From Spartobacteria bacterium LR76 (GTDB lineage: Bacteria; Verrucomicrobiota; Verrucomicrobiia; Chthoniobacterales; Terrimicrobiaceae), in the NCBI GenBank assembly GCA_003054655.1, contig QAYZ01000013.1:186001-250000 (forward strand): a DNA stretch of 64,000 nt, given 5' to 3'. Of the stretch, positions 1-64,000 are shown one piece after another. Below the pieces are notes generated by a model that worked only from the letters and a program-made list of their open reading frames with translations, did no database searches and was not told the DNA's origin. The number at the start of each line of letters is the position of its first letter. Positions within the stretch are counted from its first letter, which is position 1. The position numbers and the translations under genes were made by a program.

Positions 1-363
1 GGAGCGAATGATCTTCCCGCGCACGATGCGGTCGGGCTTGGAAATCTCCCCGATGTAGAAATCAATCTCCTGCCCCTCGAAAAGCGACAGCAGCAGGGCC
101 TGACTGACGGGATCATTGCGATAACTCTGCTCGAGGATTTGCAGCGGATTCCCCGCCGGGTCGCGCAGGATCACGGAGTCCGGCTCCACCTGCATCGTCG
201 CTCCATCGAAAACGACCTGATTTTCGCCCTGCTTCAGGTCGAGCGAAATACTGTCGCGCACGACGGCGAAGTTCTGATTATAAATCGTAAGCGCCGGTTG
301 CGCTGCCGTGGCGCAAGCCAGCAGCGCGAACAGCCCGAGGAGGGAGAAGAGGGGCGTTTTCAC
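1..363 (-). CDS. Secreted DUF4139-like protein, N-terminal part (truncated by window edge)
   Basis: The frame is open for 121 codons from a GTG at 363 to the window edge, so the C-terminus is missing. The first 22 or so residues form a signal peptide (basic start, then LFSLLGLFALLACATAAQ). The mature part opens with LTIYNQNFAVVRD and continues to VEPDSVILRDPAG, a pattern I associate with the N-terminal region of DUF4139-type exported proteins of unknown function. No SD is visible before the GTG. It follows proS in the same direction, but an intrinsic terminator at 422-461 separates them, so it is probably its own transcript. The family name is tentative; export is well supported. Confidence 0.6.
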   Translation of the reverse strand, partial: MKTPLFSLLGLFALLACATAAQPALTIYNQNFAVVRDSISLDLKQGENQVVFDGATMQVEPDSVILRDPAGNPLQILEQSYRNDPVSQALLLSLFEGQEIDFYIGEISKPDRIVRGKIIRS

Positions 364-421
364 GTCAACCGAGTTAACGCGAAACGCAAAGTTTTCTTAA
401 GACAAAACTTAGGATCTCCCG

Positions 422-461
422 AAAAAAGCAAAAAGGCCGCTCCGAGGTCTTCGAAGCGGCC
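422..461 (-). terminator. Intrinsic terminator after proS
   Basis: On the minus strand GGCCGCT and AGCGGCC pair (435-461), extended inward by about four pairs, and are followed by TTTTTGCTTTTTTC. It lies 14 bases after the proS stop and ends the operon that starts near 7.7 kb. Confidence 0.85.
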
Positions 462-474
462 CCGTTGAGAAGGC

Positions 475-1989
475 TTAGTAAGACTTGGCCCAGACGACCC
501 GCTGTTTGCTGGGTTCGCCGGTGAAGATACAGGTGCCGGCCTCGGGGGAATCCGAGAACGGAATGCACCGGATCGTTACCTTGAGGTCGTTCTTGATCTG
601 CTCCTCGACCGCCGCGCTGCCATTCCAATGCGCGAGGGCGAAGCCGCCGTGAATCTCCGGCTTGTCGGAGTTCGCCGGGGTGAAGAACTTGTAGAAGTCC
701 TCCTTGCTCTCGATGACCTTCAGGTTGGCATCGCGGAAAGCCGTGGCGCGGGCGAGCAATTCGGCCTGGATTTCGTCGAGGATGCCGGTCACGCCGGAAA
801 GCACGTCGCCATTGGGCAGAAACGCCTTTTCCTTGTGCGGACGGTCGCGGCGGGAGAGCGCCACCGTACCCTGCGCGAGGTCGCGCGGGCCGATCTCGAT
901 GCGGATCGGGATGCCTTTCTTGATCCACTCCCAGTTCTTCACGCCGCCGCCGAGGTCGCGCGAGTCGATCTCCACCTGCACGGGCACGCCGTGGTAGCTG
1001 ACCTCGCGGAGCTGCGCGGCGAGCTTGTCCGCCGCCTCGAGCACGGCGGCGCGGGTGTCTTCCTTGGGTGTGATGGGAATGATCACGACATGGGCCGGAG
1101 CCACGCGTGGCGGGAGGATGAGGCCGTCGTCGTCGCCGTGCGCCATGATGAGTGTGCCGATGAGTCGGGTGCTCACGCCCCAGCTCGTCGTCCAGGCATG
1201 TTCCACCGCACCGCTGCGCGACTGGAATTGAATGCCGGAGGCCTTGGAGAAATTCTGCCCGAGGAAGTGCGAGGTGCCGGCCTGGATGGCCTTGCGATCC
1301 TGCACCATGGCCTCGATGCAATACGTCTGCACCGCGCCGGGGAAGCGCTCGCTCTCGCTCTTCTCACCCGTGATGACCGGGATGGCGAGGTAATCGCGCG
1401 CAAAGGTCTCGTAGACGCGCAGCATCTTCATCGTCTCCTCGACCGCTTCCTCGCTGGTCTCGTGGGCGGTGTGCCCCTCCTGCCAGAGAAACTCGGCGGT
1501 GCGGAGAAAGAGACGCGGGCGCATTTCCCAGCGGACGACGTTGGCCCACTGGTTGAGCAGGATCGGGAGGTCGCGCCAGGATTTCACCCAGCGGGCATAG
1601 GCCGCGCCGATGATCGTCTCGGAGGTCGGCCGCACGATGAGCGGTTCGCTGAGCTGGCCGGAGGGGACGAGCTTGCCGTCCTTGGCCTCGAGGCGGTGGT
1701 GCGTGACCACGGCGCATTCCTTGGCGAAACCCTCGACGTGCGCGGCTTCCTTCTCGAGATAGCTCAGCGGGATGAAGAGCGGGAAGTAGGCATTGCGGTG
1801 GCCCGTGGCCTTGAACATGCCATCGAGCACGGCCTGCATGCGCTCCCAAAGGGCGTAGCCCCAGGGCTTGATGACCATGCATCCGCGCACTTCGGAGTTT
1901 TCAGCGAGGTCGGCGGCGCGGATGACCTGCTGGTACCATTCGGGAAAATCCTCCTGGCGGGTGGGAGAGACGGCGGTTTTTTCGCTCAT
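475..1989 (-). CDS. proS: Prolyl-tRNA synthetase, archaeal/eukaryotic-like (type 3)
   Basis: A class II aminoacyl-tRNA synthetase of 504 residues that charges tRNA-Pro in the cytoplasm. The class II motifs are visible: PTSETIIGAAYARWV, then RWEMRPRLFLRTAEFLWQEG (motif 2). There is no long editing insertion, and the protein ends in a Tyr (WAKSY), both typical of the shorter type 3 ProRS rather than the E. coli type. The frame is open further upstream to 2217, but that part runs inside the preceding gene; the ATG at 1989 overlaps the stop of the M20 gene as ATGA and starts MSEKTAVSPTRQ. Last gene of its operon. Confidence 0.95.
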   Translation of the reverse strand: MSEKTAVSPTRQEDFPEWYQQVIRAADLAENSEVRGCMVIKPWGYALWERMQAVLDGMFKATGHRNAYFPLFIPLSYLEKEAAHVEGFAKECAVVTHHRLEAKDGKLVPSGQLSEPLIVRPTSETIIGAAYARWVKSWRDLPILLNQWANVVRWEMRPRLFLRTAEFLWQEGHTAHETSEEAVEETMKMLRVYETFARDYLAIPVITGEKSESERFPGAVQTYCIEAMVQDRKAIQAGTSHFLGQNFSKASGIQFQSRSGAVEHAWTTSWGVSTRLIGTLIMAHGDDDGLILPPRVAPAHVVIIPITPKEDTRAAVLEAADKLAAQLREVSYHGVPVQVEIDSRDLGGGVKNWEWIKKGIPIRIEIGPRDLAQGTVALSRRDRPHKEKAFLPNGDVLSGVTGILDEIQAELLARATAFRDANLKVIESKEDFYKFFTPANSDKPEIHGGFALAHWNGSAAVEEQIKNDLKVTIRCIPFSDSPEAGTCIFTGEPSKQRVVWAKSY

Positions 1990-3086
1990 GCGAGTTGGTT
2001 GAGAAAGTTTTTGTAAAAGGTGAGTCCGGCTTCGAGGTCGGCGATGGCGATCCACTCGTCGGCGGTGTGAGCCTGGGCGATGGACCCCGGCCCGAGCGCC
2101 ACGGCTGGCACGCCGCGTTCCGAGAAGGGCGCGGCGTCGCAGAACCACGGGGCTCCCGTGAGCCCGGCTCCGCAATCCCGAAGTTTTTGGATGATAGCGT
2201 TCTCGGGGTCGGTCCACAAGGGCGCGGCTCCAGCCGTGGTGAATGTCACCTCGGGAAATCGTGCCTTCAGGTCGGCGATGAACCCGTCGATGTCCTGCCC
2301 CGGCAGCGTGCGGATGTCGACGGCGGCATCGCAGCCCTCGGGCACGATGTTGACCTTGCTGCCGCCGCGGATCGTTCCGATGCTCATGGTCGTGCGACCG
2401 AGGATCGGGTGGGTCAGGTCGCCGAATCGGCGGTGAAACTCCGCCTTGAGAAAGACGAGCGCCTCGAGCACCGGCTCGATGGCGTTTTTGCCCTTATCCG
2501 GCGTGGAGCTGTGCACGGCCACTCCGGTCGCATGGAGAAAAATGCGGCGCGACCCTTTGTGCGTATGCACAATCTCGAGGCTGGTCGGCTCGCCGACGAG
2601 GACAAAATCAAAAGTCTCCGAGGAGGCCAGCGAGATGGACCCATGCTGGCCCGCCTCCTCGCTCATCAGCCCGGCGAACCAGATTTCATGGCTCAGCGTG
2701 GGAAGCACATCCTTGAGGTCGCTCAGGGCCTGGAGCATGGCGGCCATCGGCCCCTTGGTATCGCTCGATCCCCGGCCCCAGATGCGGCCATCGCGCTGCT
2801 CGCCGCTGAAGGGCTCGATCGTCATACCGAGCACGCTCACGGTATCCGTGTGCGGTGCGAAAAGGAGACGCGGCTTGCCCGGCCGATCGGATGGGAAACG
2901 CCCGATGACATTCGGCCTGCCCGGCAGGATCTCGGGCAGTTGCACCTCGGCCCCGAGATTGGTCAGAAAGTCCGCAATGAACTTCGCACACTCCGCCTCT
3001 CCCGTGCGATCCGTCCCGGGGTCTCCCTCGGGATTCACGCTCGGGATACGGACGAGCTGGGTGAGAAGGTCGGCGACGGCGCTCAT
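1986..3086 (-). CDS. M20 family metallo-deacylase (ArgE/DapE/ACY1-like)
   Basis: 366 residues of a zinc-dependent M20 hydrolase, which removes an acyl group from an amino-acid or similar amide. Metal-site motifs are in order: LLFAPHTDTVSV, WGRGSSDTKGPMAA, then the catalytic GLMSEEAGQ, and a C-terminal AQAHTADEW. The substrate cannot be told from sequence; acetylornithine and succinyl-diaminopimelate are family possibilities, but no arg or dap gene is nearby. The ATG at 3086 overlaps the epimerase stop by 4 bases, and its own stop overlaps the proS start in the same way, so translation of the three genes is probably coupled. An in-frame start at 3110 is less likely because it lies further inside the epimerase gene. 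Confidence 0.88.
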   Translation of the reverse strand: MSAVADLLTQLVRIPSVNPEGDPGTDRTGEAECAKFIADFLTNLGAEVQLPEILPGRPNVIGRFPSDRPGKPRLLFAPHTDTVSVLGMTIEPFSGEQRDGRIWGRGSSDTKGPMAAMLQALSDLKDVLPTLSHEIWFAGLMSEEAGQHGSISLASSETFDFVLVGEPTSLEIVHTHKGSRRIFLHATGVAVHSSTPDKGKNAIEPVLEALVFLKAEFHRRFGDLTHPILGRTTMSIGTIRGGSKVNIVPEGCDAAVDIRTLPGQDIDGFIADLKARFPEVTFTTAGAAPLWTDPENAIIQKLRDCGAGLTGAPWFCDAAPFSERGVPAVALGPGSIAQAHTADEWIAIADLEAGLTFYKNFLNQLA

Positions 3087-4033
3087 TTTCCGTGCTGGGT
3101 GGCATACCACTCGACGAAGCGGGGAATGCCTTCGGAAATCTTCACCTTCGGGTCGTAGCCGAGCAGGGCGCGAGCCTTGCGAATGTCCGCACAGGTCAGC
3201 GGCATGTCGCCCTGCTGCTCGGGGAGCTGCTGGATGATGGCCTTCTTGCCGATGGACTTCTCCAGCGCCTCGATCAGCTCGGAGAGGGTCGTCGTCTCGC
3301 TCTCGCCGAGGTTGACGATCTCAAACTTCGTCTTGTCGTAGGCGAGCGCGCCCATCACGCCCTGGATGATGTCGTCGATGTACGTGTAATCGCGGCGGGT
3401 GCCGCCATCGCCGTACTTCGGGATCGGCTTGTCGTTGTAAATGAGGTCCGTGAACTTGTGGATCGCGAGGTCCGGACGTTGCCCCGGGCCGTAGACGGTG
3501 AAAAAGCGCAGACAGACCACGCCCAGGCCGTAAAGGTGGGAGAAATTTCCGCACAGATGCTCGCCTGCGAGCTTCGTCGCCGCATAGGGGCTGAGAGTCT
3601 GGGGAAGCGGCAGGTCCTCCGAGAAGGGAACCGTCTTCGCCAAACCATAAACCGATGAGCTGGAGGCAAATAGAAACTTTCCCACACCGCCCGCCTTGGC
3701 AGCCTCGAGCATGTTGTAAGTGCCGTTGACGTTGGTCTGGAGGTAGGAGAGCGGATTCTCCAACGATGGGCGCACGCCCGCACGCGCGGCGATGTGCACG
3801 ATGGCGTCAAACTTCCCGTCGACCACGACCTGCTTCATGCGGTCGGCGTCCTCAATATTCGCCTCGATCAACTCCACGTGACCATCCAACCCGGCGATAT
3901 TCGACCGTTTGATGGCGGGGTTGTAGTAGTCGTTGAAGTTGTCGACGATCACAGCGGCATGGCCGGCGCGCAGGAGCCTGCGAACCAAATGGGAGCCAAT
4001 AAAGCCGGCACCGCCGGTAACCAGTACTTTCAT
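3083..4033 (-). CDS. NAD-dependent sugar-nucleotide epimerase/dehydratase (UDP-glucuronate 4-epimerase-like)
   Basis: An extended SDR protein of 316 residues. The NAD-binding glycine motif TGGAGFIGSHL is at residues 7-17. The catalytic YAATK follows SSSSVYG, and RPDLAIHKF plus GDGGTRRDYTYIDD are typical of UDP-hexose 4-epimerases. The stretch VDNFNDYYNPAIKR resembles UDP-glucuronate epimerases of capsule and LPS pathways. It would supply an activated sugar for surface polysaccharide. It lies between the VWA membrane protein (57-base gap) and the M20 gene (4-base overlap). Exact substrate is inference. Confidence 0.9.
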   Translation of the reverse strand: MKVLVTGGAGFIGSHLVRRLLRAGHAAVIVDNFNDYYNPAIKRSNIAGLDGHVELIEANIEDADRMKQVVVDGKFDAIVHIAARAGVRPSLENPLSYLQTNVNGTYNMLEAAKAGGVGKFLFASSSSVYGLAKTVPFSEDLPLPQTLSPYAATKLAGEHLCGNFSHLYGLGVVCLRFFTVYGPGQRPDLAIHKFTDLIYNDKPIPKYGDGGTRRDYTYIDDIIQGVMGALAYDKTKFEIVNLGESETTTLSELIEALEKSIGKKAIIQQLPEQQGDMPLTCADIRKARALLGYDPKVKISEGIPRFVEWYATQHGK

Positions 4034-4089
4034 CGAAGCAACCTAGCGGGCAGGGGAAAATCGCCGCAAGATGTTTCTCCACCGGGCGT

Positions 4090-6678
4090 TTACGTCCAGT
4101 CCCGCCGCCTCAGCCAGATATCGACCGGCCAGAGGAGCAGCGCCGCCGCCAGCAGCCACGGCGAAAGGTCGCGCCGCGTCGAAGCGGCTTTCGCAGCCGG
4201 ACGGAAAACCTGCTCGGGTGTCGGCTGAAAGATGCCCCCGCCGTCCCGGGCGAGCTTTTCCAGAAAGGGCCGGGAATCGGCCACAGGGAGAAACTCCCTC
4301 CCGGCATCGCGCATCCAGGCTAGAGAGATGGGTCGTCCCGCACCATCGCCAACGGCGATGACGGCGGTCTCTGCCTCCGGCTTGGGAAACTCCACCCGGT
4401 AGCGGCCCGGAGCCACCTGCGGCGCGGTAAGCGACCGGCTCGCTCCGCCCTGCTCGGCCACCGTCACGGTGACGGGCAAGCCGTTACGAAATGTTCCCGC
4501 CCCGGTCACAGCCGAGACATCCACCGCGAGACGGTCGCCGGATTCCACCACCTCGGCGCTCAGGTCGTCGCGACGATCCGGGCGCACGAGCTGACGGGCC
4601 AGTTGAGTCCAGAACTTGCCGTATCCCGGCCACGTCATCCACTCGGCCGCCCAGCGGGGTTTCGCATCACTGAGGAAAGCCGCCGCCTGCCCCAGCCCGT
4701 AGCGCCAGATGGCGAGGACGGGCTCGCCGGATTCCGCCGCGAGCAGGAGATCCGCGCCGGGCTTCGCACTGGAGAGATTCAACCCAAGCAGCGGCGGCGC
4801 CTCGGACCACGGGATGCCCTGCAGCACGTCGGAGCCTCCCATCGGCACCACCAGGAAGGCGTCCTCGCGCAGGCTCGACTGTGTGGCGCGCATCGTCTCC
4901 TGGCTGAACAGCCTCGGCAGCGTCGTGGCATCCGCCGTGAGATAAAACCGTCCGCCGCCCTTCGCCGCCAGGTCGCGCAGGAAGGCCGTGTCCTTGTCCT
5001 CCTCGCGGCCGAGGGCGACCACGGAGAGGGTAATACGATTCGCCAGCATGGCGGCGGCGAGATCGAGCGACGATCCGCCGCCCACCGAGGGATTGCCCTC
5101 CCCGCCCGCCGATTTTTCCTCCGCATCGGCGGCATCGGCAAAGAGGATGATGTGCTTGATCTTGGCCTGCGCGTCGCGCAGCACGGGAAAGGCCTCCGCC
5201 AGCGACGTATACACGTAGATGCCGCCGCCGCCCGAGGTGATGCCCGCGATCCGGCGCGCCGCCCCCGTCTTGTCCGATGCGCTCGCCAGCGGCACGACCT
5301 GCTGGACGCGGGTATCCACCGCGAAAACTCCGAATAAATCCCGAGCCTGCAGCACCTCAAGCGCCAGGCTCGCACCCTCATTCGCCAGCGACATCTTGGT
5401 TTGCCCACCCGCCATGGCGGACATGGACCCCGACCGGTCCAAAATGACCAGCAGCGCGGCCACGGGAGTTTCCTCCCGCTCCTGGCGCTCGATGCGCACG
5501 GGCAGCATCGCCGCCACCGGGGTGCGGAAATACCCGCCCGCCCCGAAGCTCGCCTCACCTCCCGCCATGAGAAATCCCCCGCCAAAATCCTTCACCCACG
5601 AGGCCAGGGCACGCATCTGCTGGTCGCTCAACTCCTGCGCCGGCACATCACTCAGCATCACGAGGTCGAAGCCCTCCAGTTCCTCCAGCGTCGCCGGGAC
5701 ACCCGATGCCGGGCGCACCTCGACCTGGAACCCGCTCGCTCTCAGCACCCCGGCCAGCCCCTCAAGCTGAGCGGGATCGCGATCCACCAGCAGCGTCCGC
5801 GCCGCGCCTCCGTGCACGGTCACGATGTGGCCCCGGTTGTTCTCCGGGCGGGTATCGCCGGGGAGAGTGACCGTCGCCTCGTACAATCCCAGGCCGGCTT
5901 CCGCGCGGAGATTGGGAATCCTTATCTCGCTCACACCCCGGGCCAGCTCTTTCTCAACCTCCGCCACCAGCACGCGGTTTTGGAAAAACCGGACCGTCGC
6001 CCGGGCATCGGATCCGGCGGAGCTTATCGCCACCTTCGCATCGAAGGTCTCGCCTTCGCGCACCGCAGGCGGCACCGTCACGGAAAGTACCGCGGCATCC
6101 GGCCGTGTCTCCGGGATTAACGGCACGACATCAAGCTCCACCCCGCGCTCCTTCAACCTCGCCAGCGCGCTTTCCGCCGGGCGTCCGGAATTGACTGCCC
6201 CGTCTGTGAGCAGAACGATCCTCCCCGGACGATCCGCCGGCAGCGAGGCCTGGGCAAACTCCAGGGCGGAAGCCAGGTCGGTCGAGTCTTTGGGCACGGT
6301 CACCTCGCGACCCTCATCGGTGCTTCCATAGGCTCTCGCCACCGCCGCCCCCGCCGCAAAATCGACCTGGCCGGAATCCTTTGGATGCTCGCGCGCAGCC
6401 TGCTCGATAAAGGCGGAGGCCGCCTTGCGCCCGGCCTCGTCCACGCTGGCGGAGACATCACGCAAAAACACCACCGCCGCGTCCTGCGTCGCCCCGCGGT
6501 AGGCCGGTCCGGCCAGCGCCACGATGATGAGCGCAAGAATGGTGCAGCGCACCGAGGTCGCGAGAGCCTTTTGCGGCTTCGTCCACGCCGCCAGCGAGTT
6601 CCTTTGCAGGAACCACACCAGCGCCAGAGCCAGCGGGATCAGGAAGAGGAGATACGGACGCTCGAAATCCACCGGCAC
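4090..6678 (-). CDS. Large membrane protein with VWA and glutamine-amidotransferase-like domains
   Basis: 862 residues, starting at a GTG. Two N-terminal membrane segments (about residues 9-25 and 43-62) are followed by a degenerate VWA-like strand (VVFLRDVSAS). A GATase-like fold is suggested by GGGFLMAGGEASFGAGGYF, and a full VWA domain follows with an intact MIDAS (ILDRSGSMSAM, near residue 410). A C-terminal membrane segment (LSPWLLAAALLLWPVDIW) ends the protein. This architecture is known from bacterial membrane proteins of unknown role often described as BatA/VWA-like; most of the chain is probably periplasmic. It starts 9 bases after the DUF4126 gene, so the two are co-transcribed. No MoxR ATPase or DUF58 gene, the usual partners, lies in the window. 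Confidence 0.85.
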   Translation of the reverse strand: MPVDFERPYLLFLIPLALALVWFLQRNSLAAWTKPQKALATSVRCTILALIIVALAGPAYRGATQDAAVVFLRDVSASVDEAGRKAASAFIEQAAREHPKDSGQVDFAAGAAVARAYGSTDEGREVTVPKDSTDLASALEFAQASLPADRPGRIVLLTDGAVNSGRPAESALARLKERGVELDVVPLIPETRPDAAVLSVTVPPAVREGETFDAKVAISSAGSDARATVRFFQNRVLVAEVEKELARGVSEIRIPNLRAEAGLGLYEATVTLPGDTRPENNRGHIVTVHGGAARTLLVDRDPAQLEGLAGVLRASGFQVEVRPASGVPATLEELEGFDLVMLSDVPAQELSDQQMRALASWVKDFGGGFLMAGGEASFGAGGYFRTPVAAMLPVRIERQEREETPVAALLVILDRSGSMSAMAGGQTKMSLANEGASLALEVLQARDLFGVFAVDTRVQQVVPLASASDKTGAARRIAGITSGGGGIYVYTSLAEAFPVLRDAQAKIKHIILFADAADAEEKSAGGEGNPSVGGGSSLDLAAAMLANRITLSVVALGREEDKDTAFLRDLAAKGGGRFYLTADATTLPRLFSQETMRATQSSLREDAFLVVPMGGSDVLQGIPWSEAPPLLGLNLSSAKPGADLLLAAESGEPVLAIWRYGLGQAAAFLSDAKPRWAAEWMTWPGYGKFWTQLARQLVRPDRRDDLSAEVVESGDRLAVDVSAVTGAGTFRNGLPVTVTVAEQGGASRSLTAPQVAPGRYRVEFPKPEAETAVIAVGDGAGRPISLAWMRDAGREFLPVADSRPFLEKLARDGGGIFQPTPEQVFRPAAKAASTRRDLSPWLLAAALLLWPVDIWLRRRDWT

Positions 6679-6687
6679 AACAAGGGA

Positions 6688-7698
6688 CTACGGAACCAGC
6701 TCGGCTTCCGCCACCGGAATCGGTTTTAACGTCTCGGCCAGCCGGTCGCACAGGCTCCGGTGACCGCGTTCAAAAAGAAAAACATGCGTCGCCGACGGGC
6801 CTCCGATCAACAAACGCTCCGAGAGAAACCGGGATTCGCGCAAGACATCGCGGCCTGCCAGCGGAATCTCCACGACGATCGGGCTGAATCTCCGTGGCCC
6901 GACGAAAAACAATCTCCCCCCCTCGAACCGAATCAACCAGCCAAACACGTTGCGCGGCAGTCGCAGTCCGCCCCCGCTGATGCATGGAACCGCCACGGTA
7001 AAGCTCTCCGCCGAGGCATGAGCCCGCCGCAGCATCAGTTCGCAGGGGCCGGGGATCTTCTTATAGATATTGTCGTCATCCGCGCCCTCCGCCGGCTCAT
7101 TGAGCTTGCGCCAGGCCAGCCAGCCCGTCGCCCGGATGGAGCGGAGCAGCCTCGGCAGCAAGACCCAGACAGCCAGGATCGCGGCCACCGTGGCGATGAG
7201 AGCAGCGATCGGATGCCAGGCCACCAGCGTCAGGCCGCCCAGCACGACGACATCCTCACCGAGGCTCAGTGCGATATTGGACAGGGGTTCCGGCGAGGTA
7301 TTGGCAATCAGGCGCGTCCCGGCCTTGGCTGCATGGGCGGAAAGAGCCACCCCGCCCGCGAGCAGCGCCGCCACCACCTTTACCGTAGGATGCGCGTCCC
7401 CGAGCGCCAGGACTGCGAGCAAAGCTCCCCCGATCGGGCGGATGATCGTATGGACGGTATCGTTCGCCGAGTCGATCCACGGCACCTTGTCAGCCCAGAA
7501 CTCGAGAAAATACAAAATGCCCGCCACCACGATCACCCAGGGATCGCCGAGCACGTGAAGGCTTTGCAGGGGGGCGGGTAATGCCACCCAACTGAAGTGA
7601 ATGGCCAGTCCGGCGGCGAAGACCGTGAGATAGAGATTCAGCCCTGCCAGCGCGGCCAGCCCCAAGGCAACCCCAAGGGTCTGCAAGACGTCCTCCAT
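6688..7698 (-). CDS. DUF4126 membrane protein
   Basis: 336 residues. The N-terminal half carries several hydrophobic segments (for example LGVALGLAALAGLNLYLTV and the region of VVAALLAGGVALSAHAAKAG), matching DUF4126, a multi-pass membrane domain of unknown function. The C-terminal third is soluble and contains LMLRRAHASAESFTVAVPC. The ATG at 7698 begins MEDVLQTLG right at the first helix; an ATG at 7719 is possible and neither has an SD. First gene of the operon that ends with proS. A perfect dyad at 7722-7741 covers a TTGACG just upstream. Confidence 0.78.
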   Translation of the reverse strand: MEDVLQTLGVALGLAALAGLNLYLTVFAAGLAIHFSWVALPAPLQSLHVLGDPWVIVVAGILYFLEFWADKVPWIDSANDTVHTIIRPIGGALLAVLALGDAHPTVKVVAALLAGGVALSAHAAKAGTRLIANTSPEPLSNIALSLGEDVVVLGGLTLVAWHPIAALIATVAAILAVWVLLPRLLRSIRATGWLAWRKLNEPAEGADDDNIYKKIPGPCELMLRRAHASAESFTVAVPCISGGGLRLPRNVFGWLIRFEGGRLFFVGPRRFSPIVVEIPLAGRDVLRESRFLSERLLIGGPSATHVFLFERGHRSLCDRLAETLKPIPVAEAELVP

Positions 7699-7721
7699 AT
7701 AGCAGGTGACTATCGGCATTC

Positions 7722-7741
7722 ATCGCGTCAAGTCACGCGAT
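7722..7741. promoter_or_regulatory. Perfect dyad upstream of the DUF4126-VWA operon
   Basis: ATCGCGT, 6 bases, ACGCGAT. On the minus strand the centre contains TTGACG, a possible -35 box, so a protein bound here could control the operon. No convincing -10 box is seen at the right distance, so the promoter part is weak. Confidence 0.4.
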
Positions 7742-7750
7742 TTCAGGGCA

Positions 7751-7786
7751 AAAAAAACCCTCTCCACCGAGATGGAGAGGGTTTTT
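7751..7786 (-). terminator. Intrinsic terminator after the outer-membrane protein gene
   Basis: CCCTCTCCA and TGGAGAGGG (7758-7781) form a 9-bp stem with a 6-base loop. Seven A residues on one side and five T on the other make it bidirectional in form; on the minus strand it ends the 7811-8683 transcript. Confidence 0.9.
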
Positions 7787-7810
7787 GGTAAGTTCAGCTA
7801 ACTGATCAGC

Positions 7811-8683
7811 TTAGAACGAGAAGGTGACCTTCGCGCCGCCCCAGAACGTGCTGGGTTCGGTGCCGAGGAGGCTTTCCCACTGATAGCTGTAGGCACCGTA
7901 GCCGTACAGGGTGATCATGTCGTTGATCTTGATCGGCAGACCGAGACCCAACTCGATGTTGTTGGCACCCGTGTAGAAGCTGAAGCCATTGGCGTTGTCA
8001 GCAGTCTGCGGGTTGTAGTCGAACGAGGTGCCGAAGGCGAACCACGGGGTCAGGGACAGAACGTCCTTGTAGAGCGGTACTGCACCGTCGATACGAGCCA
8101 GGAGGTAGCTGGAAGCCGTGTTCACAGCGCCCGTCCAGGAGTCGAAGTTACGGAAGTCAGGACCAACGTTGAAGTAGTAGGTCAAGGACGGCGTGATCGT
8201 GATGCCAGCAGGCAGCTCGAAGGTGTACGCAACCTTGGCGTTCAACTCGTTCTGATAGAGCTGGGAGCTGATGTAGTAGTAGAACGTGTACCCGAAGCTG
8301 ACGGCGAGGTTGCCGAAGTTGTGGGTATACGAGGTGTACACATCGAGTTCCTTGTAGACGCTCTTGGTCAGACCAAAGGCCATCCAGGAGCCAACGGTGA
8401 GGAAATCGTTATCTGTGATATTCCACGTGGCGTTGAGGTCAGTCCAGTAGAGGCTCGAGCCGTAGGACTGCTTGGTTCCATCGCTGTCGAAGCGAAGGAT
8501 GTTGACGCCGCGGAACATGTAGAGGCTGTCCCAGCCAGTGCTGAGGGAAGCACCCCACCACTTGCGCTCTTCTTCGACGACCACTTTTTCTTTGAAGGTC
8601 TTGCCATCACCGGCGAGGAGCGGCTGGTTGGCCAGCATCGCTGCCATTCCGACTGCAGCAACAATCTTGGTAGCTAGTTTCAT
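7811..8683 (-). CDS. Outer-membrane beta-barrel protein (TorF/porin-like)
   Basis: 290 residues with a signal peptide (KIVAAVGMAAMLANQPLLAG, cleavage near residue 24). A short charged segment follows, then alternating aromatic strands rich in Y, W, N and G, ending in an aromatic residue (KVTFSF) as outer-membrane barrels do. The opening GWDSLYMFRGVNILR resembles the TorF/Gcw_chp family of putative porins; substrate unknown. The upstream frame to 8740 is discarded because a clear SD (AGGAGA, 8692-8697) sits 8 bases before the ATG at 8683, one of the few good SD sites here. A sigma-54-type promoter lies at 8781-8797 and a terminator follows, so it is a single-gene unit, probably strongly expressed under a specific signal. 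Confidence 0.85.
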   Translation of the reverse strand: MKLATKIVAAVGMAAMLANQPLLAGDGKTFKEKVVVEEERKWWGASLSTGWDSLYMFRGVNILRFDSDGTKQSYGSSLYWTDLNATWNITDNDFLTVGSWMAFGLTKSVYKELDVYTSYTHNFGNLAVSFGYTFYYYISSQLYQNELNAKVAYTFELPAGITITPSLTYYFNVGPDFRNFDSWTGAVNTASSYLLARIDGAVPLYKDVLSLTPWFAFGTSFDYNPQTADNANGFSFYTGANNIELGLGLPIKINDMITLYGYGAYSYQWESLLGTEPSTFWGGAKVTFSF

Positions 8684-8691
8684 TTTGTAGT

Positions 8692-8698
8692 TCTCCTT
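8692..8698 (-). promoter_or_regulatory. Shine-Dalgarno site of the outer-membrane protein gene
   Basis: AAGGAGA 8 bases upstream of ATG 8683; it decides the start, since the longer frame to 8740 lacks an SD. Confidence 0.85.
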
Positions 8699-8751
8699 TG
8701 TTTTTGGTTTTGCAGCCATCGAATGCGCCTTGCGGCTCACCCCTGACTACT

Positions 8752-8767
8752 CATGCAAAAAAGCATG
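8752..8767. promoter_or_regulatory. Hairpin at the predicted 5' end of the outer-membrane protein mRNA
   Basis: CATGC, six A, GCATG. If transcription starts near 8770 from the sigma-54-type element, this 5-bp stem lies at about +4 to +19, where it could shield the mRNA 5' end. Confidence 0.35.
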
Positions 8768-8780
8768 GTTAACGCCTTTC

Positions 8781-8797
8781 AGCACGTTATGTGCCAA
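8781..8797 (-). promoter_or_regulatory. Sigma-54 (RpoN) type promoter for the outer-membrane protein
   Basis: The minus strand reads TTGGCACATAACGTGCT. The GG at 8795-8794 and the GC at 8783-8782 are separated by exactly 10 bases, the spacing required for -24/-12 promoters, and TGGCAC plus TGC match the consensus. The predicted start is near 8770, leaving an 87-base leader. No better sigma-70 pair is seen in this 290-base gap. No enhancer-binding protein gene is in the window. Confidence 0.6.
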
Positions 8798-8973
8798 GGT
8801 CTTAGTAAGGCCCAGCCCCTCCGTCAAAGCTTTTTTCGCATTCTTTTTGAACAAATCCGCACACCGATTGTCACTCTTTGGACATAACCCCTCGCTGGAG
8901 GGAATTCCTCTCCCCTCGGCCAGAGGAAGGTCACACCGGGAGAGATCGTGCGCCGCGCCGCAAAAAGCGACAC

Positions 8974-10062
8974 TCAACTGGCGACGATATTGATATCTTC
9001 AGGCTGGATGCGGCAGAAGACGCTCTCGCCTTCGTGAAAATCGTATTCCTCCTGGCCATCATTGGTCAGCAGCGCCCCCAGCTCCAGCCCACCCTCCACG
9101 ACGAGGGTGATATCGTCGACGGCCCCCTTGAAGATCTCGGCGGAGATCCGGCCCGGGAAGACATTGCGCCCCTCGGGCTTGTTGCGGGACAAGCGGACCT
9201 TCTCGGGCCGCAGCGAGAGGAGGATTTTCCCCTCATGGGCCTGCCCGGAGCCTGCCACTTCGAGCTCCAGCCCGCCCTCGAGCCGGCACCGCACCGTACG
9301 CGGACCATGTCCGAGCACCGTGGCCTCGATGATATTGGTTTCTCCGATGAAGGTGGCGACAAAGCGGGTGGCGGGTTTGTAGTAAATCTCATTCACCGTG
9401 CCGATCTGCTCGACGCTCCCGTTATTGAGCACGGCGACCCGGTCGCTCATGGTGAGCGCCTCCTCCTGGTCGTGAGTCACAAAGATAAAGGTGATGCCGA
9501 GTTTCTTCTGGAGCTGCTTGAGCTCGACCCGCATCTGCGTGCGCAGCTTGGCATCCAGAGCGCTCAACGGTTCATCCAGCAGGAGCACCTTGGGCTCGCA
9601 GACGATCGCGCGCGCCAGGGCCACGCGCTGGCGCTGCCCCCCGGAGAGCTGGGCAGGCTTGCGATGGATAAATTGCTCGAGCGCCGTCATGCCGATCACA
9701 TTGTCCACCCGGCGCTTGATCTCGGCGGAGGGGACTTTCTTCATCCGCAGGCCGAACGCGATATTGTCGGCGATGGTGAGATGCGGAAACAGGGCGTAAC
9801 TTTGGAAAACCTGATTCACGTCGCGGCGGTACGGCGGATCGAAGGTCACGTCCTTGCCTCCGATGAAAACCTGCCCCTTCGTCGGCGTGTCGAAGCCGCT
9901 GATCAGGCGCAGGCACGTGGTCTTGCCACAGCCGGAAGGCCCCAGGAAGGTCATGAACTCGCCCTCCTTGATCTCAAACCCGACCTCCTGCAATGCGGTG
10001 AAATTCCCGAAGACCTTACTTACCGAGCGGAGTTCCACCATCGCAGCCACGGCCTGAACCAT
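8974..10062 (-). CDS. potA: PotA-like ABC transporter ATP-binding subunit
   Basis: An ABC ATPase of the polyamine/iron/sugar importer class. Walker A GPSGCGKTT, signature LSGGQRQRVALARA, Walker B VLLLDEPLSALD and switch HDQEEALTMSD are all intact. The C-terminal third is a TOBE/MOP-like regulatory domain. Strong similarity of layout to PotA, but no permease or binding-protein gene is adjacent, so the polyamine assignment is inference and the gene is an orphan ATPase here. Start: MVQAVAAMVEL at 10062; the second Met at 10041 is an alternative. Longer starts run into the upstream gene. It follows the 2Fe-2S gene by 25 bases and probably shares its transcript. Confidence 0.85.
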   Translation of the reverse strand: MVQAVAAMVELRSVSKVFGNFTALQEVGFEIKEGEFMTFLGPSGCGKTTCLRLISGFDTPTKGQVFIGGKDVTFDPPYRRDVNQVFQSYALFPHLTIADNIAFGLRMKKVPSAEIKRRVDNVIGMTALEQFIHRKPAQLSGGQRQRVALARAIVCEPKVLLLDEPLSALDAKLRTQMRVELKQLQKKLGITFIFVTHDQEEALTMSDRVAVLNNGSVEQIGTVNEIYYKPATRFVATFIGETNIIEATVLGHGPRTVRCRLEGGLELEVAGSGQAHEGKILLSLRPEKVRLSRNKPEGRNVFPGRISAEIFKGAVDDITLVVEGGLELGALLTNDGQEEYDFHEGESVFCRIQPEDINIVAS

Positions 10063-10087
10063 ACTCGCTCGCGCCGTCTCGTCGAAA

Positions 10088-10468
10088 TCATTTTTCGCAG
10101 GGCGGGCTGGAAGGCGGGTTTCCGCTGCAAAACCTTGCCGCCGCCGCCACCCACTCCGCCACCGGACGCCCCTGATCGATGTGCTCAACCAGGATGCGCT
10201 CGAGGCGTTCCTCGGTCAGCTCCCCGTACCAGGTTCCTTCCGGGTAAACCACCAGCCATGGGCCGCCGGAGCAAACCCTCAGGCAGGCCGCCTTGGTGCG
10301 CAGTACCGGAATCTTGAGGGATCGGCAGCGGGCCTTGAGGTAATCCCACAATGGGGCGGAAGCCGCGGCATCGCAGCAATCCGGCCCGAGACAAAGGAAA
10401 AGATGCCTCTGCGCGCGCTCGATCTCGCTGCGGGGGATCTTGGCGCGTTCCGGATACCCGGCACTCAT
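10088..10468 (-). CDS. (2Fe-2S) ferredoxin domain protein, thioredoxin-like fold
   Basis: 126 residues. The Cys pattern (LFLCLGPDCCD near the N-terminus, then AACLRVCSGGPW about 35 residues later) and the tail WYGELTEERLERILVEHI match stand-alone thioredoxin-like 2Fe-2S ferredoxins. Partner enzyme unknown. The ATG at 10468 overlaps the stop of the cyclase gene as ATGA, so it is translationally coupled to a signalling protein. The frame is open far upstream, but only as a shadow of the cyclase gene. Confidence 0.85.
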   Translation of the reverse strand: MSAGYPERAKIPRSEIERAQRHLFLCLGPDCCDAAASAPLWDYLKARCRSLKIPVLRTKAACLRVCSGGPWLVVYPEGTWYGELTEERLERILVEHIDQGRPVAEWVAAAARFCSGNPPSSPPCEK

Positions 10469-13113
10469 GAAAGCTGCTCGTCGATTTCTCGCAAAACCTC
10501 CCAAGGGGTGGCCAGGCGCCCATCCTCGCGAGCCGCATTCCACTCCTCCTCCGAGATCTCCGCCAGTATGATGGCGACGAGTTCCGCATGGCCCTCGGCC
10601 TCGCTGGCGGAAAAGGAGGAGCTGAAGTGCTCCCTCTGCGCATCGGCGGCCCCGATGATGCGGGCTGCCAGCAGGGGCTTGCCCGTGCGGGCCGCCACCT
10701 GGGCGTACTCCTCGAGAATGTACGGAAGCGTCCACTGGTTGCCTAGCTCGCGGATATTGGCCGTCCAGCGATCCAGGACCTGCTTGGCCCGGGCGTAATC
10801 TCCCTGCGCGCGAGCGACCCACGCGACTCCCCAGAGGATCAGGCCGACGATCCACTGGTCGCCGAGTTCCTCATAATTGGCGAGGCTCTCCTCCTTGAGC
10901 TTCCGGGCTTCCTCGAGCTGGCCCCGATCCAGGGCGATGCTGCCGAGGCCGCTCTGGGCTGCCGCGATCACATAAAGATTGCCAGTCTTGCGCCCCAGCT
11001 CCAGGGCCAGTTGGAAATTGGCCTCCGACTCAGCGATGTGCTGATCGCCGCGATTGATGAAACCCGAGAGCATTTCCACCACACCGATGCCATTTTCATC
11101 GCCGAGGGCCTCGTAAATCTTCCGAGCTGCGGCGTAGTGCTTGCGGGATTCGCCATACCGATCCAGAGCCCATGCCAGACGGCCGGCTGCCACCTCGGCA
11201 TCGGCCCGATATTTCTTCCCATCACCGTCCTCGTCGACAGCCAGGAGCTTCAGGAGGAGATCGTAAACCTCCCGCACATCGCCTCGCACCTCGACCAGCC
11301 GGTAGAGCGAGGCCATCATGCGCAAGCCCAGCTCGGCCTGCCTGGACTCAACCGCCCAGCGCATGGCGGCGCGAAAATTCCACGCATCGGCCTGCCCGGC
11401 GTCGAGCCAGTGCTTTTGCTCGGGACCTTCAAACTTCGGGTGCAATTCCTCGGCATATTCGAGGAAGAATTTCAGGTGCCGGTTGTTCACGGCGACTTCC
11501 TCGCCGGATTCCTTGAGCTTCTCCTTGGCGTACTGCCAGACCGATTCGATCATGGTGTAGCGCAGTTCACCCGCCACATCTCGCTCGACCATGACGAGCG
11601 ACTTGTCGACGAGCTGCTGGAGGAGGTCGAGGATGTCGTACTCCTCCACCCCGTCGCCGGAGCAGACCTGCTCCAGAGCCCGGAGGCTGCGGCCCAGAAG
11701 AAACGCCCCCATCCGGCGAAAGACGATGCGCTCCTCCTCGGAAAGCAAATCGTGGCTCCAGTCGATCAGCGCCTGCAAAGTCTGCTGATGCGGCAGCCCC
11801 GTGCGACTGCCCCCCCGCAGGAGGCGGAAGCGATCGTTGAGCCGCGACGCGATCTGGGCGAGATCGAGCACGCGCACGCGGGCGGCGGCGAGCTCGATGG
11901 CGAGCGGGATGCCATCCAGGCGGCTGCACACCTCGGCCAGAGCCGGGGCGTTCTCATTCGTCACGCGAAAGTCCGGCTTCACCGCCATGGCGCGCTCGAT
12001 GAAGAGCTTCACCGCATCATATTGCGACAGCCGCTCCACCACGTCCGCACCCGTCAGCTCCTGGAGCCGCACGTCGAACATCCCGAGCGGAGGCACGGCA
12101 AAGGTCTGCTCGCCCCGAATGCCGAGCGAATGGCGGCTCGTGGCGATGATCTTGAGATTGGGCGCGGAACTCAGCAGCTCCGCCGCCAGCTTCGCCGCCT
12201 CGGCCAGCACATGCTCGCAGTTGTCGAGAATCAGCAGCAGCGTCTTGCCCCGGAGAAAACGGATGAGGGCCTCGCGCTGCGTGCGCTCCGGGTCTTCCCG
12301 CACTCCCAGGCTGGTCGCGACCACCTCCACAATGCGCGCGGGATCGGAAATCTGCGCAAACTCCGCCAGCCACACACCGTCGCGGAACTCGTGAATCAGA
12401 CTCGCCCCGACCTCAATGGACAGCCTCGTCTTGCCCGTGCCTCCCGTACCCGTAAGGGTCAGGAGCGAGGTGCGATTCAGGAGCTGGTGAATCTCCTCCA
12501 TCTCCTTCTCTCGCCCGATGAAGCTGGTCGTCTGTACGGGCAGGTTGTTTGGGAGCACCTCCATGCTCTTCGGCGGCGGGAAGGAGTCCGGCAGATTGTT
12601 GCCGATGACCTGATAAAGATTCTCCGGCCGATCGAGATTGCGCAGCCGATGGCTGCCGAGCGGGCGGAAAGTAACGTCGAGATTCTCGTCTTCCAGCAGA
12701 TCGACCGTCACCTGCGAGACCAGGATCTGCCCGCCATGCGCGGCGGCCTCGATGCGGGAAGTGCGGTTCAGCGTTCCGCCAAAATAGTCGCCATCGCGCC
12801 ACTCGGCCGTGCCGGTGTGCACCGCCATGCGAACCAGCAGCGTGCCGACGGCCGACCAGTCCTCGTCGAGCAGCGCCACCTGGGCTGCCACCGCCGCCTC
12901 CAGCGCGAGCCTCGGTGTGGGAAATGCGACGCAGAAGGAATCCCCCACCGTCTTGAAAACATACCCGCCGCCGCTTTCCGCGATCCCGCGAATGATGTCA
13001 TTATGCCGGGCAAGCGCCGCGCCCATGTGGTTCGGGTGTTTCTCCCAAAGCCGCGTGCTCCCGACGATGTCGGTGAAGAAGAAAGAAATCGTACCTTGAG
13101 GCGCTTCAGACAT
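10465..13113 (-). CDS. Adenylate/guanylate cyclase-type regulator with NB-ARC-like ATPase and TPR repeats
   Basis: 882 residues, no membrane segment. Residues 1-170 form a class III cyclase domain: FFFTDIVGSTRLWEK carries the first metal Asp, VGDSFCVAF the second, and GTLNRTSRIEAA the Asn/Arg that stabilise the transition state, so activity is plausible. An STAND/NB-ARC-like ATPase follows with FIGREKEMEEI, Walker A GTGGTGKTRL (about residue 220) and LLLILDNCEHV. From about residue 560 to 850 there are TPR-like helical repeats. Such proteins are soluble signal-transducing switches; the ligand is unknown. It heads an operon with the 2Fe-2S protein and PotA-like ATPase, 45 bases after ppgK, with no terminator seen between. 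Confidence 0.9.
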   Translation of the reverse strand: MSEAPQGTISFFFTDIVGSTRLWEKHPNHMGAALARHNDIIRGIAESGGGYVFKTVGDSFCVAFPTPRLALEAAVAAQVALLDEDWSAVGTLLVRMAVHTGTAEWRDGDYFGGTLNRTSRIEAAAHGGQILVSQVTVDLLEDENLDVTFRPLGSHRLRNLDRPENLYQVIGNNLPDSFPPPKSMEVLPNNLPVQTTSFIGREKEMEEIHQLLNRTSLLTLTGTGGTGKTRLSIEVGASLIHEFRDGVWLAEFAQISDPARIVEVVATSLGVREDPERTQREALIRFLRGKTLLLILDNCEHVLAEAAKLAAELLSSAPNLKIIATSRHSLGIRGEQTFAVPPLGMFDVRLQELTGADVVERLSQYDAVKLFIERAMAVKPDFRVTNENAPALAEVCSRLDGIPLAIELAAARVRVLDLAQIASRLNDRFRLLRGGSRTGLPHQQTLQALIDWSHDLLSEEERIVFRRMGAFLLGRSLRALEQVCSGDGVEEYDILDLLQQLVDKSLVMVERDVAGELRYTMIESVWQYAKEKLKESGEEVAVNNRHLKFFLEYAEELHPKFEGPEQKHWLDAGQADAWNFRAAMRWAVESRQAELGLRMMASLYRLVEVRGDVREVYDLLLKLLAVDEDGDGKKYRADAEVAAGRLAWALDRYGESRKHYAAARKIYEALGDENGIGVVEMLSGFINRGDQHIAESEANFQLALELGRKTGNLYVIAAAQSGLGSIALDRGQLEEARKLKEESLANYEELGDQWIVGLILWGVAWVARAQGDYARAKQVLDRWTANIRELGNQWTLPYILEEYAQVAARTGKPLLAARIIGAADAQREHFSSSFSASEAEGHAELVAIILAEISEEEWNAAREDGRLATPWEVLREIDEQLS

Positions 13114-13158
13114 CGCGCTTTAACAAAGCCGTTTTTTCCCCGGAGAACAGCAGGAATC

Positions 13159-13938
13159 TCAGGAATTTGCCTGCAATGGCGTCGGCAGGGCGTCCACGAT
13201 CTGGCCGCGAGCCAGATAAGCCGCCCCGATGATCCCCGCGTCGTTCCGCATCTGGGCCGGAACGATGATCACCTCCGTGCGCGTGGTGATGTGGGGAAGA
13301 AACTTGTCGGCCTTTTTGCTTACGCCGCCGCCAATAATGAAGAGGTCGGGGGAAAACAGCTTCTCCAACTCCTGGAGATATTCACTGATCCGATCGGCCC
13401 ACTCCTTCCAGGAGAGCTTTTTGTCCTCGCGCACCTTCTCGGAGGCACGCTTCTCGGCATCCTTTCCGCGAATCTTCAGATGGCCAAACTCCGTATTGGG
13501 CAGCAGTTTTCCATCCAGAAAGACGGCGCTGCCAATACCCGTTCCCAACGTGAGCATGATGACGACGCCATTGCGATCGCGGCCCGCACCAAAGCGCATC
13601 TCCGCAATACCCGCCGCATCCGCATCATTCACCACCGTCGCCTGCCCGCCGATGTGCTCGGAGAAAAGTTTCCCCGCATCCGTGCCGATCCACGACTCGT
13701 GCACATTGGCCGCCGTGTAGGTGACGCCGTTTTTGACCACGGCAGGAAAGGTAATACCCGCTGGACCCGAGTAGTTGAAATGCTTCGCAACTTCGCCGAC
13801 CACGTCCGCCACCGCGTTGGGCAGGGCGGGTTGCGGAGTCGGGAGCCGGAAACGCTCCTCGAGTAATGCGCCAGTTTCCACGTCGACCGGCGCACCTTTG
13901 ATGCCGGTCCCACCGATGTCGATGCCGAGTATGGTCAT
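13159..13938 (-). CDS. ppgK: Polyphosphate glucokinase (ROK family)
   Basis: 259 residues of a ROK-family sugar kinase. [15 protein letters not shown] is the phosphate-binding loop with the PpgK-style [17 protein letters not shown] carries the catalytic Asp, [10 protein letters not shown] follows, and [16 protein letters not shown] replaces the usual ROK zinc-finger region, as in strictly or mainly polyphosphate-dependent glucokinases. It phosphorylates glucose to glucose 6-phosphate, probably from polyphosphate (family knowledge). Start at [10 protein letters not shown] (13938); the longer frame overlaps the aldehyde dehydrogenase. It follows that gene by 14 bases. Confidence 0.9.
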
Positions 13939-13952
13939 GCAGGGAGGGATTG

Positions 13953-15428
13953 CTAGATGCCTTTGAACCACCCCAGCCGCCCGGGCGCAAGGTTTGTATT
14001 GATCTGCTTCACCTCCGTGTAAGCCTCGTACCCGTAGGTGCCGAGTTCGCGCCCGATTCCGCTTTGCTTGTAGCCGCCCCAGGGAGCCTCGTTGAAGGTG
14101 GGATGATACGTATTGATCCAGGTGATTCCCGCCCGCAGGCGGCGGATCACACGCCGGGCCTTTGCACTGTCGGAAGTGAACACCCCGCCGGCCAATCCGT
14201 ATATCGTGTCATTGGCGAGCTTCACCGCCTCGTCCTCCGTATCGAAAAGCTGCACCGCCAACACGGGGCCAAAGATTTCCTCGCGCACGATTTTCATCCC
14301 GGGCTTGGTCTGGGTGAAGACTGTCGGCTGGACGAAATTCCCCCTCGCCCGCTCGTCCTCATAAACTCCCCCGCCGCACAGCAGTTCCGCTCCCTCGGCC
14401 CGGCCTGCCGCGATGTAATCCAGCACCTTGCGCTGGTGCGCCCGGCTGATGAGCGGCCCCATCTCGGTCGTCTCGTCGAGACCGTCGCCCACCACGATGC
14501 GCCCGCAGGCTTCCGCCAGACGAGGCAGAAAGGTTTCGGCCATGCTTCGCTCCAGAATCAGCCGCGACCCGGCGCTGCACACCTCTCCCTGCCCCGCGAA
14601 GATGCCAAACATGGCATACTCCAGCGCGGCGTCGGGATCAGCATCGGCAAAGATAATGTTCGGACTTTTGCCACCCAGCTCGAGGGAGATCTTTTTCAGG
14701 TTGCCCGTCGCGGCAGCCATGATCTTGCGCCCCGTCGCCGTTCCGCCGGTGAAGGCGATTTTGTCGACCGCGTGACTTTCCGCCAAAACTGCACCCACCG
14801 GATCGCCTGCCCCGAGAACCAACTGCGCCACGCCCGGCGGGAATCCCACTTCGTCGATCAGCTCAAAGAGCCGCACCGCCGAGGCCGGGGTCAGTTCCGA
14901 TGGTTTCAGGATGCAGCAATTCCCCGCCGCGAGGCCGGGCGCGAGTTTCCACGCGGCCATGAGCAGCGGGTAATTCCAAGGAATGATCTGCCCGCACACG
15001 CCGATCGGTTCGCGCACGGTCTCGGAGACAATATTGGGATCGCCCACCTCGTAGGTCTGACCCTGCGGTTTCGTGGCCAGCCCCGCATAATACCGGAAAC
15101 ACCCCACCGCATCCGCCGCGTCGTATCGCGCTTCGCGCAACGGCTTGCCGTTGTTCAGCGTGTCGAGTTTCGCCAGTTCCTCCGCGTGCGCTTCGATCAG
15201 ATCGGCCAGCTTGAACAACCGCGTCGCACGCTCCACTGCCGGAGTCGTCGGCCACGGTCCATCGTCAAACGCCTGCCGCGCAGCCGCGATGGCTGCCTCG
15301 ACATCGGAGGCGTCGGATTCCGTCGCCACCCCGAGGACTTCGTTGGTGGCGGGATTGAGATATTCGCGCGTGCGACCGGCCCGGGCGGGAACAAAGCGCC
15401 CGTTGATGTAATTCTCCAGGGTGCTCAT
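13953..15428 (-). CDS. NAD(P)-dependent aldehyde dehydrogenase (betaine-aldehyde dehydrogenase-like)
   Basis: 491 residues of the classic ALDH superfamily. Catalytic residues are in place: Asn152 (PWNYPL), Lys175 (ILKPSE), Glu250 (LELGGKSPN) and nucleophile Cys284 ([11 protein letters not shown]). The C-terminus [14 protein letters not shown] and EAYTEVKQI is typical of BetB/GbsA-type enzymes acting on betaine aldehyde or aminoaldehydes, but no choline dehydrogenase or betaine transporter is near, so substrate is open. It lies between a 68-residue membrane protein (17-base gap) and ppgK (14-base gap). Confidence 0.9.
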
Positions 15429-15445
15429 GGCACCCTCAGCTTACG

Positions 15446-15652
15446 CTAGGATTTGGCCTTCCACAATGCCGCGTCGATGATCGCCCAGATGTGAATGATC
15501 CAGCCGAGCATGATGACCCACAGCGCCGCCGCCGCGAGAAAGAAGAGCAGCGCGCGGAGGGGTCGCCCCTGAATGAGCTGCCCGAGCCCGGGAATGAAAA
15601 AACTCGCGAGGGCTGCGATCACGTTGCCAGCGGAACCTTGTCCTGTGCTCAT
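15446..15652 (-). CDS. Small two-helix membrane protein (TM2-like)
   Basis: 68 residues. FIPGLGQLIQGRPLRALLFF, followed by a second hydrophobic helix (LWVIMLGWIIHIWAIIDAAL), matches the small TM2-type membrane proteins of unknown function. The ATG at 15652 gives MSTGQGS; TTG at 15658 also reads in frame. A strong sigma-70 promoter (15659-15687) would start transcription almost at this ATG, so the message is probably leaderless, which supports 15652. First gene of the unit with ALDH and ppgK. Confidence 0.75.
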   Translation of the reverse strand: MSTGQGSAGNVIAALASFFIPGLGQLIQGRPLRALLFFLAAAALWVIMLGWIIHIWAIIDAALWKAKS

Positions 15653-15658
15653 CAGCAA

Positions 15659-15687
15659 ATCATACCCAATCAGGGTGTTAATTTCAA
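15659..15687 (-). promoter_or_regulatory. Sigma-70 promoter, predicted leaderless start
   Basis: On the minus strand TTGAAA (15687-15682), exactly 17 bases, TATGAT (15664-15659): 5/6 matches in each box. The expected start is at or within a base or two of the ATG at 15652. Drives the TM2-like/ALDH/ppgK unit. Confidence 0.75.
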
Positions 15688-16007
15688 CGGCATACGCACC
15701 CGCTTTTCAAAGGTTGGCAGGATTTGTTTTCCTTACTATCCGTCTTACCATAGCTGCATTACTCGCATGAAAACGGCGGCAACATCCAAACGCCAGGCCA
15801 ACGTCCTGGGGTGCCTCAAGTCCGAGCTACAGGGGAAAACGGTTCCCGCGTTGCTGGAAGAACTTCGCGGCCCGGTAGAACTGACCCAATCCACCAGTCG
15901 AAGAAAAGCCCGGTGATCGCTCTGGGCTGACCAAGAGCATCGTCCGCCGATGACAGGGGTTACCTGCCGTATTTCCCGAAACTGCGGATCGTGGGTCCGC
16001 TTTCGAT
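15688..16007. other. 320-base stretch without an assigned gene
   Basis: Between the divergent promoter of the TM2-like gene and the mtnN stop. The only open frame of note is a plus-strand 49-codon ORF at 15767-15916 (starts MKTAATSKRQ, contains LQGKTVPALLEELRGPVEL) with no SD. The helix-like LPALLEELR style could be a remnant of a small DNA-binding or antitoxin-like protein, but I cannot identify it. No terminator or RNA gene is visible. Confidence 0.3.
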
Positions 16008-16775
16008 CTAGGTCGAATACCCCGCCAGCAATTCCCGCACGATGCCGCCCGTGAGATACTCGGCGACTTCGTTGACGAAGCGGAGGAAATCCACCGCTGC
16101 CGAGTGGTCGGCCTGATCGGAAATCACGCGGATCACGGTGGCGGGCACGTTGCCCATCTCGTAGCAGACCTGAGCCACGGCCGCGCCTTCCATCTCACCG
16201 CAGAGCAATCCGGGGAGCGCGGCGCGGAGTTCCGCCGTCACCTCGGGATCGGCGAGAAACTGGTCGCCACTGGCGATGAGGCCGTCGTACACGGCGGGTG
16301 TGTCGATGCCAAAGGCCGCACGACTTTCCGCCGAGACATCCTGCGGGAAAAACTCAGTCGTGTAGCGCTTCGCCGCCGCCACGGCACGGGACAATATCTC
16401 GCGGTCGGACTCGAAGAACACCTTGCCCAGCAGCGGAATCTCAAAGCGCTCAAAAGCAGGCAGCGGACTCGCGTCCATGTCGTGCTGCACGAGCCGATCG
16501 CCGATCACCACATCGCCCACGCGCAGACGCGGATGAATGCCGCCGGCCACCCCGGTGAAAATCACATGATCCACGCCGAATCGCTCCAGCAGGAGCATGG
16601 TTGTCACGGCGGCGGAAACCTTGCCCACGCGGGAAAGCACGAGCACGACCTCCTGGCCGACCCACTCTCCGACGTAAAACGTCCGCATGCCCGCCTCGAC
16701 CGTATGATGCACGGTCATGGATCGCGCCATCAGCGCGACCTCCTCCGGCATGGCTCCGAGAATTCCGAATTTCAT
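16008..16775 (-). CDS. mtnN: 5'-methylthioadenosine/S-adenosylhomocysteine nucleosidase
   Basis: 255 residues of the PNP/UDP phosphorylase fold. It hydrolyses MTA and SAH to adenine plus thioribose compounds, in methionine salvage and recycling of methylation by-products. MKFGILGAMPEEV at the start, FTGVAGGIHP, the specificity segment CGEMEGAAVAQVC and the catalytic Asp in VISDQADHSA are all present. Start at ATG 16775; the in-frame extension to 16832 lies inside the helicase gene. It follows the helicase by 25 bases and is the last gene of the purN-helicase-mtnN unit. Confidence 0.92.
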   Translation of the reverse strand: MKFGILGAMPEEVALMARSMTVHHTVEAGMRTFYVGEWVGQEVVLVLSRVGKVSAAVTTMLLLERFGVDHVIFTGVAGGIHPRLRVGDVVIGDRLVQHDMDASPLPAFERFEIPLLGKVFFESDREILSRAVAAAKRYTTEFFPQDVSAESRAAFGIDTPAVYDGLIASGDQFLADPEVTAELRAALPGLLCGEMEGAAVAQVCYEMGNVPATVIRVISDQADHSAAVDFLRFVNEVAEYLTGGIVRELLAGYST

Positions 16776-16800
16776 ACGGGCATTTCTGTCAGAAAACGCC

Positions 16801-18804
16801 CTATCCGGAAAGCTGCGCGCGCAGCTTGGCAAACTGCGCCATGATGTCTTCCTCTCCCATCGGGCGGCTCATGATCTCCTCATAAGTCTCCTCCTCGACA
16901 TGCTCGCCCTTGATCTCCTGCAGAAAGGGACTCGGCAGGCAGTGCATGGGACTGCCGAATTTCACCCGCGCCCGGCACCACGTAATGATGAGCGATTTCA
17001 TCGCCCGAGTGATGCCGACGTAAAAAAGACGCCGCTCTTCGTCGACCGTACCCTCGGCTTTGGATCGGTCGTGCGGGAGGAATCCATCCTCCACGCCAAT
17101 GAGATGGACGTGCGGGAACTCCAGCCCCTTCGCCGCGTGCATGGTGATGAGCGTGACGCCGAGCGCGGTCTCCGCCTTGTCCTCCTCGCGCTCGCGGTCG
17201 AGGCTCACCTCGTCGAGGTAACCTTGCAGGCCGTCCTTGGCGCGCTTCTGGTACTCGTCGAGAGCGCGAATCATCTCGCGCACATTCTCCTCGCGATTCA
17301 TCGCCTCGTCGGGAGTTTTGCAGGTGCGCTTCATGTCCTCCATGTAGTCGCAGTTCTCGAGCAGCGTGGAGATGATCTCGGCAATCGGCGCACCCGGCGT
17401 GGAAACGCGGATGCGCGTTTCCTCCAGCTCGTCGGTGAATCGCTTGATCGCATCCGCCGCCTTGCGCGTGCAGGTTTCCAGAAACAAGTCGTGGCGCAGC
17501 GCCTCGTAGAGACTCTGCCGATGCTCCACGCTGTGCGCCAGCGCGAGCTCCACCGTCGTCGCGCCGATACCGCGCGGCGGCGTATTGATGATGCGCAGCA
17601 GCGACTGATCGTCGGAGGGATTCAGGAGCGCCGTCATGTACGCCATGATGTCCTTGATCTCGCGCCGCTCGAAGAAGCTCTTCCCGCCCACGAGGCGGTA
17701 AGGGATCTTGTGCTTGCGGAGGTTCTCCTCCAGCAGGCGCGACTGGGCGTTCATCCGATAAATGATCGCAAAGTGCTCCCACGGGAGATTCTGGCTACGG
17801 CGGTGCGCCGCGATTTCCTCGACAATAAACTCCGCCTCCTTGCGGTCATCCGGCACGGCGATGATGCGCACCGGCTCGCCGCCCTGCTGCGGACTCCAGA
17901 GGTTCTTGCCACGGCGGCGCGGGTTGTTGCGAATGAGCCGGTTGGCCGCGCCGAGGATGGCGTTCGTACTGCGGTAATTCTGCTCCAGGCGGATGACCTT
18001 GGGATTCGGGAAATGCCGCTCAAACTCGAGGATGTTCGACACATCCGCGCCGCGCCACCCATAGATGCTCTGGTCGTCGTCGCCCACCACGCAGACATTC
18101 GGCGGATCGCCGCTGGCCAGCAGACCGACCATGCGGAGCTGGAGACCGTTTGTGTCTTGAAACTCGTCGACCATGAGCTGCTCGATGCGCTCGCGCCATT
18201 TGTCGCGCACCTCGGGATGCTCCTCCATGAGCTTCACCGCTTGCACGAGCAGGTCGTCGAAATCCATCGCATTGAGCGAATGAAGCTCCTCCTGGTAACG
18301 GCGATAAACCGCTCCCGCGAGGCTGTTCTCGTCGGTCGAGGCGTTCAGGCCGGAGTTCTTCGCCTTGCTGATGAGGCTCTTGGCGAGGTTGTGGTCGATC
18401 TTCTCGTCCTTCGCGCAGACGCGGGTGATGACCTTCTTGATCAGGCCCGTCTGGTCGCCTTCGTCAAAGATGCTGAAGTTGTTCTTGTACCCCAGTCGAT
18501 TTGCATCGCCGCGCAGGATGCGCACGCAGAGAGCGTGAAAGGTCGAGGCCGTGACCGCCTTGGCCTGGTCGGGATCGACCATGCCCGCGATACGATCCTT
18601 CATTTCGCGCGCAGCCTTGTTCGTAAAGGTCACGGCCATGATTTTCGCCGGATCGACACCTTGCGAAATCAGCCACGCGATGCGCGCGGTAATGGTACGG
18701 GTTTTCCCGGTTCCGGCCCCGGCCAGGATCAGGAGCGGACCATGCTCATGGCTCGCCGCGTCCTGCTGCTCGGGATTGAGATCAAAAAACCGGAAACGGC
18801 TCAT
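16801..18804 (-). CDS. UvrD/Rep/PcrA-type superfamily 1 DNA helicase
   Basis: 667 residues of a 3'-5' SF1A helicase for repair and replication-fork restart. Walker A LAGAGTGKT, AVTFTNKAAREM (motif Ia), VDEFQDTNGLQ (motif II), GDDDQSIYGWRGA (motif III), LEQNYRST (motif IV), LITMHAAKGLEFPHV (motif V) and VGITRAMKSL (motif VI) are all intact. It is a little shorter than typical UvrD (about 720) and lacks an evident C-terminal Tudor extension, so Rep-like is equally fair. The ATG overlaps the purN stop by 4 bases. Confidence 0.92.
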   Translation of the reverse strand: MSRFRFFDLNPEQQDAASHEHGPLLILAGAGTGKTRTITARIAWLISQGVDPAKIMAVTFTNKAAREMKDRIAGMVDPDQAKAVTASTFHALCVRILRGDANRLGYKNNFSIFDEGDQTGLIKKVITRVCAKDEKIDHNLAKSLISKAKNSGLNASTDENSLAGAVYRRYQEELHSLNAMDFDDLLVQAVKLMEEHPEVRDKWRERIEQLMVDEFQDTNGLQLRMVGLLASGDPPNVCVVGDDDQSIYGWRGADVSNILEFERHFPNPKVIRLEQNYRSTNAILGAANRLIRNNPRRRGKNLWSPQQGGEPVRIIAVPDDRKEAEFIVEEIAAHRRSQNLPWEHFAIIYRMNAQSRLLEENLRKHKIPYRLVGGKSFFERREIKDIMAYMTALLNPSDDQSLLRIINTPPRGIGATTVELALAHSVEHRQSLYEALRHDLFLETCTRKAADAIKRFTDELEETRIRVSTPGAPIAEIISTLLENCDYMEDMKRTCKTPDEAMNREENVREMIRALDEYQKRAKDGLQGYLDEVSLDREREEDKAETALGVTLITMHAAKGLEFPHVHLIGVEDGFLPHDRSKAEGTVDEERRLFYVGITRAMKSLIITWCRARVKFGSPMHCLPSPFLQEIKGEHVEEETYEEIMSRPMGEEDIMAQFAKLRAQLSG

Positions 18805-19388
18805 GGCAGTTCTCCGTCGGCGAAGCGTTTGACGATGGCGGGGTAAAGATGATGCTCGGCCACCTGGATGCGGGCATGGAGGGAGGCCGCCGTATCGTCA
18901 GGCAACACGGGAACGCTTTCCTGCGCGATGATCTCGCCGGTATCCATGCCCGAGTCGACGTAATGCACGGTGCAGCCGGTGACGGACTCCCCCGCCTCCA
19001 GCGCCTGCTTCCAGGCCTCAAGCCCGGGGAATTTCGGCAAAAGCGATGGGTGGATATTGATGACGCGGCGCGGGAAGGCGTCGAGCGTGGTCGACTTGAC
19101 CATGCGCATGTAGCCCGCGAGCACCACGAGGTCGACCCCGGCATCCTTCAGCGTACGGACGAGCCCCTCCTCCACCTCGGGGGAAAGGCGGGTGCGGAAC
19201 TTCGGCTCGACGATCTCCTCGGCGCGCAATCCGGCCTCGGCGGCATATTGCAAAATGCCCGCCCCCGGGACATCGGAGAGCACGACCGCCACCTCGGCGT
19301 CGATCTGACCGGCCTGGATGGCTTCAAGGATGGCCCGGAAGTTGGAACCCTTTCCGGAGCCGAGAATGCCGAGACGAATTTTAGACAT
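18801..19388 (-). CDS. purN: Phosphoribosylglycinamide formyltransferase
   Basis: 195 residues. Transfers the formyl group of 10-formyl-THF to GAR in purine synthesis. LGSGKGSNFRAILEAI at the N-terminus, VVLAGYMRMV, the catalytic NIHPSLLPKFPG, and HYVDSGMDTGEIIAQ with its Asp are diagnostic. The ATG at 19388 starts MSKIRLGILG; the longer frame reaching 19721 is a shadow of the divergent prenyl synthase gene. Promoter probably lies in the short gap to that gene. Translation looks coupled to the helicase through ATGA. Confidence 0.95.
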   Translation of the reverse strand: MSKIRLGILGSGKGSNFRAILEAIQAGQIDAEVAVVLSDVPGAGILQYAAEAGLRAEEIVEPKFRTRLSPEVEEGLVRTLKDAGVDLVVLAGYMRMVKSTTLDAFPRRVINIHPSLLPKFPGLEAWKQALEAGESVTGCTVHYVDSGMDTGEIIAQESVPVLPDDTAASLHARIQVAEHHLYPAIVKRFADGELP

Positions 19389-19472
19389 TGCGGGAGGAGA
19401 TGATGCCTGCCTGCCCCCGACATGCAAGCGATGCTTCCCAAGAAATTCGATCCGGTGCATCATCTGCCGCCA

Positions 19473-20351
19473 ATGAGCCTGGACACGTATCTGCTCGATC
19501 GCTCCAAGACGGTCGATGCCGCATTGAACCGCTTCCTCCCGCGCGCGACGACCAAACCCGCGACCCTGCACAAGGCGATGCGCTACAGCATCTTCGCCGG
19601 GGGCAAGCGCATGCGGCCCATTCTTACTCTCGCCGCCGCCGAGGCCTGCGGAGGGGAAATCGAGGATGCCCTGCATGCCGCCTGTGCGGTCGAGTGCGTG
19701 CACACCTACTCGCTCATTCACGATGACCTGCCCTGCATGGACGACGACGATTTCCGCCGGGGCCGCCCGACCTCACACAAGGTCTTCGGCGAAGGCATCG
19801 CCGTCCTGACAGGCGACGCACTCGTGACCCAGGCTTTCGACATTCTCGCCCAGGCGAAAGAGACGCCGCGCTACAAGATCCGCGACTACATTCTGGAACT
19901 CTCCGGAGCAGCCGGAAGTCTCTACCTCATCGCCGGTCAGGTGGCCGACCTCGAGGCGGAGGGCAAGAAATCCACCCGCTCGGAACTGCGGTTCATCCAC
20001 GAGGGCAAAACTGCTGCGATGATCGTCGTGAGCCTGCGCCTCGGCGGCATGAGCGCCAACGCCACGCCCAAGGCCGTGCTCGCGCTGACGGAATTCGGCA
20101 AGAACCTCGGCCTCGCCTTTCAGGTCATCGACGACATCCTCGACATCACGCAGACCAGCGAAAAGCTGGGCAAAAGCGCAGGCAAGGACGTCGCGGCGAA
20201 GAAGACCACGTACCCATCCCTCATCGGCCTCAAAGCCGCCCGGGCGGAAGCCAAACGCCTGACCAGCGCCGCGCACAAGGCGCTCGACCCGATCCGCAAA
20301 GCCGACCGGCTCCACGAGCTCGCCGACTACCTGCTGAACCGCGAGTATTAA
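19473..20351 (+). CDS. ispA: Polyprenyl (geranyl/farnesyl-type) diphosphate synthase
   Basis: About 292 residues of the trans-isoprenyl diphosphate synthase family, condensing IPP with allylic diphosphates. First Asp-rich motif SLIHDDLPCMDDDD with the two-residue insertion seen in bacterial FPP synthases, GGKRMRPIL for IPP binding, and second motif FQVIDDILDIT. Product length is not certain: farnesyl or geranylgeranyl. Start chosen at MSLDTYLLDRS (19473) by family length; ATG 19422 adds 17 residues and neither has an SD. The stop overlaps the stop of the converging AEC gene. Confidence 0.88.
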   Translation: MSLDTYLLDRSKTVDAALNRFLPRATTKPATLHKAMRYSIFAGGKRMRPILTLAAAEACGGEIEDALHAACAVECVHTYSLIHDDLPCMDDDDFRRGRPTSHKVFGEGIAVLTGDALVTQAFDILAQAKETPRYKIRDYILELSGAAGSLYLIAGQVADLEAEGKKSTRSELRFIHEGKTAAMIVVSLRLGGMSANATPKAVLALTEFGKNLGLAFQVIDDILDITQTSEKLGKSAGKDVAAKKTTYPSLIGLKAARAEAKRLTSAAHKALDPIRKADRLHELADYLLNREY

Positions 20352-21269
20352 CTCGTGACGTAAAGCGCCACCGCCAGACTCGCGGCGGATAGAATCGTGC
20401 TCAGGGCGATGGAACCCGACGCCAGCGTCGGATCGCCGCCCATTTCCTTGGCCATGACAAAGGCCGCCGCCGCTGTGGGGGCAGCCGCGAGTACCATGGC
20501 GATACGCTGCTCGGGCAGGCCCAAGCCGAGCACCCGGCACATCGCATAGACAATGATCGGGAGCACGACGACCTTGAGCAGCGCCGCCGCCACGATGGCG
20601 GAGCGCTTCCCTTGAAACGACGCGTGCGCTAGGGAACCGCCGATGCACAGCAGCGCGAGCGGCACCGCCGCGTCGCCGAGCGCCTTGAACGCCCGGTCAA
20701 CCACGCCCGGGATCGGCACGTCGAGAATCGGCACCAGAATGCCCAGGATGCCTGCGAGCAAAAGCGGATTGCGCAGGATGGGTTTCGCCAGTTGCATCCA
20801 GTGCACCCTGCCCTCATGGCGGCTGACCTGGAGCACGATCACGGCAAAAATGTTGTACGACGCCATGAGCAGGATCATCGCGATCACCGCCGTCGCCATC
20901 ATGGCTTTCGATCCAGGAAAAGGCTGCGTCGCGACGCTGTAGGCCAGCACCGGCAGTGCGATGTAGGCGGAGTTTCCCCGAAAGGCGGATTGCGAAAACG
21001 TCCCCCGGTAGATGTGCGGGATGCCGAGCGGAATCGCCAGCAGCCAGGCGATGACCATGATGAGAATCGTCGCCCCCCAGAGCACGCCCATGAGCCGGAT
21101 CAACTGGCCGCCCGGCTCGATCGCATGCGAGGCCGAGGTGAAAAGCAGCGCGGGCAGCGCGACCCAGAACGCCAGCTTGTTCAGGTCGTTCATGAAGTCA
21201 TGACCGAGAAACTTGATCTTCGCGAGGACCGTACCCAGGGCGATGATCAGCACCAGAGGCGCCAGGGTT

Positions 21270-21289
<20 letters not shown>
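20348..21289 (-). CDS. AEC (auxin efflux carrier) family transporter
   Basis: 313 residues with about ten hydrophobic segments. The N-terminal half has FLGHDFMNDLNKLAFWVALP and QSAFRGNSAYIALPVL, typical of the bacterial AEC/malonate or permease family; FRGNxxxxALP is the hallmark. Probably exports or imports a small organic anion; substrate unknown. The ATG at 21289 lies inside the 3' end of the U32 gene (20-base overlap), so it is likely translated from the same message. Its stop shares 3 bases with the stop of the opposing prenyl synthase gene. Confidence 0.87.
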
Positions 21290-23702
<2,413 letters not shown>

Positions 23703-23726
23703 GTACCCGCACAGAACACCAAACGG

Positions 23727-23760
23727 ACGGAAAATCAAAGAACGGGAACGGATTTTCCCG
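23727..23760 (-). terminator. Possible terminator after cysNC
   Basis: CGGGAA, 6 bases, TTCCCG, followed on the minus strand by TTCTTTGATTTT. The stem is short, so moderate support; it overlaps the alternative upstream start of the U32 gene. Confidence 0.45.
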
Positions 23761-23786
23761 ATCTTCGATTCCGCCCTGTCAGTGAA

Positions 23787-25748
23787 CTAGATGCCCGCGC
23801 CGCGTGCCAACTCCTCAGCGATCTGAGGCTCGGGGATGCGGGAGAGCTCGACGGCAAAGTGCGTCAGGTCGAGCAGGGTGTTGTCCAGCGTGTGTTCGGC
23901 GGTGCGGAGTTCCAGCTCGGGAGCGAGCGGGGCCTCGTACGGCGACGTGATGCCGGTGAACTCCTTGATCTCGCCGGCACGCGCCTTCTTGTACAGGCCG
24001 CGCGGATCGCGGGCTTCGCACACGTCGAGCGGGGCGTTGATGAAGACCTCGGCAAACGGGATTCCGTCACGCTGGCAGATCTTGCGGACATTGTCGCGAT
24101 CGGCCCGGAAGGGCGAGATCAGCGAGCAAATGACCACCAGACCGGCCTCGGCCATGAGGCGGGCGGTTTCCCCGGCGCGGCGAATGTTCTCCGAGCGATC
24201 CTCGGCGGAAAATCCGAGATTCGCGCAGAGGCCGTGACGGAGATTATCGCCATCGAGGATGTAGCTGAAGATGCCGCGGCGATGGAGGTGATACTCCAGG
24301 CCGGTGGCGAGCGTCGACTTGCCGGAACCCGACAGGCCGGTAAGCCAGAGCACGGCTCCGCGATGGCCGAAATTCTCGGCGCGCGACTCGCGGGTGACCG
24401 GACTGACCGTCCAAGTAAGGTTCTCCGCCGCCCCGGCGAGACGCTTCTCGTCCTGGTACTCCGCCTCGCGGATGATGCCGCCGCCGCCGATGCGCTTGCC
24501 GGTGACAATGACGAAACGCCCGGTTTCGCTGATGCGGTCGTGGCGGTCAAAGGCGATCGGCTTGCGAGCGCGGATGCGCACGTCGGCCACTTCGTTCTTG
24601 TGAATGATACCGGGATTGCCCGCGAGCGGCTCCAGCGTGGAGGAATCCAGCACGCGCGTGATCTCCACCAGGCGCGCCTCGACACTCTGTGTGCCGAGCT
24701 TCAGGGTGAAGGGGACATTGAGCGGCAGCGGATCATTTTGCAGCCAGAAGAGGCTGGCGTGAATCTCGCGACCCTCGGCGGGGCCGTGGTCCGGCGCACT
24801 GCCGATGTCGCCACGCTCCACGAAAATCTGCTCTTCCAGCGTGATGGCGACCGACTCGCCCACGAGGGCGCTCGTCGGAGGTTCCGGCGCGTTCCACTCC
24901 TCGATGGACTTCACCCGGCTGCTCTTGCCATCGGGCCAGAAAACAATCTCCTGCCCGACCTGGAGCGAACCGGTTTCGATGCGACCCGCCAGGATGCGGC
25001 GCTCGTCGAAACGATAGATGTCCTGCAGCACGAAACGCAGCGGAAGGTCATCCGGCGGAGCGGAAATCTGGAACTGCTCGAGTGCTTCCAGAATCGCCGG
25101 CCCCTTGTGCCAGGCGAGCTCCGGGCTGGCCTGCGTGATGTTCAGGCCAAGCTTGGCCGACATCGGCACGAAGTGCTGCGGCACAATGCCGAGCTTGCCG
25201 AGGAACTCCGTGTAATCGGAGCGCACCTTTTCAAAACGCTCCTGCCGGTAACCGACGAGGTCCATCTTGTTCACCGCCACGACGATCTGGCGGATGCCGA
25301 GAAGCGACAGCAGGTAGGCGTGGCGCTTCGACTGCTCCTGGATGCCTTCATTGGCATCGATCAGCAGGATCGCGGCGTCGGCGCTGGCCGCACCGGTGAC
25401 CATGTTTTTCAGGAACTCCTTGTGGCCCGGCGCGTCGATGATGACGTACTCGCGCTTTTCCGTGCGGAACGGCAACTGCGTGGTGTCGATCGTGATGTTC
25501 TGCGCCTGCTCCTCGAGGAGAGCATCGAGCAGGAAGGCGAACTCAAATTCCATGCCTTCGAGTTCGCTGGCCTTGCGGATTTGCTCGACCTTGCCCTCGG
25601 GCAGGGAGTTGGTGTCGTGAAAGAGACGTCCGATGAGCGTGGATTTGCCATGGTCGACATGGCCCACGATCACGATGCGCAGCTTTTGCGAAGTGGGAAG
25701 TGAGATGTCGGAAGTCGGAACTTTTGTGGGTTCGAGAGTCGTTTGCAC
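23787..25748 (-). CDS. cysNC: Sulfate adenylyltransferase large subunit fused to APS kinase (CysNC)
   Basis: 653 residues. The N-terminal CysN part is an EF-Tu-like GTPase: [25 protein letters not shown]. It drives APS synthesis with CysD. The C-terminal APS kinase has [18 protein letters not shown] (P-loop about residue 469) and [17 protein letters not shown], and makes PAPS. The N-terminus carries an unusual stretch ([13 protein letters not shown]) encoded by TCGGAAG-type repeat DNA that also flanks the upstream four-helix-bundle gene, so that gene's arrival may have rewritten the start of CysN. Gap to that gene is 6 bases. Confidence 0.95.
25690..25724 (+). repeat. TCGGAAG-type short repeat block, right copy (in cysNC start)
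   Basis: Contains GAAGTGGGAAGT, then GTCGGAAGTCGGAAC. The same motif set occurs in inverted orientation at 26150-26186, on the other side of the four-helix-bundle gene. It lies inside codons 9-19 of cysNC. Confidence 0.75.
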
Positions 25749-25754
25749 TGGAGA

Positions 25755-26183
25755 CTATTTCTTTTTGCTGCGGCTGCTTTTGATGGAGGCAACAATGATG
25801 GAGAGGATTTCGTCGGCTTCCTTTTCCAGGGCCGAAAGTTTGGCGGGCTTGATGAGGTCGAGTGCTTTGGAAAGTTGCAGCCAGTAAATCACTTCATCGC
25901 ACTCTTCTTCACAGATCCCCAGCTTCGCAACAAACTCCGCAGAGGAGCGCGCCCGGCGCGCTGCCCGGTAGTTTGCTCCGACCGAGGAGGAACACCGGAT
26001 CAACAGGGAAGAGACGACGGAACCTGATCGCGAAACCGGAAGAGCCTCCGCAGCACGAATGCATCGCACGGCAAACTCAAACGTCCGATCTCGCAAATCC
26101 GCCACGCTTTTGAGCCCGCCCGATTTCACGGGAGACTCACTGCGAGGCGAAACTTCCGACTTCCGCCTTCCCACTTCCGACAT
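25755..26183 (-). CDS. Four-helix-bundle protein (S23/IVP family) between cysD and cysNC
   Basis: 142 residues. After a low-complexity head (MSEVGRRKSEVSPRSES) come LRDRTFEFAVRCIRAAEALP, IRCSSSVGANYRAARRARS and FVAKLGICEEECDEVIYWL, the signature of the four-helix-bundle family known from 23S rRNA intervening sequences and, as the Avd relative, from diversity-generating retroelements. It has no known role in sulfate assimilation. No reverse transcriptase or rRNA lies nearby. Start: ATG 26183, overlapping the cysD stop as TGATG (a GTG at 26186 is also open). The head is encoded by the same short repeats that reappear in the start of cysNC, suggesting insertion of a mobile cassette without loss of the operon. 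Confidence 0.85.
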   Translation of the reverse strand: MSEVGRRKSEVSPRSESPVKSGGLKSVADLRDRTFEFAVRCIRAAEALPVSRSGSVVSSLLIRCSSSVGANYRAARRARSSAEFVAKLGICEEECDEVIYWLQLSKALDLIKPAKLSALEKEADEILSIIVASIKSSRSKKK

Positions 26184-26186
26184 CAC
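26150..26186 (-). repeat. TCGGAAG-type short repeat block, left copy (start of four-helix-bundle gene)
   Basis: On the minus strand GTCGGAAGTGGGAAGG then CGGAAGTCGGAAGTTT. Shares its units with 25690-25724 in inverted orientation. Covers the start codon of the four-helix-bundle gene. Confidence 0.75.
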
Positions 26187-27019
26187 ATGAATCCTTTTGC
26201 GCGCAGTTTCTGCATCGCATTCCGCTCGTGGTGGTCCTGGGCGCGACCGGCGCGCTCGCTCGTCTTGGTGACGAGGAGTTCCGCGATGATTTCGCTGATA
26301 TTGGAGGCGGTGCTTTCCACCGGCTTCGTGATCGGCCAGCAGCCGAGGGAGCGGAAGCGGTACTTCTTTCCATCCTCACCCGGGCGGGCGAAGTACATGG
26401 TCGGGATCGGGATGTTCTCGCGCTCGATGTAGCGCCAGATGTCCACCTCGGCCCAGTCGAGCAATGGCTGCACACGGATGTGCTCGCCCGGCTCGATGGC
26501 GGTGGTGAACTGGTTCCAGAACTCCGGCGGCTGATCCTTGTAGTCCCACTCAAACTCCGCATTGCGGGGCGAGAAATAGCGCTCCTTCGCACGGGTCGGG
26601 TCCTCGTCGCGGCGGATGCCAGTGATGAGCGCGTCAAATTTCCGCTCCGCCATCACCTGCTGCAAGGCCACGGTCTTGAGTTCATGGGTCACCGTCACCG
26701 GGTCGTGAGTCTCGTAACCCACTGATTGTGTGTAGGATCCACGTCCAGCGCGGGCATCCTCATTGATCTTCACGATCAAATCGAGGTCATACTCCTTGCG
26801 CGCCCACTCACGAAACTCCAGCATTTCGGGAAATTCGTAAGTCGTATCGATGTGCAGTACCGGATACGGAATCTTTCCGCAAAAGGCCTTCTTCGAGAGC
26901 CAGATCAGGACGTTGGAATCCTTGCCCATGCTCCACGGCATACACAGGTTCGAGAAGCTGTGATAGGCTTCACGAAGGATGTACACGCTTTGCGCTTCGA
27001 GTTGGTCAAGATGATCCAT
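26183..27019 (-). CDS. cysD: Sulfate adenylyltransferase small subunit
   Basis: 278 residues of the PAPS-reductase-like ATP pyrophosphatase fold. With CysN it makes adenosine 5'-phosphosulfate from sulfate and ATP. The P-loop reads PWSMGKDSNVLIWLSKKAF, followed by HIDTTYEFPEM, GIRRDEDPTRAKER and RFRSLGCWPIT, all diagnostic of CysD. Start MDHLDQLEAQ at 27019 fits family length; the extension to 27145 crosses the divergent promoter region. Only the activation steps are here; PAPS or APS reductase is not in the window. Upstream dyad at 27028-27049 may be its operator. Confidence 0.95.
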   Translation of the reverse strand: MDHLDQLEAQSVYILREAYHSFSNLCMPWSMGKDSNVLIWLSKKAFCGKIPYPVLHIDTTYEFPEMLEFREWARKEYDLDLIVKINEDARAGRGSYTQSVGYETHDPVTVTHELKTVALQQVMAERKFDALITGIRRDEDPTRAKERYFSPRNAEFEWDYKDQPPEFWNQFTTAIEPGEHIRVQPLLDWAEVDIWRYIERENIPIPTMYFARPGEDGKKYRFRSLGCWPITKPVESTASNISEIIAELLVTKTSERAGRAQDHHERNAMQKLRAKGFM

Positions 27020-27027
27020 TGGAAAAT

Positions 27028-27049
27028 AACCACTAAAGCGGTAGTTGTT
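27028..27049. promoter_or_regulatory. Dyad between cysD and the DUF971 gene
   Basis: AACCACTA, 6 bases, TAGTTGTT: 7 of 8 positions symmetric. The half-site CCACTAAA recurs at 27058-27065, 28 bases further on. In a 52-base divergent promoter region this is a candidate regulator site for sulfur genes; the regulator is unknown. Confidence 0.45.
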
Positions 27050-27071
27050 ACCTCCCGCCACTAAAAAATTC

Positions 27072-27389
27072 ATGTCCCAGCCCCTGACGCCTACAATTAT
27101 CAACAAAGTTGGTCGTGAAATCGCTTTCGCCTGGAGCGATGGCACCGAGACCTACATTCCGGCCGAGGTTCTGCGCCGGGCCTGCCCCTGCGCAGCCTGC
27201 GGCGGCGAACCGGATGTCACCGGCAAGGTGATCCGCCCGACCGTCCAATACCAACCCTCCAGCTTTGATCTTCAGAGCTGGGAAGTCATTGGCGGATATG
27301 GCTTTCAGCCGACCTGGGCCGACGGCCACCGTACGGGAATCTACACCTTCCCGTACATCCGCAAGCTCGGCGATACCATCCCGGGCTAA
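27072..27389 (+). CDS. DUF971 domain protein
   Basis: 105 residues. Core pattern REIAFAWSDGTETYIPAEVLRRACPCAAC, then the C-terminal YGFQPTWADGHRTGIYTFPYI, typical of DUF971 (the N-terminal domain of gamma-butyrobetaine hydroxylase-like proteins and of stand-alone proteins linked to iron-sulfur proteins). The CPCAAC pair of Cys could bind metal. ATG 27072 is chosen at MSQPLTP; the frame is open to 27045. Divergent from cysD and sharing its regulatory gap, so a link to sulfur or Fe-S metabolism is plausible inference. Confidence 0.88.
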   Translation: MSQPLTPTIINKVGREIAFAWSDGTETYIPAEVLRRACPCAACGGEPDVTGKVIRPTVQYQPSSFDLQSWEVIGGYGFQPTWADGHRTGIYTFPYIRKLGDTIPG

Positions 27390-27400
27390 GCCATCCCTCC

Positions 27401-27429
27401 TTGGTTCAGAAGTTCATGGTTTACATACT
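27401..27429 (+). promoter_or_regulatory. Sigma-70-like promoter of the ArsR-family regulator
   Basis: TTGGTT, 17 bases, CATACT (3/6 and 4/6 matches). Two GTTC half-sites, 4 bases apart, overlap the spacer start. Predicted start near 27436, 40 bases before the ATG. Confidence 0.4.
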
Positions 27430-27475
27430 AATGGACGATGGGCACACCTCGTCGTAGCGTGAAACCACGCCGCCC

Positions 27476-27871
27476 ATGAGACCACTGTACCATCCCTCGA
27501 AGGAGGACATCTCGACAGAGGGCATCCTCTATGCCCTCTCGGACCCGATCCGGGCCCGGATCTACTCGGAGATTTCCTGTTCCGAGCAGGCACCCACGTG
27601 CTCGAATTTCCTCACCCTCGAGGGCCATAGGCTGCCAAAGTCCACGCTCTCGCAGCATTTCAAGATCCTGCGCGAGGCGGGCCTCATCCGCAGCGAGCGC
27701 AAGGGCGTCGAGCTGCGCAACTTCAGCCGCTGCGGCGATCTGAAGGAACGGTTTGGCGATCTAATTCGCGCCGTCCTCGCCGCCTACGGCCTCAAGGTTG
27801 GCGAGTCGGTTCAAAACGTCCCGTCCGAACCCAAAAAGAAGGCCGTCACGGAAAAGAGCCGCCCGCGTTAA
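27476..27871 (+). CDS. ArsR-type winged-helix transcriptional regulator
   Basis: 131 residues. ILYALSDPIRARIYSEI and LPKSTLSQHFKILREAGLI give the recognition helix and wing of an ArsR/SmtB-like regulator; RSERKGVELRNFSRCGDL follows. An unusual C-terminal tail is Lys/Arg-rich (EPKKKAVTEKSRPR). Two Cys near residues 35-41 (SCSEQAPTCSNF) could sense a metal or redox signal. Convergent with the SDR gene, with 28 bases and a terminator between; regulators of this type often control a neighbouring oxidoreductase, and a dyad lies before that gene. Confidence 0.88.
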   Translation: MRPLYHPSKEDISTEGILYALSDPIRARIYSEISCSEQAPTCSNFLTLEGHRLPKSTLSQHFKILREAGLIRSERKGVELRNFSRCGDLKERFGDLIRAVLAAYGLKVGESVQNVPSEPKKKAVTEKSRPR

Positions 27872-27891
27872 CGGACGGCTCTTCCCTTTTT
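27854..27891 (+). terminator. Intrinsic terminator of the ArsR-type gene
   Basis: AAGAGCCG-C-CCG pairs with CGG-A-CGGCTCTT (one mismatch), 6-base loop, followed by CCCTTTTT. The stem includes the stop codon of the gene. Confidence 0.85.
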
Positions 27892-27899
27892 GGGTTTGA

Positions 27900-28649
27900 T
27901 CAAATATCGGCCATTCCGCCGTCGGAGAGCAGATCGATGCCGGTGGAATAGCTGCTGTCACTCGACGCGAGAAACAGCGCCGCTGCGGCAATCTCCTCCG
28001 AGCGGCCCAGGCGGCCGAGGGGCGTCATCTCGGCGAGGCCGGCCTTCGTGGCGTCGGCTTCCTCCTTGCTCTTGTGCTGACCATCGAGGATCGGCGTGTC
28101 GATCGGCCCGGGGCTGAGGCTGTTGACCCGGATGCCGCGGCCCTTCAACTCCGCCGCCCAGGTACGGACAAACGAACGCACCGCCGCCTTGGTGGCGGAA
28201 TACACCGACGCACCGGGGAAGCCGAGGTACTGTACGACGGACGCCACCACCACGATCGCCCCGCCATCCCGCAGCAGAGGCAGCGCCTTTTGCGTGGTGA
28301 AGAGAACGCCCCGGACATTGATGTCGAAGATCTTGTCGTAGTGTTCGACCGTTATCTCGCCCAGAGGAGCAAACTCGGCGATTCCCGCATTGGCGACAAT
28401 GATGTCCAGCGCGCCTTTCTCGGCTTTCACCCGCTCATAGAGGCGGTCGAGGTCCTCGAGCTTCGCGACGTCGCTCTGCACGGCGGTGACGTTCTTCCCG
28501 ATGGCCGCCACGGCCTTGTCGAGTTCCGCCTGCCTGCGGCCGGTGATGAAGACGTACGCGCCCTCTTCCACAAACTTCTGTGCGATGGCGAGCCCGATTC
28601 CGCTGCTGCCGCCCGTTACCACTGCGATTTTTCCGTCGAGTTTTGACAT
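27900..28649 (-). CDS. Short-chain dehydrogenase/reductase
   Basis: 249 residues of a classical SDR. Cofactor motif TGGSSGIGLAIA at residues 12-23, IVANAGIAEF, catalytic Tyr and Lys in YSATKAA with the upstream Ser in VVVASVVQYLG, and SPGPIDTPI. The GRR following the second strand suggests NADP(H). Substrate unknown. It is preceded by an AT-rich region with a GTTC-N9-GAAC dyad and likely has its own promoter; it follows the RNase E/G terminator. Confidence 0.9.
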   Translation of the reverse strand: MSKLDGKIAVVTGGSSGIGLAIAQKFVEEGAYVFITGRRQAELDKAVAAIGKNVTAVQSDVAKLEDLDRLYERVKAEKGALDIIVANAGIAEFAPLGEITVEHYDKIFDINVRGVLFTTQKALPLLRDGGAIVVVASVVQYLGFPGASVYSATKAAVRSFVRTWAAELKGRGIRVNSLSPGPIDTPILDGQHKSKEEADATKAGLAEMTPLGRLGRSEEIAAAALFLASSDSSYSTGIDLLSDGGMADI

Positions 28650-28670
28650 GGGTTTTATTGATTAATTCTA

Positions 28671-28691
28671 TTGTTCGGTATTTTTGAACTA
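28671..28691. promoter_or_regulatory. Dyad upstream of the SDR gene
   Basis: TTGTTC, 9 bases, GAACTA: GTTC-N9-GAAC is perfect and one outer base differs. It sits 22-42 bases before the SDR ATG in an AT-rich patch, as an operator would. Related GTTC half-sites occur before the ArsR-type gene (27405-27414). Confidence 0.45.
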
Positions 28692-28726
28692 TTAAACCGA
28701 AAACGACCCCGGTCAATGGCTATTTC

Positions 28727-28760
28727 AGAAAACAAAACGGGCAGGCGCGAAGCCTGCCCG
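28727..28760 (-). terminator. Intrinsic terminator of the mre-mrdA-RNase E/G operon
   Basis: CGGGCAGGC and GCCTGCCCG (28738-28760) with a 5-base loop, followed on the minus strand by TTTTGTTTT. Lies 29 bases beyond the RNase E/G stop. Confidence 0.9.
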
Positions 28761-28789
28761 TCCTGGAAAAATGAGACCGTTCCTCCCGG

Positions 28790-30370
28790 CTACGGCTTGA
28801 TCTCGGCGCCGGTGACGGCATTGGTGATGATGAATTTCTCCGGGTGGAAGGTCGGATCGGCACGGAAGCTGAGGCGTCCGGCGTAGCGGCGCTCGATGTC
28901 GACGAGAAGTTCCTCGTCTTCGTTGCGCAGACGGTTGAGGAGGTCGGGATGCACGATGACCTTGATCTCGTGCACGCTCTCCTGGTTCTGCCGCATCACG
29001 GTATGCAGGGTGCGCTGAAGCTCGACGCTCATCGTCATGGGACTCTTGATCAAGCCCTTGCCGCCGCAATGCGGACACGGCACGAACTGCGTGCTGGCGA
29101 GGCTTTCCGCCGCGCGCTGGCGGGTCATCTCCATGAGGCCGAGCTGCGAGATCGGAAGCACGTGGGTGCGGGCCTTGTCGCGCTTCAGGCGCTCCTTGAT
29201 GCGCTGGTAGACGGACTGCTGGTCCTTGCGGCTCTTCATGTCGATGAAGTCCGCAATGATGATGCCGCCGATGTTGCGCAGGCGCATCTGGCGGCAAATC
29301 TCGTCCGCCGCCTCGAGGTTGGTCTGGAGGATGGTCTTCTCCATGTCCTTCGACCCCTTGTTGCGGCCCGTATTCACGTCGACCGCGATGAGCGCCTCGG
29401 TTTCGTCGATCACGATATAGCCGCCACACGGCAGCCAGACTTGACGATGAAAGGCCGCGTCGATCTGGGACTGGACACCGAAGCAATCGAAAATCGGCTG
29501 GGTGCCCGTGTAGAGCTGCACACGCTTGCGGGCGCGCTTGGAGATCTGGCCGACCAGATTCTGCATCCGCTCAAAGGCCTTCTGGTCATCGACCATGATG
29601 GAATCCACATCGTCGGTGAGGAAATCGCGCACGGTACGGTCGATGAGGTCGCTCTCGGCATACAGGCAGGCCGGAGCCGGAAGCTCCTCCATGCCGCGCT
29701 GAATCTCCGCCCATTGCTCAAGAAGCAGGCTGAGATCGCGGACGAAATAGCGGGCGCGCTGGCCCTGGCCCACGGTGCGCATGATGACGCCCATGCCCTC
29801 CGGAATATCGAGCTCCTGGAGGATCTTGCGCAGGCGCTCGCGCTCCTTGGGGTCGTCGATCTTGCGCGAGATGCCGCACTGTTCATTGAACGGCATGAGC
29901 ACGAGATAGCGGCCGGCCAGACTCACGTCGGTGGTGATGCGGGGACCCTTCGTACCGATGGGACCCTTTTTCACCTGCACGAGGATGTCCGAGCCGACCG
30001 GGTAGATGTTCGGCACGTCCTTGTGCGTGATCTTCTGCTTCTTCTGGTTGTTCTTGCCGCCGCCGCGGCTCACGGCTTCCACGCCGCTGTCGAGCGCCGC
30101 CGGGATGGCGTCCCAGAATTGCAGGAACGCGTTTTTCTCGAAGCCGATATCGACGAACATCGCCTTGATGCCCGGCTCGATGTTGCGCACCTTGCCCTTG
30201 TAGATCGCGCCGACGATGTTTCGGTCGGATTCGCGTTCCGTGGTCAGTTCCTCAAGGCGGTTGTCCTCGAGGAGAGCGACTCGCTTCTCAAGGCGTTCGC
30301 AGTTGACGATGAGTTTAATTCCGGTGCTCTTCTTGCCTAGGCCCAAGATTCTTTTGACTGTTTCGATCAT
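28790..30370 (-). CDS. Ribonuclease E/G family endoribonuclease
   Basis: 526 residues, the length of RNase G. The S1 domain contains GAIYKGKVRNIEPGIKAMFV and GFEKNAFLQF. The catalytic DNase I-like part has VDVNTGR and IIIADFIDM, and the zinc link is CPHCGGKG (near residue 430). There is no long C-terminal scaffold, so it is nearer RNase G than enterobacterial RNase E. It processes rRNA and mRNA. An insert rich in Gly, Asn and Lys (GGGKNNQKKQK) interrupts the S1 domain. Start ATG 30370 (MIETVKRIL); it is 63 bases after mrdA with no terminator, echoing the mre-rng linkage known elsewhere. Confidence 0.93.
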   Translation of the reverse strand: MIETVKRILGLGKKSTGIKLIVNCERLEKRVALLEDNRLEELTTERESDRNIVGAIYKGKVRNIEPGIKAMFVDIGFEKNAFLQFWDAIPAALDSGVEAVSRGGGKNNQKKQKITHKDVPNIYPVGSDILVQVKKGPIGTKGPRITTDVSLAGRYLVLMPFNEQCGISRKIDDPKERERLRKILQELDIPEGMGVIMRTVGQGQRARYFVRDLSLLLEQWAEIQRGMEELPAPACLYAESDLIDRTVRDFLTDDVDSIMVDDQKAFERMQNLVGQISKRARKRVQLYTGTQPIFDCFGVQSQIDAAFHRQVWLPCGGYIVIDETEALIAVDVNTGRNKGSKDMEKTILQTNLEAADEICRQMRLRNIGGIIIADFIDMKSRKDQQSVYQRIKERLKRDKARTHVLPISQLGLMEMTRQRAAESLASTQFVPCPHCGGKGLIKSPMTMSVELQRTLHTVMRQNQESVHEIKVIVHPDLLNRLRNEDEELLVDIERRYAGRLSFRADPTFHPEKFIITNAVTGAEIKP

Positions 30371-30433
30371 GAAAAAACGGAGGTTGGTCTCCACGGTGGG
30401 AGAAAAGGGTAATAAGGGGGGGCTGGGGGGAGT

Positions 30434-32698
30434 TCATCTGCTGCGGTTGGGGGAAGGATTTGATTCCTTTTTCTTTTTGTCCCCTCCGCGGAAGAAATTG
30501 AAGAATTTTTCCAAACCCGAGGGCTTGGCGTTCTGGCGATTGCGCACGCGGCCGCCTTCATCCGCTTCATCACGTACGCTCGGCGCAGCGGCCACCTGGC
30601 TTTCCTGGCCGCCCGAGGCATTGTCCGCCGTGCCGGTGTCCTGGTCGGCCGTGACCGTCGTGGCGGCCGGGATGTCCCGCCCGAAATCGACGCTGTCGAC
30701 GTGATTGAAATTCCCCACGGCCGGATCAAGCCATGCCACCAGCGGCGGCGGCGCCGGGGTCGGCGCAGCATCCGGGGCCGGGGGTTCCGCCGGAGTCTCC
30801 GGGGTCTTCTCCAAGGCAAAGGTGTCCTCAAGGATCTTGGCCGCGATCGGAGCGGCCACGCCGCCGCCGGACTGTGCGCCCTGCACCAGCACGCAGACCG
30901 CGTACTTGGGCGCTTCGTAGGGAGCGAAGCAGATGAACCACGTGTGGTTGTCCTTCACGCCATTGCGCCAGAACTGGGCGGTGCCTGTCTTGCCCGCGAC
31001 CTCGACGCCTTTGATCCGGGCCTTGCCCGCCGTACCGCCGCCTTCATTGACGACCTTGTCCATGCCGAGGCGGACCTTCTCGATCTGCTCGCGGGTCAGT
31101 CCGCCGTCCTTGATCAGGTCGGTGCGCACCCGGGCAGGCTCCTGCAGGACCACCTGTCCGTCCTGGGCCACAACCTTGTCGATGAGCCGGGGATAAAAAC
31201 AGATGCCGCCATTGGCCACAGTCGCAGCGATCATGGCCATCTGGATGGGCGAGGCCAGCACCATGCCCTGGCCGATGGAGGTATTGGCCGTATAGCCGCT
31301 CGACCAGCGCTCATTGGGGCTGATCTGGGCGAGATATTCCGGCCCCGGCAGGACACCCGGCGCCTCGCCCGAGAGCGGCAGGCCGGATTTTTGCCCGAGG
31401 CCGAGCATGTTGCCCATGGCCACGATGTTGTCGATGCCGGCAGCGTTGCCGTACTGATAGAAAAAGGCATTGCAGGAGTACTTCAGCGCATCAGCCAGGC
31501 GCAACGTCCCATGCGGAGGCAGATGCCTCGACGTCACCCAGCACATCATGTATTTATTGCCGTAGGTGACGCCGCCGGAACAGGTGAAGGACTTGTCGCC
31601 CACGCCCGCGCGGAGGCCGGCGAGACCGATCGGCACCTTGTAGGTGGACCCTGGCGCATACGCGCTGATGGCGCGGTTGAGCATCGGATTGGTCTCATCC
31701 TTGTTCAGCTCGATCCAGTCCTTCGCCGCGATGGAGGGGATGAATTTATTGGGATCGTAGGATGGCACGGAGGCCATCGCGAGGATGTCGCCGTTGTTCG
31801 GATCGATCACCACGGCGGCACCGCGGCCTACGGCGCGCAGGGCCTTCTCTGTGATGTACTGGATGCGCGCATCGATCGTCAGGTACACATTGGCACCCTG
31901 CTTCGGCTCCACGATCTCCACATCATTGCGCATGATCTGGCCCTTGGCATCGCGCTGGAGGATCTTCACCCCCGGCGTACCCTTGAGGTAATCGTTCATC
32001 GCCAGTTCGATCTGGGCCTTGCCCTCGGTATCCGGCTCGTAAAACTTGTATTTGTTGATGTCGGGCAGCTTGTCGAGGTTGTTGGGCGCGCCGACGTAAC
32101 CGAGCAAATGGGCGGCCAGTGAGCCGTAGACATACTGGCGCACGGGCTTCTTGGTCACGTTGACCCCGGGGAGGCCGAGATTGTTCTCGGAAAGCACGGC
32201 CATCTTCTCGAAGTCGAGATCCTGCATGTAGTTGAACGGGATCTCGCTCTTGTTGCGGAAGTGGATCTGGAGGCGCTTGGCATTGTAGTCCTGAGCGACG
32301 CCCAGCTCCTCCAGCCGGGGAATGATCTGCTCGGAGACGATGCGCGCCACGTCGGCCTCCTCCATGTCCTTGGGCATGTTGCGCACCGTGCCGCGATAGC
32401 GCACCTTGGGGACCTGATTGTTGTGAGTCCGACGATAGGCCGAGACCATGTCGGGCAGGTAAAAGTCGACGTCGAAGCTGGCCCGGTTCTGGACCAGCGG
32501 GATGCCATTGCGATCCAGGATCTCTCCTCGCACGGCGGGAATGCGTACCGTCACCCGCGAGGTGGACCCCGTCTTGGCCGTATACTCCGCTCCGTGGGCG
32601 ATCTGGACCATCCACAGGCGCGCCACGAGAGCAGAAAGCGCCAGCACGATGATGGCACCCACAAAGACAAAACGCAGAGCTGATCCCGTGCGCCTCAT
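30434..32698 (-). CDS. mrdA: Penicillin-binding protein 2 (transpeptidase)
   Basis: 754 residues. One N-terminal membrane anchor (about residues 10-28), a dimerisation region, then a transpeptidase domain with SxxK in APGSTYKVP (Ser near residue 349), SxN in KYSCNAFF and KTG in AGKTGTAQ. It cross-links side-wall peptidoglycan in the rod complex. The C-terminus is unusual: after the catalytic domain a tail of over 100 residues rich in Pro and Ala, then acidic and finally basic (GDKKKKESNPSPNRSR). Its ATG overlaps the mreD stop by 4 bases. rodA is not in the window. Confidence 0.94.
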   Translation of the reverse strand: MRRTGSALRFVFVGAIIVLALSALVARLWMVQIAHGAEYTAKTGSTSRVTVRIPAVRGEILDRNGIPLVQNRASFDVDFYLPDMVSAYRRTHNNQVPKVRYRGTVRNMPKDMEEADVARIVSEQIIPRLEELGVAQDYNAKRLQIHFRNKSEIPFNYMQDLDFEKMAVLSENNLGLPGVNVTKKPVRQYVYGSLAAHLLGYVGAPNNLDKLPDINKYKFYEPDTEGKAQIELAMNDYLKGTPGVKILQRDAKGQIMRNDVEIVEPKQGANVYLTIDARIQYITEKALRAVGRGAAVVIDPNNGDILAMASVPSYDPNKFIPSIAAKDWIELNKDETNPMLNRAISAYAPGSTYKVPIGLAGLRAGVGDKSFTCSGGVTYGNKYMMCWVTSRHLPPHGTLRLADALKYSCNAFFYQYGNAAGIDNIVAMGNMLGLGQKSGLPLSGEAPGVLPGPEYLAQISPNERWSSGYTANTSIGQGMVLASPIQMAMIAATVANGGICFYPRLIDKVVAQDGQVVLQEPARVRTDLIKDGGLTREQIEKVRLGMDKVVNEGGGTAGKARIKGVEVAGKTGTAQFWRNGVKDNHTWFICFAPYEAPKYAVCVLVQGAQSGGGVAAPIAAKILEDTFALEKTPETPAEPPAPDAAPTPAPPPLVAWLDPAVGNFNHVDSVDFGRDIPAATTVTADQDTGTADNASGGQESQVAAAPSVRDEADEGGRVRNRQNAKPSGLEKFFNFFRGGDKKKKESNPSPNRSR

Positions 32699-33252
32699 AC
32701 CCGACCTCCAAAACGAGCCCCGCGCCCATACTCGCCCGGGAGGAAATGCCGTACGGACTCCCAGGCCAGGTACACCAGAGGCGCGAGGGCGGCGGCGATG
32801 AGCCCCGGCCCGATGATACGCCAGAAGACCATCTCATTGAGCACGATCCCCTCCCGGCGGAAGCTGATCATCACGTACTGCAAAGCCAGGTACAGCGACG
32901 TACCCCCCACGGAAAGGCAGGTGTGAATCCACCAGCCGCCACGGAGAAAAGCGGGTTGAAACCCATGACACAGAAGCCCCAGCAACACAAAGTAGACGAT
33001 AGACCAGCCGAGGGCGATTTCAACCCGGCCCCCGACGATGTGGAGATTCATCAGATCCATGATGAACCCGGTGAAAACCGCCAGCGAGAGCATCGTCCAC
33101 GGGGAGTAGGCAATGGCGGCCAGGCAAAATAGCGCGGGCACCAGCAGCACATGCGCCCCGAGGAGCATGTGAATGGGGGGAATCAACTCCTGGACGACGA
33201 GGGCCAGGAAGATGCAGATCGCGAAGCTGATGCCGCCCAGGACGTCCTTCAT
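32695..33252 (-). CDS. mreD: Rod shape-determining protein MreD
   Basis: 185 residues with about five hydrophobic segments (for example ISFAICIFLALVVQELIPP and SIVYFVLLGLLCHGF). The sequence itself is weakly conserved; the assignment rests on size, topology and position between mreC and mrdA. GFIMDLMNLHIVGG is the usual DxxxxxxxG signature. Inner-membrane partner of MreC. Both ends overlap neighbours by 4 bases (ATGA). Confidence 0.88.
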   Translation of the reverse strand: MKDVLGGISFAICIFLALVVQELIPPIHMLLGAHVLLVPALFCLAAIAYSPWTMLSLAVFTGFIMDLMNLHIVGGRVEIALGWSIVYFVLLGLLCHGFQPAFLRGGWWIHTCLSVGGTSLYLALQYVMISFRREGIVLNEMVFWRIIGPGLIAAALAPLVYLAWESVRHFLPGEYGRGARFGGRV

Positions 33253-34058
33253 TTGGCTCCGACGATTACGAAGACATCTTCGACCATCGAAGTATCCACG
33301 GCGGGTTCGACGATGGCCCTCCCGTCGAGCGCACGCACCTGGAAACTTTTGACGACTCCGATGGGAATCCCCGACGGGAACACGCCGTTGCTTACCCCGG
33401 CGCTGTAAATCTTCTGGCCTGGCTGCAGGTTGGCCTGCTTGGAAAGGAAATCCATCTGGAGCAGCCCGGGGGTGTCGCTTTGCTGCACCCGTATGCCGGA
33501 GAGTATTCCCTGCTCCCGGCTGCCCTGCACCTTGCCCGCGACCTTGCAGGTCTCGTCGGTGATGAGGAGCACGATGGACTCGTTCTTGGCGACCGTGGTG
33601 GTCTTGCCGACGAGGCCCGCATCAGTCAAGACAGGCTCATCGACCTCGACGCCATCCTCGAAACCGCGGTTGATCTTGATCGTGCTCCACCACGTCGAGC
33701 CGTCGCGCGAAATGACCCGGGCCGGGAGCAGCTTGAAGACCGAGCGCTCGCGATACTCGAGCGCCTGGCGCAGCTTGTTGTTCTCGGCCTCGATGTCGCG
33801 GAGCAGTTGATTCTCCGTGCGCAGCTCCCGGTTTTCCACCGTCAGCCGGTTATACTCGGCCTCCAGCTCATCGAGGTTCTTCAACCCGGAACCCATTTCA
33901 CCGATCTGCCGCTGCACGGCGGAGCCGGTCTTGATGAACGGGGCGACGATGCCGAGGAAACCGGACTGCATCTTGTGCATCGCATCGGACCCGAGCGTCG
34001 AGAGCAGCACAGCTCCCGCCACGATCAGGAAAACGATAACAAGAAGCAGTCGATTCAT
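33249..34058 (-). CDS. mreC: Rod shape-determining protein MreC
   Basis: 269 residues. One N-terminal membrane segment (LLLVIVFLIVAGAVLLSTLG), a coiled coil around residues 60-105 (ELEAEYNRLTVENRELRTE), and the beta-domain with VISRDGSTWWSTIKINRG and GLVGKTTTVAKNES. It is the periplasmic scaffold linking MreB to PBP2. A 54-base gap separates it from mreB; mreD begins within its stop. Confidence 0.92.
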   Translation of the reverse strand: MNRLLLVIVFLIVAGAVLLSTLGSDAMHKMQSGFLGIVAPFIKTGSAVQRQIGEMGSGLKNLDELEAEYNRLTVENRELRTENQLLRDIEAENNKLRQALEYRERSVFKLLPARVISRDGSTWWSTIKINRGFEDGVEVDEPVLTDAGLVGKTTTVAKNESIVLLITDETCKVAGKVQGSREQGILSGIRVQQSDTPGLLQMDFLSKQANLQPGQKIYSAGVSNGVFPSGIPIGVVKSFQVRALDGRAIVEPAVDTSMVEDVFVIVGAK

Positions 34059-34112
34059 CGGGCGAATTTCCGGGATATGTCAGGCTGTTCGCTCGCGGGA
34101 GCGAGGAGGTCG

Positions 34113-35162
34113 TTAGTGGGCGGAATGGGAGCCCGTGTGCTCGTGAGAAGCCACCGCACGAAGGAAGCGGAGCTCCTCCAGCGCCTTGCCTGTTCCCTCG
34201 GCCACCGCGCTGAGCGGGTCCTCGGCGACGTGCACGGGCAGGCCGGTCTCCTCCTGGAGGAGACGGTCGAGGCCGCGCAGCAATGCGCCGCCGCCTGCGA
34301 GCACGAGACCGCGGTCGACAAGGTCGGCCGAAAGCTCGGGAGGGCATCGCTCAAGCGTGATGCGGACGGAGTCCACGATCGTCGAGATGGGTTCCAGAAG
34401 CGCTTCGCGCACTTCCTGCGAGGAAATGGTGATGGTTTTCGGGAGACCAGCCACGAGGTCGCGGCCCTTCACCTCCATGGTGTTCTCCTTCTCCAGCTTG
34501 TAGGCGGAGCCGATCTTGATCTTGATCTCCTCGGCGGTGCGCTCACCGATCATGAGGTTGTAGGCCCGCTTCATGTAGTTGATGATCGACTCATCGAGCT
34601 CATCGCCCGCCACGCGGACACTGCGGCTGAACACGATGCCGGAGAGCGAGATGAGCGCCACCTCGGTGGTGCCGCCGCCGATGTCGATGATCATGTTGCC
34701 CGCCGCATCCTGCACCGGGAGGCCGACGCCGATGGCTGCGGCCATGGGCTCCTCGATGAGGTAAACCTCACGGGCACCCGCACGGGTGGCGGAGTCCTTC
34801 ACCGCACGTTTCTCGACCTCCGTGATGCCGCTGGGGACAGCGATCACCACGCGGGGACGGACCATGCGGCGGCGGTTGTGCACCTTGCTGATGAAATGGC
34901 GCAACATGGCCTCCGTGATCTCGAAATCCGCGATCACACCGTCCTTGAGCGGACGGATGGCTACGATGTTGCCGGGCGTGCGGCCCAGCATGCGCTTGGC
35001 CTCGTCACCGACCGCGAGCACCTTTTTGGTGCCCTGCTGGACGGCAACCACGGAAGGTTCCCGAAGAACGATGCCGTGGTCCTTTACGTAAACGAGGGTG
35101 TTGGCGGTACCGAGATCGATACCGATGTCATTGGAGAAAAACCCGAGGACGTTATCAAACAT
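34113..35162 (-). CDS. mreB: Rod shape-determining actin homologue MreB
   Basis: 349 residues. Actin-fold motifs: [15 protein letters not shown] (phosphate 1), [14 protein letters not shown] (phosphate 2), [12 protein letters not shown] (adenosine). [13 protein letters not shown] is the connecting segment. It forms membrane-bound filaments guiding side-wall synthesis. The ATG at 35162 begins [11 protein letters not shown], an amphipathic N-terminus; a TTG at 35183 is open but less likely. The C-terminal tail is His-rich ([11 protein letters not shown]). It follows leuB after 112 bases, and a TTGACG at 35261-35266 may be the -35 of its own promoter, with a poor -10. Confidence 0.95.
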
Positions 35163-35274
35163 ATAAAAAGTGGTGAACGCCAACGGCGCAGGGCGCTTTC
35201 ATCGCCCGAGCACACCCCTCGCCGTAAGTGTTGCCGAAAATTGGGGTTGCGGAGGTTCTGCGTCAAGGCATTCC

Positions 35275-37090
<1,816 letters not shown>

Positions 37091-37094
<4 letters not shown>

Positions 37095-37837
37095 CGCACC
37101 AGACAGTCTAGCGGCGGAATATCATGCACAAGCTGAATCAAGCCATCCTGCCACCGGTTGCGCAAATCCTTCAAGTAGGGATGATCGTCCGGAAACGCCA
37201 TGCGGTGGCTCACCCGGAGGTCGCCCGCACGGTAACAAAACAGCTCAAAGGGCGTGCCGACCGAGAGATTGCTCTTCGCCGTCGAGTCGAGCGAGAGCAG
37301 CCCAAACTTCACCGCCTCGTGCAGCGGGGTGTCGTAGGTGAAGCCCCGGTCGAGGATGGGCTTCCCGTATTTCAACTCTCCGATCTGGAGAAAGGGCGAC
37401 TCCCTGCTGGCGTGGATGGCGTTGCCCTCGGCATAAACCTGGTAGATCTCCGGCGGCTGGGAGCCGATCTGCCCGCCCACGATGAGGTTGATATTGAAGT
37501 CCAGCCCGCCCTGCCGGAGCGCGTCGGCATCCAGGCGGCGCACCTCGCGGATGCGCTCCCCCACATAGCGGGCGGTCTCGTAAAGATTGTGCTGGTTCAT
37601 CAGGCAGCAGCCGCCGGCCTCCCCGGCCGCCCGCTCCATGTCCCGGTCGATGAAGGCCGAGACGGATTGCGTGATGGAGAGATTGCCGGAACTCAGGATG
37701 CACAGCACGCGATCGCCCTCTCGCTCGTAAATGCGCATCTTGGGATGCAGCGTGACATTGTCGATGCCCGCCGTGGTGCGCGAATCCGAGAGAAAAACCA
37801 GCCCTTCGCGACAGTGAAGGCTCAGGCAATACGTCAT
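37091..37837 (-). CDS. Anbu-type proteasome-like protease
   Basis: 248 residues of the Ntn-hydrolase fold, the Anbu (ancestral beta subunit) family related to HslV and the 20S beta subunit. After Met removal Thr1 would be the nucleophile (MTYCLSLHC); Asp17 (FLSDSRTTA) and a Lys at position 32 (HPKMRIY) complete the proteasome-like triad. LCILSSGNLSITQ and INLIVGGQIG match the family. Anbu usually lies in an operon with a circularly permuted ATP-grasp, an alpha-E and a transglutaminase-like protein; none is present. Here it sits between a holin-like membrane protein and trpF, overlapping each by 4 bases. Confidence 0.88.
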
Positions 37838-38253
37838 TTGATCACCCGGGCGCTGGCTCTTTTCATGCCCGCCGGGGCGGAGTGATGAGTGATCGCGTAG
37901 ATACGACCGTCACTGCCGCGGAAGAAGGAACTAAGCACCCAGCTCACGAGACTGATGATGATCGAGCCAAAGAACGCGCTCCAGAATCCATCCACACGAA
38001 AGGCGGGAACCATCGCCGCCACCATCATCAACAACAGGGCATTAACGACGAAAATGAAAAGCCCCATCGTAATGATGATCCAGGGGATGCTGAGCAACAG
38101 CAACACCGGTCGCACAAAGGCATTAATGATGCCCAGAAGGAGCGATGCACCGAGCAGCGAACCCCAGTTTCCGTAACTAATACCCGGGATAACATGAGCC
38201 GCGGCGAGCACCGCGACCGTCGTCACCAGCCATCTCAAAAGAAATGCGGCCAT
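37834..38253 (-). CDS. Phage holin family 4-like membrane protein (YvlD type)
   Basis: 139 residues with four hydrophobic segments. The pattern AAHVIPGISYGNWGSLLGASLLLGIINA and FVRPVLLLLSIPWIIITMGLF is typical of the Phage_holin_4_2 (YvlD) family, a membrane protein of bacteria with no proven lytic role. ATG 38253 is preceded by GGAG, though closely spaced; a TTG at 38301 is open. It is the first gene of the Anbu-trpF-leuB series, and its stop overlaps the Anbu ATG. Confidence 0.8.
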   Translation of the reverse strand: MAAFLLRWLVTTVAVLAAAHVIPGISYGNWGSLLGASLLLGIINAFVRPVLLLLSIPWIIITMGLFIFVVNALLLMMVAAMVPAFRVDGFWSAFFGSIIISLVSWVLSSFFRGSDGRIYAITHHSAPAGMKRASARVIK

Positions 38254-38346
38254 GGCTCCAAGGTATTTTAGCCATGAAATTTTTGAAGATTTATTTTGCA
38301 ACTCCCCCCACGCGCGAGGAAAACCGGATTCGTTAACGGAGGGAAT

Positions 38347-38727
38347 ATGTCAAAAGAGAAAAAGAAGGAAAAATCCCCGGAGCCTAAAAAGGCTAAAACG
38401 AAGAAGGCCACCGCCGCGGCTCCCGCACAGGCAGAACCGGCGGCGGCTCTGCCAAAGGCTGAAGCGACGCCCGCTGTCGTCGCGGAGGAATCCCCCAAGC
38501 CCAAGGCCCGCCCGAAACGCCCCGCTGCGCCCCGCCCGAAGAAAGAGACCGCCCCGGTCGAGGTCGTCATTTCGGTCGAGGAGATCAGCCTCCGCGCTTA
38601 CTTCATCTCGGAACGCCGCCGCCACCATGGCTGGCCAGGAGACGAACACTCCGACTGGGTGGAGGCAGAACGTCAGGTCCGGGAGGAAAAGACAAAACCG
38701 AAGAAAAAGTCGGTCAAAAAAACATGA
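38347..38727 (+). CDS. DUF2934 protein with Lys/Ala/Pro-rich N-terminus
   Basis: 126 residues. The first 75 are low complexity and strongly basic (MSKEKKKEKSPEPKKAKTKK, then Ala/Pro/Lys). The C-terminal part EEISLRAYFISERRRHHGW and GDEHSDWVEAERQV is the DUF2934 signature, a short domain of unknown function. A clean SD (GGAGGG, 38338-38343) lies just before the ATG. It might bind nucleic acid through its basic tail; that is inference. It ends 33 bases before the lipoprotein gene. Confidence 0.88.
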   Translation: MSKEKKKEKSPEPKKAKTKKATAAAPAQAEPAAALPKAEATPAVVAEESPKPKARPKRPAAPRPKKETAPVEVVISVEEISLRAYFISERRRHHGWPGDEHSDWVEAERQVREEKTKPKKKSVKKT

Positions 38728-38728
38728 A

Positions 38729-38751
38729 AACGCGTTTTCTCGCGTTATAAT
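38729..38751 (+). promoter_or_regulatory. TATAAT box and palindrome before the Cys-rich lipoprotein gene
   Basis: A perfect TATAAT at 38746-38751 ends 9 bases before the ATG at 38761, so the message would carry only about 3 leader bases. The adjoining AACGCG, 6 bases, CGCGTT is a perfect palindrome reaching the -10 box, fit for an operator. No recognisable -35 box. Confidence 0.55.
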
Positions 38752-38760
38752 ACGAACGTC

Positions 38761-38973
38761 ATGAAGAACTTCCTCACCACTCTCGCCGCATCGGTCGCCA
38801 TCGTCGCCCTCGCCGGAGGTTGCGCCAGCAAGCCGCAGCCGGCTCCCGCAGGAAAAGGCGTCTGTCCCGCCAAGGGCGCTTCGTGCTGCGTCTCCAAGAC
38901 CCAGTGCAAGGCCAAGACCCAGCAGTGCCCGACCCAGTCGTCGCAGTGCTCCACGACGAAATCGTCTAGCTAG
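38761..38973 (+). CDS. Small Cys-rich lipoprotein
   Basis: 70 residues. Signal peptide with lipobox (VAIVALAGGC, Cys at residue 21) makes it a likely outer- or inner-membrane lipoprotein. The mature chain has six further Cys (GVCP, SCCV, TQCK, QQCP, SQCS) spaced as if to bind metal or form disulfides. I do not recognise the family. Promoter is the TATAAT box just upstream. The last 8 bases overlap the converging Hsp33 gene in a perfect palindrome, giving both proteins an SSS ending. Its neighbour being a redox chaperone is suggestive only. Confidence 0.8.
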   Translation: MKNFLTTLAASVAIVALAGGCASKPQPAPAGKGVCPAKGASCCVSKTQCKAKTQQCPTQSSQCSTTKSSS

Positions 38974-38977
38974 ACGA
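38962..38977. repeat. 16-bp perfect palindrome across two convergent stop codons
   Basis: TCGTCTAGCTAGACGA reads the same on both strands and contains the last three codons and stop of both the lipoprotein gene (plus) and the Hsp33 gene (minus): TCG TCT AGC TAG in each case. No T tract follows on either strand, so it is not a usual terminator. Confidence 0.8.
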
Positions 38978-39772
38978 CTTCTCGGTCGCGATCCGGGCCT
39001 CGAGAGACTCCCGCGTGATCGTATGCCTCGCTCCACAGCGCGGGCAGCTCACGCGGATCGTCTCCTCGCCCTGAAATAAATCCTCCGGCTGGTGCCGCAT
39101 AACCGGTGCCAGCATCGCAAGCATTCGGTCCTGGTTGCAGCCGCAGGCAAAGCGGTAATACCTCTGCTCGAGCAACCGCAGCTCGACATCCTTGTCGAGC
39201 GTCTTCACCGCCTCGGCGTCGAGGCCCTTGAGCCACTCGATATCGCAATCGGGCTGGGCCGCGATCAGGACAAACTCCTCCTCATCGTACGGAAATATCC
39301 GCACCACGCGCTGCTCGCTCTGCTCGTAAAACTTCTCCATCGCACGGAAGAAGCTGCCTCCCTCAAACTCCACCACGCTGCGCCGCTGCGGCTGATCCTC
39401 GGTCACCACGTCGGCGTAAAAGAGATTCTTGTCCGTCTCCCGGACATTCTCCGTGAAGATGTTGCCGACCACCGTGCCGAGACGATTGTCGCCCGAGACA
39501 AAGACATTGGCCAGCGGGTGCTGGAAGTTCACCGTCCACGCCACCGTCTCCTTCCAGGGACGCGAGGCGCAGTGCAGGGTCACCGACGCCAGAGCCTCGC
39601 GCAAGAGGTCGTCCATGGCCGGCTCCAGGCGGATGCCTGCATCCATCTGGTGCAGATACAGGCTGGCATACAGCTCTCCGAAATCCGCCCGCGCGACCAG
39701 GGCGTTGCGTACCCGGGCAAAATAGGTCCTGACTTCGATCCCGCGATCCTGGTCTTCGGAAGCTTCGCTCAT
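38966..39772 (-). CDS. hslO: Hsp33-type redox-regulated chaperone
   Basis: 268 residues. The N-terminal holdase part includes FVSGDNRLGTVVGNIF. The C-terminal zinc centre has the CxC and CxxC pairs: RFACGCNQDRML and RVSCPRCGARHT. On oxidation Hsp33 releases zinc, unfolds and holds damaged proteins in the cytoplasm. Length and the Cys pairs fit the family; the N-terminal half is more divergent. It converges with the lipoprotein gene and shares its final codons through the palindrome. Confidence 0.9.
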   Translation of the reverse strand: MSEASEDQDRGIEVRTYFARVRNALVARADFGELYASLYLHQMDAGIRLEPAMDDLLREALASVTLHCASRPWKETVAWTVNFQHPLANVFVSGDNRLGTVVGNIFTENVRETDKNLFYADVVTEDQPQRRSVVEFEGGSFFRAMEKFYEQSEQRVVRIFPYDEEEFVLIAAQPDCDIEWLKGLDAEAVKTLDKDVELRLLEQRYYRFACGCNQDRMLAMLAPVMRHQPEDLFQGEETIRVSCPRCGARHTITRESLEARIATEKSSS

Positions 39773-39822
39773 GGCACTAACTTAGCCTAAATCCCTGCCT
39801 CTGCATGCAAAACCCGCCGGGG

Positions 39823-40605
39823 CTACTCGCTGATCGGCTGATGCAGCTTGACCGGCTTTTCCTTGCCCCGGCCCATGCGGATGTTGAGAAACTCCACGAA
39901 GACAGAGAAGCCCATGGCAAAATAAATGTAGCCCTTCGGCACATGCTGGCCGCATCCGTCTGCGATCAAGGCCACGCCAATGAGCAGGAGGAAGCTGAGC
40001 GCCAGCATCTTGATCGTCGGGTGGCGGTCCACGAAATCGCTGATCGGCCCGGAGCAAAACATCATGAAGATCACCGCCACGATCACCGCGGCGATCATGA
40101 TCGGGATGTTATTGACCATTCCCACCGCCGTGATGACGGAATCCAGCGAGAAGACGATGTCGATCAGGACGATCTGGACGATGGTGGTCGAAAAAGACAC
40201 CACCGCCCGGCCGACGGAGTGCTCCTCCTCGGCTCCCTCAAGCTTGGCATGAATTTCGTGCGTGCTCTTCCAGACCAGGAACAAACCGCCGAGGATCAGA
40301 ATGAGATCACGCCCGGTCACACCATGCCCGAATACCTCGAAGAGCGGCTTCACCAGCGTTGCCATCCAGGAAATGGACAGAAGCAGCAGCACGCGGGTGA
40401 TCATCGCCAGCGAAAGGCCGATGAGACGCGCCTTGGCCTGCTGGTGCTTCGGCAGCTTCGAGGCCAGGATGGAGATGAAGATGATGTTGTCGATGCCGAG
40501 CACGACCTCGAGAACGCAGAGGGTGACAAAGGCAATCGCGAGCTCCGCAGGGGAACCACCGGTGGAAATCGCCGCAGCGGCCAGAATTGGCAGGAAAGCA
40601 ATCAT
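39823..40605 (-). CDS. TerC-family integral membrane protein
   Basis: 260 residues, about seven hydrophobic segments. Conserved acidic residues within helices: VVLGIDNIIFISIL near the N-terminus and IVFSLDSVITAVG in the middle, with PKGYIYFAMGFSVFVEFLN at the end. TerC proteins are linked to manganese or tellurite handling and to metalation of exported proteins. No other ter gene is near, so a metal export role is the more likely reading. It is 102 bases from the GYF gene. Confidence 0.9.
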   Translation of the reverse strand: MIAFLPILAAAAISTGGSPAELAIAFVTLCVLEVVLGIDNIIFISILASKLPKHQQAKARLIGLSLAMITRVLLLLSISWMATLVKPLFEVFGHGVTGRDLILILGGLFLVWKSTHEIHAKLEGAEEEHSVGRAVVSFSTTIVQIVLIDIVFSLDSVITAVGMVNNIPIMIAAVIVAVIFMMFCSGPISDFVDRHPTIKMLALSFLLLIGVALIADGCGQHVPKGYIYFAMGFSVFVEFLNIRMGRGKEKPVKLHQPISE

Positions 40606-40707
40606 GTGAGCGAGGCCTTCTACTACGGCTCCCGCCCTTTGGGAAGCGCAAGACGCGAGAGAGTTTGACGAAAGACACGCCGGACTCGGCTCCCGCGCTC
40701 AAGTCCT

Positions 40708-41307
40708 TCAGCTCGCTCCGCCGGGGGCTTCCGGAACGACGGAGCGGCCATTCAGGATGACCCGCCCGAGGGCTTCCTCGAGCCTGGGCGCGATGGCGGG
40801 ATCCACCTGCCGGATCCGCTCATTGCCATCGGCAAGGTCCACGATGAGAAGGGATTTTCCCCCGCCCAGCCCGGAGTGCAGCAACCGCAAACACCAGATC
40901 ACCAGACCGAGGAGCACCAGCCCCCAGATGATCCACTCCGTATGGTTCTGACGAGGGATCGGCACCAAGGCTATGCACACAGCCAGCACACCGACCAGGA
41001 CCGCCCCGATGACGGGCTTCACCCGGCGGGTTCTCTGCCGCTGCACGGAGGCTCGCAAGATCAGGGGTGCCAGCAGGCTCACGCCATCCATCTCCACCCG
41101 ATCGGCAAAAACCCGCACTCCCTCGCATTCGAAATCAGGCGGTTCCTCTTCCTCAAACAAAGAGGACATGGGCTGCCAGTCCTCAAGACCTTCCCACCAG
41201 ACGAGATCCTCGGGGGTAAAAGTCCCCTGCTCCACGTGACCCTCGAGTTCCTCCGTGGTGTACGGCCCCCATTTTTCCCCGTTCTTCAGCACATGGATCG
41301 TGCTCAT
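40708..41307 (-). CDS. GYF-domain membrane protein with DUF6232-like segment
   Basis: 199 residues. An N-terminal GYF_2 domain (IHVLKNGEKWGPYTTEELEG, then DLVWWEGLEDWQPM) normally recognises proline-rich peptides. A DUF6232-like part follows (GVRVFADRVEMDGVSLLAP) with two membrane helices near residues 98-140. A short cytoplasmic tail ends the protein. Likely an inner-membrane adaptor; role unknown. A TTGTCA box (41343-41348) paired with a weak TAGTGA would start transcription only about 6 bases before the ATG. Confidence 0.8.
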   Translation of the reverse strand: MSTIHVLKNGEKWGPYTTEELEGHVEQGTFTPEDLVWWEGLEDWQPMSSLFEEEEPPDFECEGVRVFADRVEMDGVSLLAPLILRASVQRQRTRRVKPVIGAVLVGVLAVCIALVPIPRQNHTEWIIWGLVLLGLVIWCLRLLHSGLGGGKSLLIVDLADGNERIRQVDPAIAPRLEEALGRVILNGRSVVPEAPGGAS

Positions 41308-41319
41308 TACGGTGAGCTA

Positions 41320-41348
41320 TCACTAACAATTCGTGAAATTTATGACAA
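41320..41348 (-). promoter_or_regulatory. Candidate promoter of the GYF gene
   Basis: Minus strand TTGTCA (5/6), 17 bases, TAGTGA (weak, 2/6). Back to back with the Nudix promoter, so that the two TTGTCA boxes form an inverted pair 13 bases apart. Confidence 0.35.
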
Positions 41349-41361
41349 GAAATTCCCGCCA

Positions 41362-41390
41362 TTGTCACCAGCGGCGCCTCTCCGTATGGT
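41362..41390 (+). promoter_or_regulatory. Sigma-70 promoter of the Nudix gene
   Basis: TTGTCA (5/6), exactly 17 bases, TATGGT (4/6). The ATG at 41401 is 10 bases beyond, so the predicted transcript has a leader of about 4 bases. Confidence 0.6.
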
Positions 41391-41400
41391 GGCCGGTACG

Positions 41401-41904
41401 ATGAATGTGGACTGGACGACCTGGGAGCCCAAGGAACGGGCAACATTGCTTTTTGTCATCAAGGACGGCCAGATCCTGTTGATTCGCAAAAAGCGCGGAC
41501 TCGGCGCAGGGAAGATCAATGGCCCGGGCGGGCGGCTGGAGCCCGGCGAAACACCCGAGGAGGCCGCCGTGCGAGAGACCATCGAGGAGCTCCGCATCAC
41601 CCCGCTTTCCCCGGAGTGGCGGGGCCGCCTGCATTTTCAGTTCCTCGACGGCTACAGCCTCACCTGCAGCGTCTTTGTCTCCCCCGACTACCGGGGCATA
41701 CCGATGGAAACGCCCGAGGCCCTACCGATCTGGACTCCGCTCGACGCCATCCCCTACGACGAAATGTGGGCGGACGACGCCCACTGGCTGCCTGGCGTGA
41801 TCGCGGGAGGTGAGTTCGAGGGATACTTCGTTTTTGACGGGGAAAACATGCTTTCCCACGACGTGCGCTGGCTGAAAAATCCGGCCTCTGTAAAAAATTT
41901 CTAG
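41401..41904 (+). CDS. Nudix hydrolase (MutT/8-oxo-dGTP-type)
   Basis: 167 residues. The Nudix box is complete: GGRLEPGETPEEAAVRETIE then EL, giving G-x5-E-x7-RE-x2-EE-like catalytic glutamates that hold Mg. INGPGGRLE and FVFDGENMLSHDV fit MTH1-like eukaryote-type 8-oxo-dGTP pyrophosphatases, which clean the nucleotide pool. ATG 41401 is chosen because it lies next to a promoter; the frame is open far upstream only as a shadow of the GYF gene. Confidence 0.9.
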   Translation: MNVDWTTWEPKERATLLFVIKDGQILLIRKKRGLGAGKINGPGGRLEPGETPEEAAVRETIEELRITPLSPEWRGRLHFQFLDGYSLTCSVFVSPDYRGIPMETPEALPIWTPLDAIPYDEMWADDAHWLPGVIAGGEFEGYFVFDGENMLSHDVRWLKNPASVKNF

Positions 41905-41962
41905 AATTTCCCTTGCGTGTTGGGAGCGATTGCCTAATTTGGAAACTGTTCTGGGGGGAACA

Positions 41963-42003
41963 ACAGGCCACCGTGGCATTCGTCGCGGTGGCCTGTATCT
42001 TTT
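41963..42003 (+). terminator. Intrinsic terminator after the Nudix gene
   Basis: ACAGGCCACCG and CGGTGGCCTGT form a perfect 11-bp stem with a 12-base loop, followed by ATCTTTTC. It is 58 bases after the stop. A weak TTGCGT-N16-TAATTT pair at 41913-41940 would give a 50- to 60-base RNA ending here, so a small RNA cannot be excluded. Confidence 0.7.
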
Positions 42004-42018
42004 CAGGGGTTCGCCGTC

Positions 42019-42566
42019 ATGAACGACCTTGCCATCGAATCCCAGGGAGCCTTCCGCCCTCATCGCTCTCTTCTCCGGCTCCGTCAGCCTCCTCGCATTG
42101 GAGCGTGTCGCGGCCCGCTTGCTTCCTTGCGGGTGGCGGGATTTTGATCGAGCTGCCGGGCGAGAACTTATTTGCCGCAGGTCGGCGGATCGCCACGGAA
42201 GCCGATTCCCAAACCGCACCGATTCCCGGCTGCACCTGACGGGCAGGGAACCCCCACGGTCGAGGCGGGCGGCAGCGTCGGCTCGCATCCAGGCATTCAC
42301 AGCATTCCCTCGCCGGAGCGGCTGGCGGCTTTCAGGGAGAATCGCTTCGATCCGGTGTATCAGGACGCAACGTTCTTTCTTTTTACCCTGGACGACAGGG
42401 TGCGGCAGTTCCGCAAGATCACAGGAAAAACCGGCACCGACAGGCGCGATTGGTCAGCCGGAACGCGGCCGACACCGTTTGCGTGCACTCGGACTTTCCG
42501 CAGGCGACGCGAACTCTCAAGATCGTCGCCGGGGCGCTCGGCCCCGGCGGACGAAAGAAACGATAA
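42019..42566 (+). pseudogene. Decayed coding segment, last part resembling 5-oxoprolinase subunit A (LamB/YcsF)
   Basis: No single frame is a gene here, but gene-like segments follow each other in different frames: an ATG at 42019 (MNDLAIESQGAF), then LIALFSGSVSLLALERVAAR, then GGGILIELPGENLFAAGRRI ending in a stop at 42237, then NRFDPVYQDATFFLFTLDDR. The last 45 codons (to TAA 42564-42566) read ADTVCVHSDFPQATRTLKIV, resembling the C-terminal ADT-C-HGD motif of PxpA/LamB-YcsF proteins. The rest I cannot name. At least three frame changes would be needed, so it is probably an eroded gene or mixed remnants. The match is short and tentative. Confidence 0.35.
42523..42554 (-). terminator. Possible terminator after ilvB (hairpin without T tract)
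   Basis: GCCGGGGC, 5 bases, GCCCCGGC, extended by TCGT/ACGA pairs with one bulged base, 14 bases past the ilvB stop. No T run on either strand, so the evidence is stem strength and position only. Confidence 0.4.
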
Positions 42567-42567
42567 C

Positions 42568-44340
42568 CTACTCGGTGATGATATCCTTGTAGGTGGCACC
42601 GGCCGGGATCATCGGCAGCACGTGCTCGGTGTAGGGAGTCATCACGTCGAGGACGTAGGCTTCCTTCGAATCGAGCATGCGCTGGACGGCGGCGCGGAGG
42701 TCTTTCTTGTGAAGCACGCGCTCGCACTTCACGCCGAAGCCCTTGCAGATCTCGACATAATCGGGGTAGATGCGCTTCAGATCGCGCGGGTCACCGAGGA
42801 AGGTGTGACCGCGATTGCTGGAGTAGAAGCGATCCTCCCACTGCACCACCATGCCGAGGTGCTGGTTGTTGAGAATGATGGCCTTGGCGGCGATGCCTTC
42901 GATGTGTGCGGTGGCGAGTTCCTGCACGTTCATCAGGAACGATCCGTCGCCATCGATGTCGATGACTTCCTTGTGCGGCAGAGCCACCTTGGCACCGAGG
43001 GCGGCCGGGTAGCCGAAGCCCATGGAACCAAGACCGGCGGAACTCACAAAGGTGCGCGGCTCGCTGTAGTTGTAGAACTGGCCGGCCCACATCTGGTGCT
43101 GGCCCACGCCCGTGGTGATGATGGCCTCACCCTTGGTCAGCTCGTTGAGGAGCTTGATCACGTGCTGGGGCTGGATCGCGTCGGGCGTGTCGTTGTAGGA
43201 AAGCGGGTGCTTCTTCTTCCAGCCGTCGATCAGCTTGTACCACTCGGGGTAGCGGGTGAAGGACTTGGCGCGCTTCAGACCCTGCTTCTCGAGGATTCCG
43301 TTGGCGCGGGAAAGGGCGTACTTCAGGTCGCTCAGGATCGGCAGACGCACGAGCTTGTTCTTGTTCAGCTCGGAGTTGTCGATGTCGATGTGGATGATCG
43401 TGCCGTGCTCGCAGAATTTCTCGACCTTGCCCGTCACGCGGTCGTCGAAACGCACGCCGATGGCGATGAGGAGGTCGGCTTCGTTGGCGGCGTTGTTGGC
43501 GTACACGGTGCCGTGCATGCCGAGCCACTTGAGTGAAAGTGGATGAGTCTCCGGGAAGGAGCCGATACCCATGAGGGTGGTCGTCACGGGGATCTGGGTG
43601 CGCTCGGCGAACTCAAGGAGTTCCTTCGAGGCCTCGCCGGTGATCACACCGCCACCGCAGTAGATCACGGGCTTCTTGGCGCCCTGGATCAGACCGATCA
43701 TCTCGTTGATGGCCACGTCATCGGCTTTCACCACGGGATTGTAGCCGCGCAGAGCCACTTCCTTCGGATAGATGGGCTGGGCGCGCTGGTTCTGGATGTT
43801 CTTCGGAATGTCGATGAGCACCGGGCCGGGACGGCCGCTCTGCGCGATGTGGAAGGCTTCCTTCACGATGCGCGGGATATCGTTGATATCCCACACGAGG
43901 TAGCTGTGCTTCACGATCGGGAGCGTGAGGCCAAACATGTCGGTCTCCTGAAAGGCTCCGCGGCCGATCATATCCTGGTTCACCTGGCCGGTGATGGCCA
44001 CGAGGGGCACCGAGTCCATGTAGGCGTCGGCAATACCGGTGATGAGATTCGTCGCGCCCGGGCCGGAGGTGGCCATACAGACACCGGCCTTGCCCGTCAC
44101 GCGAGCATAGCCCTCGGCGGCAAACACTCCCCCCTGCTCGTGGCGGGGCAGGATCACGCGGATCTTCTTGGACTTGGTCAGCGCCTGGTGGATCGGCATG
44201 GAAGCTCCACCGGGATAGGCAAAAATAACGTCGACCCCCTCGCGCTCCAGGCAATTTACGAGAATGCTGGCCCCGTCAGTGAGCTGGCCACGATCCGGCG
44301 CGGCCTTCGGGGATTTGGAGGAGGTTTTCTTTGTCTTCAT
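42568..44340 (-). CDS. ilvB: Acetolactate synthase, large (catalytic) subunit
   Basis: 590 residues. ThDP/FAD enzyme, first common step of Val, Leu and Ile synthesis. [17 protein letters not shown], catalytic Glu in [29 protein letters not shown], and the ThDP motif [11 protein letters not shown] ending with [16 protein letters not shown]. The N-terminus is a basic extension ([18 protein letters not shown]). The regulatory subunit ilvN, normally adjacent, is absent and ilvC too. The upstream gap holds a strong terminator and an AAGGAGG with a Leu/Val/Ile-rich frame, a possible attenuator (see findings). Confidence 0.95.
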
Positions 44341-44409
44341 GAGATTTGACGTGAACCGGATACTTTAACGAGCCATTTAGCAATTACCAGCGCAAAAACG
44401 GTCCTCCTT
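44337..44409 (-). promoter_or_regulatory. Possible leader-peptide region before ilvB
   Basis: A perfect AAGGAGG (44409-44403) is followed 12 bases on by a CTG that opens a 17-codon frame reading [17 protein letters not shown], whose TGA overlaps the ilvB ATG (ATGA). Seven codons are Leu, Val or Ile. No ATG, GTG or TTG begins it, which weakens the case; a TTG 7 bases after the SD gives only three codons. Confidence 0.3.
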
Positions 44410-44415
44410 CAGGGC

Positions 44416-44447
44416 AAAAAAAAGCCCCGCATCGCTGCGGGGCTTTT
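44416..44447 (-). terminator. Intrinsic terminator between the pilin gene and ilvB
   Basis: GCCCCGCA and TGCGGGGC with a 4-base loop (44424-44443), eight A on one side (T8 on the minus strand) and four T on the other. Ends the pilin transcript; could also act as an attenuator for ilvB. Confidence 0.92.
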
Positions 44448-44472
44448 GAAATATTCGCTAGCTGCTTTGGCC

Positions 44473-45093
44473 TTACTGGGCACTCGGAGTTCCCGACAAC
44501 ACATTGGTGAACTGACCAATGATGTTGGTATAGGTGCTGCCAACCTGACGAGGCTGGAGAATCGCACCATCACCCGCCTTGCGGAACACCACATAGCCCT
44601 TGTTTCCGTAGGGCTTGGCTGTGGCCGCGGGAGCGGTACCACCGCTGGCGCTATTAGTAAAATTGGCAGTGGAAAGGAACACCGTGGCACCATCACTGTT
44701 TTCCGTTACCTGATAAATAACGAGGGCGCTCTTGGCTGGAGCACTATTAACGGATGAAGGAGGCGCAACAATGACACCGGGAGCAGAAAGGAGCTTCGCC
44801 AGATCATTCGGCGTAAGATAATTGCCGCCCATGAGGTTCGTAGCCCAAGCCGTGAAGTTGGAGCCAGCGTCTCCAGGCCAACCGAGATTGGTGTCACCCG
44901 TCGTGGTGGCGTCGAGCGCCATCTGCTGGGTGGCAAGGTGGAGCTGCTTCATGTTGCTCAGCGTCTGGGTCATCTGGCCCTTGGTCAGAGCGCTGGTGAT
45001 GGCCGGCAGAGCGAGGGCTGCGAGGATACCGATGATCGAGATAACTACGAGGAGCTCGATCAGCGTGAACGCGGAGGAACGGAGTCGTTTCAT
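44473..45093 (-). CDS. Type II secretion/type IV pilin-like prepilin
   Basis: 206 residues. The N-terminus has a short basic leader and the prepilin signature AFTLIELLVVISIIGILAAL (Phe at +1, Glu at +5 after cleavage). The rest is Ser, Thr and Asn-rich and divergent. The long hydrophobic stretch and soluble tail fit pseudopilins (GspG/GspH-like), exported and processed by prepilin peptidase. No pilus assembly genes are near, so it is an orphan. The ATG is at 45093; the upstream 40 bases hold a perfect inverted repeat and a TTGACA. A terminator follows the stop. Confidence 0.85.
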   Translation of the reverse strand: MKRLRSSAFTLIELLVVISIIGILAALALPAITSALTKGQMTQTLSNMKQLHLATQQMALDATTTGDTNLGWPGDAGSNFTAWATNLMGGNYLTPNDLAKLLSAPGVIVAPPSSVNSAPAKSALVIYQVTENSDGATVFLSTANFTNSASGGTAPAATAKPYGNKGYVVFRKAGDGAILQPRQVGSTYTNIIGQFTNVLSGTPSAQ

Positions 45094-45136
45094 TGGGGTG
45101 ATGATTTATGCTCACCCCAACAACCCGATTTGTCAA
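45093..45136 (-). promoter_or_regulatory. Inverted repeat and -35 box at the pilin gene start
   Basis: TTGGGGTGA, 10 bases, TCACCCCAA (45093-45120) is a perfect 9-bp dyad whose edge is the A of the start codon. A perfect TTGACA (minus strand, 45136-45131) lies just beyond. The best -10-like sequence (CATAAA) would need a 20-base spacer, too long for a normal promoter, so the box assignment is uncertain. Confidence 0.5.
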
Positions 45137-45153
45137 TGGTTTCCCGAGGGAAA

Positions 45154-47352
45154 TCAGCCTTTGTACTTGAAGGCGACAACGCCCAGCGGAGGCAGGTCCA
45201 CGGCGATGGAGCGGGGCTTGCCCTGCCAGCTCCATTCCTCCGACTGACGTCCCCCATAGTTGCCGACATTGCTGCCCCCATAGGTTTCTGCATCGGTATT
45301 AAGGACTTCCTCATACCAACCGGCCTGATTGACCCCTACGCGATAGGCTCCGCGCACCACCGGAGTGGCATTGATAACAAAGACGATTTCACTCCCATCG
45401 CGCGCCTTGCGGATGAAGGACCACACGGTGTTGTCCGCGTCGTTGAAATCGATCCACTCGAAACCCGCATAGCTATCATCCTGGTCGGAAAGGGCCGGCT
45501 CATTCTGGTAGAGCCAGTTCATGTGCTGGATCAGGCGGCGCAGACCATCGTGCAGCGAGAAGCCGGTCAGGTGCCAGTCGAGACTGCGTTCATGCGACCA
45601 CTCGGCCCACTGGCCGAACTCCATGCCCTGGAAGATGAGCTTCTTGCCCGGGTGGCCCCACATCCAGGCGAGGAACATGCGCACGTTGGCAAACTTTTGC
45701 CACATGTCGCCCGGCATTTTATTCAAAAGCGACCCCTTGCCATGCACCACCTCGTCATGGCTGAGCACGAGGACAAAGTGCTCATGGAAGGCGTAGAGCA
45801 TGGAAAAGGTAATATCCCCCTGGTGAAAACGCCGATGGATCGGGTCGCGTGCGATGTAGCGCAGGCTGTCGTTCATCCAGCCCATGTTCCACTTGAAGCC
45901 AAAGCCCAGGCCGCCCTCCCAGGTCGGCTTGGAGACGCCCGGCCAGGAGGTTGACTCCTCCGCGATGGTGATCACCCCAGGGAACCGCTCGTAGGCGATG
46001 GAGTTGAAATGCTGGAGGAAGCTGATCGCCTCGAGATTCTCGCGGCCGCCATGGCGGTTGGGCACCCATTCCCCGGGCTTGCGGGAATAGTCCAGATACA
46101 GCATCGAGGCCACGGCATCGACGCGCAGGCCGTCGAGATGGTACTCGTCGAGCCAGAAGAGCGCGTTGCCGATGAGGAAGTTTTTCACCTCATTGCGACC
46201 GTAGTTGAAAATGAGCGTTCCCCAGTCCATGTGCTCGCCGAGGCGCGGGTCCTCGTGCTCGTAAAGGCAGGTGCCGTCGTAGCGGGCGAGGCCATGGGCG
46301 TCCTTCGGAAAATGGCCGGGCACCCAGTCGAGGATGACGCCGATTCCCGCCTGGTGACAGCGGTCGACGAAGTTGCGGAACTCGTCCGGGTTTCCAAACC
46401 GGCTGCTCGGCGCGTAATAGTTCACCACCTGATAGCCCCACGATCCATCAAAGGGATGCTCCATCACCGGCATGAGCTCGATGTGGGTAAAGCCCATCTC
46501 CTTCACATAGGGAATGAGCCGGTCGCCGAGCTCGATATAGCTGAGATAGCGATTCCCATCCTCCGGGATGCGCTGCCAGGAGCCGAGATGCACCTCGTAG
46601 ATGCTCATCGGCGAGTTGTAGACGTCCTTTTTCGGGCGCTCCTCCATCCACTCGGAGTCGCTCCAGGTGTAGCGATTGATGTCGTACACCATGCAGCCCG
46701 TTTCCGTGCCGTGCTGGGCAAAGGTCGCAAACGGGTCGGTCTTCAAAAACACCTCGCCCTGAGGGCCGCGAATCTCAAACTTGTAATGCGCGCCCTCCTG
46801 CACATTGGGCAGGAAGATCTCCCAGATGCCGGACGGCACGAGCTTGCGCATGGGATGAATACGGCCATCCCAGTTGTTGAAATCCCCCACCACGCTGACA
46901 CGCTGGGCATTCGGGGCCCAGACGGCGAAATGCGTCCCGCGCACGCCGCCCAGCTCCATGATGTGAGCACCGAGCTTGCGATAGACCTCGTAGTGCGTTC
47001 CTTCGTTGAAGAGATAGATGTCCATCTCCCCGAGCACCGGGCCAAAGGAATAGACATCCCGCTCCCGCCAGGTCACCCCGGCATAGCTCTTCATCTCCAG
47101 GAAGTAGTCGAAGGGACCCTCGACTCCGCGCAGGACGGATTCAAAGAACCCGCAATCATGCACTTTCTGCAGCGGAAAGCGGCGCGAGGAATCCTGCGCA
47201 TCCACCACGACGATCTCAGCGGCGTCGGGACGCAGCACGCGGGCAAACCAGCTTCCCTGCAACTCCCGGATGCCGAGAACCTTGAACGGGTCGCAGTGAC
47301 GAGCCTCGATCAGGGGGTAGAAATCATCGTCCGAAAGCGTCGAAGGATTCAT
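45154..47352 (-). CDS. glgB: 1,4-alpha-glucan branching enzyme
   Basis: 732 residues of GH13 type. It transfers glucan chains to alpha-1,6 branch points in glycogen. N-terminal CBM48 part (THFAVWAPNAQRVSVVGDFN), then the barrel with YEVHLGSWQRIPEDG, nucleophile Asp in LDGLRVDAVASM (near residue 409), acid Glu in ITIAEESTSWPGV (near 462) and LSHDEVVHGKGS. Length fits the long N-terminal-extended GlgB. No glgA or glgC is near. A TTGGAC-N16-TAGACT pair ends 6 bases before the ATG. Confidence 0.95.
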   Translation of the reverse strand: MNPSTLSDDDFYPLIEARHCDPFKVLGIRELQGSWFARVLRPDAAEIVVVDAQDSSRRFPLQKVHDCGFFESVLRGVEGPFDYFLEMKSYAGVTWRERDVYSFGPVLGEMDIYLFNEGTHYEVYRKLGAHIMELGGVRGTHFAVWAPNAQRVSVVGDFNNWDGRIHPMRKLVPSGIWEIFLPNVQEGAHYKFEIRGPQGEVFLKTDPFATFAQHGTETGCMVYDINRYTWSDSEWMEERPKKDVYNSPMSIYEVHLGSWQRIPEDGNRYLSYIELGDRLIPYVKEMGFTHIELMPVMEHPFDGSWGYQVVNYYAPSSRFGNPDEFRNFVDRCHQAGIGVILDWVPGHFPKDAHGLARYDGTCLYEHEDPRLGEHMDWGTLIFNYGRNEVKNFLIGNALFWLDEYHLDGLRVDAVASMLYLDYSRKPGEWVPNRHGGRENLEAISFLQHFNSIAYERFPGVITIAEESTSWPGVSKPTWEGGLGFGFKWNMGWMNDSLRYIARDPIHRRFHQGDITFSMLYAFHEHFVLVLSHDEVVHGKGSLLNKMPGDMWQKFANVRMFLAWMWGHPGKKLIFQGMEFGQWAEWSHERSLDWHLTGFSLHDGLRRLIQHMNWLYQNEPALSDQDDSYAGFEWIDFNDADNTVWSFIRKARDGSEIVFVINATPVVRGAYRVGVNQAGWYEEVLNTDAETYGGSNVGNYGGRQSEEWSWQGKPRSIAVDLPPLGVVAFKYKG

Positions 47353-47358
47353 GGCCCC

Positions 47359-47386
47359 AGTCTAGGGAGACAGGGCGAAAGTCCAA
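47359..47386 (-). promoter_or_regulatory. Candidate promoter of glgB, leaderless type
   Basis: Minus strand TTGGAC (3/6), 16 bases, TAGACT (4/6); only six bases separate the -10 from the ATG at 47352, so transcription would begin at or near the start codon. Confidence 0.4.
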
Positions 47387-47486
47387 GGCCGAAAATGCCT
47401 TATGAGCGGGTCAGGCATACCCCTGCGTTCTGGAGCGAATTCCGGGAAACCCGCTGGCAGACATCAGAAGACTCCTCGACGCCCAG

Positions 47487-47522
47487 GAAAAAGCGGCACC
47501 GACTTTCGCCGCGTGCCGCTTT
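47487..47522 (-). terminator. Intrinsic terminator after the citrate synthase gene
   Basis: AAAGCGGCAC pairs with GTGCCGCTTT (10 bp), 13-base loop, followed by T on the minus strand. Lies about 30 bases after the stop. The further 130 bases to glgB hold its promoter and nothing else visible. Confidence 0.8.
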
Positions 47523-47551
47523 CGCGAATCCTGAAAACTTGAGAAAAGCGC

Positions 47552-48679
47552 CTAGCGCTGCTCGATCGGGACAAACTGCTTGCCCACCGCCGGACCCACG
47601 TACTCGCTGAGCGGACGGTAGAGGCGGTTGTCCGCAAGCTGCTCGAGGACGTGAGCCGTCCAGCCGCTGGTGCGGGCAATGGCAAAAATCGGGGTGAACA
47701 TGTCGGTCGGGATGCCGAGCGAGTAGTAGACCGTGGCCGAGTAGAAATCGACGTTGGCGTTGAGGCCCTTGCGCTCCTTCATGATCGTGGCGATGCGCTC
47801 GCTCATGCGGATCCACTTGCCCTCGCCGAGCTGCTCACACAGCTTGATGGCCATGGCGCGGAGGTGCGGCGCACGGGGATCGAGCACCTTGTACACGCGA
47901 TGTCCGATGCCCATGATCTTCTTCTTTTGGACGAGCTGCTCCTCGACCCAGGCATCCACCTTGTCCTCGCTGCCGATCTCCAGCAGCATCTGGATGACGC
48001 CCTCATTGGCCCCGCCGTGAAGCGGTCCCTTGAGGGTGCCGATGGCGGAGGTGATGGCCGAGTAAATATCGCTCAGGGTCGCAATGGTCACGCGAGCGCT
48101 GAAGGTCGAGGCATTCATGCCGTGGTCGGCATGGAGGACGTAGGCCACGTCGAGAGTTTTGGCTGCGTCCTCACTCGGAGTCTCGCCATTGAGGAGATAA
48201 AGGAAGTGCGCCGCCTCGCCGAGATCCTTGCGCACCGGGGGCAGATCGAGTCCCTGCCGGGAGCGGTGGTAGTAGGCGGCAATGACACCCATCTTGGCAG
48301 TAATGCTGATGGCCCGGCGGTAGTCCGCCTTGTCACGATCGTCCCCGCTCACCTCGGTGTCGTAGAGGCCCAGCATGGAGGTGGCCGTACGCATGACATC
48401 CATCGGATTGGCGTCCTTGGGAGCCGTCTTGAGGAAAGTCACCACACCCTCGGGCAGATCACGCTCGGCACGAAGACTGGCCGAAAACGCATCCAATTCT
48501 TCCTGGGTCGGAAGCTCGCCGTAGAAGAGGAGATAGACGACCTCCTCGTACGTGGCTTTGCCAGCCAGCTCATTGATATTGTAGCCCGAATAGATCAGCA
48601 CCCCCTCCTGTCCGAGAACATCGCTGAGGCGGGTGGAGTTGGCGATAATACCTTCGAGTCCTTTGGCTGTAACGGGCAT
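47552..48679 (-). CDS. gltA: Citrate synthase (type II-like)
   Basis: 375 residues. Condenses acetyl-CoA and oxaloacetate at the entry of the TCA cycle. Catalytic His in LHADHGMNASTFSAR and in GPLHGGANEGV, Asp in NVDFYSATVYYSLG, and GIGHRVYKVLDPRA for CoA binding. Short citrate synthase of the kind shared with 2-methylcitrate synthases; the suc genes next to it favour citrate. Start at MPVTAKGLEG (48679); a longer start at 48718 (MSGAYRWGK) is possible. The suc genes lie upstream in the same direction with a terminator between. Confidence 0.93.
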   Translation of the reverse strand: MPVTAKGLEGIIANSTRLSDVLGQEGVLIYSGYNINELAGKATYEEVVYLLFYGELPTQEELDAFSASLRAERDLPEGVVTFLKTAPKDANPMDVMRTATSMLGLYDTEVSGDDRDKADYRRAISITAKMGVIAAYYHRSRQGLDLPPVRKDLGEAAHFLYLLNGETPSEDAAKTLDVAYVLHADHGMNASTFSARVTIATLSDIYSAITSAIGTLKGPLHGGANEGVIQMLLEIGSEDKVDAWVEEQLVQKKKIMGIGHRVYKVLDPRAPHLRAMAIKLCEQLGEGKWIRMSERIATIMKERKGLNANVDFYSATVYYSLGIPTDMFTPIFAIARTSGWTAHVLEQLADNRLYRPLSEYVGPAVGKQFVPIEQR

Positions 48680-48870
48680 AAGCGAATTGGGTTTCCCCCA
48701 ACGGTATGCCCCGCTCATCCCGGTTCGCCAATCAAAACCTGCCGCTGTAACCGATTTTTCCTCAAAGTTTTCCTGATCCTTGCGAAAGGCGGAAAAGAGG
48801 GCAAAGTTATACGCTTTTTTCCCGCCTCGCGGATGCCTTCGAACCCTCATTTCTCCGGCCTCCTGGGAAC

Positions 48871-48904
48871 AAAAAAGCGCGCTCACACCGGAGTGCGAGC
48901 GCGC
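48871..48904 (-). terminator. Intrinsic terminator after sucD
   Basis: GCGCGCTC and GAGCGCGC (8 bp) plus an inner CAC/GTG stem, with six T following on the minus strand. The remaining 190 bases to gltA contain no evident promoter boxes that I trust. Confidence 0.85.
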
Positions 48905-48926
48905 CTGAAAAGCACTGGCCCGGGGA

Positions 48927-49823
48927 TTACTTGCCCCAGTGGCGGATCAGCGTGTCGGCCATCTCGGCCGGGGTCGGGGAAACGGCAATACCCGCGTCCT
49001 CGAGCGCCGCGATCTTGGCCGCAGCCGTGCCCTTTCCGCCGGAGACAATGGCGCCTGCGTGGCCCATGCGGCGTCCCGGAGGCGCGGTCGCCCCGGCGAT
49101 GAAGGCCGCGATCGGCTTCTTGCAGTACTCCTTGGCCCATGCCGCGGCTTCTTCCTCAGCAGTGCCGCCGATTTCGCCGATCATGATGATGGCCTCGGTT
49201 TCCGGGTCATCGTTGAACATCTTGAGCACGTCGGTGTGCGAGGTGCCGTTAACCGGATCGCCGCCGATGCCGACGCAGGTGCTCTGGCCATAGCCGCGCG
49301 TGGTCAACTGCCACACCGCCTCGTACGTAAGGGTGCCGGAACGCGAGACAACGCCCACGTTGCCCTTCTTGTGAATGTAACCCGGAGCGATGCCGATGCG
49401 GCAGCCGCCGTGGGATTTCTCTCCCTCACCGGGAGTGACGAGGCCGGGACAGTTCGGCCCGATGAGGCGGGTCTTGGAACCGCGCATGGCCTGCTTCACC
49501 TTCACCATGTCGTTGACCGGGATGCCCTCGGTGATCGCGACCACGAGGTCGAGACCGGCGTCGACACCTTCGAGGATCGCGTCAGCCGCGAACGGCGGCG
49601 GAACGAAGACGACGGAAACCGTGGCGCCCGTCTCCTTCACGGCCTGGTCGACCGTGTCAAAGATCGGAACGACGTTGGAGAAAAGCTGGCCGCCTTTACC
49701 GGGGGTGACGCCTGCGACGACTTTCGTGCCGTAGTCGAGGCTGAGCTGGGCGTGCCTGGCGCCGAAGCTGCCAGTGATGCCCTGGATGAGGATGCGGGTG
49801 TCGGGATTGACGAGGATGGCCAT
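48927..49823 (-). CDS. sucD: Succinyl-CoA synthetase, alpha subunit
   Basis: 298 residues. With SucC interconverts succinyl-CoA and succinate, with ATP or GTP formation. CoA-binding Rossmann part [32 protein letters not shown], and the phosphohistidine loop [17 protein letters not shown] with the active His. Ends near [18 protein letters not shown] 9-base gap follows the restored end of the VOC gene; because that gene is frameshifted, its ribosomes now read about 127 bases into sucD in another frame. Confidence 0.95.
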
Positions 49824-49832
49824 GGTGTGGGG

Positions 49833-50223
49833 TTAAGAATGGGAATGTTCCGGGTGATGCGCGGAACGCTGGTGAATGGTGATATCGTATGCCGTCGTTC
49901 TGCTTGATGCCGAAAAATCGGCAGATCGGACTCTCCATCGGCTCAAAAGCAAAGGGAACTCCGGCTTCACGGGCCTTGGCGGCAAATGCGTCGAGATCAT
50001 CGACCTCAAACGCCACTCCAGGTCCGCTTTGACCTGATGGAGGCCAGGCATTGGAAATCGCGACCGTGACACCGGCGACATCGTACTCGATCCACCAGAT
50101 GCCCGGCATGGTCTTGATCTCTTCCGCGCAATGAACCTTGAGCCCGAGAAAGCCCTCGTAGAAGGCGCGCGCACGGGCCACGTCCGTGACGGGGTATCCG
50201 ATGAATGCGACTTCCTTGATCAT
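49833..50223 (-). pseudogene. VOC-family protein gene, broken by a one-base insertion
   Basis: A glyoxalase/bleomycin-resistance-type (VOC) domain: FIGYPVTDVARARAFYEGFLG, WWIEYDVAGVTVAI, VAFEVDDLDAFAAKARE, PICRFFGIKQNDG. The original frame then goes astray and reads on into sucD, ending at 49696. Removing the base at 49889 (GGCATACGAT to GGCAACGAT on the minus strand) restores G-N-D-I-T-I-H-Q-R, the normal VOC C-terminus, and a stop at 49833 that leaves a 9-base gap to sucD. So this is either a recent pseudogene or an assembly error. The location between sucC and sucD is unusual. Confidence 0.8.
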
Positions 50224-50232
50224 TTTCGTTTA

Positions 50233-51420
50233 TCAGGCAGCCTTGGCGACCGCGCCGACAACCTTCTGGGCGGCGTCGAGGATGTCGTCGCCGGTGATAA
50301 GGGCGAGACCGCTCTCCGCGAGCGTCTTCTTGCCCGCCTCGACGTTGTTGCCTTCCAGGCGAACGACGAGCGGGATGCTGAGGCTGGTCTCGCGGGCTGC
50401 TTCCACGATGCCGTTGGCAATGATGTTGCAGTCCATGATGCCGCCGAAAATATTCACGAGGATGCCCTTCACGTTGGCATCGCCGAGGATGATGCGGAAG
50501 GCTGCGGAAACCTGGTCCTTGCTCGCGCCGCCGCCGACGTCGAGGAAGTTCGCCGGCTTGCCGCCCGCGTATTGAATGATGTCCATTGTCGCCATGGCGA
50601 GACCGGCACCGTTGACGAGACAGGCGATGTTGCCATCGAGACCGATGTAATTCAGCGAGTACTCGGAGGCAGCCACCTCGCGGGGGTCTTCCTCGCTCTT
50701 GTCGCGCATCGCCACGATGGCGGGCTGACGGTAGAGCGCGTTGTCGTCGAAGTTGAACTTCGCGTCGAGCGCGAGGAGTTCGCCCTTGGCCGTGATGACC
50801 AGCGGGTTGATCTCGACCATCGAACAGTCGCAATCGATGAAGAGCTTGTAGAGATTGGCGAACAGCTTGACCGCCTGATTGGCGAGCGGGCCGGTGAGGC
50901 CGAGCGTCGCAGCGATCTTGCGGCTCTGGAAAGGCATGAGGCCGAGGGCCGGATTCACTCCCACGCGAATGATCTTCTCCGGGGTGTGCTCGGCGACGGA
51001 CTCGATGTCCACGCCGCCTTCGGTGCTGGCGATCACGACCGGGGCCGAGGTGGCTCGGTCGAGGAGAATGGCGAAATACAGTTCCTTCGTGATGTCGACG
51101 GCTTCACCGACGAAAACCTTGCCGACTTCCTTGCCCTCGGGGCCGGTCTGGTGCGTCACGAGCACCTGGCCGAGCATCTGGGAAGCGAGGTCGCGGGCCT
51201 GGGCCGGGGTGTCGCAAAGATGCACGCCGCCCTTGAAGCCATTCTTGAACGTCCCCTTGCCGCGTCCGCCCGCGTGGATCTGGGCCTTGACGACGATCTT
51301 TCCTCCGAGCTTCGAAGCAACGGCTTCGGCTTCATCAGGAGTAAAAGCAACCGCTCCGGGTTGGGTCGCGACGCCAAATTTGGCGAAAAGCTCACGCGCT
51401 TGGTATTCGTGGATGTTCAT
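50233..51420 (-). CDS. sucC: Succinyl-CoA synthetase, beta subunit
   Basis: 395 residues. ATP-grasp fold with [50 protein letters not shown], and [16 protein letters not shown]. Binds nucleotide and, with SucD, makes the phosphohistidine intermediate. The VOC gene starts 9 bases beyond its stop. A dyad (51483-51506) and a weak TTGCAA-N17-TAATCC pair lie upstream. Confidence 0.95.
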
Positions 51421-51443
51421 TCGGGTAAGAGGAAAAGAGACTC

Positions 51444-51506
51444 GGATTACCAGCCCGTTTCACGGGTTGCAAGGAATGCTCTATGCGAATTTTGCACTTT
51501 TCGCAT
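51444..51506 (-). promoter_or_regulatory. Upstream region of the suc operon with a dyad
   Basis: ATGCGAA, 10 bases, TTCGCAT at 51483-51506 is a perfect 7-bp dyad. Closer to sucC, TTGCAA (51467-51472) and TAATCC (51444-51449) stand 17 bases apart, with a small CCCGT/ACGGG hairpin in the spacer. The -10 is weak. The dyad lacks a T tract, so an operator is favoured over a terminator of the kinase gene. Confidence 0.4.
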
Positions 51507-51531
51507 CATGGGTTGCCCAACGGCTCCCTGA

Positions 51532-54483
51532 TCAGTCCCAGGTGGTGCCATCGGCACGGCACCACTTCTGCGCCTGGGCGTTCCCCAGTTTTGCCGCGGC
51601 ACGATACATTTCGCGCGCCCCAGCCTCGTTTTTTTCCACGCCGATCCCCCCCTCCAGGCACATGGCGTAGAAGTACATGCAGAGCGGGTTTTTGCGCTCC
51701 GCTCCGTCCTTGAATAAGGCGGCAGCCTTGGCGGGATCTTTCTCCACGCCCTGACCGTTGATGTAGAGGACGCCAAGGTTGCCTTGGGCGTCGAGCAATC
51801 CGCCCTCGGAGGCCTTGCTGAAGAACTCAAAGGCCTTGGCGTAATCAACGTCGACCACGTCAGGAATGCCCTTTTTGTAGATATCCCCGAGGAGATTCAT
51901 CGCCCGGGTGTGATTCTTGAGCGTGGCGGCAGTGGTGAGGAGTTCAAAGGCTCGCTGCGGATTTCGGAACACTCCTTTTGAGCTGTCGGGGCTGAGATAG
52001 CACTCCGCGAGGAAGTACATGCCATCGGCATCCTGTCCATCGGCAGCCTTGGTGAACCACTTGGCGGCGCTGACGAAGTCCGGCGCGGAAACTCCCTGTC
52101 CGCTGGCCTGCATCTGGCCAGCATAGACCATCGCCTCGGTCTGGTCCTGCTCCGCCGCCGCGATAAACCATTTCAACGCATCTGCCGGATCGCTCACTCT
52201 CAGCATTTCGCCGAGGGCCATCTGGGCGGAGCGTACGTTCAGTTCCGCCGCCGCCTCAAGCGGGCGCCGCAGCGCAGCCACCTCGCCAGGCGGAACTTTC
52301 CGAGCACGTAGACTCGCAGCCACCACATCGAGCTGGTCGAGCGGTTTTTTCTCCTCCGGATAACGCGCAGCGATCTTCGTATAGGCGTCGAGGGCTCCGG
52401 GAAAGTTACCCTCGCGCAGCAGCGCATCCGCCTTGGCCATGTCGTCGAGGTAGGGCTGATTGGCCGGGGGCGGCGTGGGTGTTGCCGGAGCTGGCGTCGG
52501 CGTCGGCGTGGCGGAGACGACCACTGGCTCGGCAGGCTTATCCGCCGGGGCGCTTTTCCGCAGTCCCAGGGCTGCTCCGATCACTCCCAAGATGACGAGC
52601 GCGCCAACCGATACGCCGAGGATGAGAAACGGGGAGGTCTTTTTCTTTTCCTCTGCCGCAGGGAGGGAGGGCGAATCCGTTGCCGAAACCAGAGGCGGAA
52701 CCATGGGCGTGACCACCGGAGCCGGCGGCACGGTGACGGTCGATCTGGCCTCGGACAGGCATGTGACAAACTCGGCTGCCGTCGCAAAACCCTTCGCAGG
52801 GTCGAGCGCCTGGCGCAGCGCGTTGTTGCCATCCTCGGAGAGTCCCGCGATGGGAACGAACGTACCAATCGACGACCCTCCCCTCACCCCGCCAAGCATT
52901 TCAAAGGCGAGCGTGGCCACGGCGTAAACGAAGGCATTGCGGGGATTCCCGGCGAACGCGCCCGCTGCCTTCATCAGCGCGTAAGATGTCGCCACCATCG
53001 TGGCGTCGGAGGGCAGGTTTGACGCCCCCATCTGGCTCAGGCCGAGGAAACGCGGGTGGCACGTGGTCCAGCCCGTCACCGGGGTCGAGACATCCCCACC
53101 AGCCAGAGTCACCTCATGGGCGGCGATGTCCGGGCAATTCAGTCCCGCCTCCGCGATGGAGTCAAAAGCCTCCGCCAGCGGCGCGAGCAGCCGCACCGCC
53201 TCGGGCACCGGCAGGACACGCCGGGCGCGCAGCAGGTCGAGCAAGGTCGGCCCCTCAACCCATTCCAGCACGATGAAGCTGTGGTAGTCGGTACGCTCCA
53301 GCGAAAGGATTTTTTGCAGAGCCGGAGCGCGCAGGCGCTGGAGGGTTTCAATCTCCTGCTCAAGCTGGGTGAAGGCCTGCGAGGTGGCAAATTTCTCCGA
53401 GTGCAGGATGAGCACTGCCACAGTCTTGCCATCCTCCAGGCTGTCGGCCTTGAACAATCGGCCATGATCCGAGGCCACGGTCTCGGCGATGAGCCGAAAA
53501 CGTCCGGCGAGCAACTGCCCGGAGGCGAGAGTTTCCGCCTCGGCGATGGGCTCGGGCAGGACGACGGTTTCAAAGGACTCCGCATCCGCACTGGCGGAGG
53601 GAACAGACGCGGCTCCAGACTGCCGCAGGGCCGCGAGACACTCCTCGATCTCTTTGCGCAGGGCGGCGGGCGTGGCCGGGCGATCCTCCGGGGCCTTGGC
53701 CATCATGTGCTTGAGCAATCCGACCACCGGCGGGATCTGCCCGTCGAGCGACTGAAACGGCGGGTCCCGATGCAGATGCTGGCTCATCACCTGGGCGAGC
53801 GAACCGCTGAACGGCGTCTTTCCCGCCAGCATGTACCAGAGCGTGACCCCGAGGGAATAAATGTCCGAGCGCACGTCGATCTCCCGCTCGTCCAACTGCT
53901 CGGGACTGGCGAAGTGCGGCGTGCCGAGGAATCCGCCCGCCGTGAGCGTGGCGGCATCCTCGCCGTCCTCCTTGCTGGAGTTCTTGGCGAGGCCGAAGTC
54001 GATGACCTTGACCGTGAACTCCGTGTCATCCTCCCAGATGAGCATGAGATTCGACGGCTTGATATCGCGATGAACGAGGCCCTGCTTCTCGGCGGCCGAC
54101 AGCGCACGGCAGACCTGCAAGGCAATCTCCAGCGCCATCACAGGCGGCACCGCGCCCTCGCGTTTCATGAAGGCCTCGACGGTTTCCCCGTCGATGAACT
54201 CCATGGCGTAGAAGTAATTATCCTCCTCGTTGCCGAGGTGAAAGACGGTGGCCACATTCGGGTGGCGCAGGGCGGCGGCGGCCCGGGCCTCGCGCAGGAA
54301 TCTCTGCCGTGCGATGTCGCTGTTCAGGTACGTGCCATTGATGACCTTGAGGGCGACGAAGCAACGCAGATTGGTATCAAACGCCTTGTACGTAATACCC
54401 ATCGCGCCGCGGCCGAGTTCGAACAGCGAACCGTCGTCACGGCGTAAAACCTCGAAATGTTGAAAGCGTACGGGGTCGGACAT
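51532..54483 (-). CDS. Ser/Thr protein kinase with a second, degenerate kinase-like domain and Sel1 repeats
   Basis: 983 residues. Residues 1-290 are a Hanks-type kinase: LGRGAMGITYKAF, VALKV, VHRDIKPSNLML, DFGLAKNSS and SPEQLDEREIDVRSDIYSLG. A second, kinase-like region (about 323-560) lacks the HRD and DFG motifs: in its place is NCPDIAAHEVTL. One membrane helix (about 617-640) is followed by a Pro/Thr linker and six or so Sel1/TPR repeats, outside the membrane by this topology. Stand-alone gene. It probably senses an envelope signal through Sel1 and phosphorylates cytoplasmic targets; those are unknown. Confidence 0.92.
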   Translation of the reverse strand: MSDPVRFQHFEVLRRDDGSLFELGRGAMGITYKAFDTNLRCFVALKVINGTYLNSDIARQRFLREARAAAALRHPNVATVFHLGNEEDNYFYAMEFIDGETVEAFMKREGAVPPVMALEIALQVCRALSAAEKQGLVHRDIKPSNLMLIWEDDTEFTVKVIDFGLAKNSSKEDGEDAATLTAGGFLGTPHFASPEQLDEREIDVRSDIYSLGVTLWYMLAGKTPFSGSLAQVMSQHLHRDPPFQSLDGQIPPVVGLLKHMMAKAPEDRPATPAALRKEIEECLAALRQSGAASVPSASADAESFETVVLPEPIAEAETLASGQLLAGRFRLIAETVASDHGRLFKADSLEDGKTVAVLILHSEKFATSQAFTQLEQEIETLQRLRAPALQKILSLERTDYHSFIVLEWVEGPTLLDLLRARRVLPVPEAVRLLAPLAEAFDSIAEAGLNCPDIAAHEVTLAGGDVSTPVTGWTTCHPRFLGLSQMGASNLPSDATMVATSYALMKAAGAFAGNPRNAFVYAVATLAFEMLGGVRGGSSIGTFVPIAGLSEDGNNALRQALDPAKGFATAAEFVTCLSEARSTVTVPPAPVVTPMVPPLVSATDSPSLPAAEEKKKTSPFLILGVSVGALVILGVIGAALGLRKSAPADKPAEPVVVSATPTPTPAPATPTPPPANQPYLDDMAKADALLREGNFPGALDAYTKIAARYPEEKKPLDQLDVVAASLRARKVPPGEVAALRRPLEAAAELNVRSAQMALGEMLRVSDPADALKWFIAAAEQDQTEAMVYAGQMQASGQGVSAPDFVSAAKWFTKAADGQDADGMYFLAECYLSPDSSKGVFRNPQRAFELLTTAATLKNHTRAMNLLGDIYKKGIPDVVDVDYAKAFEFFSKASEGGLLDAQGNLGVLYINGQGVEKDPAKAAALFKDGAERKNPLCMYFYAMCLEGGIGVEKNEAGAREMYRAAAKLGNAQAQKWCRADGTTWD

Positions 54484-54535
54484 CAGGTGCTAGGCCTTCA
54501 CGGAATGCCCCGCGATCGGCCCCGGCACAAGAAGT

Positions 54536-55078
54536 TTAATACCGGAATTTCGGCTTTTCCGCCGGAGGCGTTGGAGTGGGAGCCGGTGCGGCCACGTCCT
54601 CAGGAGCGATATTCAGGTCGGGAGCCGGTGTGTTCGGCTCGGGCATCGGGATATCGTTGAGCTGTTCGCCAGTGTAGCGCGGACTGTCCGGCACGTTGCG
54701 GCGCTTCTTGCCGGGCTTGGAGGGGGAATCGGAAGAGTCGGAAACCGTCGCAGAGGGAGGAAGCGGCGGGGCCGGGACCATGTTTTCATTGGCAACGTAT
54801 CCGCTCCGATTGTCGGAAAGTTGAACGAGGCTGAAACCCATTTCCTGCCGGAGGAGCTTCACTCGCGTACCGGAAGGGAGCGAGGCATCAGGCCGTCCCT
54901 GCATGGGACCCAGCCGGTAAAACGGAGTGAAATCCCGGATCATGACATATTCCGGAGCCGTCTCGGGAGTGTAGGTCTGGGTAGCTGCGCAGCCGGACAG
55001 GATCACGGCAGCGCCGAGCAGCACCAGCCGTGCGCTGGTCTGTCGCAGATACAAAAAGAGGCCGCCCTTGGGAAACAT
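54536..55078 (-). CDS. Lipoprotein with SH3-like domain
   Basis: 180 residues. Signal peptide and lipobox near residue 30 (LVLLGAAVILSGCAATQ). The middle has an SH3b-type stretch (FTPFYRLGPMQGRPDA, LPSGTRVKLLRQEMGFS, DNRSGYVANENM) of the kind found in envelope and cell-wall proteins. The C-terminal third is Pro, Ser and Lys-rich. Function unknown. It lies between the glycosyltransferase operon (43-base gap) and the kinase (52-base gap), all in one orientation, and may be the last gene of the glycan unit. Confidence 0.85.
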   Translation of the reverse strand: MFPKGGLFLYLRQTSARLVLLGAAVILSGCAATQTYTPETAPEYVMIRDFTPFYRLGPMQGRPDASLPSGTRVKLLRQEMGFSLVQLSDNRSGYVANENMVPAPPLPPSATVSDSSDSPSKPGKKRRNVPDSPRYTGEQLNDIPMPEPNTPAPDLNIAPEDVAAPAPTPTPPAEKPKFRY

Positions 55079-55121
55079 CGCGGGCGACCTTAGTTATTCC
55101 CTATCGACTACGCAAGGAGGC

Positions 55122-56243
55122 TTATCCGTTCGGCGCAACCGGGAGCGTCTTCCGGTACAGATCTTCCAGCCTGAGGCAGAGGGATTTGGCGGAGAAATCC
55201 GCCTGCGCACGCACCCGGGCGGCGAGGCTCAATTTCTGCGCGACTGGCTGATTTTGCATCTCAAGAATAGCCTCCGCCGCCGCCTGCGGATCGGCGGGAG
55301 GGAAGAGCAATGCCGTCTCTCCCGAAGTCAGAATTTCCGCCGTTCCATCAACTCCGGTGGCACAAATCGGAACTCCGGCCGCCATGGCCTCCAGCAAAAC
55401 CATGGGAGTTCCCTCATAGCGGGAGGTGAGGAGCAGCAGGTCGATGGCTCCGTAAACCGCCTGCCGGTCGCCGACATATCCGGCGAATTGGACCCGTTCC
55501 TCCAGGCCCAAGCGTACGGCGAGGGCTTTCAACTCAGCCTCCTCCGGCCCCTCGCCAAAGATGACAAAACGCGCCTCTGGCGATTTTTCCACGACCAATG
55601 CAGCGGCACGGAGAAAGGTGGTAAAGTCCTTCTGCGGCACGAGCCGACCGATGCCGCCGACGACGAAATCCTCCGGCTTCAGTCCCCAGCGGACTCGAAA
55701 ACCGGCACGGGCCTCCCGCGAGGGCGGCCCGAAGGCGTCGACATCCACGCCGTTGGTAAAATACTCGACCACCTCGTCGGAAATCCCCTCCTGGCGGAGG
55801 AGAAATTCTCGGGTGGAGCGGGAGACCGCCAGGATCTTGCACGAGAGCAGGTTCGTCAGGCGGTCGATGAGAAACGGCCCCAGCCGCTCGCGGAGGGCGT
55901 CGTTGCAGTGATCGTGGGCAAAGATCGTTTTCTGCCCGCAAAGCGCGGCAATCGGGCGAGCCAGCCAATTCGCTCCGAAGAGGTGGCAATGCACAATGTC
56001 GAACCGCTCTTTCAAGAGCAACCCAGCCAGATTCGGCACATAAAGGGGCGGCAGTTTCCCCGGCGAAAGTGAAACCACCGGCACACCAATAGCCTCCAGC
56101 TCGGCAGCGACGCCGCCTTTCCCGTGCAGACAGGCCACGGTGTAGGAAAAGTCCTGCTGATTGCGAAATTTCAGCAGGTTGAGCAGCACGGTTTGCGCTC
56201 CGCCCGAGCCCAGATGGTCGATGACGTGGAGAACCTTGATCAT
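55122..56243 (-). CDS. Glycosyltransferase, GT4 type
   Basis: 373 residues, GT-B fold. VLHVIDHLGSGGAQTVLLNL and FDIVHCHLFGANWL in the acceptor half; GGIGRLVPQKDFTTFLRAA and the E-x7-E motif RYEGTPMVLLEAMAAGVPI in the donor half. It retains the sugar configuration. Last of nine overlapping genes of the glycan operon; ATG overlaps the preceding stop by 4 bases. Sugar and linkage unknown. Confidence 0.9.
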   Translation of the reverse strand: MIKVLHVIDHLGSGGAQTVLLNLLKFRNQQDFSYTVACLHGKGGVAAELEAIGVPVVSLSPGKLPPLYVPNLAGLLLKERFDIVHCHLFGANWLARPIAALCGQKTIFAHDHCNDALRERLGPFLIDRLTNLLSCKILAVSRSTREFLLRQEGISDEVVEYFTNGVDVDAFGPPSREARAGFRVRWGLKPEDFVVGGIGRLVPQKDFTTFLRAAALVVEKSPEARFVIFGEGPEEAELKALAVRLGLEERVQFAGYVGDRQAVYGAIDLLLLTSRYEGTPMVLLEAMAAGVPICATGVDGTAEILTSGETALLFPPADPQAAAEAILEMQNQPVAQKLSLAARVRAQADFSAKSLCLRLEDLYRKTLPVAPNG

Positions 56244-57334
56244 CGTTTCGCCGCCGGAAGCCCGGCGAGAAAGGCATCGGTTTCCTTCGTATTGTCATGA
56301 AGCTCACGCACGAAACGCTCGGCCTCGCGCCCCATGGCATCCGTTGCAGTCCGGTCGGCAAACCACTCGCGGGCGAGAGCAAGGAATCGCTCGCGGTCGC
56401 CATCGGTGCAGGCTCCGAGCTGAAAATCCTCGAAGAGCGTATCCGGGCGGACGATGAGCGAAAGCAGCGCCGTGGAGGCGAGGCCCGACTGGATAAAGCT
56501 GTTCGGCCAGCCCTCCCAGGTGGAGGTGTTCACAAACACCCGCGCCCGGTCGTAATGGGCCTGCACCTCGCGATAGGGGACGCCATTGTGGAAAATCAAA
56601 TTGGGTAGCGTCTCAGCCCGTACCCGCACGGACTCAAAGAGCGCCGCGTCTTCGCACGGACAGATCATCTCAAAGCTGGCCTCGGGCATTGCCTCGACCA
56701 GATCGAGAAAGATGTGCGGCTGCTTGATCGGCTGGCACCGGGCGACCCAGAGAAAATCGACGGTCTTTTCCGCCGTACGGGGCTCGGCCCGGGGCAGGAT
56801 CAGATTTCGGTACAGGGCGCAGGGCATGCCCTGCTCGAGAAAGAGCCGCTCTTGCAGCTTCGTCATGGCGAAACGTTGGTCGCAGTGGCGCATGCCGAAC
56901 TCGAAGAGTCCGCCGCGTACGGGATTGTCTCGCCGGAAACCACCATTCACCTCGGTATCGAGGCCGCAGATAAAGTGGAGCTGGAATCCAAAAACCGGCC
57001 GTAGCGCCCAAAGGATGAAGAGCCAGGCCGTCCAGCCCAGCACGAGCACATGGTCGGGGCGTTCCTCGCGAAGGATCCGCGCCACCCGGGGAAGAGCAGT
57101 GAGGCTGTCGGCGAGGCCTCCAGTCTGGAACTTCCCGCCATTGCGGATTTTCACTCCTTGGAAAACCTGCCCGTCCGGCTGCCCGATATCACCCGCAGCG
57201 ATCACCGTTTCATAGCCGCGAGCTGCGAGCTCGCGCGCCAGAAGGGCGACCTGCAGCTCCGCTCCGCCGGAGACCCGGGTCGAGGCCGGGTCGAGCACGA
57301 GGTGGGCGTAACTGGAAAGAAAAAGGAACTTCAC
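56240..57334 (-). CDS. Glycosyltransferase, GT4-like, divergent
   Basis: 364 residues, start GTG in a GTGA overlap. GT-B features: VSGGAELQVALLARELAARG near the N-terminus and VFVNTSTWEGWPNSFIQSGL near the C-terminus as the donor-site E-x7-E-like region, with FLWVARCQPIKQPHIFLDL before it. The second acidic residue of the motif is not obvious, so it may use a slightly different donor site. Adds a sugar during surface glycan assembly; specificity unknown. Confidence 0.8.
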   Translation of the reverse strand: MKFLFLSSYAHLVLDPASTRVSGGAELQVALLARELAARGYETVIAAGDIGQPDGQVFQGVKIRNGGKFQTGGLADSLTALPRVARILREERPDHVLVLGWTAWLFILWALRPVFGFQLHFICGLDTEVNGGFRRDNPVRGGLFEFGMRHCDQRFAMTKLQERLFLEQGMPCALYRNLILPRAEPRTAEKTVDFLWVARCQPIKQPHIFLDLVEAMPEASFEMICPCEDAALFESVRVRAETLPNLIFHNGVPYREVQAHYDRARVFVNTSTWEGWPNSFIQSGLASTALLSLIVRPDTLFEDFQLGACTDGDRERFLALAREWFADRTATDAMGREAERFVRELHDNTKETDAFLAGLPAAKR

Positions 57335-57822
57335 GCCTGTTGGGCTCGAATGACCTTCGCGGGATTCCCTGCCGCCACCGCACCGGCAGGCACGTCTTTA
57401 ATGACCACGGCCCCGGCTCCGATCTTTGCGCCATCGCCCACCCGGATCGGCCCGAGCAGAATCGCTCCGCAGCCGATCTCCACATTGTTGCCGAGGACCG
57501 GAACACCCTCCCCGGCTTGCCGATAGCCGATGGTCACGCCCTGGCGCAGGGTGCAGTCGTCGCCGATCACGGCCTCGGGATGCACCACGAGTCCGCTGGC
57601 ATGGTAAAGCCGCAGCCGCGTGCCGATGCGTGTCGAGTAGCCAAGCTCGATCCCCATGATCCACTCCACACCTACGACATAGAGGAGCAGGATTGGCGAA
57701 CCCAGCAGCCACAGCCCGCCCGGCAGGGCGCGAATGGCGCGGCAGAGTCGCCAAAAAACGAGCACGGCGCGCCCCTTCGGGTTTCCCACATTCACATCCC
57801 AGTCCTGAAAAAGGCTTTTCAT
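57331..57822 (-). CDS. Serine acetyltransferase-like hexapeptide acyltransferase
   Basis: 163 residues. A short N-terminal helix region with hydrophobic stretch (GGLWLLGSPILLLYVVGVEW) and then left-handed beta-helix repeats: IGYSTRIGTRLRLYH-type hexapeptides, GVTIGYRQAGEGVPVLG, VGDGAKIGAGAVVIKDVPAG. It resembles CysE-type enzymes but within a glycan operon it more likely O-acetylates a sugar, like colanic acid acetyltransferases. ATG at 57822 (MKSLFQDWD) in a 4-base overlap; the frame is open upstream only as a shadow. Confidence 0.82.
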   Translation of the reverse strand: MKSLFQDWDVNVGNPKGRAVLVFWRLCRAIRALPGGLWLLGSPILLLYVVGVEWIMGIELGYSTRIGTRLRLYHASGLVVHPEAVIGDDCTLRQGVTIGYRQAGEGVPVLGNNVEIGCGAILLGPIRVGDGAKIGAGAVVIKDVPAGAVAAGNPAKVIRAQQA

Positions 57823-58808
57823 CGTGGCCCCAGCATTCGATCCCGCAACAGGCTGAAAAACAAGTCCGGTTGAGCGCGAAGGCTCGCGGTCATTTCCTGC
57901 GCCATCGCGGGAGAGGCACCCAAAGTTCCAGCCGCCTTCCAGTGAAGGAGGCATTTGGCCTCGGCACGCTCACCCGCAGCGACGGGACGCGCTTTGTCGA
58001 GTTCATGGTGCAATGCCCAGAATTCGGAACGTTTGCCGGGTGCAAATCCGTCGCGAAGCTGGCTGATGAGGGCGAGATTGCTCCGGGTGGCGCAGGATTC
58101 CAATCCCCAGAGCGCGAAGGCACGGCGATTTGCTTCCATCGCCTCCGCCGCGGTGGCCTCGGCCTTCTGGTGCGAGAGGGAGGATTGGACCACCCGATAG
58201 GAAATCAGGCGCTGCGGGAGATTGTCGCCGGGGCCGATCTTCAGCAGCTTCAGCCAGAGATCGTAGTCCTGCGTGATGCGGAAATGCGGATCATACCTCC
58301 CGGCGGCCAAAGCGGCATCACGCCGGAAGCAGACCGATGCGTGGATGAACGGGTTGTCGTACAGGGCGAACCAGCGCACAGACTCCTCGCCGCAGGGGGC
58401 ATTGATCAGGCCGCAAAATGCGCCGTCCTCGGTGATGAGCCATCCATTCGTACCAAGGACGACCAGCTCAGGGCGGCGATGCAGCTCGGCCATCTGGAGT
58501 TCCAACCGCTGCGGATGCGGCAGATCATCGGCATCCTGCCGGGCGATCCAGGGAGCGCGCGCCTCGGCAATGCCCTGGTTCAGGCAGACAGTCTGACCCT
58601 GGTTGGCCGGATTGAGAATAAGGCGAATACGGGAATCCTTTGCGGCCCAGGACTTTAAAATCTCCTGCCCGCCATCCGTCGAACCATCGTCGATAATGAG
58701 AAACTCCAGGTCTCGAAAGGTCTGCCCGAGAATACTGCGAATCCCCGCATCAAGGTAGGACCGCGCATTGTAAACCGTCATGAGGACTGTGACCGCCGGC
58801 GTGCTCAT
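57819..58808 (-). CDS. Glycosyltransferase, GT2 type
   Basis: 329 residues, GT-A fold. VTVLMTVYNARSYLDAGIRS, LIIDDGSTDGGQEIL and the metal-binding IARQDADDLPHP are classic. TQDYDLWLKL is the catalytic base region. ATG 58808 overlaps the upstream stop; an in-frame extension to 59096 lies inside the neighbour. An inverting enzyme using a nucleotide-diphosphate sugar; specificity unknown. Confidence 0.9.
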   Translation of the reverse strand: MSTPAVTVLMTVYNARSYLDAGIRSILGQTFRDLEFLIIDDGSTDGGQEILKSWAAKDSRIRLILNPANQGQTVCLNQGIAEARAPWIARQDADDLPHPQRLELQMAELHRRPELVVLGTNGWLITEDGAFCGLINAPCGEESVRWFALYDNPFIHASVCFRRDAALAAGRYDPHFRITQDYDLWLKLLKIGPGDNLPQRLISYRVVQSSLSHQKAEATAAEAMEANRRAFALWGLESCATRSNLALISQLRDGFAPGKRSEFWALHHELDKARPVAAGERAEAKCLLHWKAAGTLGASPAMAQEMTASLRAQPDLFFSLLRDRMLGPR

Positions 58809-59908
58809 GGAAGGAGATTTTCGAAAATACGCCGATGCTCTGCGAGCCAGGAATCCGCATGGAACTGCTGGACGGCATGTTGCCGGGCCGCCTGGGAAAA
58901 ATCGGAAAGGTGCGGAATCACTTTCTTCACCGCTGCAGCCCACTCCGCCGCAGACGGCGTAATCATGCGATCCCAGACAAGGGGAACGGGAATAAGCGCT
59001 CCGCAATTCGCGGGCACCATCTCCGGCAGACCGCCGCTGGCGGAGCCCACCACAGGCAACCCGCAGGCGAGGGACTCGATGACGACCGTGGGGCATGGAT
59101 CGAGGTACTTCGGGTGAAGGACGATATGATGACCGCGATAAAGCGCCACCGCTTCATCCTGAGTGAAAGCAGGCAGCAGGCGGATCTCATTCTCCAAGCC
59201 GAGCTTCTGAATCTCGGCGCGTACCTGGTCGGCGGCTCCGGGCCATTCCATTTTTCCGGCGATCGTCAGCGTCGACTCGATGCCGTCCTTTCTCAAGACC
59301 GACAGGCACTGGACGGCGGAGAGCACCCGGTCGGGGTAGCTGTGGGTCCCGAGGGAGAGCAATCGGAGAGGCGCAGCGGGAATCGGCTCCGGACCGGGAG
59401 AAAATTTCTCCAGATCGACTGGATTGAAAAGGATGCTCGCGGGACGATTCGCCGGACCGAGGAATTCATCGGAGGCCGTGCGGCAAAACCCGGATTGATA
59501 AACGACGTAGTCCGCACGATCCCGCAGCCAGCGCATCGGGCCATTGAACCGCTCGGCCTCCGCCCCCGCCCATCCGCGATAGGCGACGCCGTTTTGGTTC
59601 CAGACGAGCTTGATTCCCTTGCGATGGCAGATCTCCCAAAGGTCGCGGGCAAAAGGCGGCTGGGCGCTGCTGACGAGGTACAGGATGTTGAACGTCTTGG
59701 CATTCGATGGGAAGGCGTCACGGAGATGAAGGAGCTTGATCGCTCCGCCGTGGAGAAACTCGCGACGCTCCAGCACTCCGCCAAAGGACAAAATCGGCTG
59801 GCCCGGCGAGGCGAGAGAAATATCTGATCGCTGCTTGCGAAAACGCGACCTCTCGGGGAGATCCAGCACGCCCCGGATGGCGGCGGCGATCTGCCAGGGG
59901 ATGCTCAT
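58805..59908 (-). CDS. Glycosyltransferase, GT4 type
   Basis: 367 residues. FNPVDLEKFSPG, LLSLGTHSYPDRVLSAVQCL and HPKYLDPCPTVVIESLACG (with a second acidic residue in place of the usual E-x7-E pair) give a GT-B/GT4 enzyme; VVGSASGGLPEMVP follows. The start at MSIPWQIAAAIRG (59908) is set by the ATGA overlap with the gene before. Role in glycan assembly by context. Confidence 0.87.
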   Translation of the reverse strand: MSIPWQIAAAIRGVLDLPERSRFRKQRSDISLASPGQPILSFGGVLERREFLHGGAIKLLHLRDAFPSNAKTFNILYLVSSAQPPFARDLWEICHRKGIKLVWNQNGVAYRGWAGAEAERFNGPMRWLRDRADYVVYQSGFCRTASDEFLGPANRPASILFNPVDLEKFSPGPEPIPAAPLRLLSLGTHSYPDRVLSAVQCLSVLRKDGIESTLTIAGKMEWPGAADQVRAEIQKLGLENEIRLLPAFTQDEAVALYRGHHIVLHPKYLDPCPTVVIESLACGLPVVGSASGGLPEMVPANCGALIPVPLVWDRMITPSAAEWAAAVKKVIPHLSDFSQAARQHAVQQFHADSWLAEHRRIFENLLP

Positions 59909-61020
59909 GCGGATAGCTCGGATCGGATGCGGCGGGCGATTTTTTCCGCCACGGTTTCCCACAAGAAATGCTCTTTGACCAAGGCCCTGCCTCTCTCCCC
60001 GAATCGCAGGCGCAAGGCGGCATCGGAAAGCAGCTTGCGCAGCGCTCCGGCGATCGCTTCGGGCGTGCGCGGCGGAACCAGAAAGCCGCTTTCCCCCTCC
60101 AGGACACGCTCGGCGTTGGCCCCCACGGAGGTGGTGACAACGGGCAGCCCGTACGCCGCCGCCTCGACGACAGCCACCGCGCTCGGCTCGGATCGGCTGG
60201 GCATGAGAAAAATATCGGCCTGGGCGAGATGTGCGCCCACCTGCTCACGCGGGATACGGCCGTGAATGACCACGCGATCCATGCTCAGGCCGGGATCACA
60301 ACCGACGATATGCAACTCAGTCTGTGGAAACTCTTGAGTGATCTTCCGAAAGGCTTCCATCATCTCCGGGCCGCCTTTCCGCTCCCACTCCACGCCTACG
60401 AAAACGATGCGGGGATGGAGATTTACCTTGGGCGGCAACAGCTCGGGAAAAGCGATATTGATCCCCGAATGCACGCACTCCACCCGGCTGGACGGGATGT
60501 TGTAATCCTCTATTACAGAGCGGGCGGCGAATTCCCCAGTGGTAAAGGTCACACGGGAATCCGCATAGAGCGAACGCTCCATTGCGAGCCACTTCGGCGT
60601 CATCGGCTGAAGCTTGCGCCCCTTGCCGTAACGTGCGTTGGCCAGATGCGTGTGGTCGGTGTAGCCGAAGTGGGGAACACCGGGGCGAATGGCGCGAAAG
60701 ACCGACTGGGTTTGAAAGGAAAACGCCGCGTCCGAAAACTCAGAGCTGGTAGAGACCCAATGCTCGAACATGCGGAGAAAAACCACCGTACGCGGCAGAA
60801 AGGCCTGCGGCGAAAACCGATATCGAAAAATCGGCTGCGGATAACGCAGTGTGGCCTCGATCAATCCGGCCAGATAGGTTGCCGGACGACGCCGGGCGAT
60901 ATCATCGATGATGTCGAGCCAGCGGAATTCATATCCCGGCAGCGCGGGCGGCAGGGTGCGGGCAATGCTCTCGTTCACAAACGAGAAGCTGCCCTGTTTG
61001 AAACACAGCGCCTTTTTCAT
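59905..61020 (-). CDS. Glycosyltransferase, GT4 type
   Basis: 371 residues. IVFVGVEWERKGGPEMMEAF, VIHGRIPREQVGAHLAQADIF and MPSRSEPSAVAVVEAAAYGL (the E-x7-E motif) are donor-domain hallmarks; FGYTDHTHLANARYGKG belongs to the acceptor half. ATG 61020 is the second possible start (MKKALCF), fixed by overlap with the previous gene. Glycan assembly role by context. Confidence 0.9.
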   Translation of the reverse strand: MKKALCFKQGSFSFVNESIARTLPPALPGYEFRWLDIIDDIARRRPATYLAGLIEATLRYPQPIFRYRFSPQAFLPRTVVFLRMFEHWVSTSSEFSDAAFSFQTQSVFRAIRPGVPHFGYTDHTHLANARYGKGRKLQPMTPKWLAMERSLYADSRVTFTTGEFAARSVIEDYNIPSSRVECVHSGINIAFPELLPPKVNLHPRIVFVGVEWERKGGPEMMEAFRKITQEFPQTELHIVGCDPGLSMDRVVIHGRIPREQVGAHLAQADIFLMPSRSEPSAVAVVEAAAYGLPVVTTSVGANAERVLEGESGFLVPPRTPEAIAGALRKLLSDAALRLRFGERGRALVKEHFLWETVAEKIARRIRSELSA

Positions 61021-62270
61021 CGCCCCTGACAAAACAAAGCTGCACCGAGCAGGATCTGCTCGTCTTTCGCAGGATCATGTACAGCCAGCGGCGTCTCTGC
61101 CGATAGCGAGGGTGTGCCATGGCGATTCTGCACCTGCGCGATGATGCGGTCGGTCATGGCCGACTGCGCATTCGGCGGAAAGACGATCCGGCGCTGGCCG
61201 AGTTGGCGACGCACACGGAAGATGGATGATGCGACGGCACTGGAAAGCCGAGCCATCGGGCGCTCGGGACCACGGGGAAGCTCCTGATAAATCGCCACCA
61301 GCGCCTCGCTCAAGGCCGAGGTGGAATTTTCCCGATCCGCCCGGCGGCTGGCGAGAAATGCTGGCTCCCTGAGCGAACCCGTCCTTGCGTGATTCTCCAG
61401 AATGCGCACGGCCTCGTCCACCGTACGGAACATCATCTCCGAAGGCAGGATATCCCGGGCAATACCGACCGGCGTGCTAATCACCGCCTGCCCGGCGAAC
61501 AAAGCCTCAAGGAGCGAATGCGGCCCGCCCTCCCAGCGCGAGGGCACCACCGTGACATCGAGCGCCTGATAGAGCCGGTTGAGCTCCCTGCGAGGCAGGA
61601 TGTTGTGATCGTAATCATCCTGATCATTCGGGCCGATGCGACCGTGAAAGCGGAACGGAATGCCTGCCGCCGTCAGGCGGCGACGCAACCAATGACGGCG
61701 CGGACCAGCGAGAAGAACGACGAGATTTGGAAGCCGCTGGTAGAGTTCCTTGGCGATATCGAAGAGAATGTCAGCACCCTTCTGGCGTTTCAGACGACGC
61801 AGGTCGGTGCCCTCGGTGTCGCGATGGAAATTCCCGATCACGAAGGCATTCTTGTCGATGCCCAGCTCGCGGCGAAGTCCGCCGTCATTTTCCAGCGGGC
61901 GGAAGATGGTGGCGTCGACCGTGTAGGGCGCGCGCACGACCGGGAGCCCGAGCATGCGAAACTGCGACTCCGCCTCGCGGGTGCGCGCGATCCAGAGGTC
62001 CACCCGGGCCGCCGCCTGGGAGAACTCCGGCTGGGTCAGCGAATAGACCGGGGGGTTGTCCGCGAAACAGATGAGTTTTTTCCCCCGCACCGCGCGCTCG
62101 CCGAAATCGAGGAGACGCGGCCAGTAGGCGGAGTGAATGATGCGCGCAGCCGCAGGCGAGGTGGGAACGACATGCCCCTCCATGGCCTCGCGTGCGACCC
62201 TCAGGTCTTCATCGAGCGCCCAGGCGACTTTCTCGCCGCCGGTAAAATGGACATGCCACAGTGTACTCAC
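61017..62270 (-). CDS. Glycosyltransferase, GT4 type
   Basis: 417 residues. GTG start in a GTGA overlap (VSTLWHVHFTGGEKVAW); the in-frame extension to 62312 is inside the neighbour. PYTVDATIFRPL, FVIGNFHRDTEGTDLRRLKR, and VVPSRWEGGPHSLLEALFAGQ (donor-site motif) mark the GT-B fold. The C-terminal tail of about 80 residues beyond the fold is basic and Ser-rich. Role in glycan assembly by context. Confidence 0.87.
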   Translation of the reverse strand: MSTLWHVHFTGGEKVAWALDEDLRVAREAMEGHVVPTSPAAARIIHSAYWPRLLDFGERAVRGKKLICFADNPPVYSLTQPEFSQAAARVDLWIARTREAESQFRMLGLPVVRAPYTVDATIFRPLENDGGLRRELGIDKNAFVIGNFHRDTEGTDLRRLKRQKGADILFDIAKELYQRLPNLVVLLAGPRRHWLRRRLTAAGIPFRFHGRIGPNDQDDYDHNILPRRELNRLYQALDVTVVPSRWEGGPHSLLEALFAGQAVISTPVGIARDILPSEMMFRTVDEAVRILENHARTGSLREPAFLASRRADRENSTSALSEALVAIYQELPRGPERPMARLSSAVASSIFRVRRQLGQRRIVFPPNAQSAMTDRIIAQVQNRHGTPSLSAETPLAVHDPAKDEQILLGAALFCQGR

Positions 62271-63238
62271 TGATTGATGAGAGACTGGATGATCTGGCGA
62301 TAGGCGGCGCACATGCGGTCGCCCGCCGGAGCCTCGCGGAGAACCCTGGCCCGCAGGTCGTGATAACGGTCCTTGAGCGCGTCGATGGACTCCGGGAGAT
62401 TCTCGGTAAGCTCCACACCGAATCGCTGTCCCAGCTCCACCGTGCCTCCGCCATCACGGTGATAAAAGAGAGGGAGACCGCATTGCATCGCCTCGACCGG
62501 GTGCATGGCACCCGGCTCGTATCGCGAGGCTGTGATACCCACGTGACACTGGCGCAGGAGGCCTGCCAGCTTCTCCCCTGTACAGGGCGGAAAGGTGCGG
62601 GCCTTTTTCCACGTGATCTGTTTCGGCCAGCGGCCGATGACCCAAAGCTCGACCCCCTTGAGGTCGCCGCTGGCGATGAGGTGGTCGACCTCCTGATAGA
62701 TGTCGAAACCCTTGGCCATGTTATCCGACCAGTGATGCGTCACCAGCCGGAGAGGATGGCCGGGCTGCCAGACGGGCGAGCCAAAAGGATGAAAGACAGC
62801 GGGATCGGCCCCGTTTGTGATGACCGTGTGCGGACGATCCTGGGAAAACCACTTTGCGGCGTGATGGTCGCGCAGCCACTCGGAGACGAAGACCGTGTGA
62901 TCGGAGGCGGTATTGGCTTCCGCGAGGCGGGCGTCCATCTGGTTCGTGCCCTTGCGCACATCGTTGTCATTGATGCGCTGGACGCACTTGAGACGCGGGT
63001 TGCGGCGCTTGGCCCAGACCACATCGTCATAGGAGATCGTGAGCTTGCCACTCAGGCCCGCATGAGTGCCCATCACGCAATCGACGTCGGGCGTGATCTG
63101 GTAGACCACATCGTACCCGCAGCGTTTCAGGTACTGCGAGAGCTGGTTGAGCCATTGATTGCCCCCGCCAAACGCCGTGCGACGCGGCGCGAGATTGAAG
63201 GCGACGGTGGCGATGGGCTTTTTGCGGAAAAAGATCAT
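62267..63238 (-). CDS. Glycosyltransferase, GT4-like
   Basis: 323 residues. GGGNQWLNQLSQYLKRCGYD at the N-terminus, VSEWLRDHHAAKW and ITNGADPAVFHPFGSP mid-chain, ITASRYEPGAMHPVEAMQCG as the donor E-x7-E motif. MIFFRKKPIATV at 63238 is the likely start, fixed by the ATGA overlap. Resembles glycosyltransferases of cell-surface polysaccharides. Substrate unknown. Confidence 0.87.
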   Translation of the reverse strand: MIFFRKKPIATVAFNLAPRRTAFGGGNQWLNQLSQYLKRCGYDVVYQITPDVDCVMGTHAGLSGKLTISYDDVVWAKRRNPRLKCVQRINDNDVRKGTNQMDARLAEANTASDHTVFVSEWLRDHHAAKWFSQDRPHTVITNGADPAVFHPFGSPVWQPGHPLRLVTHHWSDNMAKGFDIYQEVDHLIASGDLKGVELWVIGRWPKQITWKKARTFPPCTGEKLAGLLRQCHVGITASRYEPGAMHPVEAMQCGLPLFYHRDGGGTVELGQRFGVELTENLPESIDALKDRYHDLRARVLREAPAGDRMCAAYRQIIQSLINQ

Positions 63239-64000
63239 GACTCTGTCGGGAAAAACGCGGTGGTGGACACAGTGACCTCGGGGCCTCGGCGGTAGCGGGA
63301 ATCCTTCCAATTCGTCACCGGCAGTCCGACCAACCGCCGCACGGCTCGAATCACGCGCTGCCAGGAATTTCCGTATTTTTCCATGATGTTTTCACGCGTC
63401 GCAGCGTCACCCGATTCCTTGGAACTGCGTGACAGGAAGCACATATGGAGGCAACGAAAATCGCTTTCCTCCCAGGCCTCCTCGTCATGCAGCATCCGGC
63501 GATCCGAGTTGGTAAAGCCGGGTCGGAAAACCACCTCTCCGCCGTGCAGACGCTCCGGTGCATCGCCGCTCCAGGAACTGATCGCTGCGAAGTTGTACAG
63601 CTTTGTCATGCTACGGCACGGTGGAGCGAGATGCCCGCTGGCCGAACGGTAATCCGGCGCCAGCGAGGTGACATTGAGCACATTGCCAAGGATCATCCAG
63701 GTGCGGGCAAACTCCCCGGCATTGATCCGTTCACGCAGGTGGAGCAGCCCCGTCGTGTCGTAAATCTCATCACCATCCACGGCGAAGATCCACGTATCCT
63801 GTCCAGCAAGCCCGGCGATCAGCTCATGCGATTCGCGCGGATGCGAGAGGCGGTGAAATTCCGCCGAGGGCAGTTCTTTCGCCAGCCGCTTGAGGATCGG
63901 CACAGTCGCGTCGGTCGATCCGTGATCCATCAGCAGGATATGATCGCAGAACGGGGCGGCATTGCGCACGGCCCGCTCCACGAAGACATCCTCATTGTGA
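63235..64000 (-). CDS. Glycosyltransferase, GT2 type (5' end outside the window)
   Basis: The frame enters from the right edge as HNEDVFVERAVRNAAPFCD, so the true start is beyond base 64000. HILLMDHGSTDATVPIL and WIFAVDGDEIYDTTGLLHLR (DxD-type metal site) are GT-A features, as in SPO-type and LPS core enzymes. Ends with a TGA that overlaps the next ATG. First visible gene of the glycan operon; more genes probably lie to the right. Confidence 0.88.
   Translation of the reverse strand, partial: HNEDVFVERAVRNAAPFCDHILLMDHGSTDATVPILKRLAKELPSAEFHRLSHPRESHELIAGLAGQDTWIFAVDGDEIYDTTGLLHLRERINAGEFARTWMILGNVLNVTSLAPDYRSASGHLAPPCRSMTKLYNFAAISSWSGDAPERLHGGEVVFRPGFTNSDRRMLHDEEAWEESDFRCLHMCFLSRSSKESGDAATRENIMEKYGNSWQRVIRAVRRLVGLPVTNWKDSRYRRGPEVTVSTTAFFPTES

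What the first reader, a model, noticed from the sequence alone, without database searches (positions are those of the whole stretch)
49833..50223. One-base frameshift in a VOC gene lodged between sucC and sucD
Removing the single A at 49889 (plus strand) turns a run-on frame into a standard VOC C-terminus (NDITIHQR) and places the stop 9 bases before sucD, mirroring the 9-base gap after sucC. As it stands, ribosomes would read to 49696, into sucD in another frame, which may affect sucD translation. The location of a VOC gene inside the suc operon is itself uncommon.
Basis: seen in the sequence. Interest (0 to 1): 0.6.

Follow-up and report, generated by a model that had tools for sequence, protein, structure and literature searches.

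The report
Sequencing-primer stamp mimicking a gene frameshift
The apparent one-base frameshift in a small gene between sucC and sucD is almost certainly not biology: the 22 bases around it spell the Illumina P7 library primer plus one leftover genomic base, and the two sister species carry the normal, intact gene there.

Summary
In the deposited sequence a single extra base (plus-strand A, 49889) throws a VOC gene between sucC and sucD out of frame, so it runs on to 49696. The cause is not mutation. Minus-strand bases 49906-49885 read CAAGCAGAAcGACGGCATACGA. That is the Illumina P7 primer (CAAGCAGAAGACGGCATACGA) with one extra C. Both congeneric genomes read CAAGGACCC(A/C)GACGGCAACGA here, encoding the conserved DPDGN motif and an intact 129-aa protein that stops 9 bases before sucD. 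The window is 1 edit from P7; the sisters are 5-6 edits from it. Aligning P7 to the G002 allele, taking its substitutions and the inserted T but refusing the deletion, reproduces the window letter for letter. The site occurs once in the genome. The natural sequence already resembles P7, so it is a plausible mispriming site, and this 21-mer is used as a library amplification primer. Best explanation: primer sequence entered the reads by mispriming and was written into the consensus. The real gene is very probably intact. sucC-VOC-sucD is not unusual here: it recurs in at least 13 families of the class. Reads were not available, so the step from primer to consensus is inferred.

The parts
49885..49906 (-). 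P7-like block CAAGCAGAAcGACGGCATACGA (Illumina P7 21-mer plus one retained genomic C), lying over the DPDGN codons of the VOC gene
   Evidence: exact match to CAAGCAGAANGACGGCATACGA, shuffle expectation 0; single site in the whole genome within 3 mismatches; congeners differ here
49889..49889 (-). the extra base (T on minus, A on plus); equals the T of ...GGCATACGA in P7
   Evidence: only indel against two congeners across sucC-voc-sucD
49834..50223 (-). VOC gene; 129-aa intact form expected (TAA 49836-49834), as in both congeners; PF00903
   Evidence: congener ORFs of 129 aa; Pfam Glyoxalase E 1e-13 intact against 3.3e-10 run-on
49696..50223 (-). apparent run-on ORF of 175 aa, overlapping sucD in another frame; judged an artefact
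   Evidence: no relative has the run-on tail
50233..51420 (-). sucC, succinyl-CoA synthetase beta subunit, 395 aa, intact
   Evidence: 99-99.7% identical in congeners
48927..49823 (-). sucD, succinyl-CoA synthetase alpha subunit, 298 aa, intact
   Evidence: 99.7% identical in congeners

Best explanation
The frameshift is a sequencing or assembly artefact. The genome very probably carries CAAGGACCCCGACGGCAACGATATC here, as in congener G002. This resembles the Illumina P7 library primer (CAAG at the 5' end, GACGGCA-ACGA at the 3' end). The primer annealed to this internal site during library amplification or on the flow cell and was extended toward sucD, giving many molecules that begin with primer sequence instead of genome. 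Their reads outvoted genomic reads during assembly or short-read polishing. The consensus took the primer's four substitutions and its extra T but kept the one genomic C where the primer is a base shorter. The net +1 appears as a frameshift. The real VOC gene encodes an intact 129-aa protein, and sucD translation is unaffected. Shown: the primer match, its uniqueness in the genome, the intact congeners and the arithmetic of the edits. Inferred: the mispriming and polishing steps.
For: (1) Minus 49906-49885 is P7 with one inserted base. (2) Edit distance to P7: window 1, G001 5, G002 6; of 200,000 random sets of 4 substitutions plus 1 insertion on the G002 site, none came closer than 3. (3) Optimal alignment of P7 to the G002 allele, accepting substitutions and the insertion but refusing the deletion, gives the window exactly as one of the co-optimal alignments under 3 of 4 scoring schemes. 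(4) G001 and G002 have the intact 129-aa gene, and DPDGN-type motifs with a following IH(Q/K)-like strand are found in the other VOC copies aligned. (5) It is the only indel in sucC-voc-sucD, while other window-specific changes in sucC and sucD are almost all at third codon positions. (6) The 21-mer is a stock library amplification primer (PMC7393490) and is documented to misprime, as an RT primer in CLIP libraries (PMC4858895). (7) Exact P7 contaminates at least 120 public contig stretches, 120 of 124 sites within 200 bases of an end of the stored stretch. Adapter contamination of microbial assemblies is documented (PMC11536531).
Against: No reads or library protocol for this genome were available. 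No other adapter trace was found in it: P5 and exact P7 within 3 mismatches, and TruSeq exact, were all absent; Nextera was not searched. Most public P7 contamination lies at contig ends, whereas this is internal with intact genomic flanks, so the local mix of primer and genome must come from a consensus step that was not observed. The density of changes alone (5 in 17 columns) is not exceptional for this operon (6 in 17 elsewhere between species); the P7 match carries the argument.
Confidence: 0.96

Rival explanations
1. A true chromosomal lesion: four substitutions and a +1 insertion arose in this strain and inactivated the VOC C-terminus, making a 175-aa run-on protein whose ribosomes overlap the sucD start.
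For: The extra base is present in the consensus and sits inside a 620-kb contig away from ends.
Against: All five edits move the site toward a commercial primer; the rest of the gene shows no decay, and neither sucC nor sucD is shifted.
Confidence: 0.02
2. An ordinary one-base sequencing error, for example a long-read indel, unrelated to adapters.
For: A single +1 in an otherwise clean operon is a common error signature; relatives are intact.
Against: It does not explain the four adjacent substitutions that destroy DPDGN or the 21-base primer match; the extra base is not in a homopolymer (GGCATACG).
Confidence: 0.015
3. Programmed +1 frameshifting: the extra base is real and ribosomes skip it to make the 129-aa protein.
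For: The downstream +1 frame encodes the conserved C-terminus.
Against: Congeners encode the protein without any shift; the shift site is primer sequence, and the conserved DPDGN codons are also lost, which skipping one base would not restore.
Confidence: 0.005

Closest known systems
Illumina P7 library amplification primer (CAAGCAGAAGACGGCATACGA) mispriming artefact
   Same: All 21 primer letters are present in order at 49906-49885 on the minus strand; the underlying congener sequence is a plausible partial annealing site with a matching 3' ACGA
   Different: One genomic C is retained inside the primer, and the artefact lies inside a contig with genomic flanks on both sides rather than at an end; documented mispriming cited here is by the same oligo as an RT primer
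Adapter contamination of microbial assemblies (Moeller et al. 2024, PMC11536531)
   Same: Library oligonucleotide sequence deposited as genome sequence
   Different: Usually at contig extremities with an exact adapter; here an internal replacement with one retained base that changes a reading frame
VOC superfamily, PF00903 (Glyoxalase/Bleomycin resistance/Dioxygenase)
   Same: The intact congener protein scores 52 bits against a cut-off of 20.6
   Different: No NCBIfam equivalog reaches its cut-off, so the exact activity is unassigned; methylmalonyl-CoA epimerase in particular is far below cut-off

Membership tests
Illumina P7 primer artefact | Contains the P7 21-mer within one edit | tested here: met
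   edit distance 1; exact match to CAAGCAGAANGACGGCATACGA
Illumina P7 primer artefact | Related genomes lack it at the same locus | tested here: met
   G001 and G002 have CAAGGACCC(A/C)GACGGCAACGA
Illumina P7 primer artefact | The site resembles the primer enough for mispriming, with a matching 3' end | tested here: met
   CAAG plus GACGGCA-ACGA shared between P7 and the congener site
Illumina P7 primer artefact | Reads at the site end in primer sequence and disagree with PCR-free or long reads | not testable with these tools
   no read data available
Genuine frameshift or pseudogene | Change explained by ordinary mutation or decay | tested here: not met
   all edits move toward a commercial primer; no other indel in the operon
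VOC superfamily PF00903 | Score above the Pfam gathering cut-off | tested here: met
   congener protein 52.1 bits, window ORF 40.8 bits, cut-off 20.6
Methylmalonyl-CoA epimerase (TIGR03081) | Score above the NCBIfam cut-off of 114.95 | tested here: not met
   17.1 bits, partial match over residues 6-37

The most novel reading that the evidence does not exclude
Leaving the frameshift aside, the intact VOC protein encoded between sucC and sucD in many families of this class, sometimes as two tandem copies, may be an uncharacterised partner or metabolite-repair enzyme of succinyl-CoA synthetase.
Probability: 0.25. Interest if true: 0.45.

Novelty: not a real feature. Interest (0 to 1): 0.12.

Why it matters
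As biology the frameshift does not matter. As quality control it shows that a library primer can be written into the interior of a long contig with one genomic base retained, so that a search for the exact adapter misses it and it looks like a pseudogene or frameshift. Apparent frameshifts in otherwise healthy genes are worth checking against P5 and P7 with an edit-distance search. The recurrent sucC-VOC-sucD gene order is the more interesting biological lead.

Tried and rejected
Real mutation, simple indel error and programmed frameshifting were considered and rejected (see rivals). The three-sequence alignment mixed strands for G002 and was discarded; replace it. Further stamps in the genome were sought: P5 and exact P7 within 3 mismatches, and TruSeq exact, gave none. 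A second exact GACGGCATACGA (G000 C11:1450397) has an unrelated upstream sequence and is taken as chance; one hit of the reversed control also occurred. Clustering of changes as evidence was tested and found weak on its own. A paper search for a suc-glyoxalase link in Verrucomicrobia found nothing. Methylmalonyl-CoA epimerase was considered for the VOC gene and fails its model cut-off. Laying the whole genome in the Python box was not possible.

Full report
OBSERVATION. On the minus strand the window carries sucC (51420-50233), a VOC gene starting at 50223 and sucD (49823-48927). As deposited, the VOC frame is open for 175 aa to 49696, overlapping sucD in another frame. Without the extra minus-strand T at 49889 (plus-strand A) the frame ends at TAA 49836-49834, nine bases before the sucD ATG; the gap after sucC is also nine bases.

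RELATIVES. The window lies in a 4.75-Mb genome of 16 contigs. Two congeners, G001 and G002, carry the same gene at 95% identity over the part compared. Both encode an intact 129-aa protein ending GIKDPDGNDITIHQRSA(H/D)HPEHSHS, with the stop nine bases before sucD. In a three-way alignment of about 2.5 kb from sucC to the end of sucD, the T at 49889 is the only indel, and window-specific changes in sucC and sucD are almost all at third codon positions. Inference from genome sizes: the genus is probably Terrimicrobium. G002, with 4.8 Mb in 3 contigs, fits T. sacchariphilum NM-5 (4,751,807 bp, three contigs; PMC5532833).

WHAT THE EXTRA BASE IS. The anomaly is wider than one base. Congeners read CAAG GACCC(A/C) GACGGCA-ACGA TATC; the window reads CAAG CAGAAC GACGGCATACGA TATC. 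The window's 22 bases (49906-49885, minus) are the Illumina P7 21-mer CAAGCAGAAGACGGCATACGA with one C inserted. Edit distance to P7 is 1 for the window, 5 for G001 and 6 for G002; among 200,000 random sets of four substitutions plus one insertion applied to the G002 site, the closest approach to P7 was 3. The pattern CAAGCAGAANGACGGCATACGA with up to 3 mismatches has shuffle expectation 0 in the window and one site in the whole genome, this one. The identity of the oligo is documented: it is one of two primers of a commercial library amplification mix (PMC7393490) and the RT primer of Illumina small RNA kits, a primer for which mispriming artefacts were reported in CLIP libraries (PMC4858895).

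HOW IT PROBABLY AROSE. The natural site shares CAAG at the 5' end and GACGGCA-ACGA at the 3' end with P7, so it is a plausible mispriming site (inference). If P7 primes there, the product carries primer sequence and then true genome from TATC onward, which is what the window shows. Aligning such a product to the G002 allele and accepting substitutions and the inserted T but refusing the one-base deletion reproduces the window exactly in one of the co-optimal alignments, for 3 of 4 gap scorings; the G001 allele does not, so the original base was probably C. This is the signature expected of a consensus or polishing step fed with primer-bearing reads (inference; no reads were available).

SUPPORTING SURVEY. 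All sites in the stretches retrieved were the exact 21-mer, and 120 of 124 lay within 200 bases of an end of the stored stretch, in line with published adapter contamination at contig ends (PMC11536531). The window's form, internal and with a retained base, is unusual among these. In its own genome no P5 (3 mismatches), exact P7 (3 mismatches) or TruSeq trace was found, so the artefact is local.

THE GENE ITSELF. The intact congener protein is a PF00903 VOC protein (52.1 bits, cut-off 20.6); the run-on form scores lower (40.8). No NCBIfam equivalog reaches its cut-off, and the nearest solved structures are mostly unassigned glyoxalase/bleomycin-resistance-type proteins. In the 21 copies aligned from relatives a DPDGN-type motif is followed by a C-terminal strand with an invariant His (mostly IHKR/IHQR); the run-on tail occurs only in the window. 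By inspection the usual VOC metal-ligand positions are not conserved (inference). The sucC-VOC-sucD order is not peculiar to this strain. In a class-wide sample the VOC match lies on the same strand within 300 bases upstream of sucD in 23 of the 56 genomes with a match, from 13 families (my count from the tables). Three genomes (G032, G050, G155) have two tandem copies.

VERDICT. Observation confirmed; biological interpretation not supported. The frameshift is a P7 primer artefact in the consensus (0.96), and the real gene is very probably intact. The conserved placement of the VOC gene in the suc operon is a modest independent lead.

Noticed in passing
window 48927-51420; L006, L011, L179: VOC gene between sucC and sucD recurs in at least 13 families of the class, with two tandem VOC copies in G032, G050 and G155; function unassigned, invariant C-terminal His (mostly IHKR/IHQR).
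   Followed up: partly
L146, about 2066 bases from the start of its reverse complement: An exact P7 21-mer preceded by poly-T lies about 2 kb from the stored end with no N nearby, in a public genome contig; another likely internal primer artefact.
   Followed up: no
L087, L095, L103: Poly-T plus P7 plus GAT and index-like bases with N nearby inside long scaffolds of named genomes: adapter probably left at scaffold joins.
   Followed up: no
window 51532-54483 (-): Upstream of sucC lies a 983-aa protein that reads as a serine/threonine kinase with C-terminal Sel1-like repeats; its last part is among the stretches where congeners diverge most from the window.
   Followed up: no
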